Source: Streptosporangium becharense
GTDB lineage: Bacteria; Actinomycetota; Actinomycetes; Streptosporangiales; Streptosporangiaceae
Length of the DNA: 64,000 nucleotides
NCBI RefSeq assembly: GCF_014204985.1
Contig: NZ_JACHMP010000001.1
Span: 4,712,001-4,776,000 of the forward strand
Reading direction: 5' to 3'
Of this stretch, positions 1 to 64,000 are shown one piece after another. The notes beneath the pieces were generated by a model. It searched no databases. It was given only the letters and a program-made list of their open reading frames with translations, and was not told the origin of the DNA. The stretch's first letter is position 1. Every line of letters begins with the position of its first letter. The position numbers and the translations under genes were made by a program.

Positions 1-891
1 TCCGGCGGCGGCGGTCGCTGGCTGGTGTGGGTCGGCCGGGCCGTCCTCTGGGCGCTGATCATCGTCATCGTGGTGAACGGGGTCCGTGCCCCCTTCGAAC
101 GCTTCACCCGGCAGAACACCCCCGCGGGCGCCGCTCCGGTCTCCGCCGATGGATTCCCCACCACGCAGGGCACGTCCTTCGCCATCCAGTTCGCCGCCGT
201 CTACCTCAACTTCGACGGCGCCCGCCCCCAGGAGAGGGCCGGCAGGCTCGCCCCCTACCTCCCGGAGGGCGCCGAGTCGCAGTTCGGCTGGGACGGCCTC
301 GGCCGGATGAGCGCCGGAGCGGTGCAACCGTACGGGGTCGAGGTGGTCGACGCGGACAACGCCGTCATCACCCTCACCTACCAGTCCTCGGACCGCAGGC
401 AGCTGCTCTCGGTGCCCGTCTACTACGACAGGGCCGCAGAGAAGTTCGTGGTCGCCGGCCGTCCGGGCATCCTGCCGGCGCCGGCGCCGGCCAACCTGCC
501 GGCCAAGGCCGCCCCCGACCGCGACGGCGCCGCCGAGCGGGAGCTCCGCACCCCCCTGGAAGACTTCTTCAAGGCCTACGCCGCCGGTGACACCGCCTCC
601 CTGCAGCGGTACGCCGACGCGGGGGTCACCCTCGAAGGCTTCGACGGCGCCTTCACCTTCGTGGAGCTCAAGGACCTCCTCGTGCCGCTCCCCGCGGGAG
701 CCACCCGTGAGGTGACCGCGACCGTCGTGTGGGGAGTTCCCTCGGGGGCGACGCCGGCACCCGACGCCACTCCGGCGGACCCCGGTCAGGTCGGGGGCAA
801 GCTGGAGCAGGCATACCTGCTCACCATGGTCAAACAAGGCGACAAGTGGTTCGTCAAGGACATTCGCGGCGCACACCGGTCTGCGGGGTAA
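1..891 (+). CDS. TcpC-like conjugal transfer protein, 5' end outside the window
   Basis: The reading frame is open from base 1, and the first in-window start (GTG at 25) has no Shine-Dalgarno sequence, so the gene probably begins upstream. The N-terminal part is one membrane helix (about residues 5-20 from GTG25), followed by an extracytoplasmic region of two similar alpha+beta halves joined by an Ala/Pro-rich linker near residues 150-170. This is the bitopic architecture of TcpC, the VirB8-like scaffold of Gram-positive type IV secretion, whose two C-terminal domains are NTF2-like. Position at the head of a TcpE/VirB4/VirB6/NlpC series supports the call. The family assignment rests on architecture and context, not on a signature motif. 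Confidence 0.7.
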   Translation, partial: SGGGGRWLVWVGRAVLWALIIVIVVNGVRAPFERFTRQNTPAGAAPVSADGFPTTQGTSFAIQFAAVYLNFDGARPQERAGRLAPYLPEGAESQFGWDGLGRMSAGAVQPYGVEVVDADNAVITLTYQSSDRRQLLSVPVYYDRAAEKFVVAGRPGILPAPAPANLPAKAAPDRDGAAERELRTPLEDFFKAYAAGDTASLQRYADAGVTLEGFDGAFTFVELKDLLVPLPAGATREVTATVVWGVPSGATPAPDATPADPGQVGGKLEQAYLLTMVKQGDKWFVKDIRGAHRSAG

Positions 892-1027
892 CACATGATC
901 GAATGGTGCCGGTCCACAGTGGGCAGACCCCCCTTGATCGACGAGCCGTCGACGCGCGGCCGTCCACGTGCGCGCCGCGGGCCCGTCGCCGTCGGGCGAG
1001 CACGATCGTGAGTACGGAGGACAAGAA

Positions 1028-1318
1028 GTGATTCTCAAGACCATACTGCTGAGCGCGGTCGAGCTCGCTCAGCCCACAGTCCCTCCGTCAGGTGTCAACA
1101 CCGAAGGTCTGGCCGACTTCCTCCGCAGCTTCTTCGCCCCGCTCTTCCTCGTCATCGTCTCGGTGGTGGCGCTCTTCTTCCTCTTCACCCGTGAGATCAC
1201 CCGGTTCGTCCAGTTCATCATCCTCGCGATCGCCATCGGAGTGATCTTCTACGTGCCGAACATCATCGAGGTGACCGCCAAGGCGATCGCCGGGGCACTG
1301 GGAATCTCAGGAGGTTGA
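1028..1318 (+). CDS. small two-helix membrane protein of the T4SS-like operon
   Basis: A 96-residue protein. GTG1028 is chosen because GGAGG at 1016-1020 precedes it by 7 nt; the longer reading frame from 968 runs through that ribosome-binding site. After a short N-terminal segment it has two strongly hydrophobic helices (about residues 37-56 and 63-80) separated by a charged turn, then a short C-terminal helix. Size and position match the small hydrophobic pilin- or TcpD-like subunits found in Tcp clusters between TcpC and TcpE. No diagnostic motif is present, so whether it is a VirB2-like pilin or only a membrane subunit is open. Confidence 0.6.
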   Translation: MILKTILLSAVELAQPTVPPSGVNTEGLADFLRSFFAPLFLVIVSVVALFFLFTREITRFVQFIILAIAIGVIFYVPNIIEVTAKAIAGALGISGG

Positions 1319-1365
1319 GACCGCGTCCGGACGGTCAAGCTAAGAGAGGCTGAGAGGAGGATCAC

Positions 1366-4089
1366 GTGGATCTGCCCACGTATACCAATATCTGGAGGAT
1401 CGAGAAGCGGCTCTACAAGCTGTACGACCTACGGCTGCCGATGCCGCTCCCGATCGTCTGGATCGGCGGGTTCGTGGGAGTGCTGGCCCCGTGGTCGCTC
1501 TTGCTCTACCTGCTCGGCCTGCCGTTCGAGGCTCCCTGGCACGTGATCTACCTCGTGCCGCCGGGCGTCGTCACCTGGCTCTCCACCCGGCCGGTGATCG
1601 AGAGCAAACGGCTGACCGAGCTGCTGCAGTCGCAGGGGCGTTATGTGGGCGAGCCGCGCACCTGGTGCCGGATGGCCCCCGTCTCCGAGCCTTCCGAGAT
1701 CACGCTGACCGCCCGGGTCTGGCGGGCGGCGCCGCAGCCCGAGACCTCGGGGGTACGGGTCAAGTCGTCCCGCAAGGCCCGTCACGCCCAGCCTCGGCGC
1801 GGCTCCTCGCCCACCCGTCAGGTCCGTCCGGCGGTGGCCGCCGCGGCGGCGGCCGTCGCCGCCGCCCCGGTCGCCCGCGGGCGTGCCACCTGGAACCGGG
1901 TCCGGGCCTCCCGGCAGGGCACTGCTCCGGCCCTCGCCCACACCATCCCCGCGGCCGACCCCCGGGTCACGGCTCCCGTGCCGCCCGTCACCGCCGTTCC
2001 CGTCACCGCCGTTCCCGCCATGCCTCCGAAGGCGGTCCCCGCGGCGCCTCCGGCGGCCGTCGCCCCGGCGGTTCCCACCGATGTCCAGATCTGGCCCCCG
2101 GCCGCCGTCCCCGCCGCCGGAAGTGCCGCGTCCGCGGCCTCCGCGCGCAACGGTGATGCCGCCGGTTCCGCGTCGAGGACCTCCACGCACCGCGATGCCG
2201 CCGCGGCCTCCGTGTCCGGTGGTCCCGCGCCGACGGCCTCCGCCCACGGTGATCCCACGTCTGATCCCGCGTCGACCGTCTCGGCGCCCGGCGGTTCCGC
2301 GTCCGCTCCGGCGCGGGGAGACGTTCCGCCCGGCCGGAAGCAGGCCGCGGCGGCCGGCAACGGGGCCGGGTCCACCGCCGCGCGGGAGCAGGCGCCGACG
2401 ACCGGCGCGCCGGACACCCCCATCGACACCGAGGCGCTGCGACGTCTGCGCAGGCTCGCCGCCTCCGCCGAGGCCCAGCGTGCCGCGGCCTCCGCCGTGC
2501 CCGGGCCCGCTGCGCCTGCCGTGCCGTCCCCCGAGCCTCGGGAGCCGGTCGCTCCCCGGGAGCCGGAGCCGATCCCGCTCCGGAAAGCGGAGCCGGTCGC
2601 TCCCCGGGAGCCGGTCGCTCCCCGGGAGGCGGTCGCTCCCCGGGAGGCGGTCCCGCCTCGGGAGCCGGTCCCGCCCCGAGAAGCGGTCGCATCCCGGGAG
2701 CCGGTCGCGTCCCCGGAGCGGGAGCCGGTCGCGCCGATCCGGATCGCCCCCGCGAGCAGGCCGGAGGTCGTACCCGATCCGGTGGCGAGGCCCTCGACCC
2801 CGGCCGTGCCCTCCTTCGTGCCCAGGTTCGTCGGACCGGCTCCCGCCGGTCGGCGGGGCACGGAGGCGGCGGAGCTGCCGGCCGAGTCGCCGGCGGAGGC
2901 GGACGAGAGCACACGGAGCAGGCATCGCAAGGGGCGTCCCGCGCCGGTCGGGCGGCCGGCCGACACGCCGAAGACGACGCGGCCGCCCGAGCGGCCGGCG
3001 GGGGCCCCGCGTGGCACCGCCGGCTCCGGCAACGGAGGACTGCCGACCGGCATGTCCATCCGCGCGGTCCCCTCGGGGGCGGCCAAGGCCGATCCCGTGG
3101 TGCCCGCGGTGCCGGTGCCCAGACCGTCCCAGACCCCTTCCCCCGACGAGGCCAGGGTCCGCCGGGTGGAGTCGGTCGTCGGGCGTGATTCCTCCGGCGG
3201 CTGGCGGCGGCTGGCCCAGGTGGTCATCGGACCGGGCGGCGGAAGCCGGACGAGCGGCTCGGAGATCGACGAGACGAGGACCAGGGCGGTCTTCAGTGGC
3301 AGCCGCCGGGTGGTGGTGCTCGGCTGCACCGGAGGCGCCGGGCAGACCACGACGGCGCTCATGCTCGGCCACACCCTGGCCCGTTACCGGGAGGACCGGG
3401 TGCTCGCGGTGGACGCCAGCACCGGCGCCCACGCGCTGTCGCGACGGGTCAAGGGCGAGTCGCCCGAGACGCTGAGCTCCCTGCTCGCCGGTCTCGACGG
3501 GGTCACCGGTTACCTGGGCATGCGTTCCTACACCAGCCGCTGCGCCTCCGGTCTGGAGGTCCTCGCCGGAGACAGCGACGCCGGAGCCGAGCAGCGCCTG
3601 TCCGACCGCACGCTCTTCTCCGACCGGCGGCTCACCCAGGCGATGGACGTGCTCGACCGGTACTACAAGCTGGTCGTCATGGACCCGGCGGCGGAACTGG
3701 CCGCGCGGGTCCTTCCCTACGCCGACCAGCTGGTCCTGGTCGTCCCGGCCAGCGAGGACGGACCGGACGCGGTGGCCATGACCTACGAGTGGCTCGACGG
3801 GCACGGCTGTGCCGACCTCCGACAGCGGGCGATCATGGTCGTCAACGGGGTCAGCCGCCGCAGCATGGCCGACGTCGAGCAGGCCGAGGCGGTCGCGCGG
3901 GGCAGGTGCCGGGCGATCGTGCGGATCCCCTGGGAGGACGAGCTGGCCCCCGGCAGGGCCGGCCGGGTGGAGCCGTCACATCTGAGGGCACCCGGTCGCC
4001 GGGCCTACCTGGCGCTGGCCGGAGTCGTGGTGGCGGGTTTCGGAACGGTGCAGTCGGGTCTACCCAGCGAGGAGGAACTGGCCCAGTGA
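1366..4089 (+). CDS. TcpE-like membrane domain fused to a ParA/MinD-like ATPase
   Basis: 907 residues from GTG1366, preceded by GAGGAGG. Residues 1-110 hold two membrane helices (about 25-45 and 50-70) with the N-terminal pattern of TcpE (PF12648-type), a membrane subunit of Gram-positive conjugation machines. A Pro/Ala linker of about 500 residues follows, including an EPVAPRE-type repeat at about 393-452. Residues 645-880 look like a MinD/ParA (SIMIBI) ATPase with an A'-type AVDAS segment and a Walker-B-like VVMDPAAE. The P-loop (about 653-663) reads GCTGGAGQTTT: both lysines of the deviant Walker A (K-G-G-x-x-x-K) are replaced, so ATP hydrolysis is doubtful. It lies between the small membrane protein and the VirB4-like ATPase. 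Confidence 0.7.
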   Translation: MDLPTYTNIWRIEKRLYKLYDLRLPMPLPIVWIGGFVGVLAPWSLLLYLLGLPFEAPWHVIYLVPPGVVTWLSTRPVIESKRLTELLQSQGRYVGEPRTWCRMAPVSEPSEITLTARVWRAAPQPETSGVRVKSSRKARHAQPRRGSSPTRQVRPAVAAAAAAVAAAPVARGRATWNRVRASRQGTAPALAHTIPAADPRVTAPVPPVTAVPVTAVPAMPPKAVPAAPPAAVAPAVPTDVQIWPPAAVPAAGSAASAASARNGDAAGSASRTSTHRDAAAASVSGGPAPTASAHGDPTSDPASTVSAPGGSASAPARGDVPPGRKQAAAAGNGAGSTAAREQAPTTGAPDTPIDTEALRRLRRLAASAEAQRAAASAVPGPAAPAVPSPEPREPVAPREPEPIPLRKAEPVAPREPVAPREAVAPREAVPPREPVPPREAVASREPVASPEREPVAPIRIAPASRPEVVPDPVARPSTPAVPSFVPRFVGPAPAGRRGTEAAELPAESPAEADESTRSRHRKGRPAPVGRPADTPKTTRPPERPAGAPRGTAGSGNGGLPTGMSIRAVPSGAAKADPVVPAVPVPRPSQTPSPDEARVRRVESVVGRDSSGGWRRLAQVVIGPGGGSRTSGSEIDETRTRAVFSGSRRVVVLGCTGGAGQTTTALMLGHTLARYREDRVLAVDASTGAHALSRRVKGESPETLSSLLAGLDGVTGYLGMRSYTSRCASGLEVLAGDSDAGAEQRLSDRTLFSDRRLTQAMDVLDRYYKLVVMDPAAELAARVLPYADQLVLVVPASEDGPDAVAMTYEWLDGHGCADLRQRAIMVVNGVSRRSMADVEQAEAVARGRCRAIVRIPWEDELAPGRAGRVEPSHLRAPGRRAYLALAGVVVAGFGTVQSGLPSEEELAQ
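2545..2720 (+). repeat. coding repeat, EPVAPRE-type units
   Basis: An imperfect in-frame repeat inside the TcpE-ParA fusion gene, built from GGAGCCGGTCGCTCCCCGG-like units of 15-18 bp. It encodes about ten copies of a V-A/P-P/S-R-E-P/A motif in the linker. Such a tract is prone to length change, and the linker is probably disordered. Confidence 0.7.
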
Positions 4090-4174
4090 TCCCCCGGGCG
4101 CGAGAAGACGTGGTGAACGGGCGTGACGAGGTGCGGGTGAGCGGCCGGGCCGTGCGACCGGTCGGGGAGGGCCG

Positions 4175-6667
4175 GTGAGCCGCTCGTCGCGGGCGCGCAG
4201 CCGCCTCGCCGTCCGATACTTCGACGACCGGATCCTGCTGACCGACTCGTCGGTCTGGGCCTACTTCCGGCTCCCCACCGTGAGCTACGAGTTCATCACC
4301 CCCGAGGAGCGGGAGGCGCTGGCCACCAACATCACGATCGCGCTGGCCGCGATCCGGATGCCCGACGCCGAGGTGCACCTGCGGGTGGCGCACCGCACCT
4401 ACCCGGCCGCCGAGTGGGCGATGGCGCTGAACGCCACCTCCGACGAGGGGCCCGGCTGGCGCGACTACCTGGAGGAGATGTACCGGCACGTCTGGGCCAA
4501 GGACTTCTGGACCAAGGAGGTCTACCTCGGCGTACGGCTCGGCGCGCGGGGGCGTCAGCTGGGCACCGGGGTCCTCTCCCAGCTCTTCGGGATCTACCAG
4601 CGCAGTGAGAAGGCCCTGGGCGTCGAGGACGACCACGTCCCCAAAGCCGAGATCGCCAAGTGGTCCGAGCAGGCGGAGCGGCTGGGCAGGGCACTGGCCG
4701 CCAGTGCCCTGTACGCCAGGCACGCCACCTCCACCGAGATCGCCTGGCTGTTCCAGCACGCGGCGACCGGCTCGCTCGGCGACCCGCCGCCCTCGGCCAG
4801 TCCCAAGCGACGGTGGGGCAGGGGAGAGATCGAGTCACTGGTCGAGGGACAGATCCACAACGGCAGGTCGCTGCTGCGGATCGAGCAGCCGCAGGGCGAC
4901 TCCTACGTGGCGTACCTGTCCTTCGCCCGCTTCCCCGACCTGATGCCCTTCCCGGACGGCGAGCCCTGGATGCACTTCGCCGACCAGCTCCCCTTCCCCG
5001 TGGAGATCAGTTCCAGGATGCGGCTGATCCCCCCGGTCAAGGCCAGCAAGGACGTGGCGCGCAAGCTCGCCCACGCACGCGACATGGACATCCACATCCG
5101 CGAGGCCGGCGCGGAGGCGCCGCTGGCGCTGGCCGAGCAGATCGACGCGGCCCGGATGCTCGAACACGGCATCACCAAGGAACGGCTGCCGTTCGTCTAC
5201 GGCTGGCACCGGCTGATGGTGTCCGCCCCGACCGAGGAGATCTGCGTGCAGCGGGTCGAGGCGGTCGTCGAGCACTACCGTGACATGGGCATCGACGTCG
5301 TCAACTCCACCGGGGACCAGTTCTCGCTGTTCTGCGAGACGCTGCCGGGCGAGCGGGTCCGGGTCAACGCCTACGCGCAGCGGCAGCCGCTGCGCACCAT
5401 CGCGGGGGGCATGGCCACGGCCACCGTCGACCTGGGCGACCGCATGGCCGAGGGCGGTTCCGGCTGGATGGGCCCGTACATCGGGGAGACCCTGGGCCGT
5501 GCCCGCAGCATCGTGCACTTCGACCCGCTGGTGGCGGCGATGCGCAACCGGCCGACGGCCATCGCGATCACCGGTGAGCCGGGTGGCGGCAAGACCACGC
5601 TGGCGCTGCTGATGATCTACCAGATGGCGTTGCGCGGCGTGACGGTCGCGGTGATCGACCCGAAGGGGGACGCCGACTCGCTGGTCCAGCTCCTGCGGAA
5701 GCGGGGCAGGAAGGCGCGGATCATCCCGCTGGGCTCGGCGGCGCCGGGCCTGCTCGACCCGTTCTCGTTCGGCGACGACATCGCGGCCAGGAAGACCATG
5801 GCCACCGAGACCCTGCGCCTGCTGCTCCCGCGCATGTCGGAGGAGCGGGAGTCGGCGATGATCCAGGCGGTCGCGGCGGTCGCCAACGGCGAGGACCCGT
5901 CGCTGGGCAAGGTCGTGGAGTTCCTGGAGCAGGCCGACGACGCCGCGTCCAAGAACCTGGGTGCGGTGCTCCGCTCGATGTCGGACATGCATCTGGCCCG
6001 GCTCTGCTTCGACCCGTCGGGCGGTGACAAGATCGACACTGAGGGGTGGACCACGGTCTTCACCCTGGGCGGTCTGACCCTGCCGGACGCCTCCACCGGC
6101 CGCGACGACTACTCCTACGAGCAGCGGCTGTCGGTGGCGCTGCTCTACCTGGTCGCCCAGTTCGCGCGGGGGCTGATGAACGGCCTCGACCGGAGGGCGC
6201 CCAAGGCGATCTTCCTGGACGAGGCGTGGGCGATCACTTCCACGCCGGAGGGCGCCAAGCTGGTGCCCGAGGTCAGCCGGATGGGCCGCTCCAGGAACAC
6301 GGCGCTGGTGCTGGTCTCGCAGAACGCGGGCGACCTGCTGAACGAGCAGGTGACGAACTGCCTGTCGTCGGTGTTCGCGTTCCGCTCCACCGAACGGGTC
6401 GAGGTGGAGCACGTGATGGCGCTGCTCGGGGTGGAGCCCTCCGAGGAGCACAAGGCGGTGCTGCGCTCGCTGGGCAACGGCGAGTGCGTCTTCCGGGATC
6501 TGGACGGCCGGGCGGGCCGTATCGGGGTGGACCTGATCTCGGACGAGCTCCTGCGGTGGCTCGACACGAATCCGACGCACGACAAGCCCGACGAGAACGT
6601 GCGTGATCTTTCCGGGGGAGACAGAGGAAGTAGGCCGGGGACTGCGGCGCTGGAGGTGCGGTCATGA
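4175..6667 (+). CDS. VirB4/TcpF-type conjugation ATPase
   Basis: 830 residues from GTG4175, with GGAGG at 4166-4170. The N-terminal half (to about residue 430) is the VirB4-type accessory domain. The C-terminal half is a RecA-like ATPase: Walker A G-E-P-G-G-G-K-T-T at residues 467-475, Walker B K-A-I-F-L-D-E-A-W at 677-685, then the SRMGRSRN and Q-N-A motifs usual in VirB4/TraC/TrwB-like enzymes. VirB4 proteins energise pilus assembly and substrate transfer at the inner face of the membrane. The last codons overlap the start of the next gene as ATGA, indicating translational coupling. It is the best-preserved catalytic subunit of the operon. Confidence 0.85.
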   Translation: MSRSSRARSRLAVRYFDDRILLTDSSVWAYFRLPTVSYEFITPEEREALATNITIALAAIRMPDAEVHLRVAHRTYPAAEWAMALNATSDEGPGWRDYLEEMYRHVWAKDFWTKEVYLGVRLGARGRQLGTGVLSQLFGIYQRSEKALGVEDDHVPKAEIAKWSEQAERLGRALAASALYARHATSTEIAWLFQHAATGSLGDPPPSASPKRRWGRGEIESLVEGQIHNGRSLLRIEQPQGDSYVAYLSFARFPDLMPFPDGEPWMHFADQLPFPVEISSRMRLIPPVKASKDVARKLAHARDMDIHIREAGAEAPLALAEQIDAARMLEHGITKERLPFVYGWHRLMVSAPTEEICVQRVEAVVEHYRDMGIDVVNSTGDQFSLFCETLPGERVRVNAYAQRQPLRTIAGGMATATVDLGDRMAEGGSGWMGPYIGETLGRARSIVHFDPLVAAMRNRPTAIAITGEPGGGKTTLALLMIYQMALRGVTVAVIDPKGDADSLVQLLRKRGRKARIIPLGSAAPGLLDPFSFGDDIAARKTMATETLRLLLPRMSEERESAMIQAVAAVANGEDPSLGKVVEFLEQADDAASKNLGAVLRSMSDMHLARLCFDPSGGDKIDTEGWTTVFTLGGLTLPDASTGRDDYSYEQRLSVALLYLVAQFARGLMNGLDRRAPKAIFLDEAWAITSTPEGAKLVPEVSRMGRSRNTALVLVSQNAGDLLNEQVTNCLSSVFAFRSTERVEVEHVMALLGVEPSEEHKAVLRSLGNGECVFRDLDGRAGRIGVDLISDELLRWLDTNPTHDKPDENVRDLSGGDRGSRPGTAALEVRS

Positions 6668-9102
6668 AGGGCTCCCGCAAGGGGCTGAAGGGTTCCCGCA
6701 ACGCGAGGACTCCCCGCAGGGGACGACTACGCAGGCGGATCGCCATCTCGTTGGTGGCACTGGCCGCCTTCCTCGCACTGCCGCTGGTGTTCCCGGCGGA
6801 GACGTCCACCGCCGTCGCCGCGGCTCCCTGCGACCTGTCCCCGGACCTGTCGCCGGAGGTCGTGGACGGCGGCCTGGACGGCCTGATCAGGCCGGCGACG
6901 CCCACCGCGCTACAGGCGGCCGTCACGGAGGCGGGGCCGGCGACCGCGCCGAAGGGCAGTTACGCCACCTACGGCATGAGCGGCCAGTTCTGGCACACCC
7001 ACCAGCTCGGCTGTGATGACGTGGTGGCCGTGATGGGCAACGCCATGGCAAACACGATCTTCACCTGGGCCAAGGCGCTGGACCGGCTGACCATCACGAC
7101 CTACCAGGCCGCGGCCACCGAGGGCCCGCTGGACGCGATCAAGAACGTCGTCGACGACATCGTGACCAGCCTCGCCAACGCGATGTACTGGCCCTACCTG
7201 CGTCCGATCGTCATCCTCGGTGCCGTCTGGCTGGCCTGGTACGGGCTGATCCGCAAGCGTGCCACCACCACCGCCGAGGGTGTCATCTGGATGGTCCTCG
7301 CGGTCACGGTGGCGGTCTGGTTCTTCAGCCGGCCGGGTGACTTCACCAGCCTGGGCAAGGTCGTCACCGACAAGACCGGCGAGGTGGTCAACTCCGCCTT
7401 CGCCGGCCTGCCCGGCGCGGGCGGCACCTCCTGCCTGCCGAGCAAGGACGACCCCAACCCTCAGGTCAAGGGCGGCGGGTACGGCCAGTACGGCGTGCCC
7501 GGCGTCGAGCAGAACTCCGAGGCACTGTGGTCGACGCTGGTCTGCAAGCCGTGGCTGATGGGTCAGTTCGGCCTGGCCGACTCCAACACCCCGGTGGTCA
7601 GGGACTTCGGCCGGAAACTGCTGGAGATCCAGACGATCGACGCAGCCGAGCTGAGGGCGGATCAGACGGCCAGTACGAGCGCGCACCAGGAACGATACGA
7701 GAAAGAGGTCGCCGACAAGCTGCAGAACACGCCGTTTTTCTTTCTCTTCCAGGGCAAGGACTGGACCAACCGCCTGGGAGTCGCGATCGGCGCCTTCATG
7801 GCGGCGATGGTCGCCGGGTTGTTGATCTTCCTGGTGGCGGTCTCGCTGCTGGTGCTCAAGGTCGGGTTCCTGCTGTTGCTGATCATGGCGCCGGTCTTCC
7901 TGCTGATCGGCGTCCATCCCGGGTCGGGGCGGATCATCGCCATGCGCTGGGTGGAGATGCTGATCGGCACGCTGCTCAGGCAGGCGGTGCTGGCGTTGGT
8001 CCTCGGCGTGCTCGTGTACGGCTACGCGTTGATCATCTCGACGGCGATGCCGTGGGGGATGCAGGTCATGTTCATGGCACTGCTGACGATCGCGGTGTTC
8101 TTCTACCGGCGGCCGTTCCAGCACCTGTTCGCGTCCATGGACGGGCACACGATCGCCACGAGGATGCTCGGCGAGGCGGCCACCGCGCCGACCCTGCAAC
8201 GGGCCGCGTCCGTGCTGCCGCCGGTCGCGGCGGCCAGGGTGGGCCGCTGGGGCATGCGCAAGGCCGAGCCGGTGCTGCAGGCGGCCGCGATGGCCGGCGG
8301 CGTCTCCGCCGCGACGACCGCCGCGGCGGTCGCCCAGGGCAAGCTCCGCGGGGAGGAGGGTGCCGCGGCGGCCACGCCCTCGGGTGCCCGCGTCCCGGCC
8401 GGCGCGCAGCCCGCGCCGCTCGACACCGACGCGCAGGCCAACGGGCGGCGGCGGGGGGCGGGCCGCCCGGTGGTCGCGACCCGTCCCGGTGCCGCGCCGC
8501 CGCTCAACCTCTCCCGTACGGGCACGGGGGGCGCCGGCGGCACAGCGGGCACCGGAGGCTCGGGGAGCACAGGCGGCACGGGATCGGCCCCGGCCAGGTC
8601 CGGGGGTTCCGCGGCGGGCGGCTCGGGCGGCTGGTTCGGCGGTCGTTCCGGTGGCGGCTGGGCCCCGCAGGGCGGCGGGTCCTCCGCGGGCGGCCGGTCG
8701 TCCTCCGGCCGCGCACCGGCCCCGTCGGGCGGTGGCGGCGGCGGTGGCCGTTCGGGCGGTGGCGGTGGCGGCCTCTTCGGCGGCGGCTCCCGGCCGTCCT
8801 CGACCTCGGGCTCCTCGGGCTCCTCGGGATCATGGCGCGGCTCCCCGGGGGCGGGCGGCGGTTCGCGCGGCGGCTCCCGGAGTTCGTCCGGTTCCGGCGG
8901 CGGCGTCTTCGGCGGCTCGGGAGGCTCCTCCGGCGGCTCCTCCAGGGGAACCGGCGGGTCGAGGGGCCGCGACACCGGGCACTCCGGCCGGTCGTCCGAG
9001 GCACCCCCGCTCTGGATCACCAGGCGCTCCGACCGGGGCCGGGAGGCCGGTGACACGGCCGCCCCGTTCTGGCTGCGCCCGTCGAGCTCGGACAAGGACT
9101 GA
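6664..9102 (+). CDS. VirB6/TcpH-like polytopic membrane protein with Gly/Ser-rich tail
   Basis: 812 residues, starting at the ATG of an ATGA overlap with the VirB4-like gene. It has a signal-like helix at about 20-50, a helix pair near 178-225, a strongly hydrophobic block at about 373-420 and another at 431-485, fitting the VirB6/TcpH channel subunit of Gram-positive type IV systems. From about residue 540 the protein is low-complexity, with dense Gly/Ser/Arg runs (about 615-780) ending in Trp/Arg-rich segments; this tail is probably cytoplasmic and disordered. Similar long C-terminal tails occur in VirB6-like proteins, but their job is unclear. Confidence 0.65.
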   Translation: MKGSRKGLKGSRNARTPRRGRLRRRIAISLVALAAFLALPLVFPAETSTAVAAAPCDLSPDLSPEVVDGGLDGLIRPATPTALQAAVTEAGPATAPKGSYATYGMSGQFWHTHQLGCDDVVAVMGNAMANTIFTWAKALDRLTITTYQAAATEGPLDAIKNVVDDIVTSLANAMYWPYLRPIVILGAVWLAWYGLIRKRATTTAEGVIWMVLAVTVAVWFFSRPGDFTSLGKVVTDKTGEVVNSAFAGLPGAGGTSCLPSKDDPNPQVKGGGYGQYGVPGVEQNSEALWSTLVCKPWLMGQFGLADSNTPVVRDFGRKLLEIQTIDAAELRADQTASTSAHQERYEKEVADKLQNTPFFFLFQGKDWTNRLGVAIGAFMAAMVAGLLIFLVAVSLLVLKVGFLLLLIMAPVFLLIGVHPGSGRIIAMRWVEMLIGTLLRQAVLALVLGVLVYGYALIISTAMPWGMQVMFMALLTIAVFFYRRPFQHLFASMDGHTIATRMLGEAATAPTLQRAASVLPPVAAARVGRWGMRKAEPVLQAAAMAGGVSAATTAAAVAQGKLRGEEGAAAATPSGARVPAGAQPAPLDTDAQANGRRRGAGRPVVATRPGAAPPLNLSRTGTGGAGGTAGTGGSGSTGGTGSAPARSGGSAAGGSGGWFGGRSGGGWAPQGGGSSAGGRSSSGRAPAPSGGGGGGGRSGGGGGGLFGGGSRPSSTSGSSGSSGSWRGSPGAGGGSRGGSRSSSGSGGGVFGGSGGSSGGSSRGTGGSRGRDTGHSGRSSEAPPLWITRRSDRGREAGDTAAPFWLRPSSSDKD

Positions 9103-9104
9103 CG

Positions 9105-9773
9105 ATGACCGAAGGAGGCACCCGGCGGGGCGCCGTCTTCGCGGTGCTGGTCGCGATGCTCGCCGCGGTCGGGATCTACCTGACCGTGTGGTCCGGACCC
9201 GGCGACGACCCGCGGACCGGGGCCGGGCCGACCGGCGCCGACCGCACCGTGGCCGGGTCCGCGCAGGCTCCGCCCGCCGAACCCGCGCGTCCCGCGGCGA
9301 CGGCGAGCAACGCCCCCTTCGACGTCTACTCCTACCTGCCGATGACCAAGCAGGAACTGGCCGCCGCCGCAGACTACGCGCAGCGCTTCACCGCCGAGTA
9401 CGGCACCTTCCGCCACGACGAGGACCCGGCGGTCTACGGCGACCGCCTGAAGGGCTACACCACCGAGGAGTTCGCCGCGGTGCTGCTGCGCACCGTCACC
9501 TCGGCCGGGACGATCGAGGCCAACAAGGCGGACGAGATCGTCTCGGTCGGGTCGGCGAAGGTCAGCGAGATCCGGCAGATCGACAGCGCCTCCGTGGTGT
9601 TCGTGGTCGTCGGCACACAGGACGTCACGGCCCGGAGCGGGACGGCCCGGCGGACCGCCGAGTACGCCGTCACGCTCATCCAGGCCGGAACCGAGTGGCG
9701 GGTCCACGACCTCCAACCGGCGGACTCCGGCCAGGAGGGCGACGACCAGCCGCAGGAGGGTGTCACCGGATGA
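9105..9773 (+). CDS. bitopic membrane protein of the T4SS-like operon
   Basis: 222 residues. One N-terminal membrane helix (about 11-28) is followed by an Ala/Pro/Gly linker and a globular extracytoplasmic domain (about 70-210) predicted as alpha+beta, with an FDVYSYLPMT segment at its start. This resembles a small VirB8/NTF2-like domain and may be a second TcpC-type partner, but no family signature is visible. ATG9105 is 2 nt after the stop of the VirB6-like gene. The only strong purine run, AAGGAGG, lies just after this ATG, so the exact start is not certain; GTG9144 would cut into the membrane helix. Confidence 0.6.
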   Translation: MTEGGTRRGAVFAVLVAMLAAVGIYLTVWSGPGDDPRTGAGPTGADRTVAGSAQAPPAEPARPAATASNAPFDVYSYLPMTKQELAAAADYAQRFTAEYGTFRHDEDPAVYGDRLKGYTTEEFAAVLLRTVTSAGTIEANKADEIVSVGSAKVSEIRQIDSASVVFVVVGTQDVTARSGTARRTAEYAVTLIQAGTEWRVHDLQPADSGQEGDDQPQEGVTG

Positions 9774-9790
9774 ACGGCGTGACCGGATGA
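9770..9790 (+). other. six-codon coupling cistron (MNGVTG)
   Basis: ATG9770 overlaps the stop of the previous gene as ATGA, follows GGAGGG (9755-9760) at 9 nt, and its own TGA overlaps ATG9787 of the next gene as ATGA. The block looks like a tandem duplication of the motif G(T/C)GT(C/G)ACCGGATGA, which recreates both the GVTG terminus and the ATGA junction. It probably relays ribosomes from one gene to the next. Confidence 0.45.
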
Positions 9791-10884
9791 GGAACGGCAG
9801 GCATCTGCGTCTCGCGTTGATCCTCGGGGTCGCCGCGGCCTGCCTGATCACCTTGATCATGGCGCCGATGCTGATGGTCGGGAGCTTCCCGTCCTTCCCG
9901 TCCATCACCGGAGCGGGGCTGCCCGACTGCGAGCGGCTCGCGCAGGCGGCGGACGACCAGTCGGAGACCGCGACCTCGGACATCCCCGAGGAGTACCTGA
10001 AGCTCTACCGCGAGCACGGCAAGAAGATCGGCGTGCAGTGGAACGTGCTCGCCGGGGTGGGCAAGCGGGAGACCGACCACGGGCGCTCCACGCTCCCCGG
10101 CGTGCGCAGCGGCACCAACTACGCGGGCGCCGCCGGGCCCATGCAGTTCCTGATCAGCACCTGGGGCGGCAAGCCCAAGATCAAGATTCCGTCCACGTTC
10201 AACGGCTACGCCTCCGACGGCGACGGGGACGGCTGGGCCGACGTGTACAACCCGGCGGACGCCATCCTCGGCGCGGCGAAGATGCTCAAGCGCAACGGCG
10301 CGCCGGAGAACGTGCGCCGCTCGCTGTTCGTCTACAACCGGGCCTGGTGGTACGTGGACCAGGTCATGGAGATCGCCGGCAAGTACGCCGAGGACGGAGA
10401 CGTCGACACCCCGCCGGAGTCGGAGGAGACGTGCGACGAGCCGCTGGTGGCGGAGGCGCCCAGCGACACGGTCGCCGAGATCCTGGAGTACGCCCTCGCC
10501 CAGCGCGGCAAGCCCTACATCTGGGGCGGCACCGGACCGGCCGGGTACGACTGCTCCGGGATCGTCTACATGGCCTACCGGAACGCCGGCCTGTCCATCC
10601 CGCGCACCACGTTCGGCCAGTGGCCGTTCGGCGAGCGGATCGAGGCGGGTCAGGAGCAGGCGGGAGACCTCGTGTTCTTCAACTCCGGCCCCGGAACCAG
10701 CCTCAACAATCCCGGGCACGTGGGCATGGTGGTCTCACCGGGCAAGATGGTCGAGGCCCGGTGCCGCCTGTGCGGGCCGATCAAGGTCACCACCTACCGC
10801 GACCGCACCGGCATCGTGGGGTTCACCCGGCCCCTGCAGAACCCGCAGGTGCTGGAACAACTGAAACTGAAGGAGCAGGGCTGA
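9787..10884 (+). CDS. lytic transglycosylase-NlpC/P60 peptidoglycan hydrolase
   Basis: About 365 residues from ATG9787; GTG9760 would add nine residues but sits on top of the ribosome-binding site. There is an N-terminal membrane helix (about 8-35), then a lysozyme-like transglycosylase domain (about 70-205) with candidate catalytic Glu95 in KRETDHG, and a C-terminal NlpC/P60 domain (about 235-350) with Cys256 in YDCSGI and His311 in GHVGM. The pair of activities opens peptidoglycan locally; the Tn916 Orf14/TcpG class of conjugation hydrolases has the same layout. Start coupling through a mini-cistron ties its expression to the T4SS-like genes. Confidence 0.85.
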   Translation: MRNGRHLRLALILGVAAACLITLIMAPMLMVGSFPSFPSITGAGLPDCERLAQAADDQSETATSDIPEEYLKLYREHGKKIGVQWNVLAGVGKRETDHGRSTLPGVRSGTNYAGAAGPMQFLISTWGGKPKIKIPSTFNGYASDGDGDGWADVYNPADAILGAAKMLKRNGAPENVRRSLFVYNRAWWYVDQVMEIAGKYAEDGDVDTPPESEETCDEPLVAEAPSDTVAEILEYALAQRGKPYIWGGTGPAGYDCSGIVYMAYRNAGLSIPRTTFGQWPFGERIEAGQEQAGDLVFFNSGPGTSLNNPGHVGMVVSPGKMVEARCRLCGPIKVTTYRDRTGIVGFTRPLQNPQVLEQLKLKEQG

Positions 10885-10898
10885 CAGAATCGCATGCC

Positions 10899-11300
10899 AT
10901 GAATCCCGTGGACACGATCGTTGTGGGTGCCGCCATCGTCGACGGTGACGGGAGGCTGCTCGCCGCCCAGCGCGCCGAGCCGCCCGAGCTGGCCGGCGGC
11001 TGGGAACTGCCCGGCGGGAAGGTCGATCCGGGGGAGGACGAGTACACAGCGCTGCTCCGCGAATGCCAGGAGGAGCTCGGCGTCGTGATCAAAGTCGGTG
11101 ACCGGGTCGGCGGTGACTGGCCGCTGAACGGCGGGTACGTGCTCCGGGTCTGGCTGGCGGAGATCGTCGGGGGCAGCCTGGAGGCCCGCGAGCACCTGGA
11201 ACTGCGCTGGCTGAGCGACGGCGAGCTGTACGACGTACCGTGGCTGCCCGCGGACCTGCCGATCGTGCGGGCCGTGCAGAAGGCCCTCAACGAGGGGTGA
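10899..11300 (+). CDS. Nudix hydrolase, MutT-like
   Basis: 133 residues. A full Nudix box lies at about residues 38-60: the G-x5-E-x7-R-E-x-x-E-E-x-G pattern is complete, so the pyrophosphatase fold and metal site appear intact. Length and compactness match MutT/CTP-type enzymes that hydrolyse nucleoside diphosphate derivatives such as 8-oxo-dGTP; the substrate cannot be read from the sequence. It begins 14 nt after the NlpC/P60 gene and may be cotranscribed with it. A functional link to secretion is not evident. Confidence 0.85.
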   Translation: MNPVDTIVVGAAIVDGDGRLLAAQRAEPPELAGGWELPGGKVDPGEDEYTALLRECQEELGVVIKVGDRVGGDWPLNGGYVLRVWLAEIVGGSLEAREHLELRWLSDGELYDVPWLPADLPIVRAVQKALNEG

Positions 11301-11361
11301 GGCCGTCGCGACGCGGGGCGATCGACTCCGCGACGTGACATAACTGCTACTCTGCGTAGCG

Positions 11362-13071
11362 ATGTCGCGTGTCCGTATCGGGGAACGGAGAGATGCGGTG
11401 GCCGTGTGGTGGCGTGGTGCCCGGATCGTGTCGGTGTGCGGGGCGGGGGTGTTGATCCTCGGCGGGGGCTCGGCGGTGTACGCCGTCGGGGCCGACGAGC
11501 CCGTCCCGTCACCCCTGGATCTGGTCGCCGCCGTCAGGGACGGCGTGTGGTCGACGTGGAGCCGTCCCGGTGAGGCGATCCGCTTCCGGGTGCGGCTGGA
11601 CGGGCCGGGCACGGGAGTGCGTCTGGCGCTCATGACGACGCCCGCCGGGGCACTGCGGGGCGTCGAATGCCCGGTGAGGACCGAGCCCGCCGTCCTGCCG
11701 CCGAAGGGGACCGCGGTGTGCGAGGTCGGCGACCTCCCCGCACAGGGCGGGGCGGTCGACGTGCTCCTCACCGTCCCGGACGGGTCACGCGACATCACGG
11801 TGACCACGGTGGCCACGATGCGCGGGCCCGGCGGCCGGACGGTGACCCAACAGGCCCGCGGCGCGATCCGCGGTGCGCGGGCCGGGGCCGCCGCGGAACC
11901 CGTCCGGCCGGCCGCCGGGGGGAGGGCCGGCGAGGCCGTCCACGACTTCCTGCTGGAGGTCCTCGAACGTTCCTTCACGCCGTCGGTGGCGCGACCGCCC
12001 GGGGAGCCGGCGGCTTCCGGCGCAGGTGTCGGTGTTCCGGGTGCCGGTGTTCCGGGGGTAGGCGCTGTGGGTACCGGTGTGCCGGGCGTCCGGTCGCACG
12101 CGGACCCGCGGGAGGTGGCGGCGGTTCCGGGCGGCGACACGGAGGTTCCGGGCAGCCGTCCCGCCGGTCCTCCCCCCGCCACCGCGTCCGGGGCGTCGGA
12201 GGCACCCGGCACCGGGTCGCGGGCGGCCTCCACCGTTCCCGATTCCGGGCACCCGGATGTCGTGCCCGGCTCCCGGGGGCCGGGTTCCGTATCGGGGCCG
12301 TCGGCCGTTCCCGGTGCCGGGCAGCCGAGCGCGGTGTCCGAGCCGCCCACGATGTCTGGGACGTTCGGCATATCCGGGCCATCCGCGATGTCGGCTTCCA
12401 GGCCCCGGGTCGGGCCCGCTTCCCAGCCGCGCCACAGGGGTCCGCAGGTGGCCGCACCTCGGGCCGCCCACCGACCGGCCGCCCACCGGGCCCTGATCGG
12501 GCAGGCCGGCGACCGGGTCTCCGGCGGGCAGGCCGGCGACCGGTGGGGGCCTCGGCACGAAGCCGTCGGGCGGTCGCTTCCGGCGCAGGCGACCGCGGCG
12601 GTGCCGCAGCCGCCGGCGCAGGCGGGCGTGATGGCTCCGCCGGCGCAGGCGGGGGCGATGGCTTCGCCGGCGCAGGTGGAGGGGCAGGCGTGGGCCGGGG
12701 GGCAGGGCGAGGTGCGGGCCGAGGTGGTGATGCCGGACCAGGTGCCCGCCACGGCGTCCGGGACCGGGCCGGGCAGGTGGGGCGGCTCGGGAGTGCGGCT
12801 GCCTCAGGCGGCGCCCGCCCCCGTCACGGCGCAGCCGTACGCCGCGGCACAGCCGTATGCCCCGGCGCGGGATTCCGGAGCACCCGGCGCGCCGCTTCCC
12901 CGGGACGTCGACGGACCGAGGAGGGACGCCGCACCGGTCGCCCAGTCAAGTCCGGTGCTGACAGGAGCGCAGGGCCTTCCGGCCGTCGCGGGTGCGGTGG
13001 GAGCCCTGTTGGTCCTCCTCTGGCTACAGGACAGGCACCGTCGGCGAAGCCGTTCGCGATCCGTTTTGTAA
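11362..13071 (+). CDS. secreted or surface-anchored low-complexity protein, function unknown
   Basis: 569 residues from ATG11362. A signal-like helix spans about 20-45. Residues 48-165 form the only globular-looking part, beta-rich with two cysteines. About 165-530 is Pro/Ala/Gly/Val-rich, disordered and repetitive (GVPG and AQAG runs). The C-terminus has one hydrophobic helix (about 538-556) followed by an Arg/Ser tail, like a cell-wall sorting signal or stop-transfer segment, but no LPxTG motif precedes it. TACTCT at 11348-11353 lies 8 nt before the ATG and no Shine-Dalgarno is present, suggesting a leaderless transcript. I do not recognise the family. Confidence 0.6.
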   Translation: MSRVRIGERRDAVAVWWRGARIVSVCGAGVLILGGGSAVYAVGADEPVPSPLDLVAAVRDGVWSTWSRPGEAIRFRVRLDGPGTGVRLALMTTPAGALRGVECPVRTEPAVLPPKGTAVCEVGDLPAQGGAVDVLLTVPDGSRDITVTTVATMRGPGGRTVTQQARGAIRGARAGAAAEPVRPAAGGRAGEAVHDFLLEVLERSFTPSVARPPGEPAASGAGVGVPGAGVPGVGAVGTGVPGVRSHADPREVAAVPGGDTEVPGSRPAGPPPATASGASEAPGTGSRAASTVPDSGHPDVVPGSRGPGSVSGPSAVPGAGQPSAVSEPPTMSGTFGISGPSAMSASRPRVGPASQPRHRGPQVAAPRAAHRPAAHRALIGQAGDRVSGGQAGDRWGPRHEAVGRSLPAQATAAVPQPPAQAGVMAPPAQAGAMASPAQVEGQAWAGGQGEVRAEVVMPDQVPATASGTGPGRWGGSGVRLPQAAPAPVTAQPYAAAQPYAPARDSGAPGAPLPRDVDGPRRDAAPVAQSSPVLTGAQGLPAVAGAVGALLVLLWLQDRHRRRSRSRSVL

Positions 13072-13078
13072 AACGTGA

Positions 13079-13106
13079 TTTACTGTTACTTTTGCCCAAC
13101 TAGAAT
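13079..13106 (+). promoter_or_regulatory. candidate sigma-70-type promoter for the 13.1-kb gene
   Basis: In an unusually A+T-rich patch, TTTACT (13079-13084) and TAGAAT (13101-13106) are 16 bp apart, a fair match to actinobacterial housekeeping promoters. The start codon of the next gene follows about 40 nt downstream with its own ribosome-binding site. Confidence 0.4.
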
Positions 13107-13147
13107 TTCCTCGACGTGTTTCATGCGGGATACAGCGGAGGGCATCG

Positions 13148-14950
13148 GTGGCGCGTGCACGACGTGCGGCAGCTGTCTCCGCAGTTGCCATGTCCCTGGG
13201 TCTCAGCGGTGCCGTGCTGCTGGCCGTGGCGCCGTTCGCCGGTCTCTCCCAGGCCGACTCGGTCGCGAGGGTCGCGGTCGCGCAGCTCACCGAGATTCCC
13301 GGGTGTGACGTCGATCCGGCGGGGCCCTGTGACACGGAAGAGCCCACGCCGGTCGTCACCGTCACGACGACCGTGCCCCCGGAAGGCGGTACGGAGACCC
13401 CCGCGCCGCAGCAGACCGTGACGACCACGGTCATCGTCCCGCCGAAGACGAAGACACCCACGACCCAGGCTCCGCCGCCGCAGACTCCGCCGCCGCAGGA
13501 GACGGTCGCGCCTCCGCCCCCGGTGGTGCAGCCGACGCAGGCTCCGGTCATCCCGACCGCGACCCCGCCGGTGACCCCGCCGCCGGAGAGCGACCCTCAG
13601 TTCCCCAACTCCACACCGGACCAGGGCATCCCCAGCGCCGAGACCACACCGAGTCTCGGCCCGGTGTCCCCGGAGGGTGCCTCCAGCGCGACGCTGGAGA
13701 TGCGCAACGCGGGGTCCGAGTTCGACGGCGCCACGCTCAGCCGCCAGCTCGCCCTCCCGGCGCTGATCCTGGTGTTGCTGGTGCTGTTCGCCGTGCTGAT
13801 CTTCGAGGGCAGGCTTCGTCGTCTGGCCCACGCCGCGGCCGTCCGGCGCGCCGGTCCCCGGCCTACGGGTTACCACGCGGACCCGATGCCTCCCGCCGGG
13901 TATCCGGCCGCTCCCGCCTACGGGCCGAGCATGCCCTACCAGACCGGTACGGCCTACGCGCCGATCATCAGCCTGGTGCCCATGCAGATGTACTCCCCGG
14001 TCTATCCGGAGAGCTATCCGCCGGAGCAGTTCCAGTACCCGTACGATCAGGCGACCGCCCAGTATCCGTACGGGCAGCAGACGGCACAGTACGCATACGA
14101 GCAGCAGACGACGGGGTTCGTGCCTCAGCCCGGTCAGGAACAGCAGCCTGGCGCGTACGGTCAGGCTCCGCATGGCCCGATGGGACATCCCGGTCAGGCG
14201 CCGTACGGTCAGGCGGGTCAGCCCGGCCAGGTGCCGTACGCTCCCGTGGATCAGCCCGGCCAGGCCCCTCATGGCCCCATGGGTCAGCCAGGGCAGGTCC
14301 CGTACGGCCCGGGTGAGCAGGCCGGGCATGAGGTCCATCCCGGGCAGCCGGGACAGGGCGGCCCCTCGGCGGCCTTCCACGATTCCGGCGTCTCGCCGTC
14401 CGGCCCGGTGCCGCACGAGGGCGGCCGGCCTCAGGAGCCGTGGCAGGGGCGTCCGGCCGAAGGACCGCAGCCGTCCGGGCCGGATCCGCAGCACGGCCCC
14501 GGCCAGCACGGCCCCGGACAGTATGGTCCCCAGGCCGGCCCTGAACAGGGCGGCTCCGGGCAGCCCGGTCCCGAACAGGGCGGTCCGGGTGTGCCGCCGC
14601 CACCGGGCCCGGGTGTGGAGTTCCGTCCCTTCGGCCCGGAGCCGGGTGAGGGGCACCCCGCGCGGGGGACGACCGAGTTCGCCGGTGCACCGTTCCCGCA
14701 GGAGCCGGGGCAGGGCGGCCCGTGGGCACCCGGTGCCCCGGGTCCCCAGCCGCCCGGTGCTCCGGGCCCATACCCACCCGGTGCCCCGGGTGCCCAGCCG
14801 TTCGGCGGTCCGGGCCCCTACCCGCCCGGCGGTCCGCAGCCTCCCGGCGGCCCCGGTCTTCCCGAGGAGCCGGGTCAGACGGCCACCTACCCGCTCCCCG
14901 GCCAGGACATCGACAAGAAGAAGCGCGGCCTCTTCCGCCGCTCCAAGTGA
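13148..14950 (+). CDS. single-pass membrane protein with Pro/Thr stalk and Gly/Gln/Pro tail
   Basis: 600 residues from GTG13148, with GGAGGG at 13137-13142. A signal peptide (about 1-36) leads to a short region with two cysteines (CDVDPAGPCD), then a Thr/Pro/Val-rich stalk (about 60-190), one membrane helix (about 202-220) and a basic stop-transfer segment. The remaining 370 residues are cytoplasmic and low-complexity: Tyr/Gln/Pro-rich to about 310, then PGQ-PYG-type units, ending in a basic KKKRGLFRRSK tail. The topology resembles a cell-surface sensor or anchoring protein, but I do not recognise a family. It follows another Pro-rich surface protein and ends at a strong bidirectional terminator. 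Confidence 0.6.
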   Translation: MARARRAAAVSAVAMSLGLSGAVLLAVAPFAGLSQADSVARVAVAQLTEIPGCDVDPAGPCDTEEPTPVVTVTTTVPPEGGTETPAPQQTVTTTVIVPPKTKTPTTQAPPPQTPPPQETVAPPPPVVQPTQAPVIPTATPPVTPPPESDPQFPNSTPDQGIPSAETTPSLGPVSPEGASSATLEMRNAGSEFDGATLSRQLALPALILVLLVLFAVLIFEGRLRRLAHAAAVRRAGPRPTGYHADPMPPAGYPAAPAYGPSMPYQTGTAYAPIISLVPMQMYSPVYPESYPPEQFQYPYDQATAQYPYGQQTAQYAYEQQTTGFVPQPGQEQQPGAYGQAPHGPMGHPGQAPYGQAGQPGQVPYAPVDQPGQAPHGPMGQPGQVPYGPGEQAGHEVHPGQPGQGGPSAAFHDSGVSPSGPVPHEGGRPQEPWQGRPAEGPQPSGPDPQHGPGQHGPGQYGPQAGPEQGGSGQPGPEQGGPGVPPPPGPGVEFRPFGPEPGEGHPARGTTEFAGAPFPQEPGQGGPWAPGAPGPQPPGAPGPYPPGAPGAQPFGGPGPYPPGGPQPPGGPGLPEEPGQTATYPLPGQDIDKKKRGLFRRSK

Positions 14951-15021
14951 CCGATTCCGCCGTTCCACGTGACCGGGTGAGGCGGGGCGAAGGGGCGGTG
15001 GCGCCGCGCCGTTCTCCGGGA

Positions 15022-15042
15022 GGGTGACCCGCGGGGTCACCC
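15022..15042 (+). terminator. short hairpin downstream of the 13.1-kb gene
   Basis: A perfect 9-bp inverted repeat (GGGTGACCC / GGGTCACCC) with a 3-nt loop, 70 nt after the stop codon. No U-run follows. Confidence 0.45.
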
Positions 15043-15073
15043 GCTGTGGCACACGTGCACCGGCCGGTGAGAC

Positions 15074-15113
15074 GCCCCGGCGCCGCCCCGCGGGTGCGGG
15101 GCGGCGCCGGGGC
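15074..15113. terminator. bidirectional terminator between convergent genes
   Basis: A perfect 18-bp GC-only stem with a 4-nt loop (arms 15074-15091 and 15096-15113). It lies between the surface-protein gene (plus) and sdhB (minus), 14 nt beyond the sdhB stop. No U-run is present, as is usual for GC-rich actinobacterial terminators. Confidence 0.75.
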
Positions 15114-15127
15114 ACGGGTGCGGGGCG

Positions 15128-15889
15128 TCAGCTCTTCGTACGGGAGCGCTTGAAGATCTTGTTGCCCAGCCAGACCAGCGGGTCGTACCTGCGGTCGACG
15201 ACGCGCTCCTTCAACGGGATCAGCGCGTTGTCAGTGATCTTGATGTGTTCGGGGCAGACCTCGGTGCAGCACTTGGTGATGTTGCAGTAGCCCAGGCCGT
15301 GCTCCTCCTGCGCCGCGTCCTTGCGGTCGGCGACGTCGTACGGGTGCATGTCCAGCTCGGCGATCCGCATGAGGAAACGCGGGCCGGCGAAGTTCGTCTT
15401 GTTCTCCTCGTGGTCGCGGATCACGTGGCAGACGTTGTTGCACATGAAACACTCGATGCACTTGCGGAACTCCTGGGACCGCTCGACGTCGATCTGCTGC
15501 ATGCGGAACTCGCCCGGCTTGACGTCGGCCGGAGGGGTGAAGGACGGGATCTCTCTCGCCTTCTGGTAGTTGAACGAGACGTCCGTGACCAGGTCCTTGA
15601 TCACTGGGAACGCCCGCATGGGCGTCACGGTGATCGTCTCGTCCTCGGTGAAGGTGGACATGCGGGTCATGCACCCGAGCCGCGGCTTGCCGTTGATCTC
15701 CATGGAGCAGGAGCCGCACTTGCCCGCCTTGCAGTTCCAGCGGACGGCGAGGTCGGGGGCCTGGGTGGCCTGGAGCCGGTGAATGATGTCGAGGACGACC
15801 TCGCCCTCGTTCACCTCCACGGTGAAGTCCTCCAGCTTGCCCTCGCCGCCCTCGCCCCGCCACACGCGGAACTTCGCCTTGTAACCCAT
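15128..15889 (-). CDS. sdhB: succinate dehydrogenase iron-sulfur subunit, Sdh1 type
   Basis: 253 residues; ATG at 15889-15887 lies 2 nt from the sdhA stop, and the longer upstream frame is only overlap with sdhA. The N-terminal plant-type ferredoxin domain binds [2Fe-2S] through Cys53, Cys58, Cys61 and Cys73. The C-terminal half has the two further cysteine groups (CIECFMCNNVC and CCTEVCPEH) for the [3Fe-4S] and [4Fe-4S] clusters. It carries electrons from the flavoprotein to the quinone site of the membrane anchor. Gene order anchor-flavoprotein-FeS and sequence character match the mycobacterial Sdh1 set (Rv0249c-Rv0247c). A perfect hairpin terminator lies just downstream. Confidence 0.93.
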   Translation of the reverse strand: MGYKAKFRVWRGEGGEGKLEDFTVEVNEGEVVLDIIHRLQATQAPDLAVRWNCKAGKCGSCSMEINGKPRLGCMTRMSTFTEDETITVTPMRAFPVIKDLVTDVSFNYQKAREIPSFTPPADVKPGEFRMQQIDVERSQEFRKCIECFMCNNVCHVIRDHEENKTNFAGPRFLMRIAELDMHPYDVADRKDAAQEEHGLGYCNITKCCTEVCPEHIKITDNALIPLKERVVDRRYDPLVWLGNKIFKRSRTKS

Positions 15890-15891
15890 GG

Positions 15892-17784
15892 CTACTCCCC
15901 GGCCAGCGCGTCGAAGGCGGCCAGCTCTTCGTCGGTGATGTACTTCTTCAGCTCGTCGCGCTCGAACAGCCTGATCAGGTCGTCGCGCATCGGCTGCTGG
16001 ACCTTCTCTTCGACGGTAACTCCGGAACCGTCCGGTGCGAGCGCGCAGACCAGGAGCCTGGTCCGCCACTCGGCCGACATGGAGGGGAAGTCGTCGCGGG
16101 TGTGACCGCCACGGCTCTCCTCGCGGAGCAGCGCGGCCCTGGCCACGCACTCGGAGACCAGGAGCATGTTGCGCAGGTCGAGCGCGAGGTGCCAGCCGGG
16201 GTTGTAGATGCGGGTGCCGGCGGCGCCGACGCCCCGGGCACGTTCCTTGAGCTTCTCCACCGCCTCCAGCGCCTCGGTGACCTCCTCCGCCTTACGGATG
16301 ATGCCGACCAGCTCGTTCATGGTCCGCTGCAACTCTTGGTGGACCTCGTAGGGGTTCTCGCCCGAACGCTCCAGCGGGGCCAGCGCCTCGGCCCGCGCCT
16401 CGGCCACCGACTGCTCGGCGACCTTGGGACGGGCGGCCAGCCCGTCCACGTACGCCGCCGCCCCGGCGCCCGCGCGGCGGCCGAACACCAGCAGGTCGGA
16501 CAGCGAGTTGCCACCCAGCCGGTTGGAGCCGTGCATGCCGCCGGAGACCTCGCCGGCCGCGAACAGGCCGGGCACGTCCGCCTCGCCGGTGTCGGCGTCG
16601 ACCTCGACGCCGCCCATGATGTAGTGGCAGGTCGGCCCGACCTGCATGGCCTCCTTGGTGATGTCGACGTCGGCCAGCTCCTTGAACTGGTGGTACATCG
16701 ACGGCAGCCGCCGGGTGATCTCGGCGGCCGGGAGCCGGGTGGAGACGTCCAGGTAGACGCCGCCCTGCGGCGACCCGCGACCGGCCTTCACCTCGGAGTT
16801 GATGGCCCGCGCGACCTCGTCACGGGGCAACAGCTCCGGCGGTCGCCGGTTGTTGGCCTGGTCGGTGTACCACCGGTCGGCCTCCTCCTCGGTGGTGGCG
16901 TACTTGTCCTTGAACACCTCGGGGATGTAGTCGAACATGAAACGCCGGCCCTCGGAGTTCTTCAGCACCCCGCCGTCGCCGCGGACGGACTCGGTGACGA
17001 GGATGCCGCGGACGGACGGGGGCCAGACCATCCCGGTGGGGTGGAACTGGATGAACTCCATGTTGATGAGCTTCGCCCCGGCCAGTAGGGCGAGGGCGTG
17101 CCCGTCTCCGGTGTACTCCCAGGAGTTGGACGTGACCACGTACGACTTGCCGATGCCGCCGGTGGCCAGCACGACCGCCGGGGCGTCGAACACGATGAGC
17201 CGGCCGTTCTCCCGCCAGTAGCCGAAGGCCCCGGCGATGACGCCGTCGTCCTTCAGCAGGCGGGTGATCGTGCACTCCTGGAAGACCTTGATGAACGCCT
17301 CGGCGTCGCCGTGCTGCTTCTCGTCCTCCTGCTGGAGCGCGACCACGCGCTGCTGCAGGGTACGGATCATCTCCAGGCCGGTGCGGTCGCCGACGTGGGC
17401 CAGCCGCGGGTACTCGTGCCCGCCGAAGTTACGCTGGCTGATCTTGCCGTCCTTGGTGCGGTCGAACAGGGCACCCCACGCCTCCAGCTCCCAGACCCGG
17501 TCGGGGGCCTCCTTGGCGTGCAGCTCGGCCATCCGCCAGTTGTTGAGGAACTTGCCGCCGCGCATCGTGTCGCGGAAGTGCACCATCCAGTTGTCGTCGG
17601 GGTTGACGTTGCCCATGGCCGCGGCGGCACCGCCCTCGGCCATGACCGTGTGCGCCTTGCCGAACAACGACTTGCAGACGATCGCGGTCCGTTTGCCCTG
17701 CTGGCGGGCCTCGATGGCGGCCCGTAGCCCTGCGCCGCCGGCACCGATGACGACGACGTCGTATTCGTGACGCTCGATTTCCAC
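15892..17784 (-). CDS. sdhA: succinate dehydrogenase flavoprotein subunit, Sdh1 type
   Basis: 630 residues. The dinucleotide-binding motif VVVIGAGGAGLRAA is at about 10-23, and His45 in KAHTVMAEGG is the expected site of covalent FAD attachment. The substrate-binding HPTG, the REx-type GDGG region and the SNRLGGNSL segment near the C-terminal third are all present. The enzyme oxidises succinate to fumarate on the cytoplasmic side, feeding menaquinone through SdhB and the anchor. It starts 10 nt after the anchor gene and ends 2 nt before sdhB, so the three are one transcript. It is not orthologous to the second SdhA at 24.5 kb, which has a different N-terminus and FAD motif. Confidence 0.95.
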   Translation of the reverse strand: MEIERHEYDVVVIGAGGAGLRAAIEARQQGKRTAIVCKSLFGKAHTVMAEGGAAAAMGNVNPDDNWMVHFRDTMRGGKFLNNWRMAELHAKEAPDRVWELEAWGALFDRTKDGKISQRNFGGHEYPRLAHVGDRTGLEMIRTLQQRVVALQQEDEKQHGDAEAFIKVFQECTITRLLKDDGVIAGAFGYWRENGRLIVFDAPAVVLATGGIGKSYVVTSNSWEYTGDGHALALLAGAKLINMEFIQFHPTGMVWPPSVRGILVTESVRGDGGVLKNSEGRRFMFDYIPEVFKDKYATTEEEADRWYTDQANNRRPPELLPRDEVARAINSEVKAGRGSPQGGVYLDVSTRLPAAEITRRLPSMYHQFKELADVDITKEAMQVGPTCHYIMGGVEVDADTGEADVPGLFAAGEVSGGMHGSNRLGGNSLSDLLVFGRRAGAGAAAYVDGLAARPKVAEQSVAEARAEALAPLERSGENPYEVHQELQRTMNELVGIIRKAEEVTEALEAVEKLKERARGVGAAGTRIYNPGWHLALDLRNMLLVSECVARAALLREESRGGHTRDDFPSMSAEWRTRLLVCALAPDGSGVTVEEKVQQPMRDDLIRLFERDELKKYITDEELAAFDALAGE

Positions 17785-17793
17785 GGGTGATCC

Positions 17794-18579
17794 TTACGCG
17801 AACGGGAAGGCGACGATGCCCTTGGCGACCAGGCGGACGTAGAGGTCGGCGCCCATGACGGTGAACATCGAGACCAGGGCGAGTTCCTGGTGCTTGGCGT
17901 TGAGCTTGGAGACGAAGCCCCATGCGCGGTACCGGACCGGGTGCTTGGAGAAGTGGTTCAGGCGCCCGGCGGTGATGTGGCGGCAGGAGTGGCACGACAG
18001 CGTGTACAGGTTGATGAGGATCGCGTTGACGATCAGGATCCAGGTGCCGAGGCCCGCCGGCTTCGCGATGAGGGCTTTGACCGCGTCGTAGGCGAGGACG
18101 AGGCCGATGACGATCGCCGCGTAGAAGAAGTAGCGGTGGATGTTCTGCAGGATGAGCGGGAAGCGCGACTCACCGGTGTACTTCTTGTGCGGCTCGCCCA
18201 CCGCGCACGCGGGCGGCGACAGCCAGAACCCGCGGTAGTAGGCCTTGCGGTAGTAGTAGCAGGTGAAGCGGAACCCCGCGGGCAGGCCGAGGATCAGCAG
18301 GCCAGGCGGCAGGGTGTACCAGTCGCCGAACGGGGCGAACCCGAACAGCCGCGCCTCCTCCGGGCAGCTCGTCGCGAGGCAGGGCGACGCGAACGGCGCG
18401 TGGTAGGGGGACACGAAGTAGCTGGTATCGAAGATCGCCCACGTGGCGTAGACGAGGAACGCTGTGAAGATGATGAACGTCACCAGTGGATAGCGCCACC
18501 ACTGGTCGGTACGCAAAGTGCGCTCTTTGATCTGCGCACGCTGCCTTCTGGCCGGGCTCTCGGCCGCTGTCTGGGTCAT
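17794..18579 (-). CDS. succinate dehydrogenase membrane anchor, Rv0249c-like
   Basis: 261 residues from ATG at 18579, preceded by GGAGAGG; the longer frame to 18672 lacks a usable start signal. Five or so hydrophobic helices (about 30-48, 85-100, 140-162, 175-195, 235-250) are present, with conserved polar segments such as FTCYYYRKAYYRG and CHSCRH. This single large anchor replaces separate SdhC/SdhD in the mycobacterial Sdh1 complex and holds the quinone site; His residues in the helices could ligate haem, but I cannot assign them. It is first in the operon, with CRP-like sites about 150-190 bp upstream. Confidence 0.85.
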   Translation of the reverse strand: MTQTAAESPARRQRAQIKERTLRTDQWWRYPLVTFIIFTAFLVYATWAIFDTSYFVSPYHAPFASPCLATSCPEEARLFGFAPFGDWYTLPPGLLILGLPAGFRFTCYYYRKAYYRGFWLSPPACAVGEPHKKYTGESRFPLILQNIHRYFFYAAIVIGLVLAYDAVKALIAKPAGLGTWILIVNAILINLYTLSCHSCRHITAGRLNHFSKHPVRYRAWGFVSKLNAKHQELALVSMFTVMGADLYVRLVAKGIVAFPFA

Positions 18580-18698
18580 CGAGACCTCTCCACCTCCCGC
18601 GGACCCTGCTCGCCAGGGGGTCCGGGTCGCTTCAGTTGGGCGGCACGCGGGGCCATGGTCGCGCCGGCTCACACGTGCGCGCGCATGTTGGTGGGGCT

Positions 18699-18704
18699 AC
18701 GTTA
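18699..18704 (-). promoter_or_regulatory. candidate -10 box of the Sdh1 operon
   Basis: TAACGT on the minus strand. No good -35 is visible at 16-18 bp, which fits an activator-dependent promoter. A start near 18692 would put the CRP-like site centred at 18731.5 about 40 bp upstream, the class II activator position. Confidence 0.35.
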
Positions 18705-18723
18705 CGCCTGACCCCCGGGGTTG

Positions 18724-18739
18724 TGTGAGAAGGGTCACT
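18724..18739. promoter_or_regulatory. CRP/GlxR-like operator, promoter-proximal
   Basis: TGTGA-N6-TCACT matches nine of the ten conserved bases of the actinobacterial CRP/GlxR consensus TGTGA-N6-TCACA. It lies upstream of the Sdh1 operon. Confidence 0.6.
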
Positions 18740-18758
18740 CACATTTTCGCTGGCCAAG

Positions 18759-18774
18759 TGTGATTCCTGTCACG
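18759..18774. promoter_or_regulatory. CRP/GlxR-like operator, promoter-distal
   Basis: TGTGA-N6-TCACG, again nine of ten consensus bases. Its centre is 35 bp from the proximal site, so two dimers could bind side by side. Confidence 0.6.
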
Positions 18775-18793
18775 TTGGTCAGGGGGAGGTCAC

Positions 18794-18834
18794 GGGCCCG
18801 CGACGTCTCACCAGGTGAGAAGCGCCGCGGGCCC
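18794..18834. terminator. nested hairpin after the receiver gene
   Basis: An outer 9-bp stem (GGGCCCGCG / CGCGGGCCC) encloses an inner 7-bp inverted repeat (TCTCACC / GGTGAGA). It lies between the signalling operon and the Sdh1 promoter, both read on the minus strand, so it probably separates them. Confidence 0.5.
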
Positions 18835-18839
18835 GGGCC

Positions 18840-19029
18840 GGAGGCGCCGGCCGGGGCGGGCGGTCCGGCCGCGGTGACGAGGAGGGTGTCGTGAGCCGAA
18901 GGCGCCGGTGGCCGAGGCGGGCGGTCCGGCCGCGGTGACGGTGAAGGTGCCGCGGCCCGGAGGCGTCGGTGGCCGAGGGCGGAGGAGGTGGGCAGGCCGG
19001 CCGGGGCGACGGAGAGGGTGCCCGCGGCC
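18840..19029. repeat. three degenerate 58-71-bp GC-rich direct repeats
   Basis: Units beginning near 18840, 18898 and 18959 share GGAGGCG(C/T)CGG, a GGCGGGCGGTCCGGCCGCGGTGAC-like core and a GTGCC/GCGGCCC end. They fill the gap downstream of the receiver gene and code for nothing evident. Confidence 0.6.
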
Positions 19030-19037
19030 CGGGGGCG

Positions 19038-19487
19038 TCAGTAGCCGTGGTCGGAGGTGGGCAGCTTGACCACGGTGACGAAGAAGTCGTCGATCCGCCG
19101 GACCACGTTGATGAACTGGTCGAAGTCGACCGGCTTGGAGACGTAGGCGTTGGCGTGCAGGTTGTAACTGCGCAGGATGTCCTCCTCGGACTCCGACGTG
19201 GTCAGCACCACCACCGGGATCCTGCGGAGGTTCTCGTCGGCCTTGATGTCCTGGAGCACTTCCCGCCCGTCCTTGCGGGGCAGGTTGAGGTCGAGGAGGA
19301 TCAGGTCGGGCCGGGGGGCGTCGGCGTACTCGCCCTCCCTGCGGAGGAAGGCCATGGCCTGTTCGCCGTCGTTGACCACGTGCAACTTGTTGCGGACCTT
19401 GTTGAGCTCGAACGCCTCACGGGTCAGCAGCACGTCGCCCGGGTCGTCCTCGACCAGAAGGACGTCGATCCAGCGCAGGTCATTCAT
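19038..19487 (-). CDS. single-domain response regulator, Rcp1-like
   Basis: 149 residues from ATG19487, preceded by AGGAGA; the start overlaps the end of the kinase gene by 8 nt. It is a complete CheY-like receiver with an acidic pocket (E13, D14, D15), phospho-acceptor Asp66 in ILLDLNLP, a Thr in LTTS and the switch Lys in SKPVDF. There is no output domain. The sequence style ([15 protein letters not shown]) is that of Rcp1-type receivers paired with phytochrome-like kinases. It likely shuttles phosphate from the neighbouring histidine kinase to another target or acts as a phosphate sink. Confidence 0.88.
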
Positions 19488-21210
19488 TGGTCTCTCCTGG
19501 AGGAAGGGTCCAGCGGAAGGTCGTGCCGGGTCCGTCGGCAGCCTCGGTGTCGACCCAGATCCGGCCACCGTGATATTCGACGATCTTCTTGCAGAGTGCC
19601 AGCCCGATGCCGGTGCCGGCGTACGCGTCCCGTCCGTGCAGGCGCTGGAAGATCAGGAAGATTCGGTCAGTGTACTTGCTCTCGATGCCGATGCCGTTGT
19701 CGGTGCAGGAGAACTCCCACATCTCCCCGGTGCGCCGCACCCCGATGTGAACCCTGGGCGGCTCCCCGGAGTGGAACTTGATCGCGTTGCTGATGAGGTT
19801 CTGGAACAGCTGGGTGAGCTGCGACCGGTTGCCGTGCACCTCGGGCAGCTCGTCGAAGGTCACCTCCGCCCCGGCCTCCTCGATCCGTGCCTGGAGGTTG
19901 TTCAGCGCGGCCTTGAGGGGGACGGTGGCGTCGATGGGACTGCGCTCGCCGCCGATCCTGCCGACCCGGGAGAAGTCGAGCAGGTCGTTGATCAGTAGCT
20001 GCATGCGCTTGGCGCCGTCGACGGCGAAGGCGATGTACTGCCGGGCCCGGTCGTCGAGCTGCTCGCCGTAGCGCTGCTCCAGCATCTGGGTGAAGCTGGC
20101 CACCTTGCGCAGCGGCTCCTGCAGGTCGTGGCTGGCGACGTAGGCGAACTGCTCCAGCTCTCCGTTGGAACGCCGCAGCTCGGCCGCCTGCTCCTCCAGC
20201 TTGCGCTGCGTGTCGGCGACCCGGTGCCATTCGGCGATCATGCGGTGGCGCATGGCGTCGACGTGGCCGGAGAGCTCGGCCAGCTCGGCGGGGCGTTCGA
20301 CCTTGAGCACGTGGTCGAAGTCTCCCTGCGCGACCGCGCGGACCTGGCCGCTCAGCTGGGCCAGCGGGTTGAGCACCGCGTAGCGGACGACGACCACCGC
20401 GACGGCCCCGGCCAGGAGCAGCACCCCGGCCACTCCGGCGAGCGCGAGGTAGAGGACGCGCCAGTCGTGTTCGAGCCGCGCGCCGCCCATCGCGTGCAAC
20501 TCGTTGAGGTGACCCTGGAGGGCGGCCAGCGACTGCCGGATCTCGTTGAACCGGGCGGCGTTGACGGGGGCGTTCTGCTTGTTGGTGGCGTCGGTCTTCA
20601 TGGTCGGGACGGAGGCGATGAGCTTCTCGGCGTAGTCGCGCCGCCACGACTCCCCGGCCTGGTGCAACCGTGCGACCTCGGCGGTGACCGTCTCCCGCTC
20701 CGGCATCCGGGGGAGCAGGCCGGTGAGTGCCCGCAGCGAGGCCGCCTCGGCGGCGACCGCGTCGCGGTAGCCCCGCAGGGAGGCGTCGTCGTTGGTCCTG
20801 CCGTACGCCCGCACCGAGCTCTCCTGCGAGGTCAGCGCGTTGGAGATCTCCAGGATGCGGAGCGCGGCGGGGTCGATGACGTCGATCACCGTCTCCCGGG
20901 TCTCGCGCGTCTGCTCGATCACGGAGATCGTGACGGCCGCCGCGATCACGAAGGCGAGCGCGATGCCCGCTCCCGCGATCGTGAACCAGCGTCCCACCGG
21001 GAGCCTGCCGAATCCCGTCGCGGGTGCGGGCTTGGGCAGCGGCGGCAGGCCGGAGGTCGGGGCACTGCCGGTGGCCGGAGCGGGGCCGGGAGCCGGGGCG
21101 TCACCGGAGGCCGGGGCGGTACTGGAGGTCGGGCCGCCGCCGGTGGCCGGGCCGCTGCCGGGAGCCGGAGCGTCGCCGGAGGTCGGAGCGGTGCCGGGGT
21201 CGCCGGTCAT
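19480..21210 (-). CDS. CHASE3-like membrane histidine kinase
   Basis: 576 residues from ATG21210, which overlaps the phosphatase stop as TGATG. Residues 1-68 are Ala/Pro/Gly-rich and cytoplasmic. A membrane helix (about 76-97) and a second at about 254-276 flank a helical extracytoplasmic domain of CHASE3 type. A HAMP linker (about 277-330) leads into a coiled coil and a HisKA domain with phospho-acceptor His361 ([11 protein letters not shown]). The ATPase domain has N475 in the N box, DNGIGI (504-509) and GTGIGL (532-537). All catalytic motifs are intact. Operon partners are a receiver-PP2C phosphatase upstream and a single receiver downstream. Confidence 0.9.
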
Positions 21211-22361
21211 CACCGTTCGCGCCGGGAGATGAGGACGGTGGCCAGGTCGTCGCTGAGCGCGTCGCGGTTCAGCTCGGTGACCCGCTCGATGAGGCGGTCG
21301 AGGTTGATCCCGCCCTGCTCCTGGATGATCCGCAGCAGTCCTTCGGTGCCGAGCAGGTCGGGCCCGCCGCCGACGGTGGCCTCGATGAGGCCGTCGGTGT
21401 AGAGCAGCAGCGACCAGTCGTCGCCGAGCGGTACCTCGATCTCCGACCACTCCACACCCTTGAAGATCCCGAGCGGGGGGCCGGAGGGCGTGCCCGGCAC
21501 CACTCCGAGCTCGCCGTCGCGGATCAGCAGCGGCGGCGGATGGCCGACCACGTGCATCCGCGCGACGTCGAGCGCCGGGTCGATCGTGGCGATGCACAGG
21601 GTGGTGAAGATCTCCGCGGACTTGCGTTCCAGGCGGAGCACCGCGTCGAGGGTGCCGAGCAGGTCGTTGCCGCTGTGCCCGGCCAGCACCAGGGTCCGCC
21701 AGGCGATCCTGAGGGAGACCCCCAGCGCCGCCTCGTCGGGGCCGTGTCCGCACACGTCGCCGACCACGACGTGCACGGCGCCGTCGGGGCTCTGCACGGT
21801 GTCCCAGAAGTCGCCGGCGAGCAGGGCACGCCTGCGGCCGGGCAGGTAGCGGGCGTGGTGTTCCAGGGAGTCCGTCGTCAGCAGCGGGACCGGCAGCAGC
21901 CCGCGCTCCAGCCGGGAGTTCTCCTTGGTGAGCAGCTCGACCTCGACCAGTTTGCGCTGGGCCAGGTCGGCGCGCTTGCGCTCGATCGCGTAGCGGATCG
22001 CCCGCGCCAGCAGCCGGGCCTCCACGTCCTGTTTGACGAGGAAGTCCTGGGCACCCGCGGCGACGGCCTCCACCCCGACGTGGGTGTCGTTCAGGCCGGT
22101 CAGCACGAGCACGGCGGCGTGCGGTGCCGCGGACAGCACCTGCTCCAGCGCCTCCAGACCGGTCGCGTCGGGCAGGGAGAGGTCGACGAGCACGCAGTGG
22201 ACGTCCTCGGTCAGCCGCTCCAGGCTCTCGGCGAGGCTCCGCACCCAGATGATCTTCGGCGGGTTCTCCGTCTCGCCGAGCAGCTCCTCCACGAGGAAGG
22301 CGTCGCCCGCGTCGTCCTCGATCAGGAGGAGCGTGAGCGTTTCATTGGGAGGGGCGGTCAC
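21210..22361 (-). CDS. receiver-PP2C (SpoIIE/RsbU-type) phosphatase
   Basis: 383 residues from GTG22361; the nearby ATG at 22345 is out of frame. A receiver domain (about 9-125) has acidic pocket E15/D16/D17 and phospho-acceptor Asp60. A short coiled coil leads to a PP2C/SpoIIE domain (about 165-380) with metal-binding Asp motifs in AGDFWD, GDVCGHG, YTDGLIEA and SDDLATV. Such proteins dephosphorylate anti-anti-sigma (STAS) factors in partner-switching stress pathways, gated by phosphorylation. No STAS or anti-sigma gene is in the window, so its substrate is elsewhere. It is the first gene of a three-gene minus-strand operon. Confidence 0.88.
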   Translation of the reverse strand: MTAPPNETLTLLLIEDDAGDAFLVEELLGETENPPKIIWVRSLAESLERLTEDVHCVLVDLSLPDATGLEALEQVLSAAPHAAVLVLTGLNDTHVGVEAVAAGAQDFLVKQDVEARLLARAIRYAIERKRADLAQRKLVEVELLTKENSRLERGLLPVPLLTTDSLEHHARYLPGRRRALLAGDFWDTVQSPDGAVHVVVGDVCGHGPDEAALGVSLRIAWRTLVLAGHSGNDLLGTLDAVLRLERKSAEIFTTLCIATIDPALDVARMHVVGHPPPLLIRDGELGVVPGTPSGPPLGIFKGVEWSEIEVPLGDDWSLLLYTDGLIEATVGGGPDLLGTEGLLRIIQEQGGINLDRLIERVTELNRDALSDDLATVLISRRER

Positions 22362-22547
22362 TGACGCCTCTTCGTGAGATCGGGGGCACCTGCTTTATCG
22401 GTATGCAGAATAGTGTGACACCAGGACCTACAGGCGTGATCGATCCCCGCGGCCCGCCGCGTGGCGCCTGCCGTGCGGGTCGCTCCCGCCCCCACTCCGC
22501 CCCGTCCCGCACCCTCGTGCCCGTCCCCGCCCTGTGTGGCGGGTGGG

Positions 22548-23483
22548 TCACGTCTCCGGGCCGATCAGCTCCAGTCCCTGGGGGAGGCTGCCGTCGTGGG
22601 CGGCCTCGGCGAGGAAGAACAGCAGCGTCGCCCGGAACGCCTGAGCCGCGCGGGTGGGTTCGACGTCCTTGCGGTGCGCGATGGCGACGGTACGGCGCAG
22701 CCCCGGCGGCGCCAGCGGGGTCCCCGTCAGCCCCGGCCGCCCGTCCAGCACCATGGAAGGGACCAGCGCGATCCCCAGCCCCGCCTCCACGAAACGCAGC
22801 ACGGCGTCCATCTCCCCGCCCTCCACCGCGAACCTGGGCTCGAACCCCGCCTGCCGGCACGCGCTGATCGTGGCCTCCCGCAGGTCGTACCCGCGCCGGA
22901 ACATCACCATCGGCTGCCCGCGGAGCTCCTCGATCCGCACGTACGGCTTGCGGACATAGGCGGTGGACGGCGAGGCGACGACCAGGTTCTCGCGCAGGAT
23001 GTCCTCGGTGACCAGGGAGGGGTCGTCGCTGTGCAGCGGCATGATGATCAAGGCCAGGTCGAGCTGGCCGCGCGCCAGGGTACGGACCAGGTCGCGCGAG
23101 CCGCCCTCCTCGACGAGCAGCTCGATGCCCGGATAGGCGTCGTGGAACCTGGCCAGCGCGTCGGCCAGCAGCCCGGCGCACAGCGAGGGCGTGGCGCCCA
23201 GCCGGACCCGGCCCCGGCGCAGCCCGGCCAGCTCACCGACCTCGCTGCGCGCGGTCTCGGCGTCGGCGAGCATCCGGCGGGCCAGCGGCAGCAGCGCCTC
23301 GCCCGCGGGGGTCAGCGTGACGTTCCCCCGGGCACGGCTGAGCAGCGGAGCGCCCAGCTCGGCTTCCAGGGCTTTGATCTGTTTGCTCAGCGACGGCTGT
23401 GCGACGCGCATCCGCTCGGCGGCCTGGGTGAAATGCCGAGCCTCGGCGACCGCCACGAAATAGGCCAGTTGCTGAAGCTGCAC
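22548..23483 (-). CDS. LysR-family transcriptional regulator
   Basis: 311 residues from GTG23483. The N-terminal winged helix-turn-helix (about 1-60, FTQAAERMRVAQPSLSKQIKALE) is typical LysR, and residues 90-300 form the two-lobed effector-binding domain. It is divergent from the second sdhCAB operon with 198 bp between starts, the classic arrangement for a regulator of its neighbour. A perfect T-N11-A palindrome lies in the shared region. TACGCT at 23497-23492 is 8 nt before the start, and AAGGAAG overlaps that spacer, so either leaderless or normal initiation is possible. The effector cannot be read from sequence. Confidence 0.88.
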   Translation of the reverse strand: MQLQQLAYFVAVAEARHFTQAAERMRVAQPSLSKQIKALEAELGAPLLSRARGNVTLTPAGEALLPLARRMLADAETARSEVGELAGLRRGRVRLGATPSLCAGLLADALARFHDAYPGIELLVEEGGSRDLVRTLARGQLDLALIIMPLHSDDPSLVTEDILRENLVVASPSTAYVRKPYVRIEELRGQPMVMFRRGYDLREATISACRQAGFEPRFAVEGGEMDAVLRFVEAGLGIALVPSMVLDGRPGLTGTPLAPPGLRRTVAIAHRKDVEPTRAAQAFRATLLFFLAEAAHDGSLPQGLELIGPET

Positions 23484-23607
23484 GCTTCCTTAGCGTACGG
23501 ACCCCTCGGTGCCGGAGTCAGGACGGCCCCCGCGGCGGGTGACGATGTGAGATTGCTCGCACTGCCCACCCGGCCGCCGCGCCGCAAGCGGCGTGGACGC
23601 AGAGATG

Positions 23608-23622
23608 ATAGCCGCAGGCTAT
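23608..23622. promoter_or_regulatory. LysR-type operator (T-N11-A palindrome)
   Basis: ATAGCC-GCA-GGCTAT, a perfect 6-bp inverted repeat containing the LysR motif T-N11-A. It is 125 bp upstream of the LysR start and 60 bp upstream of sdhC. Confidence 0.55.
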
Positions 23623-23681
23623 GGAAACCACATCCACGATGACTTGGACGGGGTCAAATCTCCCTACCTAGCGTCACGGGT

Positions 23682-24443
23682 GTGACTGCCACGATTGAGC
23701 GCGGTTCCGCCACCGCGCCGATTAAGACCTCCGCGGACACCCCCGCGAAGCCTGCGCCCAGGAGGTCCGGCGGGTTCCTGGGCTCCTCCAACGGTAAGAA
23801 GGCCGTCATGGCCGTCACCGGCGCCGCCATGGTGCTCTTCCTGATCGGCCACATGGTCGGGAACCTGAAGGCGTTCCTCGGCGCCGACTCCTTCAACGAG
23901 TACGCGAGCTTCCTGCGGACGATGGGCGAGCCGCTCCTCACCTACCGGGTCGCGCTGACGCTCGTCGAGGTCGGCCTGGTGGCGGCGGTCGGGCTCCACA
24001 TGTGGGCGGCGATCTCCCTGGCCCGCCGCGCGGGCAAGGCCCGGCCGGTCAAGTACGCGGCCAAGCGCAAGTCGCAGGCGTCCGGGTACGCCGTTCACAC
24101 CATGCGCTACGGCGGCGTCATCATCCTGCTGTTCGTGGTCTACCACCTGCTCGACCTGACGGTCGGCGTGGTCAACCCGGCGGGCTTCGGCAGCACGCCG
24201 TACGACCGCCTGGTCGAGGGCTTCGCCCCGTCCCGCTGGTGGGTCACCGTCTTCTACGTCCTCGCGGTCGTCATGGTCGGCCTGCACCTGCGCCACGGTC
24301 TGTGGAGCGCGTTCCAGACGCTGGGCCTGGCCGGCGGACGCAGCTACCGCCCGCTGAAGATCGTGGCCGCCGGTCTGTCGGCGCTGCTGGTCATCGGGTT
24401 CCTCGTGGTCCCGGTCGCGGTCATGGCCGGAGTGATCAAGTGA
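23682..24443 (+). CDS. sdhC: succinate dehydrogenase cytochrome b558 subunit
   Basis: 253 residues from GTG23682. About 30 polar residues precede five membrane helices (about 42-60, 93-112, 140-160, 183-205, 225-248). Histidines at helix ends in IGHMVGN, LHMWAA, VHTMRYGG, VYHLLD and LHLRHG match the b558-type anchors (Corynebacterium/Bacillus class) that bind two haems and reduce menaquinone. TAGCGT at 23669-23674 ends 7 nt before the GTG and no Shine-Dalgarno is visible, so the operon mRNA is probably leaderless. It begins the second sdhCAB set and faces the LysR gene. Confidence 0.92.
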   Translation: MTATIERGSATAPIKTSADTPAKPAPRRSGGFLGSSNGKKAVMAVTGAAMVLFLIGHMVGNLKAFLGADSFNEYASFLRTMGEPLLTYRVALTLVEVGLVAAVGLHMWAAISLARRAGKARPVKYAAKRKSQASGYAVHTMRYGGVIILLFVVYHLLDLTVGVVNPAGFGSTPYDRLVEGFAPSRWWVTVFYVLAVVMVGLHLRHGLWSAFQTLGLAGGRSYRPLKIVAAGLSALLVIGFLVVPVAVMAGVIK

Positions 24444-24510
24444 GCGGGTCCGGCGCGGTGAGCGCGGCGGCCGGCGCCGCGAGACAGGGGTTCCGCACGG
24501 CGGTTCCGCA

Positions 24511-24537
24511 CGGTGAACGAGGAACGGTGAGCGAGCG

Positions 24538-24540
<3 letters not shown>
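24511..24540 (+). repeat. sdhA leader motif, copy 1
   Basis: The 30 nt ending at the sdhA ATG (CGGTGAACGAGGAAC...AGCGAGCGATG) match the 31 nt before sdhB at all but a few positions with one gap. GAGGAA is probably the ribosome-binding element. Confidence 0.55.
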
Positions 24541-26466
<1,926 letters not shown>

Positions 26467-26535
26467 GCGCACCCCGCGTGGCGGGCGACGCGGCACGGCA
26501 CGCCGTGCGGCGGGCGTGCCCGGTGGGCTCGCGGA

Positions 26536-26566
26536 CGGCGAACGAGGAAGTGGTAAGCGAACCATG
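26536..26566 (+). repeat. sdhB leader motif, copy 2
   Basis: This is the second copy of the leader seen before sdhA (CGGCGAACGAGGAAG...AAGCGAACCATG). It carries the ribosome-binding element of sdhB. Confidence 0.55.
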
Positions 26567-27307
26567 GGCCTGAACCTCACCCTCAAGGTCTGGCGGCAGA
26601 ACGGCCCCGAAGACAAGGGCAAGATGGTCACCTACCGGGTCGAGGACGTGTCTCCCGACATGTCCTTCCTGGAGATGCTCGACGTGCTCAACGAGCGGCT
26701 CATCCTGGAGGGCGACGACCCGATCGCCTTCGACCACGACTGCCGCGAGGGCATCTGCGGCATGTGCGGCATGGTCATCAACGGTGTCGCGCACGGCGAG
26801 CAGGTGGCCACCACCACCTGCCAGCTGCACATGCGGCACTTCGAGGACAACGCGGTCATCACCATCGAGCCGTGGCGTGCCGCGCCGTTCCCGGTGGTCA
26901 AGGACCTGGTCGTGGACCGCTCGGCGTTCGACCGGATCATCCAGGCGGGCGGGTTCATCTCCGTCCCCGCCGGATCGGCGCCCGACGCGCACAGCGTCCC
27001 GGTGAAGAAGGTCGACGCCGACGCGGCCTTCGACGCGGCCACCTGCATCGGCTGCGGCGCCTGCGTCGCCGCCTGCCCGAACGGCTCGGCATCCCTGTTC
27101 ACCGCGGCGAAGATCACTCACCTGAGCCTGCTGCCGCAGGGTCAGCCCGAGCGCGCCTCGCGTGCCAGGGCCATGGTCGAGCAGATGGACGCCGAGGGCT
27201 TCGGCGGTTGCACCAACACCGGCGAGTGCACCGCGGTCTGCCCCAAGGGCATCCCGCTGGACACCATCGCCCAGATGAACCGCGACTACCTCAAGGCGGC
27301 CAAGTAA
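26564..27307 (+). CDS. sdhB: succinate dehydrogenase iron-sulfur subunit, b558-linked type
   Basis: 247 residues from ATG26564; the longer frame from 26516 runs through the leader motif. [2Fe-2S] ligands are in [10 protein letters not shown] (about 60-68) with a fourth Cys in TTTC (about 86). [14 protein letters not shown] (about 162-175) and [14 protein letters not shown] (about 219-232) supply the [4Fe-4S] and [3Fe-4S] clusters. It links SdhA to the cytochrome b558 anchor. The gene is followed by an 81-bp element with a perfect hairpin that recurs 932 bp downstream. Confidence 0.94.
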
Positions 27308-27329
27308 CACCCCGGGGCGTACGCCTCCT

Positions 27330-27410
27330 CCCGGCCGGTGAGTGACCCGGCCTCCGGCGTGAGCCGACGCGGGCCGCACCCTCGGAACGAGGGTGCGGCC
27401 CGCGGCCGTC
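27330..27410. repeat. 81-bp direct repeat, left copy (contains sdhB terminator)
   Basis: It is 79/81 identical to 28262-28342, with substitutions only at 27381 (C/T) and 27404 (G/T). Together the copies bracket the toxin-antitoxin pair. The inner hairpin has arms 27369-27384 and 27388-27403 (16-bp perfect stem, GAA loop). Confidence 0.9.
27369..27403. terminator. terminator downstream of sdhB
   Basis: A perfect 16-bp stem with a 3-nt loop, 60 nt after the sdhB stop. It can act in both directions and also faces the end of the toxin gene. Confidence 0.8.
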
Positions 27411-27439
27411 GAGAACGGCCACACGGTCGGTGAGGGCCG

Positions 27440-27874
27440 CTATGAATCCGTGGCACGTGGAGCATCCGTGCGCGGGTCGCCCGGAGAGATGCCGGGAATG
27501 CGGGACTCCTCTTCCCGGAGACGTTGAAAGATGTCCGGGTAGGAGCGCCGGAGCAGGTCGCGCACCTGCCGCGCCAGTTCGGGAACGTTGGTTGTCGCGG
27601 CATTGTGCACGATCGTCCAGTCCACACTGAAGTAGCGGTGCACGACGTTGTTGCGAAGCCCCCTGATCAGCTTCCATGGAATCTCGGGAGCGGACGCCCG
27701 GGTCTCCTCCGAGATCCCCGCCACGGCCTCGCCGATGATGGAGAGCTGCCATATGACCGCGTCACGGCGCATCGAGTCGACGGCCCACATCTCGGGTGAG
27801 ACGCCTTCCAGATAGGAGCTGATCTTCTTGGCGGCTTCCACGATGTCCACCAGGTAGAGACCGTCACGCTGCAT
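27440..27874 (-). CDS. hepT: HEPN-domain toxin, HepT-like (DUF86)
   Basis: 144 residues from ATG27874, inside the end of the antitoxin gene (11-nt overlap). It is a four-helix HEPN fold with the catalytic motif R74-N-N-V-V-H79-R-Y81, the exact R-X4-H-X-Y pattern of HepT ribonuclease toxins. In the characterised Shewanella system the Tyr of this motif is modified by the partner nucleotidyltransferase, which silences the RNase. All motif residues are present, so the toxin looks active. The region is visibly less GC-rich than its surroundings and sits between 81-bp direct repeats, both signs of acquisition. Confidence 0.9.
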   Translation of the reverse strand: MQRDGLYLVDIVEAAKKISSYLEGVSPEMWAVDSMRRDAVIWQLSIIGEAVAGISEETRASAPEIPWKLIRGLRNNVVHRYFSVDWTIVHNAATTNVPELARQVRDLLRRSYPDIFQRLREEESRIPGISPGDPRTDAPRATDS

Positions 27875-28160
27875 AGAGCACCCGGGCGTCGCCGAGCACC
27901 TGATCACGGATGATCCAGTGGAGACCTTCCTTGGAGACCACGTCGACCTTCCGGTCGAGCAGCTCTTCCAGTTCCTCCTGGAAAGCGAAGAACTCAAGTC
28001 CGATGTCGGTGCCGGGTTTCAGAACGTAGAGCAGGTCGATGTCGCTGCCATCCCGGTCTTCGTCACGGGCGACCGAGCCGAAGACGGACAGCTCGACGAT
28101 GCCGTACTTCTCGCACAACCTGACCAGTTGCGGGCGGATGGTTGTGAAGTCAATGCTCAT
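27864..28160 (-). CDS. mntA: MNT-type nucleotidyltransferase antitoxin, MntA-like
   Basis: 98 residues from ATG28160, which GGGAGGAG precedes at 5 nt; the upstream ATG28178 would place that element inside the gene. It is a minimal polymerase-beta-like nucleotidyltransferase with the G28-S29-X10-D40-X-D42 metal/nucleotide motif intact. MntA antitoxins neutralise HepT by adding AMP residues to the tyrosine of the R-X4-H-X-Y motif. The gene precedes and overlaps hepT, so translation is coupled and antitoxin is made first. GC content is lower than in flanking genes. Confidence 0.9.
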   Translation of the reverse strand: MSIDFTTIRPQLVRLCEKYGIVELSVFGSVARDEDRDGSDIDLLYVLKPGTDIGLEFFAFQEELEELLDRKVDVVSKEGLHWIIRDQVLGDARVLYAA

Positions 28161-28261
28161 GGCTCCTCCCGACTCCATGCTGTCATGTCCCCGGTGCCAC
28201 TCGCAGGAGTTGGCTTCGGGGGCGTGACTTCTTCCGTATGCCTCCTTCCCGCTTCCCGTTG

Positions 28262-28342
28262 CCCGGCCGGTGAGTGACCCGGCCTCCGGCGTGAGCCGAC
28301 GCGGGCCGCACCTTCGGAACGAGGGTGCGGCCCGCTGCCGTC
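28262..28342. repeat. 81-bp direct repeat, right copy
   Basis: This is the second copy of the sdhB-terminator element, 932 bp from the first. It ends on the stop codon of the MerR gene. The C-to-T change at 28313 turns one stem pair into G-U on the plus transcript and A-C on the minus transcript. It probably terminates the MerR gene. Confidence 0.9.
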
Positions 28343-29249
28343 AGCGGTGCGCGCGCAGGGCCGCGATGAACCACTCGAAGGCGGGGGTGGCGGACGGGAA
28401 CGGCGGCCGGCCGCTGAGCACGCCCATCAGCTGCCAGTAACGCTCCACCCGCCGGTCGGTGAACGTCTCCACGTCGTCGGCGAGCCTGGCGCGCTCTTCG
28501 GCGGGGGTCGCCGGGTCGAGAATCCGGTCCAGCACGGCCCTGCCCTCCGGGGAGTCGGGGGCGACACCCGCCGCCACCGCGCCGCCGGCGTGCTCCAGGA
28601 CCTTCTGGTGGTCGTACTCCCGCGACGGCGGGCCGGGTTGCGCACCCGTCAGCGCCATCTGGCGCACCCGCCGCTGGAAGTCCTCGTCCGCGACGAGCCC
28701 GGCGAGCTCGATCCAGGCGTCCACCTGCTCGGAGGACGGATCGTCGGGTAGCTCGGCGGGCATCGTGCGCATCGCCTGCGCGATGTGCGCTCCGGGGGCG
28801 TCGGGGTCGATGCCGTCGAAGGTGCGCTCGACGAAGTCGTCGATGAGGCGCTGCCGCTCCTGCGCGGAGAGCCGGGCCAGTTCGTTCATGAGTCTCATCT
28901 CCTCGGTCGTGCTTCCTCTGCGGGCGACCGACCGCAGCACCGCGCGGCGCAGCCGCAGGATGCGGATCTCCGCGTCCAGGGCTTCGGCGTGTGTCCTGGC
29001 GACGTCGGCCACCGTGACCTGCCGGTGCAGCACCCGCTGCACCGTTTCCAGGCCCAGCCCCAGCTCGCGCAGGGTGCGGACCAGGTCGAGGCGGACCACC
29101 GCCTCGGTGTCGTAGAGCCGGTGGCCGCCGGTCGAGCGGCAGGCCGGCTCCAGGACGCCGATGTCGGACCAGAAGCGGATGGTGCGCACCGGCAGGCCGG
29201 TGCGGCGGGAGAGCTGTCCGATGGTGAACAGCTCGGTGCGGTCGTTCAC
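28341..29249 (-). CDS. MerR-family regulator with long C-terminal effector domain
   Basis: 302 residues from GTG29249. The winged helix-turn-helix (about 8-75, TIGQLSRRTGLPVRTIRFWSD) is standard MerR, followed by a dimerisation helix (about 80-115). The C-terminal 180 residues are helical and larger than in metal sensors; no cysteine pair is present, so this is probably a drug- or small-molecule-type MerR. The gene sits behind a 19-bp-spaced promoter with a perfect palindrome in the spacer, the hallmark of MerR control, implying autoregulation. No obvious target gene is adjacent: the downstream neighbour is the toxin-antitoxin pair. Confidence 0.87.
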   Translation of the reverse strand: MNDRTELFTIGQLSRRTGLPVRTIRFWSDIGVLEPACRSTGGHRLYDTEAVVRLDLVRTLRELGLGLETVQRVLHRQVTVADVARTHAEALDAEIRILRLRRAVLRSVARRGSTTEEMRLMNELARLSAQERQRLIDDFVERTFDGIDPDAPGAHIAQAMRTMPAELPDDPSSEQVDAWIELAGLVADEDFQRRVRQMALTGAQPGPPSREYDHQKVLEHAGGAVAAGVAPDSPEGRAVLDRILDPATPAEERARLADDVETFTDRRVERYWQLMGVLSGRPPFPSATPAFEWFIAALRAHR

Positions 29250-29255
29250 GAGATG

Positions 29256-29286
29256 AGTCTCGATCCTCCAGTCGCTGGAGCTTCAA
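29256..29286 (-). promoter_or_regulatory. MerR-type promoter/operator
   Basis: On the minus strand TTGAAG (29286-29281) and GAGACT (29261-29256) are 19 bp apart, with the palindrome CTCCAG-CGA-CTGGAG (29280-29266) inside the spacer. The start codon lies 6 nt beyond the -10, so the transcript may be leaderless. Confidence 0.75.
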
Positions 29287-29407
29287 GCCCCTTTTCCAGG
29301 TTTTCTCGTTTCCGGGTTTTCCCGCGCGGCTCCCGGCCGAAGCCGTGCCGGTCGCGGGCCGGACGGGTTCCGGGGCGGACGGGTTCCGGGCCGCGGAGGG
29401 GGAGGTC

Positions 29408-29965
29408 TCAGCCGAGCTCGGCGACGATCTCCCGACGCAGGGTCTCCAGGTCGACGTCCACCTGTGACAGGACCCGCCGGGCGGGCCCGGGGCCCGCGCG
29501 CAGGATGCCCAGCAGGATGTGGCCGCCGGCGATGTGCTTGTGCTTCAGCGCGATGGCCTCGCGCAGCGACAGCTCCAGGGCCTTCTTCGCCGGCGGGGTG
29601 AAGGGGATGTGCCGGCCGCTGACCACGCGGCCCCGGGTGTGCTGCGTCGGCCGGTCGAGGGCACCCGGGCCGAAGGCGGCCTCGACCCGTTCCCGGATGG
29701 CCGACAGGTCGATGCCGATCGACTCCAGCGCGTCGGCGTCGAGCCGGTCGCCCTGGCGGGGCGGGATCATGTCGAAGACGGTCCGGTAGGCCCGCCCGTG
29801 GTCGAGGCCGTGCCGGGCCAGCAGCCGCGCGGAGGGGGTCTCGGGCTGGTCGAGCAGGCCCAGCAGCACGTGCTCGCTCCCGATGAAGTGGTGGTTGAGC
29901 CGCCGGGCGTTCTCCTGCGCGAGCTTGACGCTCTGGCGGGCGTCGCGGGTGAAGCGTTCGAACAT
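29408..29965 (-). CDS. stand-alone Clp N-domain protein
   Basis: 185 residues from ATG29965, with AGGGAGAGG upstream; the longer frame reads through the HTH gene. It carries two Clp_N-type repeats (about 2-75 and 95-180, with HHFIGSEHVLLGLL and HKHIAGGHILLGIL cores), matching the substrate/adaptor-binding N-domain of ClpC, but no AAA+ module follows. Such truncated Clp-N proteins may bind ClpC adaptors or substrates as modulators. ATG29965 is 2 nt beyond the HTH stop (29968), so the two genes are cotranscribed. Confidence 0.85.
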   Translation of the reverse strand: MFERFTRDARQSVKLAQENARRLNHHFIGSEHVLLGLLDQPETPSARLLARHGLDHGRAYRTVFDMIPPRQGDRLDADALESIGIDLSAIRERVEAAFGPGALDRPTQHTRGRVVSGRHIPFTPPAKKALELSLREAIALKHKHIAGGHILLGILRAGPGPARRVLSQVDVDLETLRREIVAELG

Positions 29966-29967
29966 GC

Positions 29968-30201
29968 CTACCTCTCCCTTCTCAGGAGCCCTCGGCCCCC
30001 TGCGTACTTCTTGTGCACCGCCTGCCGGGAGACCTCCAGGCAGTAGGCGATCTCCTGCCAGGACCAGCCCTGTTCGCGTGCGTTCTCCACCTGAAGGGCC
30101 TCCAGGCGGTCGACCAGCATCCGCAGCGCCCGCACGGCCCGCAGGCCGACGGCGGGGTCGCGGCTGCCGGCGTCGGAGGCCAGCTGTGCCGTATCGCTCA
30201 T
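29968..30201 (-). CDS. small helix-turn-helix protein paired with Clp-N
   Basis: 77 residues from ATG30201. The C-terminal half is a helix-turn-helix (about 45-70, WSWQEIAYCLEVSRQAVHKKY) preceded by an amphipathic helix. It is directly upstream of the Clp-N gene. Its own promoter is covered by two identical-type palindromes, so it is probably an autorepressor of the pair. TACATT (30214-30209) ends 7 nt before the ATG with no Shine-Dalgarno, indicating leaderless translation. Confidence 0.8.
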   Translation of the reverse strand: MSDTAQLASDAGSRDPAVGLRAVRALRMLVDRLEALQVENAREQGWSWQEIAYCLEVSRQAVHKKYAGGRGLLRRER

Positions 30202-30205
30202 GGAT

Positions 30206-30221
30206 GTCAATGTAGGTTGAC
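30206..30221. promoter_or_regulatory. operator 1 (GTCAA-N6-TTGAC)
   Basis: A perfect 5-bp inverted repeat with a 6-bp spacer, overlapping the -10 box of the HTH gene. Confidence 0.65.
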
Positions 30222-30237
30222 GGCATCCTTGTGTCAA
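30209..30237 (-). promoter_or_regulatory. promoter of the HTH/Clp-N operon
   Basis: On the minus strand, consensus TTGACA (30237-30232) and TACATT (30214-30209) are separated by 17 bp. The predicted transcription start coincides with the ATG at 30201. Confidence 0.75.
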
Positions 30238-30248
30238 CTTCTGTTGAC
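30233..30248. promoter_or_regulatory. operator 2 (GTCAA-N6-TTGAC)
   Basis: A second copy of the same palindrome, centred 27 bp from the first and overlapping the -35 box. Confidence 0.65.
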
Positions 30249-30361
30249 GAAACTCCGTGGGGGAAGGGCGGAACCGCGGACCGGAGCCCGGTGCGACCGC
30301 GCCACGCCGAGTGGAAAATGGTTTGCCGGGCCGGGTCAGAGTTTGTGAACCTTGCAGAGTC

Positions 30362-32053
30362 ATGCGCTCCTTACCCGTCGCCGATCCCGGCGTTCCCGAC
30401 GCCCGCAGCGCGGCGGCCTACCTGCGCTGGGTGGCCCGTAAACAGGCGGGCACACTGCTCCTCGGCATCACCTACGCCGTCGTCTGGTGGCTGGCCATGG
30501 CGCTCGTCCCGGCCGCTCTCGGCAAGGGGATCGACGCGGTCAGGGCCAAGGACATGCCTGGCCTGCTCACCTGGGGCGGCGTGGTGTTCGCCCTGGGCGT
30601 CGTGCAGGCCGTCGCGGGCATCCTGCGTCACCGGATCGCGGTCTACACCTGGCTGGCCGCCGCCTACCGGACCGTCCAGGTCACCGTCAGGCAGGCGACC
30701 AGGCTCGGCGCGACCCTGCCCCGGCGCGTGTCCACCGGCGAGGTCGTCAGCGTCGGCAACTCCGACATCGCCCACATCGGCAACGCGATGGACATCCTGC
30801 TCCGCGGTACCGGCGCGGTCGTCGCCATCGTCACGGTGACCGTCATCCTGATCGGCACCTCGCTGCCGCTCGGCCTCGCGGTGCTGGTCGGCGTGCCCGC
30901 CATGGCGTTCGCCGTCGCCCCCCTGCTCCGGCCGCTGCACCGGCGCCAGCACGCCCACCGTGACCTGCAGGGCGACCTGTCCACCCGCGCCGCCGACATC
31001 GTCGCCGGGCTGCGGGTGCTGCGCGGTGTCGGCGGCGAGGAGGTCTTCGCCGACCGCTACCGGGAGGAGTCCCAGCGTGTGCGGCACGCGGGCGTGCGCG
31101 TCGCCGCCGTCGAGTCGACCCTGGAGGGTGCGCAGATCCTCCTGCCGGGCCTGCTCACCGCCGGGGTGACCTGGCTCGGCGCGACCTTCGCGATGCGCGG
31201 GCAGATCACCCCCGGGCAGCTCGTCGCCTTCTACGGCTACGCCACCTTCCTGATCGCCCCGATGCGGGCGCTCACCGAGGCCGCCGACAAGCTGACCAAG
31301 GGGCACGTCGCCGCCGGCCGGGTGGTGCGGATCCTGTCGCTGCGGCCCGACGTCGAGGGCGGCACCGGCGCCTCGCCGGGCGGCCTGCTGCGCGACGTCG
31401 CCTCCGGGGTGGCGGTCCGGCCCGGCGTGTTCACCGCCCTCGTCACCGCCACGCCCGAGGAGGCCGCCGCGATCGCCGGTCGGCTCGGCCGCTACGCCGA
31501 CGGCGACGTCGACTTCGGCGACGTGCCGCTCGACGCCCTGCCGATCCCCGAGGTCCGCCGCCGTATCCTCGTCGCCGACAACGACGCCAAGCTGTTCACC
31601 GGGGTGCTCCGCGACGAGCTCGACGTCACCGGCCGCGCCGGCGACGAGGAGATCGCCGCCGCGCTGCACGCCGCGTGCGCCGAGGACATCGTCGAGGCAC
31701 TGCCCGACGGCCTCGACGGCCGGGTCGCCGAGGCGGGCCGGGAGTTCTCCGGCGGCCAGCGGCAGCGGCTCCGGCTGGCCAGAGCGCTGGTCCTCGATCC
31801 CGAGGTGCTCATCCTCGTCGAGCCGACCAGCGCCGTCGACGCCCACAGCGAGGCGCGCATCGCCGACCGCCTCGCCAAGGCCCGCGCGGGCAGGACCACG
31901 CTCGTCTGCACGTCCAGCCCGCTGGTCCTCGACCGCACCGACCATGTGATCTACGTCGAAGGAGGCGTGGTGCGCGCTCAGGGGGCCCACCGGGAGCTGC
32001 TGGCCTCCCACCCCGCGTACTCCGCCGTCGTCACCCGGGGAGAAGACACGTGA
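30362..32053 (+). CDS. ABC exporter half-transporter with degenerate nucleotide-binding domain
   Basis: 563 residues from ATG30362. Six membrane helices (about 20-300) form an exporter-type domain. The nucleotide-binding domain (about 335-560) lacks a Walker A: the expected GxxGxGKST is replaced by ALVTATPEEAAAI (about 358-370). In Walker B the Asp is Val (LILVEPTS, Val486), while the following Glu487 is kept. The signature FSGGQRQR (462-469) is intact. It can therefore donate a signature loop to its partner but cannot form its own canonical ATP site. The partner gene follows after 64 nt and has the complementary defects, so the two form a heterodimer with one working site. Confidence 0.9.
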   Translation: MRSLPVADPGVPDARSAAAYLRWVARKQAGTLLLGITYAVVWWLAMALVPAALGKGIDAVRAKDMPGLLTWGGVVFALGVVQAVAGILRHRIAVYTWLAAAYRTVQVTVRQATRLGATLPRRVSTGEVVSVGNSDIAHIGNAMDILLRGTGAVVAIVTVTVILIGTSLPLGLAVLVGVPAMAFAVAPLLRPLHRRQHAHRDLQGDLSTRAADIVAGLRVLRGVGGEEVFADRYREESQRVRHAGVRVAAVESTLEGAQILLPGLLTAGVTWLGATFAMRGQITPGQLVAFYGYATFLIAPMRALTEAADKLTKGHVAAGRVVRILSLRPDVEGGTGASPGGLLRDVASGVAVRPGVFTALVTATPEEAAAIAGRLGRYADGDVDFGDVPLDALPIPEVRRRILVADNDAKLFTGVLRDELDVTGRAGDEEIAAALHAACAEDIVEALPDGLDGRVAEAGREFSGGQRQRLRLARALVLDPEVLILVEPTSAVDAHSEARIADRLAKARAGRTTLVCTSSPLVLDRTDHVIYVEGGVVRAQGAHRELLASHPAYSAVVTRGEDT

Positions 32054-32117
32054 GCGAACGGCCCGACGGGCGTGGGGGGTTCGCGGGCGCGAACCGCGAG
32101 CCGGGGGAGCAGAGCCC

Positions 32118-33863
32118 GTGAGCAGGCAGATCCTGCCGGTCGCCGACCGGGCACAGGTCCGCGCGTACGCCCGCCGGCTCACCCTGAAGTATCCCCGTGA
32201 GCTGGCCCTCGCGCTGGGCCTGCACGGCCTGGCCGCCGTCGCGGGCCTGGCGGCGCCGTGGCTGCTGGGCCGGCTCGTCCAGGGGGTCGACGAGGGAGGC
32301 GGCGTCGACGTCACCGCGGCGGCGCTGGCCATCGGCGGGTTCCTCGCGGCCCAGGCGGTGCTGGTCAGGTTCGCCGTGTACGCCTCCTCCCGGCTCGGCG
32401 AGAAGGTCCTCGCCGAGCTGCGCGAGGAGTTCGTGGAGCGGGTGCTCGGGCTGCCCCTGTCCACGGTCGAACGCGCCGGGTCCGGCGACTTGATCACCCG
32501 CACCTCGCGCGACGTCGACGCGCTGTCGCGCACCGTGCGGCACGCCGTGCCCGAGACCCTGATCGCCCTGGTCACCTGCCTGATCAGCGTCGGCGCGCTG
32601 CTGGTGGTGGGCCCGCTGCTCATGCTGCCGTCGCTGCTGGCCGCGCCGCTGCTGTGGTTCACCACCCGGTGGTACCTCAAGCGGGCCAGGGACGGTTACC
32701 TGCGCGAGAGCGCCGCCTACGCGGACATGACCGACGGCCTCGCCGAGACCGTCGACGGGGCCCGCGCCGTCGAGGCCCTGGGCCTGCAGGAGCGCCGCCA
32801 CCGCCGCACCGACGGCGACATCGCCCGCTCGTGGGCGGCCGAACGCTACACGCTGGGGCTGCGCACGGTCTGGTTCCCGGCGGTCGAGTTCGGCTACGTG
32901 ATCCCCATCGTGGCGACACTGGTCATCGGCGGCGTCTTCTACATCCGGGGCTGGGTCTCGCTGGAGCAGGTCACCACGGCCACCCTGTACGTCCAGCAGC
33001 TCATCGACCCGCTCGACCGGCTGCTGATGTGGATCGACGAACTCCAGGTGGGCGGCGCCTCGATGGCCCGCCTGCTGGGCGTCGCCGAAGTGCCCGACGA
33101 CCGGGGGAACGGCTCCGGCACGCCCGACGGCGAGGAGCTGGAAGCCGCAGGCGTCCACTACGCCTACCGCGACGGCCACGACGTGCTGCACGGCGTCGAC
33201 CTGGTGGTCCGGCCGGGGGAACGGCTGGCCATGGTCGGCCCGTCCGGCGCGGGCAAGTCCACGCTGGGGCGCCTGCTGGCCGGCGTCCACGGCCCCCGCG
33301 AGGGCACCGTCACCGTCGGCGGCGCCTCGCTGGTCGAGCTGCCCCTGGACGACCTGCGCGGCCACGTCGCCCTGGTGACCCAGGAACACCACGTCTTCCG
33401 CGGCACGCTGCGCGACAACGTGCTGATCGCGCGGCCGGACGCCGACGACGCCCGGGTCCGCGAGGCGCTTGAGGCCGTGCACGCCTGGGAGTGGGTCGAG
33501 GCGCTGCCCGAAGGGCTCGACACCGCCGTCGGCTCGGGCGGCCGGAGCGTCTCCGCCGCCGAGGCGCAGCAGCTCGCGCTGGCCCGGCTGGTCCTGGCCG
33601 ACCCGCACACCCTGGTGCTGGACGAGGCCACCTCGCTGATCGACCCCCGGGCCGCCCGGAACCTGGAGCGCTCCCTGGCCGCCGTCCTGCGAGACCGCAC
33701 GGTGATCGCGATCGCCCACCGCCTGTACACCGCGCACGACGCCGACCGTGTCGCCGTGGTCGAGGACGGCCGGATCAGCGAGCTGGGCTCCCACGACGAG
33801 CTCGTCGCCGCCGACGGTTCCTACGCCGCGCTGTGGAGAAGCTGGCACGGCACGTCGAAGTAG
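32118..33863 (+). CDS. ABC exporter half-transporter with catalytic nucleotide site
   Basis: 581 residues from GTG32118. An exporter-type membrane domain (about 25-315) precedes a nucleotide-binding domain with complete Walker A G374-P-S-G-A-G-K380-S-T, Q-loop, and Walker B LVLDE (Asp502, Glu503), plus a switch His in AHRL. The signature LSGGQ is replaced by SVSAAEAQQ (477-485). Its Walker A/B pairs with the intact signature of the preceding subunit to give one catalytic site; the other composite site is doubly degenerate. The substrate is unknown. A hairpin terminator lies downstream before the convergent peptidase gene. Confidence 0.92.
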   Translation: MSRQILPVADRAQVRAYARRLTLKYPRELALALGLHGLAAVAGLAAPWLLGRLVQGVDEGGGVDVTAAALAIGGFLAAQAVLVRFAVYASSRLGEKVLAELREEFVERVLGLPLSTVERAGSGDLITRTSRDVDALSRTVRHAVPETLIALVTCLISVGALLVVGPLLMLPSLLAAPLLWFTTRWYLKRARDGYLRESAAYADMTDGLAETVDGARAVEALGLQERRHRRTDGDIARSWAAERYTLGLRTVWFPAVEFGYVIPIVATLVIGGVFYIRGWVSLEQVTTATLYVQQLIDPLDRLLMWIDELQVGGASMARLLGVAEVPDDRGNGSGTPDGEELEAAGVHYAYRDGHDVLHGVDLVVRPGERLAMVGPSGAGKSTLGRLLAGVHGPREGTVTVGGASLVELPLDDLRGHVALVTQEHHVFRGTLRDNVLIARPDADDARVREALEAVHAWEWVEALPEGLDTAVGSGGRSVSAAEAQQLALARLVLADPHTLVLDEATSLIDPRAARNLERSLAAVLRDRTVIAIAHRLYTAHDADRVAVVEDGRISELGSHDELVAADGSYAALWRSWHGTSK

Positions 33864-34030
33864 ACCGAAGAGACCGGAGCCTGGTGACCGGAAGGTGACG
33901 CGGGAGCCCGTCGAGGGCCGGCGAGATCGCCGCCCTGACACCGCGGCACGGGATGATCCGCACCGAGGCGCCGCCCCGGAGGAAAGCCTCAGACCGCCCC
34001 GGAGGAGGGCCTCAGGACGGCGGCCCGGGG

Positions 34031-34054
34031 AGGCGCCCCTTGCGAGGGGCGCCT
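34031..34054. terminator. hairpin between ABC exporter and S9 peptidase genes
   Basis: A perfect 10-bp stem (AGGCGCCCCT / AGGGGCGCCT) with a 4-nt loop between convergent genes. Short CTCAGGACGGCGG repeats flank it. Confidence 0.65.
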
Positions 34055-34081
34055 CACGACGACTGTCTCAGGACGGCGGCC

Positions 34082-36142
34082 TCAGGACAGGGCCTTCTTC
34101 AGGAACTCGACCTGGAGCAGCAGCAGGTTCTCCGCGACGACCTCCTGCGGCGTCATGTGGGTGACGCCCGACAGTGGCAGCACGCTGTGCGGGCGGCCCG
34201 CGGCCAGCAACGCGGACGACAGGCGGAGGGTGTGCGCGGCCACCACGTTGTCGTCGGCCAGGCCGTGGATCAGCAGCAGCGGGCGCTCCAGCTTGTCGGC
34301 GTCGGCGAACAGCGAGGACGCCTCGTAGTGGCCCTCGTCGGGGTGGCCCAGGTAGCGCTCGGTGTAGCAGGTGTCGTACAGGCGCCAGTCGGTCACCGGT
34401 GCCCCCGCGACGGCGGCGTGGAAGACGTCCGGGCGGCGCAGCACGGCCAGTGCGGCCAGGTAACCGCCGAAGGACCAGCCCCGGATGCCGACCCGCGACA
34501 GGTCCAGGTCGTCGGGGAACTGCGCGGCGGCGCCGTGCAGGGCGTCGATCTGGTCCTCCAGGACCGGGGTGGCCAGGTCGTGCAGGATGGCCCGCTCGAA
34601 CTCGGGGCCGCGGCCCGGGGTGCCGCGGCCGTCGGCCACGACCACCGCGAAGCCCTGGTCGGCGAACCACTGGCTGGTCAGGTAGGCGCCGGAGGCCGCC
34701 AGGACGCGCTGGGCGTGCGGCCCGCCGTACGGGTCCATCAGGACCGGCAGCCTCGCCGAGCCCGGCACGTGTCCGGAGGGGAGGATCACCGCGGTGGACA
34801 GGTCGCGCTCGCCCGCCCGAATCAGGGAGACCCGCAGGTCCAGGCCGGGCCGCTCGGCGTGGGAGGCGATGTGGCCGCAGGGCTTGCCGTTGTGCAGGAC
34901 GCGCGCGACCGAGCCCTCGCTGTCGAGAGTCTGGCCGGTGACCACGAGGGTGCCGCCCGCCGTGTGACCGTTGTAGACGCCGCTCTCGGTGGGGCTGACC
35001 AGCGCGATCTGACCCTTGCGGTAGGCCCACAGCGCGATCTCGGTGGGCTCGCCGCCGGCCCGGAACAGCACGGTCTCGCCGTCGACGTCGAGGACCTCGC
35101 GGACCTGGAGGCCGGGCGGGGTGACGGGCCGGTCTCCGACGAACAGGCGGCGGCCGCCCTCGGCGGTGGCGACCCAGACCAGGCTGCCGTCGGACAGGTG
35201 CCCGGGGATTCCGGTGACGACGTCGACCCAGGCGGGGTCGGTGTCCTCACGCACGAGCGTGGAGGCGCCGGTGGCCGGGGCGACGTCGAACAGGCGCATG
35301 GTCCGCTGGTCGCGGGTCAGGGTGACGATCGACAGTCCGTGGGCGTCCCAGACGGCGTTGACGAGGTATTCGTCGTCGAAGGGCACGGGCACGCGACCGC
35401 CGTCGAGGGTCAGCACGAAGAGCTCGACCTCGGCGTTCGGCGTTCCGGCGGCGGGATAGCGCTGCTCGGCGGGCGGGCGGGCCGGATTGGCCGGGTCGGC
35501 GACGTGCCAGGTGCAGACCCCCGACTCGTCGTACCGCTCGACCAGGAGCGCGTCACCGGCCGGGGACCACCAGTAGCCCCGCATCCGGTCCAGTTCCTCG
35601 GCGGCGACGAACTCCGCCAGGCCGTAGGCGACCCCCGGCCCCTCGGGACGGGCCAGCGTGTGGTCGACCTCGTCCTCCAGGTCCTGGATGTGGAAGGCGC
35701 CGCCGGACACGTAGCCGACGTGCACGCCGGTGGGCGACATCCGCGGGTCGATCACCGGCCCCGCGGTCTTCAGCCGCCGCACGTGCCTGGTGGCCAGCTC
35801 GACCACGTAGAGGCCGCCGGCCAGCGCGAACGCCGCGGTCGTCACCGCCGCGTCGGTGCTGTAGCCGACGATGCCGCCGGCCTGCTCCCGGCTCCGCTCA
35901 CGACGCGCGCGCTCCTCGGGCGGCAGGTTCTCCTCGTCCGCCGCCAGGACGCGCGGGTCGGCGATCAGCCGTTCCGTGCCGCTCAGGACGTCGTACTCCC
36001 ACAGGCAGGTGACCGGATCGGAGCCGCCCTTCGTCCGCAGGAAGACGACGCGGTCGCCGCCCGGGGCGATGGTGAAGCCGCGGGGCACCCCGAGGCTGAA
36101 CCGGCGGGTCCTGGCGTGCAGGCGAGGGAAACTCTCACTCAT
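34082..36142 (-). CDS. S9 (prolyl oligopeptidase/DPP-IV-type) serine peptidase
   Basis: 686 residues from ATG36142; ATG36151 would add three residues. The N-terminal two-thirds is a beta-propeller-like region with repeated WSPDG-like strands, and the last 250 residues are an alpha/beta hydrolase. The nucleophile Ser557 lies in GWSFGGY, an Asp in HGLADDNV, and His662 in GVTHMT. No signal peptide is evident, so it is probably cytoplasmic. Family members cleave dipeptides or oligopeptides, often after proline or alanine. It stands alone between convergent and divergent neighbours. Confidence 0.9.
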   Translation of the reverse strand: MSESFPRLHARTRRFSLGVPRGFTIAPGGDRVVFLRTKGGSDPVTCLWEYDVLSGTERLIADPRVLAADEENLPPEERARRERSREQAGGIVGYSTDAAVTTAAFALAGGLYVVELATRHVRRLKTAGPVIDPRMSPTGVHVGYVSGGAFHIQDLEDEVDHTLARPEGPGVAYGLAEFVAAEELDRMRGYWWSPAGDALLVERYDESGVCTWHVADPANPARPPAEQRYPAAGTPNAEVELFVLTLDGGRVPVPFDDEYLVNAVWDAHGLSIVTLTRDQRTMRLFDVAPATGASTLVREDTDPAWVDVVTGIPGHLSDGSLVWVATAEGGRRLFVGDRPVTPPGLQVREVLDVDGETVLFRAGGEPTEIALWAYRKGQIALVSPTESGVYNGHTAGGTLVVTGQTLDSEGSVARVLHNGKPCGHIASHAERPGLDLRVSLIRAGERDLSTAVILPSGHVPGSARLPVLMDPYGGPHAQRVLAASGAYLTSQWFADQGFAVVVADGRGTPGRGPEFERAILHDLATPVLEDQIDALHGAAAQFPDDLDLSRVGIRGWSFGGYLAALAVLRRPDVFHAAVAGAPVTDWRLYDTCYTERYLGHPDEGHYEASSLFADADKLERPLLLIHGLADDNVVAAHTLRLSSALLAAGRPHSVLPLSGVTHMTPQEVVAENLLLLQVEFLKKALS

Positions 36143-36314
36143 ACGAGTCATCTTGCCAGTCTCACGCCCCGTGTCCCACGCCCGTGCCCGCGCTTCGCCC
36201 GGAGGGACGGGGCGGCGGGGGTGCACACCGGTCGGCGGGGCCGCTCGCCCGTGCTCCGCCCGGAGGCACGGGCTGGCGGGGCCGGGTGTGCGGAGCGCGG
36301 ATACCCTCTGACGC

Positions 36315-37220
36315 ATGACTGATCGGCGCCTCATGCTCGTGCACGCCCACCCCGACGACGAGACGATCGGCAGCGGGGCCACCATGGCCAGATACGCCGC
36401 CGAAGGAGCCCACGTCACGCTGGTGACCTGCACCCTCGGCGAGGAGGGCGAGGTCATCCCGCCGGAGCTCGCCCACCTGGCCGCCGACCGGGACGACACC
36501 CTGGGCGAGCACCGCATCGGCGAGCTCGCCGCGGCCTGCAAGGCGCTCGGAGTCACCGACCACCGGTTCCTGGGCGGCCCCGGCCGCTGGCGCGACTCCG
36601 GCATGATGGGCGTCGCCTCCAACGACCGGGCGAACGCCTTCTGGCGGGCCGACCCGGACGAGGCGGCGGGAGAACTGGTGAAGATCATCCGTGAGGTGCG
36701 TCCCCAGGTCCTCGTCACCTACGACGAGAACGGCTTCTACGGCCACCCCGACCACATCCAGGCCCACCGCGTCTCCTGGCGTGCCTTCGAGCTGGCCGCC
36801 GACCCCCGGTTCGGCGAGGGCGAGCCGTGGCGGATCGCCAAGCTGTACCACACCGCCATGCCGAAGTCCGTGATGCGCAGGGCCGAGGAGGCGATGCGTG
36901 AGAGCCGCACCCGCTTCGCCCCCGAGTCGGCCGACGACCTGTCGTTCGGCTGCGCGGACGGGGACGTCACCACCGAGATCGACGCGCGTGCCCACGTGGA
37001 GCGCAAGGTCGAGGCGATGCGGGCACACGCCACCCAGATCAGTGTGGACGCCCCCTGGTTCGCCCTGTCCAACAACATCGGCCAGCAGATCCTGGGCGTC
37101 GAGCACTACATCCTGCGCGCCGGGGTGCCGGGCCCGGCGGGTCCGGGGGTGCCGGTCGAGGTGGGGGGCATCGGCGAGCCGTACGACCGCGAGGACGACC
37201 TGTTCGCCGGCATCAACTAA
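36315..37220 (+). CDS. mshB: GlcNAc-inositol deacetylase of mycothiol synthesis (MshB)
   Basis: 301 residues from ATG36315. The PIG-L/LmbE motif AHPDDE (11-16) provides zinc ligands His12 and Asp15, and a later HPDHIQAHR motif the third His. Length and motifs such as [22 protein letters not shown] fit MshB, which removes acetate from GlcNAc-inositol in the second step of mycothiol formation, rather than the related mycothiol S-conjugate amidase. TACCCT at 36302-36307 ends 7 nt before the ATG, so translation is probably leaderless. A small membrane-protein gene follows after 5 nt. Confidence 0.9.
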
Positions 37221-37225
37221 CCTCG

Positions 37226-37675
37226 ATGGTCGTGACGGAGAAGGTGCCTGCGTTCCGAACGCCCTCGAACACGGTGGTCACCGCGGCGGTGTACGCCGTG
37301 CTGGCCCTTCTGGGCCTTCTGACGGGCGTTCTGGGCGCCTTCCAGCACTCGTGGTACATCCGGCCCGTCCCGGTCTCCGCTCTGGTCTGCGTGGCCCTGC
37401 TGTTCGGGGTCAGCTACGGAGCGGGCCGGGCGATGCGAGGCAGGGGAACCGCCCTGGCGTTCACCGTGGGCTGGGCGTTGGTCACCATGGTCTGGATCGC
37501 CGGGCGGCCCGAGGGCGACCTGGTCATCGCCAACGACCTGTCCGGCTACGTCTACCTCTACGGCGGTCTCGTGGCGCTCGTGACGGGGGTCATGCTCTCG
37601 CCCCAGTCGGACCGGTCGTGGCTGCTCACCCCGCACACCTTCGGCTCCCGCGCCGACGGGCCGCCCGCGGCGTGA
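37226..37675 (+). CDS. four-helix membrane protein next to mshB (DUF6113-like)
   Basis: 149 residues, beginning 5 nt after mshB and surely cotranscribed. Four hydrophobic helices (about 17-35, 45-62, 72-92, 108-128) make up most of it, with short polar termini. In many actinomycetes a small integral membrane protein of unknown role follows mshB, from memory the DUF6113 family. No catalytic motif is visible. The conserved association hints at a role around mycothiol export or cofactor supply, but this is inference. Confidence 0.65.
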   Translation: MVVTEKVPAFRTPSNTVVTAAVYAVLALLGLLTGVLGAFQHSWYIRPVPVSALVCVALLFGVSYGAGRAMRGRGTALAFTVGWALVTMVWIAGRPEGDLVIANDLSGYVYLYGGLVALVTGVMLSPQSDRSWLLTPHTFGSRADGPPAA

Positions 37676-37827
37676 CCGCCCGCCGTCGTTCGTGCCGTGA
37701 CCGTCTCGTCGTTCGTGGCGTGACCGGCTGGTCGCCGGCCGCCCGGTAGCCGCCTCGTCGTCCGCGCGGTAGCGCCGTCTGATCGGGGCCGCCGCCGGCA
37801 TCCGATTCGATCACGCACAATCCGAAT

Positions 37828-38283
37828 ATGCGGCGATCGCACCGGATACGGCGGGTTCTCAACTACGTCAACCTCTCCACACCGCTGGGGCTGCTGCTGG
37901 CACGCCTCGGCCGGGCCCGGGTGAGCGCCGGGCCCGGCGGGCTGCTCCTGGGGCACGGCTACCGCATCCCGTTCCCCGTCGCCGGCGCGTTCACCGTCGG
38001 CAACGTGGTGCTGACCAGGCACGACGAGGGCTACCTGACCGGTGCCCTGCTCCGGCACGAAGACCGGCACGCCTGGCAGTACGCGGCCTGCGCGGGGCTG
38101 CCGATGCTCCCGCTCTACCTCGTCGCGGTCCTCGTCTCCATCCTGATCTGCGGCGACCAGGCGGCGTGGAACGTCTTCGAGCGGCTGGCCGTCCTGGAGG
38201 ACGGCAACTACGCCCGCCGCTCTCCCCGGTGGACACGCGCTGCTCGCAGGCAAAACCCCAGCGACAGGAATGAATTCCTCTGA
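37828..38283 (+). CDS. hypothetical membrane-associated protein with HExxH motif
   Basis: 151 residues from ATG37828. A central L-R-H-E-D-R-H sequence gives a zinc-protease-like HExxH motif, directly followed by a hydrophobic helix (AACAGLPMLPLYLVAVLV). No third zinc ligand is obvious in the short remainder, though later acidic residues exist. It may be a small membrane metalloprotease relative or an inactive homologue; similar proteins with a HEHRH-WQY pattern occur as hypotheticals in actinobacteria. The gene stands alone, upstream of the metallo-beta-lactamase-fold gene. Confidence 0.55.
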   Translation: MRRSHRIRRVLNYVNLSTPLGLLLARLGRARVSAGPGGLLLGHGYRIPFPVAGAFTVGNVVLTRHDEGYLTGALLRHEDRHAWQYAACAGLPMLPLYLVAVLVSILICGDQAAWNVFERLAVLEDGNYARRSPRWTRAARRQNPSDRNEFL

Positions 38284-38331
38284 AAGGGGATCAAAGAGGG
38301 GCGAGTCAATGCTGACCGAAGGGAGCCGCCG

Positions 38332-39528
38332 ATGTCGCAGACATCCCACCCAGAGACCTCGATCAGTGTTCCCGGCACCCCGGACGTCTCCGAGCGGATC
38401 CCCGCCCCCGAACGCGTCCCCACTCCCGAGCGGGTCTCCGTCCTCGAACGCGTCCCCACTCCCGAGCGGATCAGCGTCCCGGCGGGCTCCCTCCCCTCTC
38501 CTTCCGGATCCGGTCTCCCGCCCGCAGGACCCGGCCTCCCGCCCCAGGGCCGGATCCGCCCCGCGAGAAGGCCCGCGCCACCGGATGAGCCGGGTGAGAG
38601 GTCCTGGCCGGGAGGTTTCCGGGACCGGCTGACCACGCCGCTCCCGGCGTTCCAGGAGCTGGTGACCACGCTCTGGCACGGTGGGCTGCGGCGGCCGAGG
38701 ATCGAGGACGCCGGCCGGATCCCGGTCCGACGCGGCGCGCTCCCGCCGGTGGTGGGCACCGACGCGGTCGTCACCTGGGTGGGTCACGCCACGTACGTGC
38801 TCCAGATCGGGGGGCTGACCGTCCTCACCGACCCGGTCTGGTCCAGGAGGATCCCGGGGATCCGCCCGAGGCTCACCCCGCCCGGCGTCGAGTGGGCCGA
38901 CCTGCCCCCGGTCGACGCCGTGGTGATCAGCCACAACCACTACGACCACCTGGACGCGCCGACCGTCCGGCGGCTGCCGAGGAGCACCCCGATCCTCGTC
39001 CCGGCCGGACTGCGGTCGTGGTTCACCCGGCGCGGCTTCCACGACGTCGTCGAACTCGACTGGTGGGAGAGCGCGTACGTCGGCGACGTGCGCTTCGACT
39101 TCGTGCCCGCCCACCACTGGAGCCGCCGGGCACCGTGGGACACCTGCAAGACCTTGTGGGGCGGCTGGGTGGTCGCCTCGGCCGACCAGACGATCTACTT
39201 CGCCGGTGACACCGGGTACGGCGAGCGCTTCGCCCAGATCGGGGCGCGCTACCCGGAGGGCATCGACCTGGCGCTGATGCCGGTGGGCGCCTTCGAACCC
39301 CGCTGGTACACCAAGGCCTCGCACGTCGACCCGGAGGAGGCCGTGCAGGCGTGCCGGGACGTGGGTGCGCGGCGGATGGCGACCATGCACTGGGGCACGT
39401 TCGTGCTGTCCGGCGAGCCGTTGCTGGCCCCGGTGGAGCAGGCGCGCGCGGCCTGGGAGGCGGCCGGCCGGGACCGCGCCGACCTGTGGGACCTCGCCGT
39501 CGGCGAGTCCCGCGTCCTGAGCACCTGA
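38332..39528 (+). CDS. metallo-beta-lactamase-fold hydrolase, NAPE-PLD/UlaG-like
   Basis: 398 residues from ATG38332, with GGGAG upstream. The first 100 residues are low-complexity, including a 12-residue duplication (PERVPTPERVSV / LERVPTPERISV). The catalytic domain has WVGHATYVL, the zinc-binding HNHYDHLD motif, a further His pair in PAHHWSRR, and GDTGYG with the metal-bridging Asp. The pattern WVGHAT...DPVWS with the W-S-R-R segment is that of NAPE-hydrolysing phospholipase D-like proteins. The substrate in bacteria is uncertain. A 37-bp tandem repeat follows the gene. Confidence 0.85.
   Translation: MSQTSHPETSISVPGTPDVSERIPAPERVPTPERVSVLERVPTPERISVPAGSLPSPSGSGLPPAGPGLPPQGRIRPARRPAPPDEPGERSWPGGFRDRLTTPLPAFQELVTTLWHGGLRRPRIEDAGRIPVRRGALPPVVGTDAVVTWVGHATYVLQIGGLTVLTDPVWSRRIPGIRPRLTPPGVEWADLPPVDAVVISHNHYDHLDAPTVRRLPRSTPILVPAGLRSWFTRRGFHDVVELDWWESAYVGDVRFDFVPAHHWSRRAPWDTCKTLWGGWVVASADQTIYFAGDTGYGERFAQIGARYPEGIDLALMPVGAFEPRWYTKASHVDPEEAVQACRDVGARRMATMHWGTFVLSGEPLLAPVEQARAAWEAAGRDRADLWDLAVGESRVLST
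38409..38469 (+). repeat. coding duplication, 36-bp period
   Basis: Two identical 25-bp copies (38409-38433 and 38445-38469) of CGAACGCGTCCCCACTCCC plus flank, 36 bp apart, in the N-terminal low-complexity part of the hydrolase gene. Confidence 0.75.
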
Positions 39529-39546
39529 GAGCCGGTCGCCGGAGTC

Positions 39547-39731
39547 CGAGGTGCCCGGGTCCCTCACGGCGGTCGCCCGGGTCCGGGCCGGCCGGGTTTC
39601 CCGCGGTGGTCACCGGGGTCCGGGCCGGCCGGGTTTCCCGCGGTGGTCACCGGGGTCCGGGCCGGCCGGGTTTCCCGCGGTGGTCACCGGGGTCCGGGGT
39701 GCCTCGGCCTCTCACGGTGGTCACCGGGGTC
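39547..39731. repeat. 37-bp tandem repeat, five units
   Basis: Units start at 39547, 39584, 39621, 39658 and 39695. The three central units are identical; the first and last are diverged but keep the 37-bp length and the GG(T/C)GGTC(A/G)CC(G/C)GGGTC end. It fills the gap between two convergent genes. There are no unique spacers, so it is not a CRISPR array. Confidence 0.92.
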
Positions 39732-39757
39732 CAAGGGGCCCGCTTCCGGCGCCGGTC

Positions 39758-42307
39758 TCACGGGCTCAGCGTCAGGGTGTGGACGGCCGCCTTCCTGACG
39801 GACTCCTCGCGGGAGAGCATGGGGAGGGTTCCGCCGCTCGCCCACAGCGGCGCCTGGTCCCAGTAGTTGTCGTGGAAGGCGTGCCCGGAGGCGCCGGTCA
39901 GGTTGATCCACCGCGACCGGTCCAGGTCCGCGAGGTCCACCACCATGCGCATGGACGGCAGCCAGCTCACCGCGTAGTCCTCCTGGACGTTCCATCCCGC
40001 GGCGTTGACCGCGTCGTCGTTGCCCGCCACGGGGAACGGGCCCCGGTTGAACAGCCACTCGACCGGGGCGATGCCCGAGGTGCCCAGGCTCTGGTGGGTC
40101 AGCCGCAGCGAGTGGAGGTCACCCCAGCGCCAGCCCCCGACGTCCGGGCCGAGACGGGCGCTCAGCTCGTCGTACGCGATGGCCAGGGCCCGCCGCAGCA
40201 TGTCGTCGCGGGTCTCCTTCCCGGGGGTGCTCCTGTCGTCCCAGAACGGGTCGTCGGCCTTGCCGAGCATCACGCGCACGACCTCGAACCAGCGGTCGCC
40301 GCCGGTGGGCTGCGCCTCCTCCGGCAGATCGTCGTCGAAGGTCTCGACCAGCAGGTGCCGCCAGACGGCGTTGAAGTACGCCGCCGGGGCCGAGTCGGCC
40401 CCCTGGGACCGGTCCCAGCCGCGCAGCAGTTCCAGGGCGTCTCGGGCCGGGCCGGTCACGTCGAGGGCCGTCAGCGCGGGCACCAGGAACGGCGCGAGGC
40501 CGTTGCCGGTGTCCAGTTGCAGCGTGCCCATCGCCGCCGCGTCCACCTTCCCGCCGTTCTTCAGCGCCTCGCGGAGCCGGTCGCCGATGCGCTGGGAGCG
40601 GTAGCCGTACGCCCAGTCCTTGGTGAGCATGTGCGGGTAGCGCGCGGGGTCGACGACCGCGTTGTTGGCGGTCACGATGTAGCCCTCCGGCGGGTTGTAG
40701 AGGCTGGGCAGCTCGTCGAAGGGGATCGTCGACCGCCAGGCGTACTCGCCGGTCCAGCCGGGCACCGGCCAGGTTCCGTCACCCCGGGTGCGGACCGGGA
40801 TCCGGCCGGGGGCCTGGTAGCCGATGTTGCCCTCGGTGTCGGCGTAGACGAGGTTCTGCGCGGGCACCTCGAACCCGCTCGCCGCCGCCCGGAACTGCGA
40901 CCAGTCCTGCGCGGCGTTCATGGCGAAGATCGCGTCGGCGGTCCGGCCCGGTTCCAGGGCGGTCCACTTGAGCGCGACCGCGTCGGCCTGTTCGCCGAAG
41001 ACCGCGGCCGAGCCGGGCAACGTGTTCCGCGCGTCCCGCAGGACGTCGGAGATGACCGGTCCGTGCATGGTCTCGCGGACCCGTAGCGGGACGGGGTCGC
41101 CGCCGGCCACCTTGATCGTCTCGGTCCTGGTGGTGAGCGGTCTCCACTCGCCGGTGAACAGGTAGGAGTCGTCCCTGAGCCGTTCCAGGTAGAGGTCGGC
41201 GACGTCCGGGCCGAGGTTGGTGAACCCCCAGGCGATCCTGTCGTTGTGCCCGATGATCACTCCCGGCAGGCCGGAGAAGGTGAAGCCGGTGACGTCGAAC
41301 GGGCACTCGGCACTCCTGGTAAGGCAGTGCAGCCCGGCCTGGTACCAGACGCCGGGAAGGCTCGGCGACAGGTGGGGGTCGTTGGCGAGCAGCGGCTTGC
41401 CGGTGGTGGTGTGCCGGCCGGAGACGACCCACGAGTTCGAGCCGATGCCGCCGCCGCCCGCCGGGTCGCCCATGAGGCCGGGCACCGCGCGGATGGCCTC
41501 GGCCGCTCCGGTGAGCGCCCGGGTGTCCACCTCGCGGGGGCCGCTGTCCGGCTCCTCGTCCTGGTCGAACCCGCGTCCGGTGACCGAGCCGCGGGTGACG
41601 ATCGGCTGGTGGGTCGCATAGGGGTAGCCGGGCCAGAGCTGTTCCACCCGGTCGCGCGGCAGCCTGCTCGCCACGAGCGCCCGGCCGATCTCGTCGGACA
41701 TGTTGGAGCGCAGGTCCCAGGCCATCGCCTTGAGCCAGGCCAGCGAGTCGACCGGGTTCCACGGCTCGGGTTCGTATCCGGGGGCGGTCGCCTTCAGCAG
41801 GACGTATTCGAGACTCCGGCCGGCGAAACCGTCGTTCTCCGTCATCCAGGCGTTCACCCCGCCGGCGTAGGCGTCCAGGTAGCGCCGGGTTCGCTCGGCG
41901 AGCAGGGGCAGTTCCTTCTCGGCCACCCTGCGCCAGCCCATGGTGCGGATCACCTTGTCCTCGGTGAGGGTCGCCGCACCGAACATCTCCGACAGCCGTC
42001 CGGCGGTCACGTGGCGGCGGAAGTCCATCTCGAAGAAGCGGTCCTGCGCGTGCACGTACCCCTGGGCCAGGAACAGGTCCTCCGGGGAGTCGGCGTAGAT
42101 ATGCGGGATGCCGTTTTTATCGCGATATACGGTGACTTTTCCCTTCAGTCCCTTCACGGTGAGCTCACCGGCGAGCTGGGGGAAGGAGGCGCGCACGCCC
42201 CACACGCCGCCTCCCGCGAGGGACAGCCCGAACACCGCGAGAAGGGTGATCGCCTGAGCGAGCCAGGCGAGTGGACGGGGCATCCAGGCGTACGGCCGTA
42301 ACCTCAC
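39758..42307 (-). CDS. penicillin acylase-family Ntn hydrolase (S45)
   Basis: 849 residues from GTG42307, with AGGAGGT upstream. A membrane helix near the N-terminus (about 15-35) suggests export or anchoring. The alpha chain region leads to the self-cleavage site before Ser290 in GIG-SNSW, the expected N-terminal nucleophile of the beta chain, followed by V-V-S-G. Later conserved segments (GNIGYQAPGRIPVR, ANNAVVDP) match the beta chain. Such enzymes cleave acyl-amide bonds, including N-acyl homoserine lactones and beta-lactam side chains; the substrate here is unknown. Confidence 0.88.
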   Translation of the reverse strand: MRLRPYAWMPRPLAWLAQAITLLAVFGLSLAGGGVWGVRASFPQLAGELTVKGLKGKVTVYRDKNGIPHIYADSPEDLFLAQGYVHAQDRFFEMDFRRHVTAGRLSEMFGAATLTEDKVIRTMGWRRVAEKELPLLAERTRRYLDAYAGGVNAWMTENDGFAGRSLEYVLLKATAPGYEPEPWNPVDSLAWLKAMAWDLRSNMSDEIGRALVASRLPRDRVEQLWPGYPYATHQPIVTRGSVTGRGFDQDEEPDSGPREVDTRALTGAAEAIRAVPGLMGDPAGGGGIGSNSWVVSGRHTTTGKPLLANDPHLSPSLPGVWYQAGLHCLTRSAECPFDVTGFTFSGLPGVIIGHNDRIAWGFTNLGPDVADLYLERLRDDSYLFTGEWRPLTTRTETIKVAGGDPVPLRVRETMHGPVISDVLRDARNTLPGSAAVFGEQADAVALKWTALEPGRTADAIFAMNAAQDWSQFRAAASGFEVPAQNLVYADTEGNIGYQAPGRIPVRTRGDGTWPVPGWTGEYAWRSTIPFDELPSLYNPPEGYIVTANNAVVDPARYPHMLTKDWAYGYRSQRIGDRLREALKNGGKVDAAAMGTLQLDTGNGLAPFLVPALTALDVTGPARDALELLRGWDRSQGADSAPAAYFNAVWRHLLVETFDDDLPEEAQPTGGDRWFEVVRVMLGKADDPFWDDRSTPGKETRDDMLRRALAIAYDELSARLGPDVGGWRWGDLHSLRLTHQSLGTSGIAPVEWLFNRGPFPVAGNDDAVNAAGWNVQEDYAVSWLPSMRMVVDLADLDRSRWINLTGASGHAFHDNYWDQAPLWASGGTLPMLSREESVRKAAVHTLTLSP

Positions 42308-42432
42308 GAAGACCTCCTAGGCGACATGCTCCCGCAAGTGTGGCCGAGTGAGGCTGAGTTCGGCAGTGCCCGGCATCAAGGACATCGCGCCCGCCGGGCC
42401 GCGTATCGCCGTCTCGGGCGCCGCTCCGGCGG

Positions 42433-43728
42433 CTACCCGGGCAGGCTCCCGGCCCTGCCGATGTCACAGGAGAGGTCGAGCCCGAGAACCTGGTCGAGAT
42501 GGAGGAACGTCTCGAAGCGGGCCCCCGGCGCGACGGAGCCGTCGCGTTCCAGCTCACGCAGCAGCCGCAGCGCCAGCGGGGTGTCGAGGTCGTCGTCGAA
42601 GGCGGCCTCGACCCGGGCGACCCACTCGGCGGGCATCGGGACGCTCGGCGACTCCGACCACTCGGCGACACGGGCCCGCCAGCGGCGCAGAGTCAGGTCG
42701 GCGGCCCGCAGGGTCTCCCAGGTGAGGTTCACCGGCCGCCGGTGGTGGTGCTCCAGGAACGCCAGCCGCACGGCCAGCGGGTCGAGACCCGCGCCCGTCA
42801 CGTCCTTGAGCAGCACCGCGTCGCCACCGGACTCCGGTATCCCGTGCCCGTCGAAGAGCACGTTCTCACTGTGGACCCAGTGGCGCACCACCTCGTGCCC
42901 GGCGGCGGCGTCGCACTGCGCGCGTCCGTACTCGTGGTGCGGGAAACGGAGATCGACCCCGCCGGTGTGCACGTCGACGCGCTCGCCGAGGAACCGCAGC
43001 GACATGACCGAGCACCCGAGGTGCCGGCCGGGAAGACCCCGGCCCCAGGGTGCCTCCCAGGCCGGCCCCCGGTCGGCGGCCCGCCACAGCACCCAGTCGG
43101 CGGGGGACCGTCCGCCGGCCCCGGCCCTGGCGTCGCCGGGCCGGCGACCCGGCCCGGCACCGTCGAGCCGGTCGCCGGAGACCTCCTCGTACGAGGAGAC
43201 CTCCCCGTACGAGGGGAAGGAGGCCGCGTCGAAGAAGACCGACCCGTCGGGGGCCGGGTAGGCGTGTCCCTTCCCGATCAGCTCGGCGACCAGCTCGATC
43301 ATCGGTTCGATCGTCTCGGTCGCCCGCGGGGAGTGCTCGGGCGGCCTGATGTTCAGCGCGGTCGCGTCCGCCGTGAACGCGTCCTCGTGGAGCCGTGCCG
43401 CCTCGTGGAGCCGCGCCGTCTCCGGCGCGTCACGCCCCTCGGCACGCGCCTGGGAGAGGACCTCGCCCGCCGGGGCCGCACCCGCCGGGCCGGTGCCGGC
43501 GTCATCGGCCGGACGCCCCACGTCGATGATGTCGCGGCAGACGACGACCCGCAGCCGCCGCCGCTCACCGACCCGTCTGATCAGGTCCGACAGCAGGTGC
43601 GAGCGGAGGTCGCCCAGGTGGGCGAACCGGTGGACCGCCGGACCGCAGGTGCGCATCCGCAACGCGCGGGCCCCCTCGGGGACGATCCGCTCCACCTGAC
43701 CGGTCCGGGTGTCATACAGCCGCAGCAC
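42433..43728 (-). CDS. degenerate cysteinyl-tRNA synthetase-like protein
   Basis: 431 residues from GTG43728. The CysRS/MshC framework is clear: Cys28 in CGPAVH, then a Cys in the WHxEC-equivalent position, HTGGVDLRFPHHE with zinc-binding histidines, and VNLTWETLR-type helices. The class I HIGH motif is H37-L-G-D40 and the KMSKS loop is replaced by a PESGGDAVLLKD segment, so adenylate formation is doubtful. A low-complexity insert lies near residues 175-210. It is neither a standard CysS nor a standard MshC. TAGGCT (43741-43736) ends 7 nt before the start. It may use cysteine or a tRNA-like ligand in a non-canonical way. Confidence 0.8.
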   Translation of the reverse strand: MLRLYDTRTGQVERIVPEGARALRMRTCGPAVHRFAHLGDLRSHLLSDLIRRVGERRRLRVVVCRDIIDVGRPADDAGTGPAGAAPAGEVLSQARAEGRDAPETARLHEAARLHEDAFTADATALNIRPPEHSPRATETIEPMIELVAELIGKGHAYPAPDGSVFFDAASFPSYGEVSSYEEVSGDRLDGAGPGRRPGDARAGAGGRSPADWVLWRAADRGPAWEAPWGRGLPGRHLGCSVMSLRFLGERVDVHTGGVDLRFPHHEYGRAQCDAAAGHEVVRHWVHSENVLFDGHGIPESGGDAVLLKDVTGAGLDPLAVRLAFLEHHHRRPVNLTWETLRAADLTLRRWRARVAEWSESPSVPMPAEWVARVEAAFDDDLDTPLALRLLRELERDGSVAPGARFETFLHLDQVLGLDLSCDIGRAGSLPG

Positions 43729-43746
43729 GCCTCCGAGCCTACGCGC

Positions 43747-45594
43747 TCAGGCCCCGCCCTCGAGGAAGGAGAGGATGTCGCGGTCGCCCCGGTCACGCAG
43801 GCGGGCGAGGACCTCCTCCCGCGTGCACCCGTCGTGCAGGCCGATCCGGGCGCCGATCAGACGCAGACCCTCGGCCTCCGACGCCACCGGAGCGGTGTAG
43901 CCGATCAGGTGCAGCGCCCGGTTCAGCGGCGGGACGGCCGGCGACGCGGCGGGCAGGTAGCGGGTCAGCAGTTCGCCGCCGTCGGAGACCGTCAGGAAGA
44001 CGTGGTCACCCTCGGAGGCGTTCGCGGCGATCAGCACCGGGCGGATGGAACCCATGGTCGGCTGGTTGTGCCAGCTGATCACCACGTCGCCGGCGGGGGT
44101 GGACGCGGTGAGCTGACCGCCGGGCGCCATGCCGAGGTGCGCGGCGAAACCGGTCGGCAGCGGCGACCCCGAGCCGCGCAGGTGCTCGGCGTTGACGTCC
44201 ACCCGGTGCCACCAGCGCCCGTCGCGGCTGCGGAAGCAACGGCGGGTCTCCGAGACGTCACGGCGCGGCTGGTAACCGGACTGCTCGGTGCCGGCCACCC
44301 GGATCCACCCGCGCTGGGTGCGCTCGAAGCCGGGGCCGCCCGCGTAGGCGCGGACCGAGCTCTCGCTCACGTCGTAGCGGCTGGTGAGGTTCGTGACGAT
44401 GGTGTTGACCGACGCCTCGCCGTTGGCCCGCTCGATCTCCCGGGCGATCATCTCCCGGATGCCCAGGTACTGTTCGCCGCCCCAGCGCGCCAGCCCGTAC
44501 TTGTTCCGGTCGACCCGCAGGAACCGGTCGTCGGCGGTGAGCTGGTTGCGGATGCCGACGAGGCTGTAGTCCTCGCCGATGCGCTCCTGGATCTCCTCGG
44601 GCGTCAGCGGGCCGCCCGCCACCGCGAGCACGGCCTCGGCCTTGTCGTTGACGCTGCGCGGCCACTGCACCACGTGGTTCTCCAGCACCCGGAGCTGGGG
44701 CACGGCGATGAGCCAGCGCTCGGCCACGTCCTCGCGGATGCCGAGCTGGCTGGCCAGGGTGATGGCCTCCTCCAGGGGGCGGGGCCCGTCGCCGAACAGC
44801 TGCCGGGTCTTCTCCCTGAGCTCGTCGGCCCCGCCGGCGACCAGCCAGCCGTCGACCTGCTCGTAACCGCTCAGCATGGTCCGGACGAACCGCCAGGCGG
44901 GGATGCCCAGCGTGGACAGCTCGGTGCGGTGCCACGGCACCGCCGCGGCGAGGTCGTCGGCCGGCACGGCGGAACCGAGCCGGCCACGCAACCAGGACAC
45001 GTGGGCGACCAGCGGCGCCGCGTCCTCGGTGGCCAGCCACGCCTCCACGTGGTCGCGCAGGTCCCGCTCTATCTGCCGGATGCGTTCCCTGGTCACCGAG
45101 AACCGCTGGGCCAGGTCGTCGAGCGTGGCCCGCTGGGAGGCGTACAGCCGGTCTCTGGCGATGGCCCGCTGCCGGTCGTCCAGGGCGGCGAAGACCTCGT
45201 CGATCACCTCGGGCAGCGGCCGGTCCGGGCGGGACGGACGCATCCGGGAGACGCTCTCCTCGGTGACCGGTTCGAGCAGCCGCTCGAACACGGAGGTGAA
45301 GAGCTTGTGCACCGTCTCGCGGCCCAGCCCCTCGGGCGTGTGCACGCTCGACGCCGGGTCGGAGAACCTGAGCAGGGGCAGGACGTCACCGAGCATCAGG
45401 TGTCCCCAGCACGTCAGCGCCAGGTCGGTCAGGCGTCCGGCGACCTCGGACGTCCCGATGGTCGAGCAGGCCCTGTCGAGCGGCAGCGCCTGCCACCACG
45501 CCTCAGGGAGGCGGGGGTCGGTTGCGATCGGCGCTACCTGGCCGGGAGAGGTCCAGCGCAGGGGTGGCGCGATGTCGCTCAGGCTGAGGTTCAT
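43747..45594 (-). CDS. sigma-region-4-like DNA-binding protein
   Basis: 615 residues from ATG45594. Residues 1-110 form an N-terminal domain shared with the 47.7-kb gene. Residues 138-178 are a sigma-70 region-4-like HTH (ATLDDLAQRFSVTRERIRQIE at 156-176) without region 2, so it is not a complete sigma factor. A middle helical domain (about 200-300), a winged-helix-like region (about 305-420) and a C-terminal domain with RRCFRSRDGRWW and LRDRGDRDILSFL follow. It is the last gene of a three-gene minus-strand cassette. TATATT at 45622-45617 may give it a separate promoter. Confidence 0.75.
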   Translation of the reverse strand: MNLSLSDIAPPLRWTSPGQVAPIATDPRLPEAWWQALPLDRACSTIGTSEVAGRLTDLALTCWGHLMLGDVLPLLRFSDPASSVHTPEGLGRETVHKLFTSVFERLLEPVTEESVSRMRPSRPDRPLPEVIDEVFAALDDRQRAIARDRLYASQRATLDDLAQRFSVTRERIRQIERDLRDHVEAWLATEDAAPLVAHVSWLRGRLGSAVPADDLAAAVPWHRTELSTLGIPAWRFVRTMLSGYEQVDGWLVAGGADELREKTRQLFGDGPRPLEEAITLASQLGIREDVAERWLIAVPQLRVLENHVVQWPRSVNDKAEAVLAVAGGPLTPEEIQERIGEDYSLVGIRNQLTADDRFLRVDRNKYGLARWGGEQYLGIREMIAREIERANGEASVNTIVTNLTSRYDVSESSVRAYAGGPGFERTQRGWIRVAGTEQSGYQPRRDVSETRRCFRSRDGRWWHRVDVNAEHLRGSGSPLPTGFAAHLGMAPGGQLTASTPAGDVVISWHNQPTMGSIRPVLIAANASEGDHVFLTVSDGGELLTRYLPAASPAVPPLNRALHLIGYTAPVASEAEGLRLIGARIGLHDGCTREEVLARLRDRGDRDILSFLEGGA

Positions 45595-45643
45595 TGAGGT
45601 CCAACCGGCAAAGGGGAATATATCCGCAGTTCAGACTATGTGA

Positions 45644-47701
45644 TCAGGTGGGAAGGAAGGGACTGGCCCGTCCGGAGTGGGATACGTAGAGAGATTCCAG
45701 CGCCCGGGTGCACGCGACGTAGAGCAGGCCGCGCTCCCGCTGGAGGTCGTGCGCTCTGGCGGCCGGGTCCTCCCCGGCCGGGGTCAGTGAGTCGGGGTCG
45801 GGCACGATCCCGTCGGCCACGCCGATCACGGCGACCCGCCGGAACTCCAGCCCCTTCATGCCGTGCAGTGTCGTCACGCGCACCCCCAGATCGCGCAGGG
45901 CGGCCCGCGCGTCGCGCACGAGCCCGGTGGTCCTGGCGGCCACCGCGATCTCCCCGGGTGGCACACCGTCCCGTATCCACTCTCTCACCTGCGCCACCAG
46001 CCCCGTCAGCTCATCCCGCGGAGAATCGTAGGCGCGGACCACCGGCCGCGGACCGTGCCGGGTGGCGCGGAAACCGTACAGCTCCTGCACCCCATTGACC
46101 AGCCCGTCGGCCGGGCCGCCGCCGCGCAGCCGCACCCCCCAGGAGAGGATCTCCTGGGGCAGCCGGTACGACACCTGGAGCTGCCACCGGACGGCGTCGA
46201 TCCCGACCGAGGCCAGCGCCACCCGCGTGTCGAAGATCCGCTGATGCGGGTCGCCGACGATGAACATGTCGTCGCAGGCGTGCGGCACCGCCACGCGCAG
46301 CAGCCGCCACTGCGCGGGATGCAGGTCCTGCGCCTCGTCCACCACGATGTGCCGGTACGGCTCCCGGGCGGGTTCCGCCTCCTCCAGCAGGTCACCGGTC
46401 GTCCGGCCGAGCAGCACCGACGCCTCGGCGGCCAGCTGGAGCAGGGTACGCCGGCCGCGTTCCCGCAGCTGCTCGGTGACGTGCTCGACGGCCCGCCAGA
46501 CGGTCTTCCGCTCCTCGTCGGACAGCTCGACGCTGCGGCCGGGACGGGGGGCGACGAGGTACTCCTCCAGGGTCCGCAGGTTCTGCGCGAGCACCACCTG
46601 CTCCCATTCGCGCAGCAGGAACGCCGGGCTGTGCCCGGTGTCGGACTCCTCCCACAGCGCGGTCAGCTCCGTGGCCCCCACCAGCGACGGCGGGCGTCCC
46701 TCCGCCTCGGCGACGATGCGGTGCGCCAGCCGGTCCACGTTGCCGACCTCGATCCGCTTGCGGACCGTCTCGTCCTCGACCAGGACGTCGAGCTTGGCCG
46801 CGAGGTCGGCGCTCAGCCCCTGGGAGAAGGTGACGAGCAGGATCTGCCCGCTGCCGCGCCTGGCCAGGTGGGCCGCCCGGTGCAGTGCGACGAGTGTCTT
46901 GCCGGTGCCCGCGCCGCCGGTGACCAGCGTCGGCTGCGGGTAGGACTCCCAGTGCGCCAGCCGGTGCTGCGGCGGGTGCAGGAAGACGCACCAGCCGGGT
47001 GCCTCCAGCACCCGGTCGAGCTCGCCGGGGTGAGCGGTGAAGACCGCCCGGTCGGGACTGCGCAGCAGCGCGGCGCCGAAGTCCTCCGGGTTGACCGGCT
47101 CGGAGTCGGGGGGGAGGGCCCGGCAGTTCTCCAGTTCGCGCCGGGCCCCGGTCATCGACTCCCCCCTGGCCAGCGCGGCCAGCGGTTCGTACTGGGTCGG
47201 CGGCAGCAGCGATTCGAGCGCCTCCAGGGTCAGCTCGTCGGTGATCTGCCTGACCAGCGGCAGGAACCGGCCGTCGATGCCCAGTTCGGCCAGGTCACCG
47301 TCGCGGACGTCGGCGAACAGCCGGGTGGGGGTCGCCTCGGCGGCCCTGCGCATCGCGGGACGCACCCGGTCGAGCGCCACCGCGTCCCACATCTCGACCA
47401 CGCCCAGCGCCGTGTTGACGCCGAACCGGTAGCGCTGCGCGTACGCCCACGCCTCCGCGTCCGGCAGGACCGTCAGCAGCCAGTAGACGTCCCGTTGCCT
47501 GACCACGACGCCCCGGTACCCGTCGGCCAGCCTGAGCGAGGCGACCCGGGGATCCCTGGCCCCCGTGACCCGTTCGGGGTGCGGCGCTCCCTCCGCGTCC
47601 TGCAGGAACCTGCGCGCCGAGAGCACGACGTCGCGGCGCACCGGCTCGGGCAGGGTGCTGAGTTCGACGGGGAACTCCGGGGAGACGGCGAGGCGGGGCA
47701 T
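45644..47701 (-). CDS. UvrD-type SF1 helicase with RelE-like N-terminal domain
   Basis: 685 residues from ATG47701, 3 nt after the preceding gene. Residues 1-100 resemble the RelE/ParE fold (VRRDVVLSARRFLQD, then GARDPRVASLRL and RGVVVRQ, then a VYWLLTVLPDAEAW strand), a domain known at the N-terminus of some actinobacterial SF1 helicases. The helicase has Walker A GGAGTGKT (262-269), DEAQD (455-459), a VGDPHQRIF motif III, and later QVSYRLPQ, TLHGMKGLEF and VACTRA motifs. All core ATPase motifs are intact. It lies between two paralogous DNA-binding-type proteins. Confidence 0.87.
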   Translation of the reverse strand: MPRLAVSPEFPVELSTLPEPVRRDVVLSARRFLQDAEGAPHPERVTGARDPRVASLRLADGYRGVVVRQRDVYWLLTVLPDAEAWAYAQRYRFGVNTALGVVEMWDAVALDRVRPAMRRAAEATPTRLFADVRDGDLAELGIDGRFLPLVRQITDELTLEALESLLPPTQYEPLAALARGESMTGARRELENCRALPPDSEPVNPEDFGAALLRSPDRAVFTAHPGELDRVLEAPGWCVFLHPPQHRLAHWESYPQPTLVTGGAGTGKTLVALHRAAHLARRGSGQILLVTFSQGLSADLAAKLDVLVEDETVRKRIEVGNVDRLAHRIVAEAEGRPPSLVGATELTALWEESDTGHSPAFLLREWEQVVLAQNLRTLEEYLVAPRPGRSVELSDEERKTVWRAVEHVTEQLRERGRRTLLQLAAEASVLLGRTTGDLLEEAEPAREPYRHIVVDEAQDLHPAQWRLLRVAVPHACDDMFIVGDPHQRIFDTRVALASVGIDAVRWQLQVSYRLPQEILSWGVRLRGGGPADGLVNGVQELYGFRATRHGPRPVVRAYDSPRDELTGLVAQVREWIRDGVPPGEIAVAARTTGLVRDARAALRDLGVRVTTLHGMKGLEFRRVAVIGVADGIVPDPDSLTPAGEDPAARAHDLQRERGLLYVACTRALESLYVSHSGRASPFLPT

Positions 47702-47704
47702 GGG

Positions 47705-50374
47705 CTAGGCCAACAGTGACAGGAGATCGCGGTCACCGCGTTCTCGCAGACGGACGAGGAGGTCGGGCATCGCCACCGGGCTCGGCATGCCGACCCGGGT
47801 GGCGATGACCCGTCCGGCCTGTTCGGGGGTGCCTCCCGAGGCGGTGTAACCGACCAGGCGCAACGCCCGCGCCGTGTTCTCCACCTCGGCCGTCGCGGCC
47901 GGCAGGTGCCTGGCCCGCAGCACCCCCTCATCCGACAGGGTGAGGAACAGGTGACTGCCCTCCCTGGCCCCCACGTCCGCCAGGAGAACCGCGAGCGACT
48001 CCAGGGCGGGCCGTTCCCGCCAGTCGAGGACCATGTCCCCGACCGCGCTCGTGACCGTGCGGCGGCTGCCCGGCGTCATCCCCAGGTACGCCGCGAACCC
48101 GCTGGGCAGCGGGCATTCGCCACCCTGGAGGTGCTCGGCGGTGACGTCGATCCGGAGCCACCACCGGCCGTCCGGCTGCCGGAAGCAGCGCCGGGTCAGT
48201 GAGACGTCCTTCAACGGACGGAACGCCGCCCTGCCCTGCTCCCCGTCGGGTTCGCCGCCCTGCCGCGCGGGGGGCAGCCCGGCGGCGTGAGGCATCTCCG
48301 CGGGGGGATTCTCCACGGCGGCCTCCCCCGGGGAGGGCTCCTCCGCCGGGAGGCCACTCGTGGAGGGCTCCTCCGCGGGGAGGGCGTCCGTGGAGGGCTT
48401 CTCGGCGGGGAGAGCACCCGTGGGCTTCTCCGGGGGGAGAGTAGTACCCATGGGCTTCTCCGTGGGGAGACCACCCGCGGAGGGCTTCTTCACGGCGGCC
48501 TCCCCCAGGGAGGGGTCCTCCGTGGGGAGGGCACTCGTGGGGGGCTTCTCCGTGGTGAGGGCCGGAGCCCCGCCCGCCCGCTGGGGGACGCGCTCGCCTG
48601 CGCCGAGGATACGGAGCTGGGGCACGTTCTCCAGCCACGCCTTGGACACCTCAGGGTGGATGCCCAGGGAGGAGACCATGTCGAGGGCCTTGCTGATGGT
48701 CAGCGGCGGCTTGGCCCCGCTGATCATGTCGCGCGTGCGGTGACGCAGTTCCGTGATGTCACCCTCGACCAGCCACTCGTCGACCAGGTGGTAGCCCGGC
48801 ATGCTGGCCAGCACGAACTGCCAGGCCGGAACGTCCAGGGAACGGAGCTCGCGGGTGTGCCAGTCGGCGGCCCCGATCAACCGCTCCCGGGGCGCCGCCT
48901 TGCCGAGGAGCCGTTCGACCTCCTCCAGGTGCTCCCGGTACGGCGCCGCCTCGTCGGAGGCGATCCATTCCGCGAGCTCCCGGCGCAGGTCCGCCTCGAT
49001 GTCGACGATGACCTGCGGCGGTACGGCGAACAGCTTGGCCAGCTGATCCACCGCCGCCGGGGTGTCGCTGAACACGATGTTCTGCGCCACGGCCCAGCGC
49101 TTGTCCTCGGTACCGGCGAAGACACCGTCCAGCAGCGCGTGCAGGTCCGCCGGCGCCACGGGAGCCCCGGCCCCGGCCGCGAGCGGCTCCGCCTCCTCCC
49201 GCGGTCCCGGTACGGCTCCGGCGCCCACGCCCATCGGAGCCTGCGCGTCCTGGTGTACGGGAGCGTCCGCCGAGGCCGCGGCGTCCTCGGCGTCCTCGGC
49301 TTCTTCGGTGTCCGCAGCTTCCTCGGTGTTGTTTCGGGTGCCGGGGTCAGGCTGGGTTTCGGGGGCGGGCTGGTCTTCGGCGAGCGCCTGATCCTCGATG
49401 CGGTCCCGAGGTTCGGCCTCTTCACCGGCCTCGGCGACTCCCTGAACCTCGGCCTCCTCTCGAACCTCGGCCTCCTCCCGGGCCTCGGTGTCTCCCCGGG
49501 CCTCGGCATCCCGGGCTTCCGTGTCGCGGGCGCCGTCGTCCACCGTCTCCCTGGTGTGGGACGGCGCGTCGGCACCGTCCACCGCGTTGGCGTTGTCCAC
49601 CTCGGCGCCGTCGGCGGCGTCGTCGGCCCGTGCCTCTGCCGGAGCGTCGACCTCCGCGAGCGCCTGCTTCTCCGCCTCGGCCGGCTTCTCGACCGCCTCC
49701 ATCCCGCTTACGGAGCCGGCTTCCGCAGGTGCCTGCTGCCCCGCGTCCGCGTCCGCTTCGGCGTTCCCGTCCGCCTGTGCGTCCGCGTCCGCTTCGGCGT
49801 TCCCGTCCGCCTCGGCCCCGAGCCGTGCTGCGGGCGGCACGCCCCCGACCGTGTGCAGTGCTTCTTCGGGTGCTTCTTCGGGCGTGGGCGGTGCGACCTC
49901 TCGCATGACGGCTTCCGGCACGGCGACGGCCGGGGCGGGCAGGGGAGCCGGGGCCGGGGCGGCGGGGGCCGGGTGGGCCAGCTGGGAGAAGACCGCCGCG
50001 AAGAGGGTGTGCAGCAGAGGCACCGGCTGAATGAACGGCTGGTCGCGCAGATCATGGCCGGTGAGCGCGAGCAGTCCCGTCCAGGAGCCCGTACGGTCCA
50101 GGGCGATCGCGGTGCAGGGCTCGTCGGCCTCGTCGGGGTCCAGAACGTGCAGGGCGGGCAGGACGTCGCCCACGGCCGCGGCGGGCCAGTGGAGCAGGGT
50201 GACCTCGGTGAGGATCTCCGCCAGCCTCTCCGGGCCCAGCACGGCGAGCACCCTGGTCATCGGCAGACTCCGCCACCAGGCGCCCGGAAGACCGGGTTGT
50301 TCACGCAGAAGTGGGATCGTGGCCGCGTCGCTCCAACGTAGCGGCGGCACGAGGTCACTCAGACTGAAGTTCAT
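47705..50374 (-). CDS. large paralogue of the sigma4-like protein with acidic and repeat tracts
   Basis: 889 residues from ATG50374, with AAGGGA upstream. N-terminus (MNFSLSDLVPPLRW), middle domain (HTRELRSLDVPAWQFVLASM) and C-terminus (RRCFRQPDGRWWLRIDV, LRERGDRDLLSLLA) align with the 43.7-kb protein. The segment aligned with its sigma-4 HTH (about 430-470) has lost the RERIRQIE recognition helix. Residues about 180-390 are an acidic Ala/Glu/Asp tract, and 603-704 a decapeptide repeat that replaces the winged-helix region. It is first in the cassette. Probably a non-DNA-binding or differently binding paralogue. Confidence 0.7.
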   Translation of the reverse strand: MNFSLSDLVPPLRWSDAATIPLLREQPGLPGAWWRSLPMTRVLAVLGPERLAEILTEVTLLHWPAAAVGDVLPALHVLDPDEADEPCTAIALDRTGSWTGLLALTGHDLRDQPFIQPVPLLHTLFAAVFSQLAHPAPAAPAPAPLPAPAVAVPEAVMREVAPPTPEEAPEEALHTVGGVPPAARLGAEADGNAEADADAQADGNAEADADAGQQAPAEAGSVSGMEAVEKPAEAEKQALAEVDAPAEARADDAADGAEVDNANAVDGADAPSHTRETVDDGARDTEARDAEARGDTEAREEAEVREEAEVQGVAEAGEEAEPRDRIEDQALAEDQPAPETQPDPGTRNNTEEAADTEEAEDAEDAAASADAPVHQDAQAPMGVGAGAVPGPREEAEPLAAGAGAPVAPADLHALLDGVFAGTEDKRWAVAQNIVFSDTPAAVDQLAKLFAVPPQVIVDIEADLRRELAEWIASDEAAPYREHLEEVERLLGKAAPRERLIGAADWHTRELRSLDVPAWQFVLASMPGYHLVDEWLVEGDITELRHRTRDMISGAKPPLTISKALDMVSSLGIHPEVSKAWLENVPQLRILGAGERVPQRAGGAPALTTEKPPTSALPTEDPSLGEAAVKKPSAGGLPTEKPMGTTLPPEKPTGALPAEKPSTDALPAEEPSTSGLPAEEPSPGEAAVENPPAEMPHAAGLPPARQGGEPDGEQGRAAFRPLKDVSLTRRCFRQPDGRWWLRIDVTAEHLQGGECPLPSGFAAYLGMTPGSRRTVTSAVGDMVLDWRERPALESLAVLLADVGAREGSHLFLTLSDEGVLRARHLPAATAEVENTARALRLVGYTASGGTPEQAGRVIATRVGMPSPVAMPDLLVRLRERGDRDLLSLLA
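48260..48565 (-). repeat. coding minisatellite, roughly 30-bp units
   Basis: Imperfect 27-33-bp units encode a (A/T)-E-(K/E)-P-(S/T)-x-x-x-L-P decapeptide about seven times. It replaces the winged-helix part found in the paralogue. Confidence 0.75.
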
Positions 50375-50485
50375 TCGTTCCCTTCACCAGCCCCTCAAGC
50401 CGCCCGAGTCACTCCATGTGGCCGGAGAACGAGACTCATGGAACAGACCATATTCTGGCAAATCGCCCCGGCGTGTTGGGTCGGT

Positions 50486-51241
50486 TCAGCGACGTACGGC
50501 CGCGAACCTGAGCCGGACGTAGTCGGCCATCCAGCCGGTCTCCCGCCGCAGGGCGGGGGCCGCCAGTTCGTTCACCCGGGCCAGCAACGAGTCGACCATA
50601 TCCCCGGGCACCTGGCGGAGCAGCGAACCGGCGAACATCCGCACCCAGTCGGCGGCTCCGTCCGGGCACTGGTCAAGGGGGGTCGGCCGGTCGAAGTACT
50701 CCAGCAGGCGGACGGTGAAGCCGCCCTTCTCCAGTCGTGTGGCGTACTCGGCGGGGCTGGGGAAATACCACGGCAGGTCGGGTTCGGGCAGCCCGAACTC
50801 CCGCCAGGCGGTGGACAGCGCCGCCGTCAGCGCGGCGCAGTTGCCCGCGCCGCCCATCTCGGCGACGAACCGCCCGCCCGGGACCAGGGCCTCCCGGACG
50901 TTGGCGATCACCGCGTCCGGTTCGCGGCCCATCCAGTGCAGCGCCGCGTTGGAGAACACCGCGTCGCAGGGCTGGGCCACCGTGAAGTCGCGGCCGTCTC
51001 CCACGGTGAACTCAAGCCCGGGGTGGAGCGTCAGCGCCTTGTCGATCATGGCGGGAGACCTGTCGATCCCCAGGACGTGGACGCCCCGGGAGGCGATCTC
51101 GGCGGTCAGCACCCCCGTGCCGCAGCCGAGGTCGACGACGCGCTCCCCGGGCTGCGGGTCGAGAAGCTCGACCAGGGGGGCGCCGTGGGCCGAGACGTAT
51201 CCGAAGCTGCTGTCATAGGCGCGAGCGTTCCACCTCATCAT
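50486..51241 (-). CDS. class I SAM-dependent methyltransferase, Tam-like
   Basis: 251 residues from ATG51241; a TTG at 51262 would add seven residues but is unlikely. Motif I VVDLGCGTGVLT is at about residues 35-46, followed by GIDRSPAMI and SNAALHW, then LVPGGRFVAEMGG. This pattern, particularly SNAALHWM, resembles trans-aconitate 2-methyltransferase and related enzymes. No context gene identifies the substrate. It is divergent from nothing nearby and lies on the same strand as the cassette, 111 bp before its first gene. Confidence 0.85.
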   Translation of the reverse strand: MMRWNARAYDSSFGYVSAHGAPLVELLDPQPGERVVDLGCGTGVLTAEIASRGVHVLGIDRSPAMIDKALTLHPGLEFTVGDGRDFTVAQPCDAVFSNAALHWMGREPDAVIANVREALVPGGRFVAEMGGAGNCAALTAALSTAWREFGLPEPDLPWYFPSPAEYATRLEKGGFTVRLLEYFDRPTPLDQCPDGAADWVRMFAGSLLRQVPGDMVDSLLARVNELAAPALRRETGWMADYVRLRFAAVRR

Positions 51242-51367
51242 GCTCGGGGTGTCGTAGCGCAAGACGATCAGCTCACATTCCGAGACGCCGCGGCCTCTTG
51301 TCGATGCTCTGCAGACACTTTAGAGCCTCGGGGAAGTCGCGACATATCAGTCTCAGCGGCACCGGAC

Positions 51368-52429
51368 CTACCCGATTTTCTCCGCCCACGCGCGCTTGAG
51401 ATACCCCCTGGCCGTGTCGATCTCGGCGACGGTGAGGACCACGGGCTCGGCGTTCGCGGTGGGCAGCTTCGCCGCGAGCTCCGTGTCGAGCGTGCCGCGC
51501 ATCCGCAGGGCCTCCATCCTGGCCGGACGGGCGTAGCCCTTCAAGAAGAGGTTCTGGCCCCGGTCCGAGAAGAGGAACTCCTGCCAGAGGCGGGCCGCCG
51601 CCGGATGTGGAGCCTTCTTGCTGATGGCCTGGACGTAGTACGAGCCGAGCACGGCGTCGCGGGGGATCGCGACCTTCCACGCCTTGTTCCCGGCCGCCCG
51701 CGCCGCGTTGTGGTAGTCCCAGTCGACGATGACCGAGGCGGCCTGCGCGCTGGCCGCGAGGTTGCCCGCGCTCTTCAACCGGCCGAAGAACTCCACGCCC
51801 CGTTCGGCCCTGGCCTCGCCCCCCTTGATCGAGGCGGCCATCACCCCGTTGAAGGCCGCCGAGACCTGCCGGGGGTCGCCGGCCAGCGAGACCTTGTAGC
51901 CCGGTTTGAGCAGGTCGGAGAAGGACGACGGGGCCGGGGCGCTGTCCGGCCGGTAACCGATGGACATGTAGCCGCCGTACCCGGCGTACCAGTTGCCCCG
52001 CTGGTCCTTGAGGTGGTCGGGGATGTCCTGCCACCCCTGGACCTTGTACGGCGCGAACGCGCCGGCGTTGGCCACGGCGACGTCCATGCTCAGGTCGAAC
52101 ACGTCCGGCTTGAGAGAACCGGCGACCTCGATCGCCCTGGCGCTGCTCGCGTCCGGCTCAACCTGGTTGACCTTGATGCCGTACTCGTCCGCGAACGCGT
52201 CGATGATCTCGCCGTAGTTCACCCAGTCGCGCGGCAGCGCGATCACGGTGAGCGAGCCCTCCTTCCTGGCCGCCTCGACGAGGCGGTCCATCGTGGAGAA
52301 GCCCTCCTGCAGGGAGGCCGCGCGGGCGTTCACCGGCGGCAGGTGCGGGGTCTCGGTAGCCGGGGCGCCACATCCGGCGATCGTGGCCGTGAGGATCACG
52401 GCGGCTGCGGCGCTGGTGCGTACGGTCAC
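51368..52429 (-). CDS. ABC-type solute-binding lipoprotein, orphan
   Basis: 353 residues from GTG52429. A lipoprotein signal peptide ends in T-I-A-G-C20, so the mature protein is lipid-anchored at Cys20 on the outer face of the membrane. The remainder is a type-2 periplasmic binding fold (LTVIALPRDWVNYGEIIDAF, DVFDLSMDVA, YGGYMSIGY, SVIVDWDY) similar to Fe(III)/spermidine/2-aminoethylphosphonate binding proteins. No permease or ATPase gene is adjacent, so it must work with a transporter elsewhere or serve as a receptor. The ligand is not evident. Confidence 0.85.
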   Translation of the reverse strand: MTVRTSAAAAVILTATIAGCGAPATETPHLPPVNARAASLQEGFSTMDRLVEAARKEGSLTVIALPRDWVNYGEIIDAFADEYGIKVNQVEPDASSARAIEVAGSLKPDVFDLSMDVAVANAGAFAPYKVQGWQDIPDHLKDQRGNWYAGYGGYMSIGYRPDSAPAPSSFSDLLKPGYKVSLAGDPRQVSAAFNGVMAASIKGGEARAERGVEFFGRLKSAGNLAASAQAASVIVDWDYHNAARAAGNKAWKVAIPRDAVLGSYYVQAISKKAPHPAAARLWQEFLFSDRGQNLFLKGYARPARMEALRMRGTLDTELAAKLPTANAEPVVLTVAEIDTARGYLKRAWAEKIG

Positions 52430-52536
52430 GAGGCGTATACTCCCCGTGACGGGATCGCCCGTCGAGCAGGCGCGGCTTTTCTTGGGGAACGGCTTACGCG
52501 CGTCCGGGCCCGGGGGTCACCCGTGAGGCCCGGCGG

Positions 52537-52770
52537 TCACCCGCGAGGAGGCGGCGACGCCACGATCCTGGCGGCCACGAGTGTCTCCGCCTCGATCTCG
52601 ACCAGGGTCCCGTCGCGCTTGCGCACTCCCAGCACGCCGTCGCGCCAGAACTCCAGCACCCCCACGGCGTCACGGAAGCCGTCCGGGCAACGCCTGCGGG
52701 TGGTGACTCTCCTACCCACGTCGGAAGGGGTTAGGCTGACAGTGAGGCGAGCTCCGAAACCGTGGTTCAC
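52537..52770 (-). CDS. stand-alone SH3-like domain protein, Rv0428c N-domain type
   Basis: 77 residues from GTG52770. The sequence LTPSDVGRRVTTRRR, then FRDAVGVLEFW and VEIEAETLVAARIV, resembles the SH3-like beta-barrel at the N-terminus of Rv0428c-type GNAT acetyltransferases, but no acetyltransferase follows. It may be a separated domain, complemented by an acetyltransferase elsewhere, or an independent binding module. It is divergent from fdxA with 110 bp between the starts. Confidence 0.6.
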   Translation of the reverse strand: MNHGFGARLTVSLTPSDVGRRVTTRRRCPDGFRDAVGVLEFWRDGVLGVRKRDGTLVEIEAETLVAARIVASPPPRG

Positions 52771-52880
52771 CGTCTTTTGCCCCCTCCCGTTTCAGACACC
52801 TGGCGGGCACGGCAATACTAGGGCGTAGCAACCCGCGGTCGAAGTCGTGCCTAGGTGCGTAAAGGAAGAAGGAGCCCGAG

Positions 52881-53207
52881 GTGACCTACGTCATCGCGCA
52901 GCCTTGCGTGGACGTCCTGGACAAGGCGTGCATCGAGGAGTGCCCCGTCGATTGCATCTACGAGGGCGAGCGCATGCTCTACATCCACCCCGACGAGTGC
53001 GTGGACTGCGGTGCGTGCGAGCCCGTCTGCCCCGTAGAGGCGATCTTCTACGAGGACGACCTTCCCGAGCAGTGGAAGGACTTCTACAAGGCGAACGTGG
53101 ACTTCTTCGAGGACCTCGGGTCGCCCGGCGGCGCCTCCAAGGTCGGCAAGATCGCCAAGGACCACCCGGTCGTCGCGGCGCTGCCGCCGCAGGCCGAGGG
53201 GCACTGA
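52881..53207 (+). CDS. fdxA: 7Fe ferredoxin
   Basis: 108 residues from GTG52881, with GGAG at 52871-52874. Cys9, Cys17, Cys21 and Cys25, together with Cys40, Cys43, Cys46 and Cys50, form the [3Fe-4S]/[4Fe-4S] pattern of FdxA ferredoxins; the [16 protein letters not shown] segment is diagnostic. The C-terminal extension is usual for the actinobacterial class. It is a cytoplasmic low-potential electron carrier. The gene is followed by a perfect 19-bp hairpin and then dapC, an order widely kept in actinobacteria. Confidence 0.95.
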
Positions 53208-53211
53208 ACAT

Positions 53212-53268
53212 CACCCGCGTCCCCGGACGGACCGGGCGGCCCGTGACGGCCGTCCGGGGACGCGGGTG
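53212..53268. terminator. long hairpin after fdxA
   Basis: A perfect 19-bp stem (arms 53212-53230 and 53250-53268) enclosing a 19-nt loop, starting 4 nt after the fdxA stop. It probably stops or attenuates transcription into dapC. Confidence 0.75.
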
Positions 53269-53370
53269 GAGCCTTGTTCCCAGGGTTCCCAGGGTTCCCC
53301 GGGGCCGGGCTCCGACGAGAACACCGTCCTCCCGGTCCACCGGGCCGGGAGTCGCCATTCGGGGAGAACT

Positions 53371-54450
53371 GTGATCGGCCTGCCGGACTTTCCGTGGGAT
53401 CGGCTCACGCCGCTGAAGCAACTGGCGGCGTCGCATCCCGACGGGATCGTCGACCTGTCGGTGGGCACACCCGTCGACCCCGTCCCCGCCGTCGTGCGCC
53501 AGGCGCTCGCCGACGCCGCCGACAGTCCGGGCTACCCGCTGACCTACGGCACCGAACGCCTGCGCTCGGCCGCGGCCGGATGGCTGCGCCGCAGGCACGG
53601 CGTCGACCTCGACCCGGCGGGTGTGCTGCCGCTGATCGGCTCCAAGGAGTTCGTGGCCTGGCTGCCGACGCTCCTCGGAATCGGTTCCGGGCAGCGCGTC
53701 GTCTTCCCCGAGCTGGCCTACCCCACCTACGACGTGGGCGCCCGCCTCGCCGGCGCCGAGTCGTACGCCACCGACGGGCTGCTCGCGCTCGGCCCCGAGC
53801 AGGTGCCGCTGGTCTGGGTCAACTCCCCGTCCAACCCGACCGGCAAGGTGCTGCCGGCCGACCACCTGCGCAAGGTCGTCTCCTGGGCACGCGAGCGCGG
53901 CGCGGTCGTGGCGTCCGACGAGTGCTACATCGAGCTGGGCTGGGAGGAGCAGCCGGTCTCGATCCTGCACCCGGACGTCTGCGGCGGCTCCCACGAGGGC
54001 CTGCTCGCGGTGCACTCCCTCTCCAAGCGTTCCAATCTGGCCGGGTACCGCGCGGGGTTCGTCGCGGGCGACCCCGTCCTCGTCCGGCGCCTGCTGGAGG
54101 TCCGCAAACACGCCGGGATGATGGTGCCCGGCCCGGTTCAGGCGGCGATGGCCGTGGCCCTCGACGACGACGAGCACGCCGAAGAGCAGCGAGCCCGCTA
54201 CGCCGCCCGCCGCGCCGCGCTCCGGCCTGCCTTGGAGGGTGCGGGCTGGAAGATCGAACACTCCGCCGCGGGCCTGTATCTCTGGGCGTCCGACGGGTCC
54301 GGCTGCTGGGACCAGGTCCGTGCCCTCGCCGAGAAGGGCATCCTGGTCGCGCCGGGCGACTTCTACGGCCAGGCCGGCAGCGGGCATGTCCGCGTCGCCG
54401 TGACGGCCGTCGACGAACGTATCGATGCGGCGGTGCGCCGCCTCCAGTAG
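53371..54450 (+). CDS. dapC: N-succinyldiaminopimelate aminotransferase
   Basis: 359 residues from GTG53371, with GGGGAG at 53361-53366; the upstream in-frame ATG lies in the terminator loop region. It is a class I/II PLP aminotransferase: NSPSNPTGK, SDECY for the pyridine ring, Lys219 in SLSKRSN as the Schiff-base lysine, and GYRAGFV. Position directly after fdxA identifies actinobacterial DapC, which transaminates N-succinyl-2-amino-6-ketopimelate in lysine and diaminopimelate synthesis. dapD and dapE lie 2-3 kb downstream, so three steps of the pathway are grouped. Confidence 0.9.
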   Translation: MIGLPDFPWDRLTPLKQLAASHPDGIVDLSVGTPVDPVPAVVRQALADAADSPGYPLTYGTERLRSAAAGWLRRRHGVDLDPAGVLPLIGSKEFVAWLPTLLGIGSGQRVVFPELAYPTYDVGARLAGAESYATDGLLALGPEQVPLVWVNSPSNPTGKVLPADHLRKVVSWARERGAVVASDECYIELGWEEQPVSILHPDVCGGSHEGLLAVHSLSKRSNLAGYRAGFVAGDPVLVRRLLEVRKHAGMMVPGPVQAAMAVALDDDEHAEEQRARYAARRAALRPALEGAGWKIEHSAAGLYLWASDGSGCWDQVRALAEKGILVAPGDFYGQAGSGHVRVAVTAVDERIDAAVRRLQ

Positions 54451-54461
54451 GATCGCGCGGC

Positions 54462-55148
54462 ATGACCCCTGCGGTCGCCGTGATACTCGGCCTGAGCGTT
54501 GTCACGATCGTCCTGCTGCTCGGCGCGTTCTTCGCGACCACGGGTCAAGGCAGGAAGGGCGGTGAGCCCGAGCCCTCCGGGGAGCCGCCTCCGCCTCCTC
54601 CTCTGCTTTCGGCTCCGGCCGAGGCCGCGCAGCCGCCCCAGCCGAACACGGGCCGGGTCGGCATCGACTACCCCGACCCGCGGATGATCAGGGTGGGCGA
54701 CACGATCACCTGCCAGGGGGTGCGCAGCGGTGTCCTGGGGGCCATGCACCTGTCGTGGCAGGGCACCGAGTGGACCGAATACCTCCTCGACGACGGCACG
54801 CGCCGCTACCAGTGGCTCTCGGTCGAGGAGCGCCCGGGGAGCGGCGCCGGAGACCCGCCCCACCTGGAGGTGCTGCTGTGGACGTCGGTGCCCACTCAGG
54901 GCATGATCCCCGCCAGGACCACCCTGAGCGTGGAGGGGATCGACTTCTTCCCCGTGGACCGGGGCACCGCCGCCTTCCGCGGTGAGGGGGTCACCTCCAT
55001 GCCGGAGCGGGGCCTGCTCGACTTCGCCGACTACCGGGCCGCGGACGGCCGCCTGCTCAGCTTCGAGCGCATCCAGGGCGGCCAGTGGAGCTCCTCCTAC
55101 GCCCAGCCCGTCCCCCCGGGCGCCATCGCCTTCGAGCGGAAGGTCTGA
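54462..55148 (+). CDS. membrane-anchored DUF4178 protein
   Basis: 228 residues from ATG54462. An N-terminal membrane helix (about 5-25) is followed by a Pro-rich linker (35-60) and a beta-rich domain (about 65-225) with RVGDTITCQG, WTEYLLDDG and YQWLSVE, the typical DUF4178 pattern. Function is unknown; in other actinomycetes DUF4178 genes are near polyamine-synthesis-like and DUF350 genes, which are not present here. TAGGAT (54448-54453), made from the dapC stop, lies 8 nt before the ATG with no Shine-Dalgarno. Confidence 0.75.
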   Translation: MTPAVAVILGLSVVTIVLLLGAFFATTGQGRKGGEPEPSGEPPPPPPLLSAPAEAAQPPQPNTGRVGIDYPDPRMIRVGDTITCQGVRSGVLGAMHLSWQGTEWTEYLLDDGTRRYQWLSVEERPGSGAGDPPHLEVLLWTSVPTQGMIPARTTLSVEGIDFFPVDRGTAAFRGEGVTSMPERGLLDFADYRAADGRLLSFERIQGGQWSSSYAQPVPPGAIAFERKV

Positions 55149-55360
55149 CCGGGGTCCCCTTCGCGCGGCGAGGGGAGTCTCCTTCCGGTCGGCGACGGGC
55201 TACGGCTTCGAGGAGGAGGCGCGGTCGTTCGTGCTGACCCCTGACCACCGGTGAGGGCACGATCTGACCCTAGGACTCGAAGTCCTGGAGAGGAGAGTGC
55301 TCACTCACCAGCGGCTACCAGGCACCGAGCCTGCCCGAACAACTGACCCGGTAGCTTCCA

Positions 55361-56185
55361 TCAGGAGAGGTCGACCCGCTTCGCCGAGGCCCGGGTGTCG
55401 GCCTTCCACCCCTCGTCGCCCGTCGCGACCGCCCATGTCTGGCCGTCGTAGCGGATCCGGCTCAGCCCGAACTCCTTGGCGTGAGCGGCCGACCAGCTCG
55501 CGACCAGCCAGCCCCGCCTCCGGGAGGGGGTCGCCAGGGTGGCGTCCGCACCCAGCGCCCGCGCCAGTTCGCGTTCGGCCTTGCCGGTGGCGGGCTGCGG
55601 GGTCTTGCCGGTCGGCGCCGGGAACCAGCAGTGCACGGCCTTGGGGACGCGTCCGGTGAAGGCCGCGGCCAGGAGCTTGCCGTCCTCCTCGTGCTGGGCG
55701 TAGGCCGACCCGTCGGCGGAGCGCTGCACGAGCTGGGCCGCCTCGTGCAGCGGCAGCTTCTGGTAGTTCTTCACCTTCGCCAGGGCGGCGAAGAACTTCC
55801 CCGACGCGTAGACCGGGTCGACGAGCTGCTTGGGCGTGCCCCAGCCCTGGGAGGGACGCTGCTGGAACGCTCCGACCGAGTCGCGGTCGCCGTGGGTCAG
55901 GTTCTTCAGCTTGGACTCCTGGATGGCGGTGGCGTAGGCGATCACGACCGCCCGCTCCGGCAGCTTCCTGCGGGCCGCCACGGCCGCGATGACCGAGGCC
56001 ACCTGGGCCTGCTCGATCTCCAGATCCAATGTGCCCTCGGGAGTGGTGACCTTGCACCCCTCGCCGAGTTCCTTGAACGGCGTCACCCTGTTGATGAGTA
56101 TGAGAACGCCCGCGGTGATACCCACCGCGAGCACTGTCACGATCGCGATGATCGCGATGACTTCTTTTGAGAAGCGCCGTCGCAC
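55361..56185 (-). CDS. membrane-anchored transglycosylase-like protein
   Basis: 274 residues from GTG56185; the upstream frame is overlap with dapD. One membrane helix (about 8-32) is followed by an extracytoplasmic domain resembling a lysozyme/SLT fold: Glu90 in AIQES, then GDRDSVGAFQQRPSQGWG and VDPVYASGKFF. This pattern recurs in actinobacterial cell-wall-associated proteins. A C-terminal domain (about 200-270) is alpha+beta. TAGGTT (56198-56193) ends 7 nt before the start, so translation is probably leaderless. It is divergent from dapD with a 70-bp gap. Confidence 0.7.
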   Translation of the reverse strand: MRRRFSKEVIAIIAIVTVLAVGITAGVLILINRVTPFKELGEGCKVTTPEGTLDLEIEQAQVASVIAAVAARRKLPERAVVIAYATAIQESKLKNLTHGDRDSVGAFQQRPSQGWGTPKQLVDPVYASGKFFAALAKVKNYQKLPLHEAAQLVQRSADGSAYAQHEEDGKLLAAAFTGRVPKAVHCWFPAPTGKTPQPATGKAERELARALGADATLATPSRRRGWLVASWSAAHAKEFGLSRIRYDGQTWAVATGDEGWKADTRASAKRVDLS

Positions 56186-56255
56186 GGTCAAGAACCTACC
56201 GTTCCACGGCGATTGGGAAGCCCGGGAAACCCCTGTGAACACTAGGCTCCCGCCC

Positions 56256-57224
56256 ATGACCGGAACCGATGCCGGGTCGCTGCCCGCGGCGCTCGACGAT
56301 CTCTGGCACCGGCGGAGAGAGCTGAGCCCCGCCGACACGGCGGCCCGCGGCGTCGTGGTGAACGCGATCGACATGCTCGACAGCGGCAGGGTCCGGGTGG
56401 CGGAGATCTCCGCCGCCGGTGAGGTGGTCGTGAACGCGCGGGCCAGGCGGGCCGTCCTGCTCGCCTTCCGGGTGCTCGGCATGGCCAGGTCCCAGGTGGG
56501 GGACTTCCACCACCACGACCGCGTGCCGTTGAAGACCTCCGTCGACGGGGTCCGCGTCGTACCGGGTGCGATCGCCCGCTGGGGTGCCCACCTGGCGCCC
56601 GGGGTCGTGCTGATGCCCTCGTTCGTCGACATCGGCGCCCACGTCGGCACCGGCAGCATGGTGGGCACCTGGGTCTCGGTCGGCTCGTGTGCCCAGATTG
56701 GGGGGAACGTCCGGCTGGCCGCCGGCGTCACCGTCGGCGGGGTGGACCATCTGGACGACCCGGATGCCCCGGACGACCTGGACGGCCTGGGCGGCGTCGA
56801 CGACCCGGCGCGACCGGGACCGTCAGCGTCGCCGGGGTCGCCGGGGTCGCCGGACGCGGGGTCGCCGGACATGGGACCGGCGGACATGGGACCGGCGGAC
56901 ACGGTGCCGGCGGTGGTGGAGGATGACGCGCTGATCGGCGACCGGGCGGTGGTCGCGGCCGGGGCCCGCGTCGGCCGGGGCGCCGTGGTCGCCGCCGGGA
57001 CGATCCTGTCGGGCGTGACGCCGGTCGTCGACGCGCGTACGGGGGAGGAACTCGCCCCGGGCCGGATCCCCGACTGGTGCGTGGCGACCGGCGGCAGCCG
57101 GCACCGCGACCTTCCCGGCGGTGCCTTCGACCTGCCCTGCGTGGTGGTTCTGGACCGCCTGGAACCGGGCCGCCGCCCCGGCCGCGCGGAACTCGGCGGG
57201 ATCCTCCACGGGGGGCGGAGATAG
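56256..57224 (+). CDS. dapD: tetrahydrodipicolinate N-succinyltransferase with low-complexity insertion
   Basis: 322 residues from ATG56256. The N-terminal helical domain and left-handed beta-helix (IARWGAHLAPGVVLMPSFVD, IGAHVGTGSMVGTWVSVGSC) are those of DapD, which transfers succinyl from succinyl-CoA to tetrahydrodipicolinate. Between VGGV (to 163) and VVEDDALIGDRAV (from 220), where the usual loop is about 8 residues, about 56 residues rich in Asp/Pro/Ser/Gly are inserted. Both flanks fit DapD, so the fold may simply extrude the insert. TAGGCT (56243-56248) ends 7 nt before the ATG. dapE follows after 10 nt. Confidence 0.85.
   Translation: MTGTDAGSLPAALDDLWHRRRELSPADTAARGVVVNAIDMLDSGRVRVAEISAAGEVVVNARARRAVLLAFRVLGMARSQVGDFHHHDRVPLKTSVDGVRVVPGAIARWGAHLAPGVVLMPSFVDIGAHVGTGSMVGTWVSVGSCAQIGGNVRLAAGVTVGGVDHLDDPDAPDDLDGLGGVDDPARPGPSASPGSPGSPDAGSPDMGPADMGPADTVPAVVEDDALIGDRAVVAAGARVGRGAVVAAGTILSGVTPVVDARTGEELAPGRIPDWCVATGGSRHRDLPGGAFDLPCVVVLDRLEPGRRPGRAELGGILHGGRR
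56745..56912 (+). repeat. repetitive low-complexity insertion in dapD
   Basis: Short repeats (GACATGGGACCGGCG twice, GGGGTCGCCGG three times and a GAC-rich stretch) encode the insertion at residues 164-219. Frame is preserved. Confidence 0.75.
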
Positions 57225-57234
57225 GGTCGCGGGC

Positions 57235-58296
57235 ATGAATACGCGTCTGGACCTCACACGGGACGTCGGAGAGCTGACCGCGCGGATCGTGGACATCGAG
57301 TCGGTCAGCGGCCGGGAGAAGGCGCTGGCGGACGCCGTCGAGGAAACCCTGCGGCCCCTCCCGCACCTGACCGTCCACCGCGACGGCGAGGCGATCGTGG
57401 CCCGCACCACGCTGGGCCGTGACGAGCGGGTGGTGATCGCCGGGCACATCGACACCGTCCCGGTCGCCGGCAACCTGCCCAGCCGGGTCGAGGACGGCCT
57501 GCTGTACGGCTGCGGCACCTCCGACATGAAGGCGGGCGTCGCGGTCGCGCTGAAGCTGGCCGCCGCGTTGCGTGAGCCCCGCCGTGACGTCACCTACGTC
57601 TTCTACGACTGCGAGGAGATCGAAGCCGAGCGCAACGGCCTGCTCCGGCTCAGCCGCGACCGTCCCGACTGGCTCGCCGGCGACTTCGCGGTGCTCATGG
57701 AGCCCACCGACGGCGTCATCGAGGGCGGCTGCCAGGGCACGCTCCGGGCGGAGATCATCACCCGCGGCAGGCGCGCGCACAGCGCCCGGTCCTGGCTGGG
57801 AGTCAACGCGATCCACGCCGCCGAGCCGGTCCTCGCCGTCCTGAACGCGTACGAGGCGAGGCGCCCGATCGTCGACGGGCTGGAGTACCACGAAGGACTG
57901 AACGCGGTGGGCGTCTCCGGCGGCGTCGCGGGCAACGTCGTCCCCGACGAGTGCGTGGTGACGGTGAACTACCGCTTCGCACCCGACCTGTCGCTGGACG
58001 ACGCACAGGCGCACGTCCGGGAGGTGTTCGACGGGTTCGAAGTCGTCTTCACCGACGGTGCCGCCGCCGCGCGGCCCGGCCTGACCCACCCGGTGGCCGC
58101 CGCCTTCGTGGCCGCCGTCGGCGGCACGCCCCGGGCCAAACTCGGCTGGACCGACGTCTCCCTCTTCTCCGGGCTCGGAGTGCCCGCGGTCAACTACGGC
58201 CCGGGTGACCCGAATCTGGCGCACCAGCAGGGGGAGTTCGTCACCCTGGAGAAGATCGCCGAGTGCGAGCGCAGAATGCTCGACTGGTTGTCCTGA
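57235..58296 (+). CDS. dapE: succinyl-diaminopimelate desuccinylase
   Basis: 353 residues from ATG57235. It is an M20-family di-zinc amidohydrolase: GHIDTVP with the first His/Asp, YGCGTSDMKAG with the bridging Asp, CEEIE with the catalytic Glu pair, and a late PGDPNLAHQQGE His. DapE removes succinate from N-succinyl-LL-diaminopimelate. It follows dapD by 10 nt, and TAGGGT (57222-57227), partly from the dapD stop, ends 7 nt before the ATG, so an internal leaderless promoter is possible. A 47-nt palindrome lies downstream. Confidence 0.93.
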   Translation: MNTRLDLTRDVGELTARIVDIESVSGREKALADAVEETLRPLPHLTVHRDGEAIVARTTLGRDERVVIAGHIDTVPVAGNLPSRVEDGLLYGCGTSDMKAGVAVALKLAAALREPRRDVTYVFYDCEEIEAERNGLLRLSRDRPDWLAGDFAVLMEPTDGVIEGGCQGTLRAEIITRGRRAHSARSWLGVNAIHAAEPVLAVLNAYEARRPIVDGLEYHEGLNAVGVSGGVAGNVVPDECVVTVNYRFAPDLSLDDAQAHVREVFDGFEVVFTDGAAAARPGLTHPVAAAFVAAVGGTPRAKLGWTDVSLFSGLGVPAVNYGPGDPNLAHQQGEFVTLEKIAECERRMLDWLS

Positions 58297-58342
58297 CGCT
58301 TCCGCCGGAGATCCCGCCGGGGGATGAAGATCGGCAGCAAAA

Positions 58343-58390
58343 TGAAAGTGGCTTTCCTCGCCGGCCATTTGGCGGGGAAAGCCACTTTCA
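58343..58390. terminator. large palindrome after dapE
   Basis: Arms TGAAAGTGGCTTTCC (58343-58357) and its exact complement (58376-58390), with an inner CGCC/GGCG extension and an 8-nt loop, give a near-continuous 20-bp stem. It may be a terminator or a mobile palindromic element; no U-run follows. Confidence 0.6.
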
Positions 58391-58498
58391 GTCCCGAGCA
58401 GCACCCTCGGCAGTTAGACGTGGGCCGCGCGAAATCCGGTTCCGTCTTTTCACGGAGATTTTTCAAGATTTTTTGTAGACGGCGCTACGGTGACCCCC

Positions 58499-59293
58499 AT
58501 GAAGAAAACGCGTCCGGAACGTCGTCAGGGGGCCGCGGTCGTCCGTGGCGATCTCGTCCCCGAGTCCACCCACGACCAGCGGCTTCTCGACAGGAGGGGC
58601 CCGGCCGACTGGCTGCACATGGATCCGTGGCGGGTGCTGCGCATCCAGGCCGAGTTCGTGGAGGGCTTCGGCCAGCTCGCGGAACTCCCCCAGGCGGTGA
58701 CGGTCTTCGGCTCCGCGCGGACTCCTGCGGACACGCCCGAGTACGAGATGGGCGTCGAGCTCGGCCGCAAGCTGGCCGGGGCCGGTTACGCCGTGATCAC
58801 CGGCGGGGGGCCCGGCTGCATGGAGGCGGCCAACAGGGGGACCGCTGAGGCGGGCGGCGTCTCCGTGGGCCTGGGCATCGAGCTGCCCTTCGAGCAGAGC
58901 ATGAACGAGTACGTCGACCTCGGCATCGAGTTCCGCTACTTCTTCGTCCGCAAGACCATGTTCGTGAAGTACTCCTGCGGCTTCGTCACGTTGCCCGGCG
59001 GATTCGGCACGCTGGACGAGCTCTTCGAGGCGCTGACCCTGGTGCAGACCGGCAAGGTCACCTCCTTCCCCGTGGTGCTGATGGGCACCGGGTTCTGGGG
59101 CGGACTGCTCGACTGGATCAAGACGACCCTCGTGGAGACCGGGAAGATCTCCCCGCGGGACGTGGACCTCATCCATCTCACCGACGACGTGGACGAGGCC
59201 GTGAAGATCATCGTGGACGCCGACCGGCGTCACGGCAGGCAGCGTGACGAGGAGCGCAGGGCCACCGCGAACGCGGTCGGCGACGCCGAATAA
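58499..59293 (+). CDS. LOG-family Rossmann protein, long form
   Basis: 264 residues from ATG58499; the GTG at 58490 is less likely because TACGGT (58486-58491) ends exactly 7 nt before the ATG. An N-terminal extension of about 65 residues precedes the LOG/TIGR00730 core: VFGSART, TGGGPGCMEAANRG and PGGFGTLDE, with the Arg/Glu needed for phosphoribohydrolase activity. LOG proteins release cytokinin-type bases from nucleoside monophosphates, or act on other NMPs. A second, shorter LOG gene follows after 9 nt. It is upstream of the Rv1205-like block. Confidence 0.87.
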   Translation: MKKTRPERRQGAAVVRGDLVPESTHDQRLLDRRGPADWLHMDPWRVLRIQAEFVEGFGQLAELPQAVTVFGSARTPADTPEYEMGVELGRKLAGAGYAVITGGGPGCMEAANRGTAEAGGVSVGLGIELPFEQSMNEYVDLGIEFRYFFVRKTMFVKYSCGFVTLPGGFGTLDELFEALTLVQTGKVTSFPVVLMGTGFWGGLLDWIKTTLVETGKISPRDVDLIHLTDDVDEAVKIIVDADRRHGRQRDEERRATANAVGDAE

Positions 59294-59302
59294 GGTCGGC
59301 AC

Positions 59303-59890
59303 GTGTTCATATGCGTGTTCCTGGCGTCCAGCCAGAAGATCGATCAGAAGTACATCGCGCTGGCCGAGGAGGTCGGGGCCGAGCTCGCGGCGCGGGGGCA
59401 CACCCTGGTGAGCGGTGGCGCGCGGGTCTCGTGCATGGGCGCGGTGGCCCGCGCCGCCCGCGCGGCCGGCGGCCGCACCGTCGGGGTGATCCCGCAGGCG
59501 CTGGTGGACGTGGAGCTCGCGGACGAGGAGTCCGACGAGCTGGTGGTCACCGCCGACATGCGAGAGCGCAAGGGCGTCATGGACGCCCGCTCCGACGCGT
59601 TCCTGGTGCTGCCCGGCGGCATCGGGACCCTGGAGGAGCTGTTCGAGATCTGGACGTCGCGGACGCTGGGCCTGCACGACAAGCCGCTGGTGATCCTCGA
59701 CCCGTGGGGCCTCTACGCCCCGTTGCGGCAGCTGGTCGAGGGGATGCACGAGGCGGGCTTCACCCGGCCCAACGTCTTCGACGCCATCTCCTGGACCACC
59801 ACGGTCGGGGAGGCGTTCGAACTGCTGGAGAAGTCGACCAGGCACCTCGTGCCCAGTGCCGAGGAGCTAGGCGAGGCCACGGCGGGTTAG
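59303..59890 (+). CDS. LOG-family Rossmann protein, short form
   Basis: 195 residues from GTG59303. It has the SGGARVSCMGAVA segment and PGGIGTLEE motif of TIGR00730/LOG phosphoribohydrolases and corresponds to Rv1205, from memory. TAAGGT (59291-59296), made from the previous stop, ends 6 nt before the start. The last 24 nt overlap the end of a convergent gene. With the preceding gene it forms a tandem LOG pair, different in length and N-terminus, so likely different substrates or regulation. Confidence 0.9.
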   Translation: MFICVFLASSQKIDQKYIALAEEVGAELAARGHTLVSGGARVSCMGAVARAARAAGGRTVGVIPQALVDVELADEESDELVVTADMRERKGVMDARSDAFLVLPGGIGTLEELFEIWTSRTLGLHDKPLVILDPWGLYAPLRQLVEGMHEAGFTRPNVFDAISWTTTVGEAFELLEKSTRHLVPSAEELGEATAG

Positions 59891-60280
59891 CGCGGGCGGC
59901 CGGCGGCCGGCCAGGGAGTCGGCCATCTCGACCGCGAGCCGCACCTGGTCGGGGCGGGCGGTCCGGAAGACCCGGGCGCCCGCCCAGGCGCAGACCGAGG
60001 CGGCGGTGAGTTCCGCGGCCTCGTCCACCCCGGCCGGATCGATCTCGCCGGCCCCGGCGGAACCGGCCCCGCCGGCTCCCGCCGGGTCGGTCTTGCGGGC
60101 TCCCGCCGGGGTGGTTCCGTGAGCTCCCGCCGCCGACAGGGCGGCCGCGGCCAGTGTGGCGGGCGTGACGACCACGGTGTGCCCGGCGCGGACCAGCTCC
60201 TCGACCTCCGCGAGGGAGTGCGCCTCCACCCAGCCGGGTTCGCCCTGGTCGCCGGGTTCGAGCACGATGAGAGCCGTCAT
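59867..60280 (-). CDS. small protein resembling the C-terminus of dihydropteroate-synthase-like proteins
   Basis: 137 residues from ATG60280. The last 45 residues (ASVCAWAGARVFRTARP, then VRLAVEMADSLAGRRPPAL and RRGLA) resemble the final beta-alpha element of dihydropteroate synthase, but the barrel that should precede it is missing. An Ala/Gly/Pro-rich tract fills the middle. It may be a remnant or a small protein derived from folP, which lies in this part of the chromosome in mycobacteria (Rv1207). It is convergent with the short LOG gene, and TAGGAT (60292-60287) ends 6 nt before its ATG. Confidence 0.45.
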   Translation of the reverse strand: MTALIVLEPGDQGEPGWVEAHSLAEVEELVRAGHTVVVTPATLAAAALSAAGAHGTTPAGARKTDPAGAGGAGSAGAGEIDPAGVDEAAELTAASVCAWAGARVFRTARPDQVRLAVEMADSLAGRRPPALTRRGLA

Positions 60281-60303
60281 GACCCGATCCTAGATCAGGG
60301 GAG

Positions 60304-61071
60304 TTGTGGCACGATTCGTATGTGTTGGTCGTTCTCGCTCTCGCTGCCATAGCCGTCATGGTCGGTGTCACAGCGGTCGCCATGGGGCGGGGAGGTGAGC
60401 TGGCGGAGTTCGCCCCGGACGTGCCCCCGCTCAACCTGCCGCAGGCGGGCAGCCTCGGCGCGGTCGACTTCATGACGCTCCAGCTCCCGGTGAGCCTGGT
60501 CGGCTACCACACCCAGAGCGTGGACGAGACGCTGAACCGCGTGGCGAACGCGCTGAGCGAGCGCGACACCAGGATCGCGGTGCTGGAGCAGCGGGTGTCC
60601 GAGCTGCTCGCGAGCAGGCTGCATGCCCGCCAGGATCCGTACGGTGGCCCGCCGGCCGCCGTACGGGCCGAGCCGGGGCACGGGGAGCCCGCCGTGGAGG
60701 CCGGGCACTCCGACGGCCCGCGGAAGACCGATGCCGATGCCGAGGCCGGGTCTCCGGACGGGACGGCCGAGGCGCAGGAGCGGTCCGAGGCCGGGCCCGA
60801 GACCGACGCCGGGCCCGAGACCTCCGGCGCCGAGCCGGAGACACCCTCCGGCGCATCCGAGACCGTCGGCGCCGAGCCGGAGACGCCCGGCGCCGAGCCG
60901 GAGACGCCCTCCGACACCGAGCCGGGAACGTCCGATGCCGAGTCGGAGACGCCCGCCGACGCGGAGAGGGATGCCGAGCCCGCTTCCGCCGGAGCTTCGT
61001 CCGCGGGAGACCCCGGGGGCGACGAGGAGTCGCCGGCCGCCGCGGCGCGTTCGAAGGTGCGCAAGCCGTGA
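60304..61071 (+). CDS. membrane-anchored DivIVA-like protein, Rv1209 type
   Basis: About 255 residues from TTG60304; GTG60322 is an alternative and would give 249. One membrane helix (about 7-25), then a short FTLQLPVSLVGYHTQSVDE segment and a coiled coil (about 72-105) with the DivIVA-domain look. The C-terminal 150 residues are acidic and repetitive (AEPETPS-like units). Position before tag and DUF3117 matches Rv1209. Probably a membrane-associated scaffold of polar growth or division, by analogy with DivIVA; direct evidence is lacking. Confidence 0.7.
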   Translation: MWHDSYVLVVLALAAIAVMVGVTAVAMGRGGELAEFAPDVPPLNLPQAGSLGAVDFMTLQLPVSLVGYHTQSVDETLNRVANALSERDTRIAVLEQRVSELLASRLHARQDPYGGPPAAVRAEPGHGEPAVEAGHSDGPRKTDADAEAGSPDGTAEAQERSEAGPETDAGPETSGAEPETPSGASETVGAEPETPGAEPETPSDTEPGTSDAESETPADAERDAEPASAGASSAGDPGGDEESPAAAARSKVRKP

Positions 61072-61751
61072 CCGCGGAGGAGGGAACCACGACGACGGTG
61101 AGCGAGCCGCCGGCCGAGCTCGTCCGCTGCGGGTGGGTCACCTCGGCCGCCGACTACATCGCCTACCACGACGAGGAGTGGGGGCGTCCGGTCACGGGTG
61201 ACGACCGGGTGTTCGAGCGCCTCACCCTGGAGGCGTTCCAGTCGGGCCTGTCGTGGATCACCATCCTGCGTAAGCGGGAGAACTTCCGGGTGGCCTTCGC
61301 CGGGTTCTCCATACCGGCCGTGGCGGCCTTCGGGCAGGACGACGTCGAGCGCCTGCTGGCCGACGCCGGCATCGTCCGGAACCGGTCCAAGATCGAGGCT
61401 GCGATCGCCAACGCGCGCGCCGCGCTCGACGTGGAGCTCTCCGACCTGGTCTGGCGGTACGCCGATCCCGGCGCCCCTGTTCCGGAGACCCCGGCTGACG
61501 TGCCCGCCCAGACCCCGGCGTCCAAGGCGCTCGCCAAGGAGCTCAAGTCACGGGGTTTCCGCTTCGTCGGACCGACCACCGCCTACGCGCTGATGCAGGC
61601 CATCGGCCTGGTCAACGACCACCTGGCCGGCTGCTGGACCCGCGTGTCCGCTCCGCCGCCGGGGGCGCCGCCCGCACCGGTCGCACAGGACGGCGCGGGT
61701 GTTCCCGAGGACAAGTTTGGCCGTCCGCGGGGCCTCGGACAACGGTCTTGA
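61068..61751 (+). CDS. tag: 3-methyladenine DNA glycosylase I
   Basis: 227 residues from GTG61068, overlapping the previous stop as GTGA; GTG61098 is a weaker alternative. It has the Tag zinc site: Cys21 in RCGWV, His34 in AYHDEEWG, then His and Cys in NDHLAGCW. The core GLSWITILRKRENFR and AGIVRNRSKIEAA are typical. The enzyme excises N3-methyladenine in base-excision repair. Synteny with Rv1210 supports the call. A Pro-rich tail of about 40 residues follows the zinc site. Confidence 0.93.
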   Translation: MTAEEGTTTTVSEPPAELVRCGWVTSAADYIAYHDEEWGRPVTGDDRVFERLTLEAFQSGLSWITILRKRENFRVAFAGFSIPAVAAFGQDDVERLLADAGIVRNRSKIEAAIANARAALDVELSDLVWRYADPGAPVPETPADVPAQTPASKALAKELKSRGFRFVGPTTAYALMQAIGLVNDHLAGCWTRVSAPPPGAPPAPVAQDGAGVPEDKFGRPRGLGQRS

Positions 61752-61896
61752 TCGCCGGATGAGCCGACGCTGAGATTGATCGTTCCCATTCTCGGTGCGG
61801 AGGCGGGATAATAGGACATCACAGAAGACGTGAATGCGTCGGCCACCCTCGGGTCAATCGGAGATCCGGAGCCCCGAAGCAGGAAGGGATACACGC

Positions 61897-62064
61897 ATGG
61901 CGGCTATGAAGCCGAGGACCGGTGATGGTCCGCTGGAGGTCGTCAAGGAAGGTAGGGGGATCGTCATGCGGGTTCCTCTGGAGGGTGGCGGCCGTCTTGT
62001 CGTCGAGCTCTCCGCTGACGAGTCGAGCGCCCTCGCCGAAGAACTGAAGAAGATCGTCGGCTGA
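61897..62064 (+). CDS. DUF3117 protein
   Basis: 55 residues from ATG61897, with AGGAAGGGA upstream; the frame from 61834 is longer but lacks a start signal. MAAMKPRTGDGPLEVVKEGR and the remainder match DUF3117 (Rv1211 type), a very conserved small actinobacterial protein of unknown function. It lies after tag as in mycobacteria. GATAAT at 61807-61812 may be its promoter -10. Confidence 0.9.
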   Translation: MAAMKPRTGDGPLEVVKEGRGIVMRVPLEGGGRLVVELSADESSALAEELKKIVG

Positions 62065-62167
62065 CCTCGATCTGACACGACGGCGGTGGAGCGGGGCCAT
62101 ATTCACGCTTGCTCGGGGAGCATGACACCTGCGACGGCCCGCACGACCGCGACCGACAGCGAACACG

Positions 62168-62210
62168 GCCCTGGCCTTCGGACCGCCCCGCGGCGGCTCG
62201 CGCCAGGGCC
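62168..62210. terminator. nested hairpin after DUF3117
   Basis: Arms GGCCCTGGC (62168-62176) and GCCAGGGCC (62202-62210) enclose an inner CCGCC...GGCGG inverted repeat, about 100 nt beyond the DUF3117 stop. Confidence 0.45.
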
Positions 62211-62257
62211 GCGGTGTCTCCCGGCGCCTTCCGGGCCTACGACTGGAGTTGACCCGC

Positions 62258-63757
62258 ATGCCCATCTCTTCCCATGTGCTCCTGCCCCGCGTTCCCTACG
62301 GACAGGGGCTGTCCGCCGGGTCGCCCGGCGATTCCGTCCCCGCTCCACCGGGGGACGCGGAACCCGGCACGCCCGGTGACGCGGAGCTGCTCGCCGTCCC
62401 CTTCGCCGGAGACCGCGAGCCCGAGATCGAGCTGCCGCTGCCCGTCGCCGCGCTGCTCGCCCACTACCAGGCCAAGGGCGAGGCCGGTGAGATCGTCGAG
62501 GTGCCCGTCGCCAACGGCGACGTGGTGGGCAGGGTGCTGCTGTACGGGGTCGGCGACGGCTCGGCCCCGGCCCTGCGCAAGGCCGGGGCCGCGGTGGCCA
62601 GGCGGGGCAAGGGCAGGGAGTCCATCAGGATCGTGCTGCCCGAGGGGCCGGTGGCCGCGTTCGTGGAGGGCGCTCTGCTGGCCACGTACACCTTCCGGGT
62701 GGGCGAGGCGACGTCCGCCCCGGTGCTGCTGGAGTTCGTCGGCGAGGAGGCGCAGGCGGAGGTCGCCCGGGGCCGGGTGATCGCCGACGCCGTCGCGTTC
62801 GCGCGTGACCTGGCCAACACCCCCTCCTCGGTCAAGTCGCCCGCCTGGCTCGCCGAGCGCGCCGTCGAGCACGCCGTCGGTGAGGGCGACGGCTGGCGCG
62901 TCAGTGCCCAGGTGTGGGACGAGGCGGCGCTGAGGTCCGGCCGTTTCGGCGGCATCCTCGCCGTCGGGCAGGGGTCGGTCACCCCGCCCCGGCTCGTTCG
63001 GCTCTCCTACGAGCCCGAGGACGCCACCGGTCACGTGGTGCTGGTCGGCAAGGGCATCACGTACGACACCGGCGGTCTGTCACTCAAGCCGACGGACAAC
63101 ATGAAGTTCATGAAGACCGACATGGCCGGTGGCGCGGTCGTCATCGCGGTGCTCGGCGCGTTGGCCTCGCTCGGGGTGCGCCTGCGGGTCACCGGTCTGG
63201 TCGCCATCGCGGAGAACTCCTTCTCCGGTACGGCCCAGCGTCCCTCCGACGTCATCACGCAGTACGGCGGTCGCACCGTGGAGGTGCTGAACACCGACGC
63301 CGAGGGCCGCCTGGTGATGGCCGACGCGCTGGCCTACGCCGACGCCGAGCTCGACCCGGACGTGATGGTCGATGTCGCCACCCTCACCGGGGCCATCAGC
63401 ATCGCCCTGGGCAAGGGCCTGGGTGCGGTCTTCGCCTCGGACGACGCGCTGGCCGGTGAACTGATCGAGGCGGGGGAGAGCAGCGGCGAGCAGCTCTGGC
63501 GGATGCCGCTGATCGACGACTACGTGCCCGCGCTGGAGTCGCCCGTGGCGGATCTGTCCAACATCGAGGCCGGGTCCACCTACGGCGCGGGTTCCATCAC
63601 CGCGGCGCTGTTCCTGCGCGAGTTCACCGGAAAGCGGCCCTGGGCACACCTCGACATCGCGGGAGTCGGCCGCAGCGGCGCCGACGAGGGCGTCTTCAGC
63701 AAGGGGGCCACCGGGTACGGCGTCCGGCTGCTTCTGGAGTGGCTGTCGCGCCGTTGA
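62258..63757 (+). CDS. pepA: leucyl aminopeptidase (M17)
   Basis: 499 residues from ATG62258, with CTGGAG 9 nt upstream. The N-terminal third is the variable macro-domain-like part. The catalytic domain has GKGITYDTGGLSLKP with metal-binding Lys and Asp, MKTDMAGG, and NTDAEGRL with the second metal Asp and Glu and the catalytic Arg. It trims N-terminal residues, mainly leucine, from peptides and helps in peptide turnover; hexameric cytoplasmic enzyme in the family. It is last before a convergent O-methyltransferase gene. Confidence 0.93.
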   Translation: MPISSHVLLPRVPYGQGLSAGSPGDSVPAPPGDAEPGTPGDAELLAVPFAGDREPEIELPLPVAALLAHYQAKGEAGEIVEVPVANGDVVGRVLLYGVGDGSAPALRKAGAAVARRGKGRESIRIVLPEGPVAAFVEGALLATYTFRVGEATSAPVLLEFVGEEAQAEVARGRVIADAVAFARDLANTPSSVKSPAWLAERAVEHAVGEGDGWRVSAQVWDEAALRSGRFGGILAVGQGSVTPPRLVRLSYEPEDATGHVVLVGKGITYDTGGLSLKPTDNMKFMKTDMAGGAVVIAVLGALASLGVRLRVTGLVAIAENSFSGTAQRPSDVITQYGGRTVEVLNTDAEGRLVMADALAYADAELDPDVMVDVATLTGAISIALGKGLGAVFASDDALAGELIEAGESSGEQLWRMPLIDDYVPALESPVADLSNIEAGSTYGAGSITAALFLREFTGKRPWAHLDIAGVGRSGADEGVFSKGATGYGVRLLLEWLSRR

Positions 63758-63778
63758 ACGGGGCGCCGCCCCCCACTG

Positions 63779-64000
63779 TCAGTCGGAGAGCTTCACCGCG
63801 GCCAGGATGCCGTCGCCGAGGGGCATCATCAGCGGGCGGAGCCGCTCGTCGGAGCGGACCAGCTTGCCCAGTTCCCGCACGGTGACGGTCTCCGGGTCGC
63901 GCCGGGTGGGGTCGGTCACCCGGTTGCCCCACAGCGCGTTGGTGAAGACCACCACGCCGCCCACGCGCAGCAGGCGGACGGACTCGGCCAGGTAGTCGGG
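63779..64000 (-). CDS. O-methyltransferase, Rv1220c-like, N-terminus outside the window
   Basis: Only the C-terminal 73 residues are present, and the frame is open at the window edge. PDYLAESVRLLRVGG, then VVVFTNALWGNRVTDPTRRD and MPLGDGILAAVKL match the end of the catechol-type SAM-dependent O-methyltransferases (O-methyltransferase family 3) represented by Rv1220c. Conserved synteny with the DUF3117/tag block supports this. The substrate is unknown. Confidence 0.75.
   Translation of the reverse strand, partial: PDYLAESVRLLRVGGVVVFTNALWGNRVTDPTRRDPETVTVRELGKLVRSDERLRPLMMPLGDGILAAVKLSD

Follow-up and report, generated by a model that had tools for sequence, protein, structure and literature searches.

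Several described systems resemble parts of the locus analysed here. ArmD of the ARMADA system, as presented in parts of PMC12458937, consists of a RelE-like domain amino-terminal to a GajB-like UvrD helicase; it is needed for ARMADA defence, and its Walker A motif is required. The same parts of that paper give the Type II operon as containing a BrxHII-like helicase, a PglX-like methylase and a YprA-like helicase. PbeABCD is described as a phosphorothioate-linked system in passages of PMC6459918 and PMC10853773, and sections of PMC7749165 deal with RNA polymerase recycling by HelD and delta in B. subtilis. Neither UvrD nor helicase appears as a word in the main text of PMC11980606, a survey of multidomain RelE/ParE toxins. 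The RelE-UvrD fusion and each of the individual domains are already known. The cassette described below lies in a stretch of 64,000 nucleotides (the window; positions 4,712,001-4,776,000 of contig C1 in a 7.8 Mb genome) from Streptosporangium becharense, and contains such a fusion flanked by two paralogous proteins, here called big and compact. The trio, its fixed chromosomal place and its altered RelE domain were not found described among the open-licence papers listed by literature searches. To that extent the statement of the first-pass annotation that no characterised system has this set is upheld for the trio; the RelE-UvrD fusion by itself is described as ArmD in the parts of PMC12458937 cited above. 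New here are the loss of H81-D82 and R54 from a RelE domain that nevertheless evolves under purifying selection and, before big, an element of 19 bp.

The three genes are transcribed from the minus strand in the order big (889 aa), helicase (685 aa) and compact (615 aa) (Table 1). The initial observation of two paralogues around an intact SF1 helicase is confirmed; compact and big form sister clades with a shared C-terminal domain, and the ORF coordinates likewise confirm a gap of 3 nt between the first two genes; the helicase-compact gap is 49 nt. On the 5' side of the cassette are genes for a methyltransferase and a solute-binding protein, followed by divergent ferredoxin and aminotransferase genes (the latter two named by eye). 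On the 3' side are a cysteinyl-tRNA-synthetase-like (cysS) paralogue at 42433-43728 and a penicillin-acylase-like gene (acylase named by eye). The cysS paralogue, also on the minus strand, encodes a divergent CysRS/MshC-like protein of 431 aa that scores under the NCBIfam cut-offs of both families.

Table 1. Features of the cassette, with positions in the window, strand and supporting data
Feature	Position	Strand	Basis or remark
19-bp element TTTGCCAGAATATGGTCTG upstream of big	50444..50462	-	one copy in genome at up to 3 mismatches
big, first gene, 889-aa paralogue	47705..50374	-	ORF calls; sister clade of compact
big conserved N-terminal domain, residues 1-135	49970..50374	-	21-row alignment; median dN/dS 0.13
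big low-complexity acidic filler, about 136-408	49151..49969	-	sequence; length varies between species
big sigma4-like and middle region, 409-591, recognition helix lost	48602..49150	-	profile match 137 bits; residues
big Pro/Glu/Lys repeat tract, about 600-700	48275..48577	-	sequence; replaces third and fourth winged helices of compact
big C-terminal domain common to compact, 713-888	47711..48238	-	profile match 194 bits; 48% identity
helicase, 685-aa RelE-UvrD fusion	45644..47701	-	PF00580 3.3e-22, PF13361 6.9e-12
helicase predicted RelE/ParE-fold domain, 1-106	47384..47701	-	H-D and R54, kept by most relatives, are missing
helicase Walker A GGAGTGKT, 262-269	46895..46918	-	motif kept 81/81
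helicase Walker B VDEAQD, 454-459	46325..46342	-	kept with small variants 81/81
conserved 49-nt helicase-compact gap with promoter-like TATATT	45595..45643	-	
compact, 615-aa sigma4 and winged-helix protein	43747..45594	-	
compact sigma region 4, 124-200	44995..45225	-	PF04545 29.7 bits against cut-off 24.1
compact recognition helix VTRERIRQIE, 167-176	45067..45096	-	identical letters in two SigA chains
compact winged-helix-like array, 209-437	44284..44970	-	predicted secondary structure; matches at 256-312 and 372-436
compact conserved C-terminal domain, 438-611	43762..44283	-	alignment; low pLDDT at about 440-510

Compact shares region 4 with primary sigma factors, including the letters of the recognition helix, and residues V167-R180 are invariant in 30 aligned compact rows. 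It differs from them in having no region 2 match, and carries instead winged-helix units and a conserved C-terminal domain. A Pfam search of compact and big at E up to 1 returned no Sigma70_r2 (region 2); the original description of a sigma-region-4 helix-turn-helix without region 2 is therefore supported. Within the array, residues 314-371 form a HARE-HTH-like unit (PF05066, 4.1e-4) whose 21.1 bits lie below the cut-off of 25.9. Inspection by eye makes a B3-like fold a candidate for the C-terminal domain. In big, said at first reading to be an enlarged paralogue without the recognition helix, the helix is indeed lost in 15 of the 15 rows of its clade, and both the acidic filler and the repeat tract are present. 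The window row of its residues 1-135 had no match in Pfam, residues 609-697 gave a low-complexity Extensin_1 match far under its cut-off, and a family-model search with big found no curated family above cut-off. An alpha-CTD-like helix-hairpin domain, which visual inspection and a Pfam match under the cut-off in one Pbe-type homologue had prompted, was unsupported for big and was rejected.

The helicase conserves its ATPase motifs throughout the cassette clade (Table 1). Motif VI is located at 656-667 and the protein ends at 685, without the C-terminal Tudor extension that, in UvrD and PcrA, follows motif VI and binds RNA polymerase. The RelE region yielded no informative Pfam match, and a profile built from the sequence of residues 1-240 matched no PDB chain; thus the fold call depends on structure prediction and structure search, which confidently predict a RelE-like N-terminus and so support the RelE/ParE-like domain first noted on the helicase. 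In the alignment, the H81-D82 pair is found in none of the 81 cassette helicases as against 38 of 47 other family members (24/24 of the defence-adjacent ones), and R54 in none of the 81 as against 40 of 47 (20/24 of the defence-adjacent ones). Since the 81 proteins are one clade, these figures represent one loss of the pair and of R54, not 81. Other positions (D50, R52, R57, N96 and E103) are common to the cassette and other RelE-UvrD proteins.

Work on the RelE family places catalytic roles on H, D and R residues, which together with the conservation pattern suggests that H81, D82 and R54 are catalytic in the relatives that keep them. The median dN/dS is 0.24 for the RelE part versus 0.32 for the helicase core, in about 150 sampled pairs from 28 loci (27 titled Nonomuraea and one [Actinomadura] parvosata). 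Despite the residue loss, then, purifying selection acts on the RelE part, and the domain is constrained but changed. Because residues kept in defence-adjacent relatives are lost in the cassette, a role as a toxin is the less probable interpretation of this domain, and conservation argues against an RNase or growth-inhibiting activity.

The cassette is tightly linked and occupies one place in the chromosome. Orthologues of compact with at least 66% identity occur in 48 of 120 family genomes, and the helicase adjoins compact in 47 of these 48; compact scores above 1000 bits in 97 of 201 order-level genomes, and in every sampled genome of the window's genus (g1; 15/15), genus g4 (26/26) and genus g65 (14/14), all of these being hand counts from search rows. 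In one genome (G068) compact is split across contigs. The one exception among the 48 (G034, locus L237) represents a natural loss: compact is intact, big is absent, the helicase persists as a 3' remnant and the 19-bp element is gone. In a further genome (G025), a big-type gene stands by itself at the corresponding position. In the best 80 of 125 loci from a scan of named Streptosporangiaceae genomes, the order and strand big-helicase-compact are kept in 80/80 (in three, big is cut by a contig end), and the helicase-compact distance is 50-77 nt between match ends and 35-71 nt between ORFs. Where the contig allows, the upstream flanks are a methyltransferase (75/75), a solute-binding protein (75/75), a ferredoxin (75/75) and an aminotransferase (DapC; 74/75), and the downstream flanks are the cysS paralogue (77/79) and penicillin acylase (40/66). 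The three genes thus do co-occur and stay adjacent, a point left for checking by the first-pass annotation. The single syntenic place and tight linkage lead us to read the locus as vertically inherited and chromosomal.

A defence-island setting, by contrast, is rejected. A tblastn search of the 80 cassette loci, with up to four representatives each, found none of 13 families that recur beside solo RelE-UvrD helicases; the test was confined to these recurrent neighbours, of which F10 and F11 are unannotated or weakly matched, and other defence genes lie outside it. Constant flanks and the absence of these 13 families place the cassette outside a defence island. A phage origin was also rejected, as pattern scans of viral contigs with the compact alignment and the helicase gave no relative.

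Relatives of the cassette proteins are found in other settings. Among 47 other RelE-UvrD genes (>560 aa), 24 have DrmA, DrmB, DrmC, DrmD, DrmMI or DruE families within five genes, in a sample of 44 loci picked from better-scoring rows and not at random (L265 is without a called helicase gene), with gene calls from a simple script and defence labels extended from a single PADLOC-scanned member to all of its blast cluster. The homologues beside DISARM/Druantia-type genes show 33-47% identity. Similarly, 6 of 21 loci with divergent sigma4 homologues adjoin PbeA-like and PbeC-like genes (L080, L220, L222, L229, L233 and L236); PADLOC confirms Pbe at L080 and L222, the PbeC-like match at L229 is only 22% identical, and at L220 and L229 the sigma4 gene was missed by the gene caller and placed by the phylum homologue search. 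L195 is a 3.6-kb contig on which neighbours are not judgeable. In the phylum sample, a sigma4 homologue above 80 bits is present outside the family in 12 of 398 genomes, with a patchy spread. The suggested link to conflict systems thus holds only through the relatives, and is not supported by the setting of the cassette itself.

In L080, L222, L233 and L236 the sigma4-winged-helix gene immediately precedes the PbeA-like gene, and the operons also contain PbeC-like genes. The cited passages of PMC6459918 and PMC10853773 make no mention of a sigma4-winged-helix protein before PbeA.

In the sigma4 tree, which is unrooted and has program-flagged long branches and some open forks, compact (14 rows) and big (15 rows) are one clade each and sisters of one another (89/78); beyond them are a suf-side clade, then the solo type, then the Pbe type. 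The suf-side branch is stand-alone and lies beside a suf-like cluster (named by gene sizes and order) in other genera of the family. Part of the recognition helix survives in one of its rows (L079), and the helix is altered in some rows of the solo and Pbe types. Four loci have stand-alone big-like genes, without a helicase and with suf-like neighbours (L075 gene 12, L076 gene 12, L077 gene 7 and L085 gene 12); their proteins are also without the sigma4 recognition helix. In a quick, unrooted tree of the helicases, the cassette proteins form one clade (SH-aLRT 100) whose closest sister group consists of seven untagged solo genes; the defence-adjacent helicases are scattered over several parts of the tree. 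As both trees are unrooted, we infer, and do not read directly from them, that the cassette derived from defence.

Our analysis also reveals a conserved element upstream of big. It has the form TTTGCCAGACTATGGTCTG (the window copy with one A) and lies 13-116 nt upstream of the called big start; at up to three mismatches it is present in 75 of 77 loci, the remaining two having 4 and 7. When no more than one mismatch is allowed, a single copy is present in each of 40 of the 120 family genomes, all of them cassette genomes (40/48 with the cassette and 0/72 others), so that 8 of the 48 are without it at this threshold; the reversed control sequence had 0 matches in the 120 genomes. In 38 of the 40 the element is on the contig of compact, and the other two are split assemblies. 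It contains an inverted repeat, CAGAC-TATG-GTCTG, imperfectly kept, and a TANNNT hexamer. The core of the helicase-compact gap is likewise single-copy in its own genome, and the region's sole promoter-like match falls within this gap (1 found versus 0.1 expected). RNA folding of this gap is no better than that of shuffles (z 0.76), and an Rfam scan of 42000-53500 found no element at the gathering threshold.

Compared with the described systems, the cassette helicase shares with ARMADA Type II, as outlined in parts of PMC12458937, the fusion of RelE-like and UvrD/GajB-like domains; its neighbours in the window do not make up the rest of that operon, and tblastn found no DrmD/BrxHII-like, DruE/YprA-like or DrmMI-type methylase families in the 80 cassette loci. 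From ArmD, on the same parts of that paper, it differs in its one fixed locus, in the loss of RelE residues that most relatives have, and in being paired with sigma4 proteins. DrmA and DrmB occur in 0/80 cassette loci, though beside relatives, and the Druantia/DISARM families as a whole (DrmA/B/C/D, DrmMI and DruE) were not found there. No Pbe family is among the matches listed for the three cassette genes (for the helicase, the best 25 of 50); the genes are not PbeA or PbeC, and the helicase is of the SF1 type, not the PLD-SF2 type. RNA polymerase delta combines a HARE-type winged helix with an acidic tail. Membership in HelD or HelR is rejected, with NCBIfam scores of 59 bits against a cut-off of 419 (HelD) and 65.5 against 750 (HelR). 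Both this cassette and the HelD-delta pair, as portrayed in sections of PMC7749165, pair a helicase-like SF1 motor with a partner protein, and we use that pair as a working analogy for mechanism, not for membership. A toxin-antitoxin pair is rejected on architecture, the protein being a 685-aa fusion and not a small free-standing toxin with an antitoxin.

The reading we favour, though with slightly less than even confidence, is that a module of defence type has settled in the chromosome, where compact and big would bring the ATPase to promoter DNA or to RNA polymerase. Two lineages from anti-phage-type loci, an ArmD/DISARM-neighbour RelE-UvrD helicase and a sigma4-winged-helix protein, would have come together, and the latter would have duplicated to give compact and big. 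Compact may read -35-like promoter DNA, dock on the RNA polymerase flap via its sigma4 region, or both; big may be its partner or scaffold; and the RelE fold may now serve as a docking or nucleic-acid-binding platform instead of a toxin. By analogy with HelD and delta, the UvrD motor could clear or remodel complexes at sites marked by compact. The cassette is probably controlled from its own 19-bp element, perhaps by its own proteins. It is rather improbable, in our estimate, that all of a narrower version applies, namely a tamed defence helicase whose RelE domain, having lost the residues that its defence kin retain, is an adaptor, whose ATP-driven clearing motor is steered to promoters or polymerase by a sigma4-winged-helix protein with an intact -35-reading helix and no sigma function, and which regulates itself through one element per genome. 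If the favoured reading is true, it would show an anti-phage helicase type settling at one fixed place over many genera, with its toxin fold altered yet kept, and would offer a testable case of a possible motor guide that has sigma region 4 but is not a sigma factor. The system is tractable thanks to its single-copy element and to the partial losses that occur naturally.

Other explanations account for some of the same data. The cassette could still be anti-phage and chromosome-fixed, with compact and big recognising incoming DNA or phage promoters, the helicase blocking replication or transcription, and the RelE fold acting as a sensor. The DISARM/Druantia-type and Pbe neighbours of the helicase and sigma4 relatives agree with this, as does the requirement for ArmD in defence reported in parts of PMC12458937; however, the flanks are constant, none of the 13 neighbour families is present, the H-D pair and R54 are lost, and compact is in every sampled genome of several genera and stands at 77-93% identity, versus the patchy, divergent homologues elsewhere, so we regard it as unlikely. 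We are similarly doubtful that compact (and big) are transcription factors of a small regulon, with the helicase an associate that acts separately in repair or transcription-repair and has a vestigial RelE domain. Compact does bear several DNA-binding-type units, persists in G034 without big and an intact helicase, and is preceded by a conserved, promoter-like gap, but the near-constant adjacency of helicase and compact and the absence of an intact recognition helix from big point the other way, and purifying selection on the RelE part indicates that it is not simply decaying. An active toxin-antitoxin-like unit, with RelE as the RNase and compact or big as antitoxin and autorepressor on the 19-bp element, appears very improbable: the predicted RelE fold would suit it, as would the element, which is single-copy, in part a palindrome, and overlaps a possible -10 as in autoregulated operons, but the putative catalytic residues are absent in 81/81, the cassette has no small antitoxin-sized gene, and G034 keeps compact without the RelE part.

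Two further arrangements were seen among the solo helicases. In L083, L268, L269 and L270, two RelE-UvrD genes are separated by about 10 to 13 kb, and small families recur among their neighbours (F7, F13, F19, F22 and F23), possibly marking an unnamed island. In L245 and L248, drmA, drmB and drmC are followed on the same strand by a PD-T4-6-like kinase gene, a RelE-UvrD helicase and a HEC-05-like gene, and these runs are candidates for an extended DISARM type.
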